A program made the translations under genes and the position numbers. Of a DNA stretch of 23,610 nucleotides, positions 1 to 23,610 are shown in pieces. The stretch's first letter is position 1. The number at the start of each line of letters is the position of its first letter. The DNA is from Saccoglossus kowalevskii (Eukaryota; Hemichordata; Enteropneusta; Harrimaniidae), in assembly GCF_000003605.2 (NCBI RefSeq), contig NW_003116457.1:80619-104228 (forward strand). The letters are read 5' to 3'. The notes beneath the pieces were generated by a model. It was not told the DNA's origin and did no database searches. It saw only the letters and a list, made by a program, of their open reading frames with translations.

Positions 1-249
1 GGCACTGTATCTATATTATTGCGCCTATTTACTTTCCATTTTCTTTTTTTTTATTTGCAATGTAATGTTGTATTTTTTCAATCCCTCTGACAAAAACCTT
101 ACAATTTATAAAGTGTTTTGTTGTGACTGCACATGAAATTACACAATAATAGTAATATTTGGTGTCAAGAACAAATCATCTAAATAGCACTTCTTCATTA
201 TTTATTGAAGCATGTGTTAATAGTATGTGTCAAATCATATTTTTTACAG

Positions 250-674
250 ACTTTAAGGGATGTTGTTCGAAAATGTTTAGGGAGAGCTGGAAGGGCAAAT
301 CACGCTTCAATTGCTATACCGAGTCTAGGCACTGGATTTCTGAGATTTCCTCATGGTAAATGTGCACAGATTCTTCTTGAAGAGATCATAAACTGCATTG
401 ACAAGTATCCAAGTTCTTCAATAAAGGTAAGAGCTATGAGTAATAGTACTTAGTATACGCCCAGGAGTATATATTCGCATATCATTTAGTTCTTCACTGT
501 TTGCTGCTCAGTACATTTTTTTTACATTGTAATTTTGTGGCATGCCAACATTAACTTTCAACTTTGTCTGGCAGGAGTTTCGTTTCATCGTATTTGACGA
601 TATGAGTGTCAATGCATTTGAAAGTGAACTATCTAAGCTGCAAGACAGTGCCACTCACACAGTTGATAATTCTG
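250..674 (+). other. macrodomain, C-terminal half (exons 250-426 and 575-674)
   Basis: The peptide contains IAIPSLGTGFLRFP, the conserved substrate-loop strand of macrodomains, then a helix (CAQILLEEIINCI) and a closing strand FRFIVFD. The N-terminal half, with the ADP-ribose-binding Asn and glycine-rich loop, is outside the window, so activity cannot be judged. Unlike the two other macrodomains here, no intron splits the P-x-x-G-T-G loop. Confidence 0.88.
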
Positions 675-3600
675 GTGAGTTTAGTATAATTCATAGTAAA
701 TTTTTGTTTCATATTGTTTATAGTGGTTATTCCTAATAATAGAAACAATAGAAAATTATTGTTATAATGTATTTATTATTAGAATCTCGTTTTGTTGGGG
801 ACTGTAATAAACAGTATGGTAAGGTGGTTGTACAGATCAAACAAGGCGACTTGACGGCTGCAGATGTGGATGTAATAGTGAATCCAGTGTTTTCTGATAA
901 CTATGGTAAGTGTGAGAGATTCTTCAAAATTTGGTCAAACTCAGATTGCTGTAACAATCGGTCAGCATTTGTGCTAGTGACACAATTTGATCATAGTTAA
1001 CTTAATTATAAGTCATAAACTTAATTATAAGTCATAAGGCAGCGTCTTTGTTTGTCTCCTCACAGAACAAGGACAAATCGGAAATTCTATTTTTAAAGCT
1101 GCGGGCAGTAGTTTAGGTGCGGAGTATAAAAGCTTAAAAGACGATCTTAGGTCAGGACCAATAATTACAGGTACGTTAGCATTGTCTCATTCGTAAGCAC
1201 CTCGCCCTTTACATTAAAACAAATGGATACAGATGAATAAATAATATCAGATGACAATTGATATTCACCTTCAGTGCGGCATTTCACAATACACAAATCT
1301 TTTTCATTTCCATTTGTTCAGGGGGTGGTTCACTGCGTCGTATTCAAAACGTTATTCATATGGTATGTCCTTCTGCATCACAACTAAAGCAAGAGATTAG
1401 ACAATGTCTTTCTCTGGCTGACATGATGGAAATGAATTCTATAGCACTACCAGCTATTGGCACAGGTAACAACACCTAATTTTTGAAACAGATATTGTCT
1501 GATCTGCACAAGTATTCTCAAGTCACCCACGTGACACAGTGACATTTCGGGTCAAAGGTCACGATCATACCATGCGTATACTGTATAGGACCATGGCTAG
1601 TGTCATCAATCTGGGCACACATGTTCCCTGTGCGACCTTGCTGCATTTTAAGGTTAAAGGGTACGGTCATGGTATATGTGTGTCAGGTAATGGAACACCT
1701 AAGATCTTCAAACTTGAAACACAGCATTTAGGACAAAAGGTCGAAACATTTGTTTTTTGTGTTTTTGTTCCCAATATAACTACATGAGAAAAATAACCAA
1801 CGCCCTTACATTTTGTACACAAATCCCCCTTGCGATTTTTAACACCATGCTTAAGTTTACAATCAAAGGTCATGGTTACATTATGGGTTTATGAATTTTC
1901 GTTATATAACGGTAACTACGGGGGCACCCATGCAACTCCTGGGTATATTTTCTGGACAATGCCAAGTTTACAGTATGTGTTTGTGTTTGTTCATTATGTG
2001 TTACAGTCATGTGTGTGTTGAAATACAAGAGGGACTTCAAATTGATCATAGTATCGGATCAAAAATCAAGGTCCTCGTTTTATGTGTATGTATGTTCACA
2101 ATACAGTTCCAAGAGAAAAATAACACACACCTTTAAATTGTACACACGCACATGTCAAGACCATTTTGATTTTTCCAATCAGAAGGACGAGGTCACAGTA
2201 TATATTCACAATATTACTGCGAGGAAAACGGAAAAAATGAAATCTAGCCAAGGTTGGCATTTCTTCTGGGTGATGTCCAGTTCTATTGTGCTTTCATTTA
2301 TTGTAGAAACAATGACATTGATATTGTTTGACTGATTTAGTTGTTATTAGTTGTAATGTATTGTTGTAATATCAAGATGGATTTGCCTGGTTCTTTTAAT
2401 ATTTTGACATGAATAATATATAGCGGACAATGTGTATTATATCAACTCATGTATTGCAGGTCGTTTTGGCTTAAGTGCTGGTGAGTCTGCTGAAGGCATA
2501 ATTAAAGGGATTGAATCATTTACAAAGAATGGTAACCCTCAAAACCTTAGTCGTGTGGAGATTGTCGTATTTCAGGCTAGCATGGTTACAGAATACGCAA
2601 GACGCCTTGGAACTGGTAGCATTATTACCCATGGTGTCACTGGTGATCGTAAAACTGTTGACTCAGGTATTCAATTTATTATAATGTGTAATCTGATCAT
2701 GAAAAATCATATGTTCAGTTTTGGCGTGGCAAGCACGTTAAAGGGCGGCAGTCATTGCGCTGCGCATGTGCGACATTTGGGTTGATAAACAGTGATTTTC
2801 CCACATTCCAATGCGTTCTTCTAATGGCAATCACAAGTATGAGGTTTTGCCTGGGGCGACTTGCACTAATTACCGCCGGTGACTCCTTCAATACATTCCA
2901 ATCACCTAATTAAAGCTTGTTAACGTCCCTGTACAACAAACAGTAAAAGTCGTCATCTTTGTTTATATGAGACCCATATATCTTGCGCATGCGTAGCACG
3001 ACTACTATTGCCCTTTAAATAAAACATAAAACATTTGTTCGACATAAAGAAATAAATGCAGAACTGGAGATCATTGCACAACTGATCATGAGAAGCAGGT
3101 GTCATTATTATACTTTACACGGTGTGTCACTTATACAATGTAGTAACCGATGTGTTGCTTTCATTATGTATATATCATTTATTCCACCAAAATGTTGACG
3201 AAGTATATATTTTTGCCAAAAAATCTGGCCTGTATTTGTCTTTCCAAAATGGTTCATGTAGTATTATGATGTATTATTCTATATGAGACCTTGGGTTTAC
3301 TATAGTGAATGTAATATTAAAGTAACAGAACGGTATTATACAAGTACTAGTATGTACTCAAGGATTTATATAATTATACCAGTGTCATATTATCACCAGT
3401 GTGTTATGTGAGAGTTTGATTTTACCATGTCTTGCATGTATATTTTGGTTGACAATAATAATATCTTCTTCTTGTGGTTACAATGAGACAAGCACATTTT
3501 ATCTGATATCTTCAAATTCTCTAAGAATCATTGGAATTTTATGTATGTATTTTATTTATATCTTCAGTCAAATAATTACAAGTGTAATAAACACAGTCTA

Positions 3601-6110
3601 GCTGGTATCGATCCTGATTTCTATTTCGTTATTTAATATCTAAATTCTCAACAGGCAAGGTTGTAATAGTTAAAATAAATAGTTATTTATATATAACATA
3701 TTAAATCATGTAATTCATTCACCCCGTATCCATTCTGTCTCATGACAGAATACTCCTGTGTGATTGGTCAGATCTAACATTTCACGTACAACGTGACCCA
3801 ACCATTTCAGATGCAGAAGTTACCATCACAATCCTATCGGACAATGATAAAGAGATTCGCAAAGCGGAAGCTGAAATAAAGAAGATATTGTCGGAGGAAA
3901 TTACTGTTGATTACATTGAAGATGATATTTTAATCAAATTAGAGCGGCAGGATATCCACAAACTTGTATCTATTGGCCGTGAAAACAACGTTTCGGTTAA
4001 ATTTCTGACAGTTTTAAAACCAGGTAAAGAAAATACAATTTTTATCGAAAAAAACATCATGTTCTTAATTCAATGATTCTAGTATATTTCGCGTCATTGC
4101 AAGAACACGCGCGCATGTGTACAGTCCATATATACATGCGTTATAGCTGCGATTTAGGGTCGCAATAGTTCAAGATATTAACAAATTTAGTTCCTGGTCG
4201 CGACTTAGAATAAAATGTGTGTATGTACTTCTTCCTTAACAGGTTTCCTGCCATTGACTAGTAGTGACAAGGGAAAGCTGCAGCTAAGAGGGTTATCGAT
4301 TGATGTACCTACATACAAATTGGAAGTACGCCATTGGCTACAGAAATACAAAAAGGCAAAGGAAATAAAGAAGAAAGTTACTTGGTAAGGACATTATTTG
4401 TTCAGGTTTAAATTACTCAGTCCATATTATCTATATTGCACAAACTGTACAATTATGTTGAATTTGCAGGTCTTTTATTGACGGGCGCAACAGATATCCC
4501 TTCGACACCATTTGGAATTATGAACTTGAACTTGCGAGACAAAATGGTGAGAAGATGGTGTGTCTGAATGGAGAAGATGGCAAGCCTAAGTTTCAAGTAG
4601 ACATTAGAGCTATGACGGAAACTAACCTAAGAAATCATAAAAAATACGCTCTTGAACGAGATGGGCCTGAGGAGCTTAGTAAGCAAAACCTACTTAATAT
4701 GTCTGTTTTTATTCACATCATTTATCTCGTCATAATCATATAAGTGTCGGTTAATATTAATAATTTATTTACTATACGCATACAATAGATTAGTGTCAAT
4801 AAAAAACAACATTGGGCTGCTGCGTTAGGTGCATTATAATACTCCATACCCGTTAAACACTAACGTTTTCACATTTTTCAGCTGTTATATTTCCCGACAC
4901 CTGGATTCCATTTCCGAGGGGACATCTTTCACGGGAACCACTGCAGGTTACCCTCACTGCAGGGTCACCTGAATATCAACAGGTGGCTACCACATTCAAT
5001 GCAACAGCTGATGCAGCGCAAAATCACCAAATTGTGAAAATAGAAAGAATACAACACGAGGATCGATTTAAAGGTTATTCTTTGAAAAAAAAGCAGTTAG
5101 AAAATAAAAACAAGCGATGGTAAGTTTTTTATTTATGTCCGACGTTAGGTAATTTGAAATATTTAATTGAAAAAATGTTTAATATTTTGTCTAGGATATG
5201 ATATAATGTATCGCAAGAAGGGACTGTGACCCTTACGTTTACCATGCATGCGTGAATTTTCGAAATTTGTAGCCATTGTTCTTATACAATTTGCATACTA
5301 AAATTGTTATAGGTGGATCCTAAAACCAGGATCTGTTCAATGAAGAACTTATGAATATTCATAATCTAAAATAATCTAAACAACGTATGACCGACAATTT
5401 GTTCTAGCTAGCTCAGTCGGCATCATGTATGTCACATCGCCCGCCATGTTGGCTCCGAGTTCGAACTCATTCTTTTTGCTTTATTCATTACCCAGTAAAA
5501 CTCAGTCAGTGTTTCATCGAAGTTTTTTAATGGAGCATTCTAATTGGCCAAGAAGCACTAGGTGGATGTTAGGTATACTTACGTTCTTCAGGTATAAAAT
5601 AGGCAGCTAATCAATCAAATTATAATATTATCAGTTCAGGTTTCTGATATGTTATGCATCCATATCATTAACTAAATGTGAAATCTATGATAAATACTAC
5701 CCGAGAAAGGGAAATACTAAATACGTTTAATAAGTTTCGTAAATAAGATAGCTCAAGTATGTAATACAAATAAGTTAAGCTTATAATGTATTTTTTTTTT
5801 AAATGAACTGATTTGAACGATGATTTGAGATCCGCCGAGTGATGCTGGCGGACGCTATTGAATTAATTTCAATATGAGTTAGCGTATGTAGTCACAGGTT
5901 GATTTTAATTTGTCATGTACGTAGACAAAGCATCACATTTTGATGTAATTGCTTTTCCAGGAAAAATGAGAGGACATTATATCATGGCACGAAAAAAGAC
6001 GTCGTTGATAAAATTATTGTAGACGGATTCAACCGATCGTATGCAGGTGATAACAGTAAGTATTGAATAATCATAGCCCGGGTTCCTGTCACTGTGACCA
6101 TTTATATGTA

Positions 6111-6146
<36 letters not shown>

Positions 6147-6471
6147 ATAAAGCTACATTAAATTCATATTTTTCACTTCAGCCGGTCATTGGGAGGGCGC
6201 AGGGGTCTACTTTGCTGTGAAGTCTGGTTACTCAATGAAGACGTACTTTTCCCCGGTTGATGGTACCGGCCATAGATACATCTTCCAAGTTAAAGTACTG
6301 GTTGGTAAATGGGCAAAAGGGAAGGCAGACATGAAGGAGCCTCCACTTAAAGACGCAAATGGCACTGACAGATTTGATACAACCGTAGACAATGAAACCA
6401 ATCCGTCCATGTTTGTTATTTTCCACGATGACCAAGCATACCCCGAATATTTAATCACGTTTAAAACGTAA
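250..6471 (+). CDS. PARP14-like: PARP14-like mono-ADP-ribosyltransferase, 3' part (5' end outside window)
   Basis: Predicted to transfer single ADP-ribose units from NAD+ to proteins. Twelve GT-AG exons join in frame: 250-426, 575-674, 783-905, 1066-1170, 1322-1465, 2460-2666, 3811-4023, 4243-4384, 4470-4678, 4882-5119, 5961-6055, 6182-6471. They total 2043 nt, 680 residues plus TAA. Domains, numbered from the first codon seen: macrodomain C-terminal half (1-92), complete macrodomain (about 93-285), KH-like region (286-356), WWE (about 398-470), PARP catalytic (about 474-680). The order macro, KH, WWE, PARP is that of PARP14; PARP15 lacks the WWE. Catalytic landmarks are LYHGT with H561, GFNRSYAG, GVYFA with Y594, and EYLITF with L675, giving an H-Y-L triad typical of mono-transferases. 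No stop or frame break lies within the exons. Exon 250 opens in phase 0 after TTTTTACAG, so earlier exons must lie upstream. The gene converges on the Deltex-like gene 1.7 kb downstream. Confidence 0.93.
999..1036. repeat. perfect two-copy 19-bp tandem repeat
   Basis: AACTTAATTATAAGTCATA occurs twice head to tail in intron 783-905/1066-1170. Identical copies suggest a recent slip or duplication; no function is evident. Confidence 0.9.
1538..2340. repeat. diverged tandem repeat, unit about 325 bp, in the PARP14-like intron 1466-2459
   Basis: Landmarks recur about 320-327 bp apart: GAGAAAAATAAC at 1789 and 2112, each followed by a CCCTTACATTTTGTACAC-like string; a GTGT-rich GTTC-CAATA string near 1755 and 2085; GGTCA-containing strings near 1866 and 2190. 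An earlier partial copy with GGTCAAAGGTCA lies near 1550-1680. The copies are clearly diverged. This looks like a dispersed invertebrate repeat with internal duplication; I cannot assign a class. Confidence 0.6.
2742..3014. mobile_element. MITE-like element, copy 1 (273 bp, TTAA flanks)
   Basis: Ends are imperfect inverted repeats: AGGGCGGCAGTC... at the left and the complement of AGGGCAATAGTAGTC at the right, both leading into a GCGCATG(C) stretch about 25 bp inside. Exact TTAA flanks both sides (2738-2741, 3015-3018), the target site of piggyBac-type transposons. No coding capacity. It lies in the PARP14-like intron 2667-3810. Confidence 0.7.
3019..3810. other. remainder of intron 2667-3810, nothing recognised
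   Basis: About 790 bp of AT-rich intron with no credible reading frame, RNA gene or repeat seen. It ends in a normal acceptor, CATTTCAG, at 3810. Confidence 0.6.
3811..4023 (+). other. KH-like region between macrodomain and WWE
   Basis: This single exon (phase 1 in and out) encodes 71 residues starting AEVTITILSDNDKEIRKAEA. It predicts as strand, helix, strand, strand, helix, as in the KH-like folds PARP14 has before its WWE. The assignment rests on position and secondary-structure pattern; no GXXG nucleic-acid loop is visible. Confidence 0.6.
4243..4678 (+). other. WWE domain (exons 4243-4384 and 4470-4678)
   Basis: WWE domains bind iso-ADP-ribose or terminal ADP-ribose. The first conserved Trp (KKKVTW) is split by the intron at 4385-4469. 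It is followed by YPFDTIWNYELELARQNG and FQVDIRAMTETN, the family's N-x-x-L-E-x-A and V-D-x-x-x-M-x-x-x-N signatures. The first exon also supplies a basic helical lead-in rich in lysine. Confidence 0.85.
5346..5369. repeat. 24-bp palindrome-bearing sequence, copy 1
   Basis: It contains the perfect 16-bp palindrome TTATGAATATTCATAA and is identical over 24 bp to 6716-6739. It sits in intron 5120-5960 just before the tRNA-like SINE head. Confidence 0.85.
5401..5480 (+). mobile_element. tRNA-like SINE head
   Basis: TAGCTCAGTCGG at 5409-5420 fits the pol III A box (TRGCNNAGYNGG), and AGTTCGAACTC at 5458-5468 fits the B box, at near-tRNA spacing. The D stem and acceptor stem do not pair, so this is not a working tRNA gene. 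A SINE body probably continues into the 5480-5620 region, but I do not recognise the family. Confidence 0.5.
6114..6143. repeat. (TA)n microsatellite
   Basis: About 30 bp of alternating A and T in the last intron of the PARP14-like gene, 38 bp upstream of the final exon. Confidence 0.95.
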
Positions 6472-6715
6472 ACAAGAACTTACAAATGTTCTGACAAGAA
6501 ATTACATTATAAAAAATATCCACCTGCAGCTGTATACGAGCCCGGTCAACGATAACTGCGGCGGCTGATAGTATATCTTAGAAGGAACCGCGTACGAGTA
6601 GATTTATCTGGCTTAGAATCTGCCATTGTAATCATTGTATATAAAATTAATATATTATTTTCATGAAATTGTTGTTTTGAAAATATGTCAGGTAGATGGG
6701 TTGTTGCATAAGACC

Positions 6716-6739
6716 AACTTATGAATATTCATAATCTAA
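6716..6739. repeat. 24-bp palindrome-bearing sequence, copy 2
   Basis: Identical over 24 bp to 5346-5369, in the same orientation, inside the predicted 3' UTR of the PARP14-like gene. It therefore would be transcribed into the mature mRNA, where TTATGAATATTCATAA could form a short hairpin. Confidence 0.85.
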
Positions 6740-6846
6740 CTCGAAACATGATGAGCAATATTATTTTGTAACTGCATATTATCTATCGATTACAGTTGGG
6801 ATTGTAATTGATATATACTTATATTTACGTTGCTAAGCTGTTACAA

Positions 6847-6852
6847 AATAAA
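6847..6852 (+). terminator. candidate polyadenylation signal AATAAA of the PARP14-like gene
   Basis: First AATAAA after the TAA at 6469-6471; it would give a 3' UTR of roughly 380-400 nt. A hexamer alone is weak evidence in AT-rich DNA. Confidence 0.4.
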
Positions 6853-7723
6853 TATAATTATAAACTTAACCGGTTTCCCAATTTTGTATGCTTTTTTGTT
6901 TCAGAAGACAAATAAGGTGCAGAAATGCCTATCATACATAAAAGCAGTTTGCCGTGTGTCTATATAATTGCCGATCAAAGCTAAACCTGTAGTCTGATGG
7001 CGCAGCAACTATTTTAAGCTCAACAAAAATAATATACAATATATATGTCACTTGTTCTTTACAGACTAGCGCAACAGTAGTACAAAGGTTGGACATGTCG
7101 GGTTAAACAATGCTGGCGACTAATTTATTGCTCATGTATTTTTTTTCGAATCGACCTTCATTCTTTACCTAACCCCTGTGACCCACAGACGAGTTACTGA
7201 TTGGTCATTGACACCCGTTGCACGCCGATGAATTATTGTTAAACCTTGTTGCTACTGACAACAGATCACACTATTATGTGGGTTAAGGACCTGCAGCCAA
7301 CGAAGTCAATAAACTATGTATTTCAAACCAGGCCATTTATGACGTGCTTCGCGTTGATGGTATTCTCGATCATTGAAATCGTTATAGATATACCCTTAAA
7401 ATTGTTGTCATTGACAACAAGCAGCAGTGATTGAAGACCAAGAAAGTATTGTAATTGCGCTTCCCCGCGTGGGGCGCTGTTTAGATACCGCAATTACAAC
7501 TTATGTTTGCGATTAATTGAGAAAGGATTTAATAAAGAACTCGGGTCTTTAAGTTTACACACTCTGTCAAATTGTAACATAACACAAAATTCAGTGATAT
7601 CAATGATAGGGAAATAGAGTTTCAGAATATAATTTCGCAGTCAATTCTACTCAAGTTGACGGAAATAATACGTAAAATATAAAAAGAAGTAAACGAATTA
7701 GTTTGAGAATAATAACATTTTGT

Positions 7724-7737
7724 CCGCTAGAGGGCAG
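7724..7737 (+). promoter_or_regulatory. CTCF-like motif between convergent genes
   Basis: CCGCTAGAGGGCAG matches the bilaterian CTCF core CCASYAGRKGGCRS at 13 of 14 positions. Its place between two convergent transcription units fits an insulator, but a motif match alone is not proof. Confidence 0.35.
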
Positions 7738-7761
7738 TATTTATGAATTTATTTCAAATGC

Positions 7762-7767
7762 TTTATT
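7762..7767 (-). terminator. candidate polyadenylation signal AATAAA (minus) of the DTX3L-like gene
   Basis: TTTATT on the plus strand is AATAAA on the minus strand, the first such hexamer found past the stop at 8211; a second copy lies at 7748-7753. The implied 3' UTR is about 450-480 nt. Confidence 0.35.
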
Positions 7768-8210
7768 AGCAATGTCAATTCAATTTAATACAGAATACAC
7801 TTCACCCGTGTAGTGTTGATTACCAAGCTCCAAGTTTATAACCTGTGATTTGTAAAATCCACAGAATATATCAATTTCACATATGTATATAAAACTCATC
7901 TGATATTTGAATAGTTCACTAAGTGTGGCTCTTTATGTGAATACTACTTCAAATTTAAGTTTAAGTTATTCTGATATTTTAGAACATAAATATTTTACAA
8001 CAATATCTGAATAATACATTACGAAGTATACATAAGTGCTATGCTTTCAAAGAGAAATGCCACTCGTGATAGGCGCTATATAGTTTCAACGTTTGTAAAG
8101 CTTGTGTCGATTAATTGACGTGTCTCGTCTCCTGTTGAAATAGTTCCAGCAACGAGTATTAAAAATAAATAGCAGCGCTGTAGAAGTGAATGTATATTGC
8201 TCGTATATAA

Positions 8211-11200
8211 CTAGTATATTTCCACTTCCTTATTGAATATTCCTTTGTCTTCCAATTCTTCTCTCACTCTTCTTAGGTATGTTGGATCGGGGTAGCCAAA
8301 ACTGTGGAAAAAACGCAGAGAATGGATATTACAATTAGGTTATTATTACTATATTAGAATATATATATATGTATATATATTATAAGTGATAATTGATTGC
8401 GTTGATTACACTGACCCCATTGAACCTCCACTTCGGCGGGTTTTATGTTGAACACTCAACACCACACGGTCGATTCGACCTCGCATATTTGTCGCCCAGA
8501 CCGTAAATAGACGCCGCTGGGCAAACGCTTTCTTCAGCAATTCTAATACGTAACGACCTTCGCGGTTGTTTGGCAAAAAAGCCATTCGTTTCAAACCCAT
8601 GTACCGCTGTCCTGGATGTGGATGTGATTCCTGGAACAAAATAAAATAAATTGCATGTGTTTATTTCAAGCATTGTTTTGCGGAATTATATACGTAGAAT
8701 AATTGTATCCGGCCACATAACCCACGAACAACTCAGAACAGCATATCGTGACTATTTCTTGCGCGCGGATTCCTCAAACGCGTGACCTGCAGATGTGGAA
8801 ATAGGACTCTAATATATCCTTTTGTCTGTAGTTGACATCTTGGACATTAATTTCTATTAAAGTATGTTTGTTTGTTTTTGTTTACGACAAATTCGAGGCA
8901 TTTTACATGTCAAGTAATATGTGTACAGGAATAAATGCAACAACTACAGTATTCGCAAGTCTCTTGCCAATATCCGATTATCACCGAGCAATTCTGTATA
9001 TTCGGCTGTGCCCCATGACTGAGTTTTCAACATCCTGGGGTGTCATAACGTCACCGAAATCGAACGCGGTGCTCTCTTTTCGATGATCAAAATTTAACTG
9101 TATTATAAATCAATATTCGATGTGAGGCATTTTCTTTTAAGATGAGGTGTGCACCAGATATTCGAGTTGTTTTGTGAATAACCACTATGTGCCCCAAGTA
9201 TTTTACTCATGTTAACACTGCGTTAAAGCGAAATTTCAATATCAATCATTACGTAGTTCTTAAGTGTTTAGCGCGCACTCGAAGCGGAATTCAAACAGCA
9301 ATGCATGACGGGATTTATCACAGAAACTGGAGGACGAATAATAACAGCGCAATATATCGTTGACCAAGTTGCTCAAATTTGAAATGGTTTTGTATTACTC
9401 TTTGTCGACTTTGCGGGCACTGCCACCAAAATGAGACATACTGAAAATTATATTGTGGACAGTATTGATAACGCGTGCACTAAGAGCGTCTCCATACTGT
9501 CTCGCAGTGTACTAACAAGGAATTGGCACACGGTATTTTGTCCTCGGCTGTATATACCATTTCAGTAATTTTCATGCTTAGGAATACAAACAAATAATTG
9601 AAATGATAATAAACATAAATGAATACCACTTATACTACATATAAATGAATACTTGCATTGCACGTAGGTGTAACAACTTACAATCGAGGAATAATTTTGA
9701 TGATTCTATGACCGGATTAATATGTACAATTTTAAAATAAATTTTGATAATGTCTTTATGATTGTTATTAATTTTAAAATGTATTGTTCTTTTCGTTGAT
9801 TGAATGTACGCCACATAAAAATACTTACTCCTTGATACCCGTCCGGAATATCGTAACAAATCACAATAGTTCCGCATTCTTCGTATCCAGGCAACGATGC
9901 AAACTCTTTATAGTAGGCCATTCTTCCATCAGATGGCTGATCACCGACATTTTTAACTAAAAGTTTGCGACAGGAAGGACATTTGGTATATTTGTTGAAA
10001 TGCCCAGTAGCACAGCTATCACATATGGAATAGCCACAGCAAGTGAGACTGCGCACAACTGTATAATCACCCTCGCACATATCACATTGGCTACCAGTCC
10101 CAGCTTTCAGGCGACTTTTCAACTCCGGTACCAGCGTGAATAGCACGTTCCCAGAATTCCAGTCGTCGACATTAGTACTGGAAGTAGTGGCAGCGCGGCG
10201 TCTGAGAACCTTTGATGGCCGGTGATCTTGATAAGTTTTAGTTGCCATATCGTGGCAGATCATCCCAGGGCTACGGTACAGAGGTAGACTCGGCAGGTCG
10301 TCAATGTTTTGAGTATTCTCATATGCATATCTTGACGCCATGGTCTGTTTGAAGAACTCGATAATTAGGCTATCCCTGACGTCACTGTCGATGTCAATGA
10401 AGGTGACCTTTTTCAGGTAGCGATTGTAGACGCAAACGGAGGAAAAATCCAAAACCGCTTTATACATTGCGTGAGCGGATATATGTCTCGGAACCCCTGT
10501 TTAAAATAACAAAACAGACATTTGAGGACGGTAGTCGTCGCGCCACGCATGCGCGAGATATATGGGTCTCATATGAACAAAGATGGCGACTTTGACTGTT
10601 TAATTAGGTATTTTTAGGTGATTGGACGGTATCTAAGGAGTCACCGACGGTAATCAGTGCAAGTCGCGCCCAGGTCAACCCTCATACTTGTGATTTCCAT
10701 TAGAAGAGTGCGTTGGATTATGGGAAAGTCAATATTTATCAAGATATCAACACAAATGTCACAAATGGGAGATGGTCACGCTTCATTCAAATCTAAAAAA
10801 ACACTTTCCCTTGGTTATATAAGCCACATTTTCTAACGTCTATTACCATGAGTTCTTGCGAGCTTCCTCCTTTCTAAACGCGCTGTGATTGGTCAAGTAG
10901 ATTTCGATTGTCATTTGAAATATATAAAACATACAAAAATATATTTATATATGAAACAAATTCATGCGTTCATTAAATGAAGAATTTCACAGAGTAATTA
11001 AAAATTGATTTCCATTCTTTTCTTTTGTTAAAAACAGTCTACGCTTTGCAGCTTTTCAGCACGAATTTCAACAACAAAAACGTACAAATACATAACTGTA
11101 GACGCGTTAATTATCCGCCGGTTTTCAATTTCGCTATTTTCGCTAACAATTAAAATCCGCTTGAAATTTATTTCAGCTAAATATGTAAAAAAAAGTTTTA

Positions 11201-14200
11201 CAAATTCGTGAACTTAAAAACCCAGTAACATTTATCAAAAACATCAAAATAGTGAAATTAAATGCCAGTGAAGTTAAATGGTTATAAAGACACGACATCA
11301 CAAACTGATCTCTGAGCTTCAAGTCGGAGTAAATAATTCTCATATTATATATATATCACATAGGGCAGTGGTCATCGCGCAGCACGTGTTCGAATTTTGC
11401 GTAAACAAACAATATATTTTACACGCGTTGCGTACGTCACTATAGGTCCCGTGTCTAGCAAGACGCGGCGCGACGACCACAGCCCTGTAACATATAGTGG
11501 GTAATATACACGTGTCATTCATTCGAAATAACGGTAAATCAATAAAATCACTTGTTTGTTCGATATGGTAATCATAATTTGGTATGAAATACAGGGTAAG
11601 CCGTTTCTCTGCGTCTAAATATAAAACAAAATCACTTACCGGAACTAATGACTGGGATCGCAATTGAGTTGGCATGGTAACGATTGGCAGCATTCAAGAC
11701 GTTCATTACAGTCTGATAAGACAAATCACCACAACGTTTTCTGTGCAGACTCCACGTAGGTCCGTATGCGTGTATGATAAACATGCAGCTAAGATTACCC
11801 GCGTGGGTAACCGCATTGTCTCCAACGTTTAAACGACCGTGCTTGAGAATCCAATTGCGAGATTCTGATTGGATGTCGTATCCACCAATGTCCACAATCG
11901 TTGTGGCGAGACCGCCGCCGTGCTCCAAACTGTCATTGGTGGAATTCACAATAATGTCCGTTGGTTCTCTGGTTATATCGCCCTGTTTAACCATGATTTC
12001 TATGCCTTCTATTGTTCTGAACTTATAATACCCTGTCTGAAGGTGATATCTGAGTTCCCTCTCCCCTGAATCAGACAACTTTATATTTCGGCTCGATGGA
12101 TCGTCGAAATCAATAAAAAACGGTCGAGAATTGTCCTTGTATTTTGGTGAAATACGTCGTCCGTCCCTCGATGAGTGAAACAGTTTTCGAAGATAGTCAT
12201 CAATTTCTGCTCTGACCGCGGTCACGTGTTTAGTATCTCCATGTATAATAAGTCGTGAGTTGTCAGAGGAAAGTTTTACGTAAACGTTCGTGTGTTCGTG
12301 ATTTATCCGTTCCACTAAATTTTGCAAAGTCAGGCTTGGTAAATTGGAGCTATATTCCCTGAGCCACAGCGCACTGTCCTGGTGTAACTCTCCGACAATG
12401 GACCTGATGAGCGCCACCAGACTCTCCTTCGCCTCTGCCACATGAGGTAATACGTTGCCTTTGCGCGGTGTTTCGGTAATCACGTATTTTCCGATATCTC
12501 GCGTGATTGTGACACCATATTTGGTTTCAATGTCGTGGAGTTCTGCGTACCTTGTTTTGGAGATGAAGAACAAAATATCTTCGTCGGCTTCCACTTCTTG
12601 CCGTAAACCTGTATATGTACGAGGTCCAAAGTTTTTCACAAGCGTAGACTTATATAGATTTCCCAATCTCAATTGCATTTCGCCCTTTCTCTCTTGTTCG
12701 TCATCAAAATGATAGAAACCCATGGAGGTTGTCGGCTTCCGTGGTAGCTGGCTGTTTCTCCGGCTACGGCTCGGCCTGTCAGTAACGCTTCCATAAGGTA
12801 TCTCCTCGTCGTCTGTTTCATATATCGTTGATTGCGTGCTTTGCATAGAGTTCCGCCTGCTTGTTCGATTCCATCCATACCCAGTGGATACTCCACGTAT
12901 GTATCTTTCGGTCACCTCCTCATTCATGTTCCTCAGGGCTTCCAATGTACCGGTGAACGTTAGATCTTCCATTTCTTCATGGCGTAGAGCGTACTTTTTA
13001 GATATTTTATCAATTCGTGCCATTTCAACAAGGGTCCAAGGTTCGGCAGTGGCAGTGACTGAGCTGAAAACCTATAGTACAGACACAGACTATGAATTTG
13101 AAAACCGGAAAGGGAGTAAATAAGAATTCACGCGAAATGAGTATCTTTCGTTCGCTACAAATGGATTACGAAAGCCACAATTAAACAACAAACAGTCAGT
13201 GAATACTTCGTGAAACAGAACTGGCTCGCAGCCAATATGTTCGAGCGAACGTAAGGTATAAAAGGGCATGGGAGAGTAGACATACGTCCACTATCTGTTG
13301 GTAGTAGCTTTGTCATAACATTGATAATATACGCGTAATTATCTTCTATACCGTATATCGTTATTTGTATTGACACTGGGACTGCGTACAGAGATCTTTT
13401 CACAAACAGTAAAACGTTTCATGTAAACGGCAAACCGTCATATGTAACGACCTTACCTTTTGACACTGCCGCGCCCTAAGTCGACTCTGGTTCCAATATA
13501 AAGGTATTTTAGAAAACTGCCTTGCATCTGCAGTGATAAATGTGAAAAGTGTTTGTTTTTTTTTTGTCTGTCAACACATTTAATTATCTGTGGTGACAAT
13601 GTCTATTATTATAATAAAGGGAGACGAACACGTTATATCAAGGTAAGCAAACATCACCGAATAAACGGCATGGTAAATACTTCGTCAAATCAAAGTAAAC
13701 ACGTACTTTCTATGTCAACAGCAACTATGAGTTTACATTATATCAAGGAGTGGATACGATATAGAACAGAGCAGTATAAAAGTGATGACAAACTGAGGTC
13801 TTTCAATTCCAGTAAGACTAAAATCTTTAAAAAAAACATTCGACTGATTTGTCACCTATTACAAACAACAAGCACTGAAACTGTCGATTTATTTATGGTA
13901 CGACGAATGTTAAAGTACTGTTATTGATCTCTTACAGTTAAAGCGGCGGAGTCGTCACCTGCGCATGCGTCAGATAACGTGCCATAACGTGTCAATATTT
14001 ACAGACAAGCGACTATCCATGAGTCTTTGCGTTTTTAGCGTGTGTTGTTATCGTCGTTTGAGACTCAATTCCCGCGCGTGCGCAGATGTCGTCCCCCGCT
14101 TTAGTTGTATTGACACAACACTGTCTCCTTTACGAACTGGGTCGTCATGTTAACACCATCTGAGCAAAATACTAAAGAACAGGGAAGAAATAATAATAGT

Positions 14201-16699
14201 TGGACTACATGTTGGTGGTCCAATAAGTGGTAGTAAGTTGGCTTCGCTGATTGGCATAGAAGCTCTACGTATACTGTTGACGCAAAACTTAACATAAACA
14301 ACATAACAATGCACTATCATGATGAAGAGTACAGATAATTTCAAATACGGAAGATTTAATGGCGGGGAGAGCGCAATTTAACTTATTGTCGTCGACACAA
14401 TGAACTCACCATGGCTGAATAGAGAACAATAAGGTACCAACGACAACGGGAGACTCAACTCTGACCCGTTGTCCATGCACGGCTTTTGTGCACTGTGGTT
14501 AATGAAATTAAACAATAGATTCAATATAGCGACGGCCGATTTATACGCTTTCGTTGAACAATTGCAGTTATTCCAACCTAGAGACGGTAAACGTTTTGAC
14601 AAGTATTTATTTAACCAAGGTTGTGATTTAAAGGCAATGTGTCGTTGTATTTTCGTATTGGGGCTGTTCGCTAGAGGTGAGAGTATAACCCGTTTAATTA
14701 CGGCTTCTTCGTTTGATCACCGACATAATCATGTATGTCAGGTAGATATCGAGAGAAACCTAACGCGGAATATTCATTATGACAAAATGGTTATCTGTTC
14801 GATCCGAGTCATAGGCGGCCACTTTTCAATTGAATCCCAAGCATATACAACGTCACGGAAATTGCTCTGTATAAAACAGCTATTAATATTCCCAAAAGAT
14901 TCCAGTAACGATATACAGAAAATTAAAGAACATGGGAGTCTTACGTAATTATTGTTATATAAGGAGAAGACTCACGAGGATGATAAGTAAATGATGATTA
15001 CGTGTCGTTGATTTGATAAAAGACTTATTATAGGCCATCAATTAGGGAGAAAAATGACGTGTCGCCCATTATTGTGTGACAATGGGACAAGGACGGGGAT
15101 CTGCGCATTAATTATTTAAGCAAACACACCCCACCTTAGTCTTGTTGTCACGTTATATTAGACAGTGCGGAGTGTGTCGAAAAATTGAGTATCTGTACAG
15201 TCGTAGCCTTCGAAGAACAAAATAGACTGTGATTAGCGAGTCGTGGACGCCTGTATTTCCACAGTACGCTTAGAAGTTTGCGAGCAAACGACATGCGAAC
15301 ATACACACATAGGTAAATTTCCAGAGAGAACATAACTAGGATTTGTTAACTTTAACAAATAATATGCCAGTGCAATTCACAATTCAAGTTGAAATACCTA
15401 CCTTTTTCGGTTTCAAAAAGAAGCAGACCATTTTCATTCATCACACCGACCCTGTGTACTGCAACAACCTGGTCGCTCTTCTCGTTTACAAACTTTTTAA
15501 GATCGTCCTCAGACATATTCACATCTGGAATGTTTGAAATGTACACTACGTTTCTCATAGTGTAATCACCTATAAAACAAACATATGGAAGTATGAAATC
15601 TACACGTACATGTACACTGATTAATTTTCTATATACTAACACATTTCACCATCGCATCAAGGTACTAAATGTGATTTCAGCCGCGGAAGGAGCAAGAAAT
15701 GTACAAATGTGCAGCTGATTGTGTTATTATCTGCCGCATTCAAATGAATTCGTCCGAGTCTAACAGCAACCCGACATGTTTTACAAAGACGGTCTAAAAT
15801 CGATCGGAAAATGTGTTACTAGTAATATGTTAATCAATCCTGTATGTCAAATAACTTGAACTAGAGTATAGTGTCTGTATCACTCGGCATATAAGCGTAC
15901 ATGTGTTATTGATTGTAACTCTGGTTTATACAACACAATTCAGTTTACATACTATTATATTTACTATACGTGAACTTCACCAGTTTGTCATGCTCCCAAA
16001 TGTGATAAGTACTTACCCGACCCCCGATTTTCAAATATCCGTGTTGATATATCTTCTACGTATTTTTTAACGCAAGATAACGCTTCCTCGTCTCCCGTGA
16101 TACGACACGGCTCATCGTTATCCATCGTTATGTTGAACTCGCCAACTTTTAGAAATAGTTTCTCATATAAGGTACCCGTCACCCAAGGTTCCAGGATTCC
16201 TGTCAACTGTGGCTTAAATACCTATTATGAAAATCACATAGTAAATTATTATACATTCAAGTAACTTGGCCAGGAATGATGGATGAGACCCGTTCTTCTT
16301 TTCTAACACTCTCATTTAATCTTAGACTTGTTCGATTCCACGTTGAGTTTATTGACACTGTCACGTCATACACATATTTACCTTAGTACATAGCTTTAGT
16401 TTGAGTTTCTGTCGACCACTGAAGAACAGTGTCTGCCTTGAAAAGTATTCGGCTTCTGTGCAAAAAAGTACACTGGTTAATTTAGACAAAACAAAATAAG
16501 TAAGAAATGTCGGGTTTTCAAGTGATTATGTGAATAACCTACCCTGTGCGGAATTAAAAATGACAAGAGCACCATGTCGACCATCTTGTAGCTTCAAACT
16601 ATTTATCGTGATATTCTTCTTCTGTTTGAAGCATTTTTCCAACGAGTCCACCTTTGTGTACCACGGGAACCCACTCACATGTACAGTCACTGTGCTCAT
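8211..16699 (-). CDS. DTX3L-like: DTX3L-like Deltex E3 ubiquitin ligase with internal macrodomain (RRM-KH-RRM-KH-macro-RING-DTC)
   Basis: Predicted ubiquitin ligase that recognises ADP-ribosylated targets. Nine GT-AG exons, in transcript order: 16699-16543, 16455-16382, 16221-16017, 15569-15402, 13527-13457, 13071-11640, 10496-9829, 8630-8410, 8301-8211. Phases at the junctions are 1,0,1,1,0,1,0,2 and the sum is 3087 nt, 1028 residues plus TAG, with no interruption. Domains: RRM 1-77, KH-like 78-145, RRM 146-225, KH-like about 226-285, Ser/Arg-rich disordered linker 285-355, KH-like about 388-450 and 469-524, macrodomain about 577-760, RING 840-878, DTC about 883-1028. Start chosen at ATG 16699 (ACC ATG AGC, A at -3) because the first RRM strand begins three residues later. 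Human DTX3L is about 740 residues and has RING-DTC but no macrodomain, so this protein combines PARP9-like and DTX3L-like parts. It is transcribed convergently to the PARP14-like gene. Confidence 0.9.
8359..8384. repeat. AT-rich dinucleotide repeat
   Basis: Interrupted (AT)n tract in the last intron (8302-8409) of the DTX3L-like gene. Confidence 0.85.
8631..9828. other. intron 7 of the DTX3L-like gene, nothing else recognised
   Basis: A 1.2-kb intron splitting the DTC domain after DIPDGYQG. Minus-strand donor GA/GTAAGT, acceptor TTGTTCCAG. No repeat or RNA gene seen. Confidence 0.7.
9970..10086 (-). other. RING finger, His-to-Tyr variant
   Basis: Residues 840-878: C840-D-M-C843, C855-C856-G-Y858-S-I-C861-D-S-C864, C875-P-S-C878. 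Spacing fits a C3HC4 RING, but the position normally holding zinc-binding His (C-x-H-x-x-C) is Tyr858. The extra adjacent Cys (855/856) could replace a ligand. The RING recruits the E2 enzyme. Confidence 0.85.
10526..10778. mobile_element. MITE-like element, copy 2 (reverse complement of copy 1)
   Basis: Read on the minus strand it aligns with 2742-3014 along most of its length: shared strings include TTCTAATGG, ATCACAAGTATGAGG, GACTTGCACT, GGTGACTCCTTA/C, ATGAGACCCATATATCT and GCGCATGCGT. One terminus (TTGA) is a mutated TTAA; the other is diverged and its boundary is approximate. It lies in intron 10497-11639 of the DTX3L-like gene, starting 30 bp from the macrodomain exon. Confidence 0.75.
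10779..11639. other. remainder of intron 6 of the DTX3L-like gene
   Basis: AT-rich, no reading frame or repeat I can support. Open frames here, such as the minus-strand one at 11340-11693, simply run through the exon boundary at 11640. Confidence 0.6.
12009..13071 (-). other. KH-like repeats and Ser/Arg-rich linker of the DTX3L-like protein
   Basis: This is the first three quarters of the 1432-nt exon, residues 226 to about 580. It begins VFSSVTATAEPWTLVEMA, echoing the exon start VFKPQLTGILEPW after RRM 1. Residues 285-355 are low complexity, with two R-R-N-S sites (Ser300, Ser332) that fit basophilic kinases. Two later strand-helix-strand units (about 388-450 and 469-524) look KH-like, the second containing NVYVKLSSDNSRLIIHGD. 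No known catalytic motif is present. Confidence 0.6.
13940..14102. mobile_element. MITE-like element, copy 3 (163 bp, related ends)
   Basis: Inverted ends start AAAGCGGCGGAGTCGTCACC (left) and, on the other strand, AAAGCGGGGGACGACATCTG (right), each followed by TGCGCA(T/C)GCG. Flanks are AGTT on both sides (13936-13939, 14103-14106), or TTAA/TTAG if the site is read like copy 1. The ends resemble copies 1 and 2 but the interior differs. It lies in intron 4 of the DTX3L-like gene. Confidence 0.65.
14107..15401. other. remainder of intron 4 of the DTX3L-like gene
   Basis: Contains a plus-strand open frame to 14948 with no recognisable domain (see rejected items). Nothing else supported. Confidence 0.5.
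15570..16016. other. intron 3 of the DTX3L-like gene, nothing else recognised
   Basis: 447-bp intron between the first KH-like exon (donor TCGG/GTAAGT) and RRM 2 (acceptor TTTTATAG), phase 1. Confidence 0.75.
16017..16221 (-). other. KH-like unit after RRM 1
   Basis: Residues 78-145. The exon opens in phase 0 with VFKPQLTGILEPW and continues VTGTLYEKLFLKV, then ITMDNDEPCRITGDEEALSC and a helix KKYVEDISTRIF, a strand-strand-helix pattern seen in the KH-like repeats of PARP14/PARP9/DTX3L proteins. An alternative in-phase acceptor five codons downstream (exon starting at 16206) is possible. Confidence 0.6.
16382..16699 (-). other. RRM 1 (exons 16699-16543 and 16455-16382)
   Basis: Residues 1-77. 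First strand VTVHVSGFPW, helix VDSLEKCFKQ, RNP1-like strand HGALVIF, helix EAEYFSRQ, last strand KLKLKL. The intron falls in phase 1 directly after the RNP1-like strand. Aromatic RNA-contact residues of classical RRMs are scarce, so RNA binding is not assured; PARP14-family RRMs may serve protein interaction. Confidence 0.75.
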
Positions 16700-16748
16700 G
16701 GTTGGCCCCGGCTTCAGTAGCTTATTGTAGCGACCGGCTAATTCATAC

Positions 16749-18334
16749 CTGCAAAGCGAAATATACGTTTGCGTGTAGTTACCGCTGTGGTTTACATCGC
16801 GATGACTGTGAAACATAGAATGCGACTCATAACAACAACACACTATATATATACGAACGCAGCTGAGAAATGAGCATTTAGTGAAAACATCAATAGTCGA
16901 ATAGCTCATAGTTACTAAACAACAATCTGTAATGAATACAACACAATATAATGCAATGAAAGAGGGATTCATTTCGTTACTTTTACAACACACGTGTGTT
17001 TTTACGTTAACGGTGGCACGAATCGATAACGTTATGATTTTTCCTTTCATCAAAATTACCCCAAATCACTTATAATATTTGTTGCTTTTCTAGCTATCAA
17101 CAGTTAAACACATACTAGTAATCCTACTATTCGTGTTCGCTGAAGCGGTTTCAACAACAGCACACACGGGAACAATAGAACATGCACGGTGGCTGAAGAT
17201 ATCGTGTACAGAGCCTCCTTACAAAACCGACGTGTTTTAATAGATAACGCGATCAATGCATAACAATCACCACCCGTCGTTGAAGTTGTTATGGTGACAA
17301 CCTCTTTGAAGCTTCAAGTCAGCTATTATTAATAACCATGCTATTTTATTGGGATGGTACGTTAGCTTTCAAGGCGTTTGGGTCAGACATGACAATAAGG
17401 CAATGTCAAGATTAAATAGGGACTATATCATCACCTTTTGTTGTCGCACTTGAAACCAAATGGGGCTGATAATAAAGATGTCTGATTTTATTATAATGTC
17501 AACGAAAGCGATATTCAACTTTAAACAGTGTGGTGAATGTAGTTGTACGCTTTGAAAGTTGTTTGAGTTCAAAGTTTCAGAACACGGCGGTGATCACAAA
17601 CTGAAATCTACAATCTAGAACAATGGCACGCACACACAAACCACGAATGCCGCTTTTCAAAATACAAAATTGTACATTATTTTGAATTACGTATTTGAGT
17701 GTGGTACATTGTAATGGAAATATACAAACAATACTCCTATCTCAGACAACCGTGAAATAAAAAGAACAACGATAATAGAATACGTAGTTAAAACCGTATT
17801 ACTGACGTATTACTCTAGTAAAATTATTAATTAACATACCGTAATGATGTCACTCCCTTAATACGGCGACTGTATCACGGCGGTCACACAGTTGGGAGAT
17901 CGGTACGTGTTCATCGTTTCAGTCCCCGAGTACCTCTACACAGTATACCTATTATATTAGACCCTATCACCCGATACGGTTCAATGACACGCCTGCTTAA
18001 TTGTATGAAAATGACGACGTGTACATTTATGCGTAATTTCCATTGGTTGCACTGCTCAACCAAGTAGTCAATGTAAAGAATGTGAGTGTAAATAATATAT
18101 ATTGTCTCACGAGATGACAGAGCGATCTACTTCTCGCGGATCATCGCTGAACATTTTGGTTCACCAGTAGATATGTGTGCTTTTCATAAAAGTAGCGTCA
18201 CGGTCCGCTCGATTAATATCCGTAATATGTGCAAAGTTTACAAGTAAGACTACGTGTAGCATAACTTAATCTCGTTAATTTTATCAGTATATGTTATATG
18301 CAACAAACAACGAACTTTTGACGGCATTTCTTAC
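16749..18334. other. probable first intron or upstream region of the DTX3L-like gene
   Basis: No conserved coding exon seen. The minus-strand frame open up to 17053 looks like unconstrained sequence rather than protein, and a good acceptor (TTTGCAG) at 16749-16750 argues that the exon begins there. No clear TATA box was identified. Confidence 0.45.
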
Positions 18335-18420
18335 CTGTGTCATACCAGAGTTGCTTGTACGTCCTTTATGACACATAACACGTTCGCACTCATTTTGTTG
18401 ACACTCAACACATACAAAAC
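18335..18420 (-). other. tentative non-coding first exon of the DTX3L-like gene (upper end uncertain)
   Basis: A strong donor, CACAG/GTAAGA on the minus strand, ends this stretch at 18335. Splicing to the acceptor TTTGCAG/G at 16749-16750 would give a 5' UTR segment 16748-16700 before ATG 16699. In that splice form an in-frame TGA lies just upstream of the junction, which fits ATG 16699 as the first usable start. The stretch has an ATG at 18393 opening a 17-codon upstream frame (MSANVLCVIKDVQATLV, stop at 18340). The 5' boundary is a guess and no transcript evidence exists. Confidence 0.25.
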
Positions 18421-20777
18421 AATTTACGATACAAAGCCGGGACGCATATATGTGGCTGATGTGTTTTGTTTAATACTTGATACAAGAATAGCGGCTGTCT
18501 CGTATTGCATTACAATACAAACATAGTCGTTGTGTACAAAGAAACACAGTGGATGCAAGTGAAGTGTCAGTCAACCGGAGTTGTTAATAATGGAGTAACA
18601 GGAATTAGATGTAGTAGTACAGCCTATGTGCCGGGCATATATTACCAGAATTATTTCGGGTAATTGGGCTTTGACGCGTCTCAGAGCACGTACGCCATTG
18701 AATAGCTTTGCAGTATATTTCAATGAAGTAATATGAGATGTATTCGTGTGTGTTTCCACAAGTTTGAGTTTTCTTAATTGACACTTGCTGACTTGCTGCT
18801 TGCATCTTTGTTTTTTTTAACGTTCATTCCCTGTGCAATATGTGCCTCAGCCATGTTTGTCTTTTCTGGACGTCGACAGGAAACTGCATTGACGATGTGC
18901 GCTGCGAATGTATCACGTCATAAAAATACTGCCTCGCCAGAGGGCGCACCTTATAGAAACGGTTTCTTAGATAGTAAAAGTTACGAATGATTTGGTTCTG
19001 TATACGCTATTATACGCTATTATATCATTATATTTGTATATTATTTTGTATTGCCCACATGTCTCTAGATTATATAGACAAATACGTACAGATATCAACA
19101 GTGAAATTACAGTCGATTTGCTGCAGTAGATGTAACCGAGATGTGACAGAATAACGTGTTTTGTGTACAATTTGGGAATATGTTTCAAGTTTGGCAAAAC
19201 ACTATACAAGAGGGTCAAGTGAATTAAGTTTGCGAGCAGCAGAACACAGGTCAGCGGCGATGTTTTTGTTTAATGATGCAGGGAATGTTGACAAAAACTG
19301 TTACACAGGTAGACCTGGTGTATAAGATAGCGGGAAATTGAATTTCAAAATGCTATGGGTTTTTCATTGCTTTTTTTTCTGCGTTTAGACAATCTTATTT
19401 CAGGGTTATATCTTTCTCGCTCACTAACCTTTGGACAGTAAGTGTGGTGGGGGTTCACTGTCGTTCAAATTCGGTTAACGTAGCGTAGTCGTAATACAAA
19501 AAAAATGTGTCAGCCACAACGTTTTACAAATATACGGGACAATCTATTTCATAGCATGGATATCAACGTTCACATAACGTAACAATAATCTTGATGTATA
19601 TTTTTCTTTGTGGTTCTTCGTTTGTAAGTGGCCTATCAATGACAGTTAAGGGCAGTATACAACATTTTGAAAGAATACAAGATCTTCAATAAATTAATTA
19701 GCCACGGAATCGGATTAGATACCCGGCTTAATTATTTTTGCATATTATCATTATCACATATCAAGCCATATAAAGTCAATATTATTGGAGATGGCATACA
19801 GATATATATAATGATATGTGGGCACTACATCCTTGTAATGTCTAGTTACTTTGGGAAGTATATTAGGAATAATCCGACTACATTGCTATCCAACGCCCCT
19901 CGAACTGTTTCTATTGTATCGGCATGTATTCCTTGTTCTTATGAGTGTTAACAATTTTGAAAGTGGCAGCAATTCACTACAACCGTATTCAACTGAAACG
20001 AATTGTCACCGTATATTTTAAAATAAGTTTGTCTGTCACGAACAGCGATAATTCTACGGCGATATGTTGTCACTATGAACCACAGAACACCCGTGGCTAG
20101 CAACGAATTCGTAATGCATATGTGTATATAACGGTACATCACCAGTTGTTATATTTTTATGTAAAGACAACGACGATAAACAAATGAACAACACCGGATT
20201 GATATCGATCAAACACAATTGTATTTAAAACACAATGAAAACATGACGATTCCGTGATGTGGACAAGCATACTTAGCCTCCTAAAAAGGTTTTGCGCCTC
20301 TTCTCGAGAAAAATGATGAGGTGACGCGGCTTTAAGTTGTTTAAAGTTTATTTAATAAACACAACAATGTGTTCAACATTTAACACTCATTAAATAATGC
20401 TTTCGCGCACACGCATTAAAGGTTTATTTGGATCGACAAACCATCCTCTGAAACAGAAACGTTTTTCCAGTCCACTGCATGTTGCGTACTTTCACGGTAC
20501 AAACAATTGTGAACAAAAATGAGACGCAGTTCGGGTTTCAAACTGGCGCGCGCGATGGCCCTTTAGCTAGTTTTTGATTAAATTGGAACGTTTTGCATGT
20601 TTTCATCGGAAGTATAACGGAATTGTAGGCATATATTCCTGGGTTGTGTTTAGATTTATGTAATGGCTGTTACAATAAAATTCTGTGTAGATATATTTAT
20701 TTTCTATTGTGGGTTTGGCCCTCTATAGTTCAGATCAGTTTCTTCATTTCTGTTTGGTTTAGACGTTATTAAACAAA
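18421..20777. other. no gene recognised
   Basis: AT-rich sequence with only short open frames. A 10-bp unit (TATACGCTAT) is repeated twice at 19001-19020, and a CTCF-like string lies at 18934-18947. The promoter of the DTX3L-like gene may lie near the left edge. Confidence 0.5.
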
Positions 20778-21500
20778 CTATGTCAACTCCGTAACCATTT
20801 TTCGCCACTTCCAAACTAACTTTCACGACATTTCAACCCTTTTTTGACATTCCAACAATACACGAGTTTCCACACAGACTTATTCTTATTTCTTATACGA
20901 ATTGTCACCAACTTTGATGACTTTCACCGTCACCGCCAACTTTCACCACCTTTAATACTTTTTGGCATTCCAACCAACTTTCAACAAATAAATCTAAAAC
21001 AAAAAAAAATCCAACAAACATGTTTTTTATTTTTAGATCTCCTATACGACTATTGAACTTTCATGAATTTTTTCCAATTTTTTACGAATTTTTGATTAGC
21101 ATTCTCGACTTTACAACTATCTTTCTAACTTCAACTATCTCTCACGATATTTCACTCAACTGTGTATTCTTCTCATACAGACTTACACAACTTTTCAACC
21201 AACATTTTTAAATTTCCAAACCAATTTTTTTTCGATTTTATTTCTAACCTTGCCGACTTTCATGAATTATGTTTTTGACGTTTCACCCAACTTCCATGAA
21301 CACTTTGAACGACTTTCCAACCAACTAACACCCAACGTTAGACATGTTCGACAATTGCTATTTTCCACTGTTTCGCATTTCAAACCAACTTTCACGACTT
21401 TTCAAACAGTTTTCTCGATTTCTCAACCCAATTTTATTGACAAACATTTTTTTCAAATTCCCAGCCCAACCTTTCCAGCCAAATTTGTCTTTTTCCAGCG
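20778..21500. repeat. degenerate pyrimidine-rich, G-poor repeat tract
   Basis: The plus strand is strongly enriched in C and T and nearly lacks G outside CGAC and ATGAA contexts. Motifs such as CCAACTTTCACGACTTTTCA recur in degenerate form, for example near 20817, 20907, 20937, 21053, 21257, 21318 and 21389. It appears to be an old, eroded tandem repeat; open frames within it are by-products of the composition. Confidence 0.6.
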
Positions 21501-23207
21501 TCATTTTTACTTTTACATAAACATAAAATTATTCTAATTTATACATACTAATGATAATAAAATGATAATAAAAGTTCGGTTTTGAATGTCTGAGTAATCG
21601 CGCAGTACAGTAGGATACGCCATATGTGTAGAAAAGTATCACGTGACCCTAATTAAGGTCATGTCGTGTGTTGCCTTAGATACAATATCGCCATATAAAT
21701 GATTATTTTGAATATTCAAACATTTATTTAAGCAGGCGTGAACAATATTTCTCTTAATACTTAATTGCCACATATAAATTTGAAATGCCACTTAATTCCA
21801 AGACATGTTTACAATGTCCAGAACGGCTTTGTCAAAATTTTGTTATATAGTATCAATCCGCTCGTGACAACTTACATGCCGTGAGTCATTTGAGGTCGCC
21901 CGTCCGAATTTAAGCCTTATTTTAGTTTTTATGTTTTATACTAGCTGTTGTATTATGTGTAAACCTTTCAGGCCAATCATTTAAGGCGATGCTGACTTTG
22001 AATTTTCCTAATAAGTGAATGTCAAAAGATGCTAATTTGCATAAACCAATCTACGTATGTCACTGTTCTGCAAATAGTTAAATGTACAGACTGGTAAATG
22101 ACGTCATTATTTATGCAAATGCATGCATGAATGAATCTAAATACTAACCAGGATTAGTCAAGTACAATGCAGAGATTTACTTTAATTCTATTTGCATTGT
22201 CTTGCATTAATCTGCTTTATATTATATGCGTCTCAATACGTTCGACTCGGGCAGAATATTTGAACAATCATTGTCAACCCTGCTGTTATCATGGTAACCC
22301 CCCTCCCCCGCCACCATATAGAGCATCACAAAGAAAATAATCTGCGCCCGGAATGATTGGTAGAGGGCACTACACATGTCATCCGCCATACTTGGTTTAG
22401 CATAGACCGGTTATTATTGCAGCTTTCATTTTAGCGAGGTTTTTCTGCCACCTAGCGAATATGACTGCCATGAGTTATCACCTCGGAGTTGTGAGGGTAT
22501 ATGAACGTATTTTCTTAGCTCGCTAAGGCCTGCGAAAATATTGCACAAATATAAACAGTTCACGAATAGGCAATTAATTATCGCAATATCCTCGTTAAAA
22601 TTGGGGTTTGGGTTGAAAGTTCAAACAGAAGATTAATATTTTGAACAATAACATTTCATGCCTTACCGGTCGTATTTTATTTTATCTGACACGCTGTGTC
22701 ATTCTATCGTGATTAATCAATTTATATTGACAAATTATCTTTTCATAACCGTGCGGCTGCCGCGCAAAATGAAGTTTGGCACGTTACTATGTATTTACGT
22801 ATTCAATGTAACATGTGACATGTTATTCAGCGATTTATTTAATTTCTTCAAACAAAAAAATGACAATCCATATCCTGGGACGTCTGCAGTAAACCACTGG
22901 CGTTATCATGTGCATCTCTTTATTCAGTGAAAACGAATGCGTGTAATTCTGTGTAAAGCCTAGCGTGAGCAGCGAACCTCCACTAGGAGTAATGTGTCAC
23001 TCGCAAAACCCTGTCAGCTCAATGTAGTTTCTCAGATTCAGAAAACCATTCCATATATTCAACGACAGTTCGACGACAACATTCAGAGTTTCTAATTCTC
23101 CCTTGTATTGCCTATATGTCGGTTGAGTAGTTTTAGTACAGATTATTTGACCATATTTCATCATTCCTACTGAAACATAACATCTTTTTACAGTCTATCT
23201 ATGATAT
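21501..23207. other. no gene recognised
   Basis: AT-rich, with short open frames only. None shows a domain, a signal peptide followed by a conserved body, or a splice structure I could support. Confidence 0.5.
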
Positions 23208-23440
23208 TCTTAGTTCCCGTTCGGACGGTAGTCCGAAACGGGAAGTAGTGTTTTTGGTTCTGTGCGTGCGTGTGTGCGTGCATGCATCGTCATATTTCAG
23301 ACACACTTTGATGGATTCCATTCAAATTTGGTACACATCCATGTCATGAAAGTATACATATGCACGTGAAGTTGTTTTGAGATTAGATCAATTTTGAGCG
23401 TTTGGCACCTATTTTAGAGCCGAAAATGTGCAGATTCTGA
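23208..23440. repeat. dispersed repeat fragment with terminal hairpin
   Basis: Begins with an inverted repeat at 23214-23244 (TTCCCGTTCGGAC, loop GGTA, GTCCGAAACGGGAA), then a GTGCGTGC-rich run and a string resembling widespread invertebrate repeats (ACTTTGATGGATTCCATTCA). No coding capacity. Class not determined; it may continue toward the window edge. Confidence 0.5.
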
Positions 23441-23610
23441 TTAAGATGGACTATAAATTACATGCATCTAATACAAAGTTGTTTTTATGTTGTTAAATTA
23501 ATGTCAATAAAGTAGTAGTATTATGTTGGTTTGTCAGAATGTTACCTTTATTCGTATTTTGTTTGATATCCTGATTTGATTATGATTGCAATAAAGATAT
23601 CAATATTTTT

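Follow-up and report, generated by a model that had tools for sequence, protein, structure and literature searches.

A 23,610-nucleotide stretch of Saccoglossus kowalevskii DNA (the window; C1003:80619-104228 in a genome of 572 Mb) contains a gene that joins a macrodomain to a RING and a DTC domain, and as far as DNA can show, we confirm that this fusion in one chain is real. We propose, with a probability of about 0.8, that the gene belongs to a multi-copy family of DTX3L-type E3 ligases carrying a macrodomain of the macrodomain-1 (MD1) type in cis, directly N-terminal to RING-DTC, and that it represents a one-chain version of the PARP9/DTX3L pair. The first-pass annotation had described an unbroken splice frame from the macrodomain into RING and DTC, and this is what splicing and domain searches return; its reading of the product as a single polypeptide likewise holds at the level of predicted protein, in which a PARP9/PARP14-type macrodomain is joined to a DTX3L-type RING-DTC in a layout that recurs in paralogs.

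Gene structure and domains of the fusion protein

The fusion gene, or window copy, lies on the minus strand, starting at 16699 and ending at 8211; its nine coding exons encode 1026 amino acids plus a stop. All eight introns are GT-AG, and every junction is in phase, so that a single open frame results. By eye, coding exon 1 (16543-16699, with the start codon at 16699) holds the first half of an RRM-like module that ends in exon 2 (16382-16455), exon 3 (16017-16221) a first KH-like module and exon 4 (15402-15569) a second RRM-like module. Exon 5 (13457-13527) is 71 bases long, and the frame depends on it; a model lacking this exon was rejected, as its frame breaks and contains 47 stops. Exon 6 (11640-13071) encodes a second KH-like module and the first half of the macrodomain. 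Exon 7 (9829-10496), which is stop-free, encodes the second half of the macrodomain, the RING (about 10089-9964) and the start of the DTC domain; the middle of the DTC domain lies in exon 8 (8416-8630), and its end (GYPDPTYLRRVREEL..) together with the stop codon in exon 9 (8211-8301). The intron 11640/10496 thus falls inside the macrodomain, at loop 2, and since everything from there to the start of DTC is read from one exon, continuity over this part is independent of splice inference. At the 5' end, an acceptor near 16748 suggests an untranslated exon, possibly a non-coding exon near 18400-18340.

Pfam profiles matched the 1026-residue protein above their cut-offs for Macro (residues 600-704, 6.2e-22) and DTC (residues 887-1018, 9.2e-46), and below the cut-off for a RING preceding the DTC domain (residues 839-880, 0.0073). 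A KH_DTX3L match in exon 6 (residues 386-510, 0.0047) spans positions 2-124 of the 128 in the profile and is also below the cut-off, at 17.2 bits versus 27.4. The RRM-KH-RRM-KH repeat that we recognize by eye in exons 1 to 5 and the start of exon 6, with a VF...EPW pattern in exons 3 and 6, is matched by no Pfam RRM or KH model above cut-off; nor does Pfam find a PARP/ART domain in the 1026 residues.

Comparison with solved structures places the macrodomain closest to PARP9 chain 9qyd (95 bits), which we take to be MD1, followed by PARP14 MD1 (3q6z, 87 bits) and macroH2A (60 bits); PARP14 chains that we presume to be MD2 or MD3 score 32-40 bits. The macrodomains of two paralogs, P1 and P6, give 99 and 108 bits with PARP14 MD1 and 92 and 115 bits with PARP9, respectively, the next family scoring about 80 in both cases. 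An extract of PMC10221186 identifies 3q6z as PARP14 MD1. The C-terminus matches DTX3L at 132 bits, DTX2 at 130 and DTX1 at 113, a narrow lead for DTX3L. For this reason we assign the E3 part to the DTX3L type from the tree described below rather than from bit scores.

Paralogs and family placement

Is the fusion peculiar to this locus? A DTC profile search of the genome gave at least 18 matches, grouped into 10 loci, and a Macro profile search gave at least 21. A macrodomain lies just upstream of DTC in seven of the 10 loci: the window copy, P1, P2, P4 and P5, all on contig C1003, P6 on C1169 and P7 on C2441. In six of these (the window copy, P1, P2, P4, P6 and P7), a single spliced frame runs through Macro, RING and DTC. 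In all five full paralogs, Macro and DTC score above their Pfam cut-offs; RING exceeds its cut-off in P6 only and stays below it in P1, P2, P4 and P7.

The full copies also share their intron layout. In five of the six (the window copy, P1, P2, P4 and P7), a single exon covers half of the macrodomain, the RING and the beginning of DTC; P6 has one intron more than the others. Phase 1 for the loop-2 intron and phase 0 for the first DTC intron are common to all six, and the last DTC intron is in phase 2 in the five that have that exon; in P7 it was not found within the stretch examined. The macrodomain-RING intron of P6 has weak sites with two open choices of different phase, of which the second-ranked joint was taken, and in P7 the second-ranked acceptor was taken, which has the same phase as the first. 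In P1 (C1003:50474-49279), macrodomain and RING are separated by a long tandem array of short charged units.

Other relatives are partial. P3 (C1003:69325-67689) has by-eye KH-like modules and a macrodomain, and neither RING nor DTC was found there. P5 (C1003:188134-190036) has by-eye KH-like modules, a macrodomain and the last DTC exon only; RING and the rest of DTC were not found. The remaining three DTC loci have no macrodomain among the at least 21 Macro matches. On C259, a classic Deltex is recognized by its DTC domain (10 kb examined), and on C3016 there is a DTC fragment (4.5 and 3.2 kb examined). At C205:226001-231000, one exon encodes by-eye KH-like modules and a RING above cut-off, followed by a divergent DTC domain; with KH-like modules directly before RING and DTC and no Macro match, this gene resembles human DTX3L in layout. 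Thus, P3 and P5, in which RING is missing along with most or all of DTC, and the C205 gene, which lacks a macrodomain, indicate that the union of macrodomain and RING-DTC has not always been kept.

The first-pass annotation had proposed a tree of the macrodomain against those of PARP9 and PARP14. In that tree, the DTX-linked macrodomains group with MD1 of PARP14, of PARP9 and of two genes of the same genome, apart from MD2, MD3 and macroH2A (86/92), the order inside the group being poorly supported; together with the structure matches, this places the macrodomain, by sequence, in the PARP14/PARP9 MD1 type. Two presumed PARP14-like genes of this genome have MD1-like exons that no intron interrupts at loop 2, which argues against a recent origin of the DTX macrodomain by copying of these exons. 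In the RING-DTC tree, human DTX3L and the macro-bearing copies separate from DTX1, DTX2 and the classic Deltex of this genome with support of 70/61 when all rows are included and 100/100 when P7 and P8, which are long rows, are omitted.

Active sites and fate of the window copy

Which of the copies could be active? For macrodomain hydrolysis, an Asn or Ser and a Gly in loop 1 and a hydrophobic-aromatic pair in loop 2 are important, according to an extract of PMC10221186. The window copy keeps the Asn and Gly residues of loop 1 (NSTN..HGGG), and its loop 2 (SSGVPRH) is three residues short and lacks the pair. All three motifs on which the first-pass annotation had based a canonical macrodomain (IVNSTND, GGGLA and ISSGVP) are present, and the description fits except at ISSGVP, which is loop 2 and not canonical. 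Among the eight macrodomains, the loop-2 pair is found in five (P1, P2, P6 and, from unspliced frames, P3 and P5) and is absent from P4 (GISG), P7 (GLLG with the chosen acceptor) and the window copy (GVPRH). Loop 1 is altered in P3, which has Asp for the second Asn, in P4, which has HDTG for HxGG, and in P7, which lacks the motif. P1, P2, P5 and P6, four of the eight, carry the whole list of macrodomain residues.

Similarly, DTX2 residues His582 and Glu608 are strictly conserved and needed (PMC7615817, in extract). We located the equivalent DTC positions by counting along the DTX2 chain of the alignment. The catalytic His is kept in P1, P2, P4 and P6 (four of six full copies); it is Asp in P7 and Gln in the window copy, where the change lies in exon 8 (VVLS-VQHKT). 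The catalytic Glu is kept in all five copies that have that exon, including exon 9 of the window copy. All tested macrodomain and DTC residues are therefore kept together in three of the six full copies: P1, P2 and P6. The seven zinc cysteines of the RING are invariant in all six; P6 and P7 keep the His ligand, and another residue takes its place in the window copy, P1, P2 and P4, which have a common extra Cys. P6 is the sole full copy keeping every tested residue of macrodomain, DTC and RING.

The window copy is probably altered in key active-site residues. The His-to-Gln change puts its ADP-ribose ligase activity in doubt and leaves its DTX3L-type descent untouched. With loop 2 and the DTC His both changed, the residues speak against the suggestion, made in the first-pass annotation, that this copy couples ADP-ribose handling to ubiquitin transfer in intact form.

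We counted changes unique to the window copy against those unique to its sister P4, using P1, P2, P6 and human DTX3L as outgroups in tests that overlap in data and are not independent. For RING-DTC, the ratio of window copy to P4 was 23:8 with P1 or P2 as the outgroup (p 0.011), 28:6 with P6 (p 0.0002) and 15:2 with human DTX3L (p 0.0023); the RING-DTC of the window copy evolves faster than that of P4. The macrodomain shows no excess, at 17:22 (P1), 19:19 (P2) and 16:20 (P6). Sixty columns are invariant in the five other rows, all of them in DTC, where the human DTX3L row starts; the window copy departs from 10 of these, and all 10 changes fall in exon 8. For the macrodomain, seven of 34 columns invariant in the four other rows are changed. 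By this count the macrodomain is not spared, which speaks against a purely DTC-specific reading.

What, then, has become of the window copy? We consider it possible, at somewhat below even odds, that it serves as a functional decoy or regulator that reads ADP-ribose or binds PARP14-like partners and has given up ADP-ribose-ubiquitin chemistry. Such a role would fit a changed DTC pocket beside a macrodomain with no rate excess over P4, the retention of N-terminal modules like the KH pair of DTX3L, and the PARP14-like gene next door; it would fit less well if the window copy binds ADP-ribose only weakly, as it may, because macrodomain loop 2 is altered as well. Only slightly less likely, and a serious rival, is that the gene is on its way to becoming a pseudogene, with its frame still open. 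The changes at otherwise invariant columns in both domains, the faster evolution of RING-DTC, the shortened loop 2 and the existence of truncated relatives (P3 and P5) are all what decay would produce. However, 1026 codons and eight introns have remained intact while only about half of the residues still match P4 (88 of 181 sites in the macrodomain and 102 of 182 in RING-DTC are identical), and the relative-rate counts for the macrodomain show no excess.

It is very improbable that the locus instead holds two genes, one for a macrodomain protein whose last exon is exon 6 and one for an E3 ligase that begins upstream of the RING, in the manner of PARP9 and DTX3L. The human halves are separate proteins (extract of PMC13224862) and P3 suggests that a macro-only relative may exist, but a protein stopping there would have only half a macrodomain, since the other half is encoded together with RING and the beginning of DTC in one exon, here as in P1, P2, P4 and P7. 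This arrangement nearly excludes two genes, and we rejected that reading. Least credible of all is an artefact of assembly or gene modelling that joined unrelated exons, since the same domain order, with common intron phases, occurs at six loci on three contigs, even if the gene model was built from splice signals and homology, not from RNA.

Relation to PARP9/DTX3L and origin of the family

The window also contains the C-terminal part of a PARP14-like gene (250-6471, plus strand, 12 exons, 5' end open) with macrodomains, WWE and a PARP catalytic domain (Pfam: PARP 2.8e-20, Macro 1.2e-18, WWE 0.0015, the last just below cut-off). It is convergent with the fusion gene, tail to tail at a distance of 1.7 kb. 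By eye its catalytic triad reads H-Y-L, which we take to be the mono-ADP-ribosyl transferase type. In human, PARP9, PARP14, PARP15 and DTX3L are clustered at 3q21 (extract of PMC11080071), and PARP9 and DTX3L have a common bidirectional promoter (extract of PMC13224862).

The fusion protein resembles human DTX3L in the branch of its RING-DTC, in its below-cut-off KH_DTX3L stretch and in its PARP14-like neighbour, which recalls the 3q21 cluster (PMC11080071 and PMC13224862, both in extract). It differs in that human DTX3L has one RRM, five KH, a RING and a DTC domain and no macrodomain, as described in an extract of PMC13224862, whereas here a macrodomain lies between KH and RING. Likewise, the MD1 domains of PARP9 and PARP14 are the best sequence matches of the fusion macrodomain and group with it against MD2, MD3 and macroH2A, but the fusion protein lacks their ART domain, and the hydrophobic-aromatic pair that PMC10221186 (in extract) names for loop 2 is missing from the window copy. 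Classic Deltex proteins (DTX1, DTX2 and DTX4) share DTC with a RING; they carry WWE domains instead of macro or KH (extract of PMC12687431), and DTX1 and DTX2 branch apart. By analogy, the fusion would pair the same functions, reader or eraser and E3, as the PARP9/DTX3L complex, in one chain rather than two polypeptides. In that complex, Ub-ADPr is made and removed, and fine-tuning and proofreading have been suggested (PMC10810221, in extract). A macrodomain-Deltex fusion was not found in the open-access literature, as far as the listed titles and abstract openings and extracts of PMC11080071, PMC13224862 (including its evolution section), PMC11251020, PMC10810221, PMC10221186, PMC12583694, PMC12687431, PMC9503650, PMC10955461 and PMC4245714 go, and may well be in subscription papers or protein databases. 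PMC4038475 contains none of the terms looked for.

We propose that members of the DTX3L-type family act as follows. The N-terminal KH/RRM-like modules would tether the protein to nucleic acid or to PARP14-like partners. The DTC domain would offer ADP-ribose to the RING-bound E2-ubiquitin, and RING-DTC would ubiquitylate ADP-ribose (or lysine). The macrodomain would read ADP-ribosylated targets, or strip ADP-ribose or ubiquitin-ADP-ribose from them, so that writer and reader or eraser would be brought to one target. The window copy has probably lost both ADP-ribose hydrolysis and ADP-ribose ubiquitylation; it may persist as an ADP-ribose reader with lysine-directed RING activity or as a regulatory decoy. 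The activities of the family and of the window copy are in every case predicted from residues.

The trees favour neither an ancestral state of the fusion nor an independent origin. In the full RING-DTC tree, human DTX3L falls among the macro-bearing rows, and holding the six macro-bearing rows together gave a p_AU of 0.041; omitting P7 and additional rows gave 0.389, 0.116, 0.493 and 0.469, and the nesting of human DTX3L is not shown. One tentative scenario, to be taken as a whole, is that macro-RING-DTC is the older form of DTX3L. A PARP14-like half (RRM, KH and macrodomain 1) would have joined a Deltex RING-DTC; in vertebrates, DTX3L would have given up its macrodomain, and PARP9, a PARP14 duplicate, would have supplied one again in trans; the cis form would have expanded here into a cluster whose members are active, altered or truncated; and animal-associated bacteria would have acquired related macro-DTC proteins or evolved them.

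A pattern scan of genome contigs confirmed one of 30 matches, an intronless frame of 1040 amino acids in Endozoicomonas cretensis (OODV01000002.1; L034:3331-6453), in which Macro is matched over two stretches (4.2e-15) and DTC in full (7.3e-53). By eye, its catalytic His and Glu are kept and the next frames are transporter-permease-like. None of 20 pattern matches on viral contigs was confirmed. DTC is above cut-off in 12 of 37 genomes of the bacterial family of E. cretensis; of the 14 matches, 11 lie in open frames longer than 700 amino acids. Three further bacterial DTC frames comprise two with RING and DTC and one with DTC alone, and none of the three has Macro in the part examined. A search of open-access PubMed Central found no paper treating Endozoicomonas and Deltex together.

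A separate observation concerns a mitochondrial contig (C4830), on which, with genes named by eye, COX1 sits between ND1 and COX2 in the reverse orientation, giving the order ND1(+) COX1(-) COX2(+). This order does not match the lancelet rearrangements described in an extract of PMC2034537, and a lancelet as the source was dropped. TGA is read as Trp, AAA occurs at an apparently conserved Lys and two AGA codons lie inside the ND1 frame; the vertebrate code does not fit, and presumably the echinoderm mitochondrial code does not fit either.

Finally, the one-chain DTX3L-type family offers material for studying ubiquitin-ADP-ribose chemistry. From their residues, P1, P2 and P6 are candidate one-chain enzymes that would write and erase ubiquitin-ADP-ribose with no complex to assemble, and they could be compared with the window copy as a naturally occurring variant in which the chemistry would be lost. 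An old cis form would explain the origin of the PARP9/DTX3L partnership, and if the scenario of a cis-first DTX3L is true, it would explain why PARP9 and DTX3L both bind and adjoin each other.
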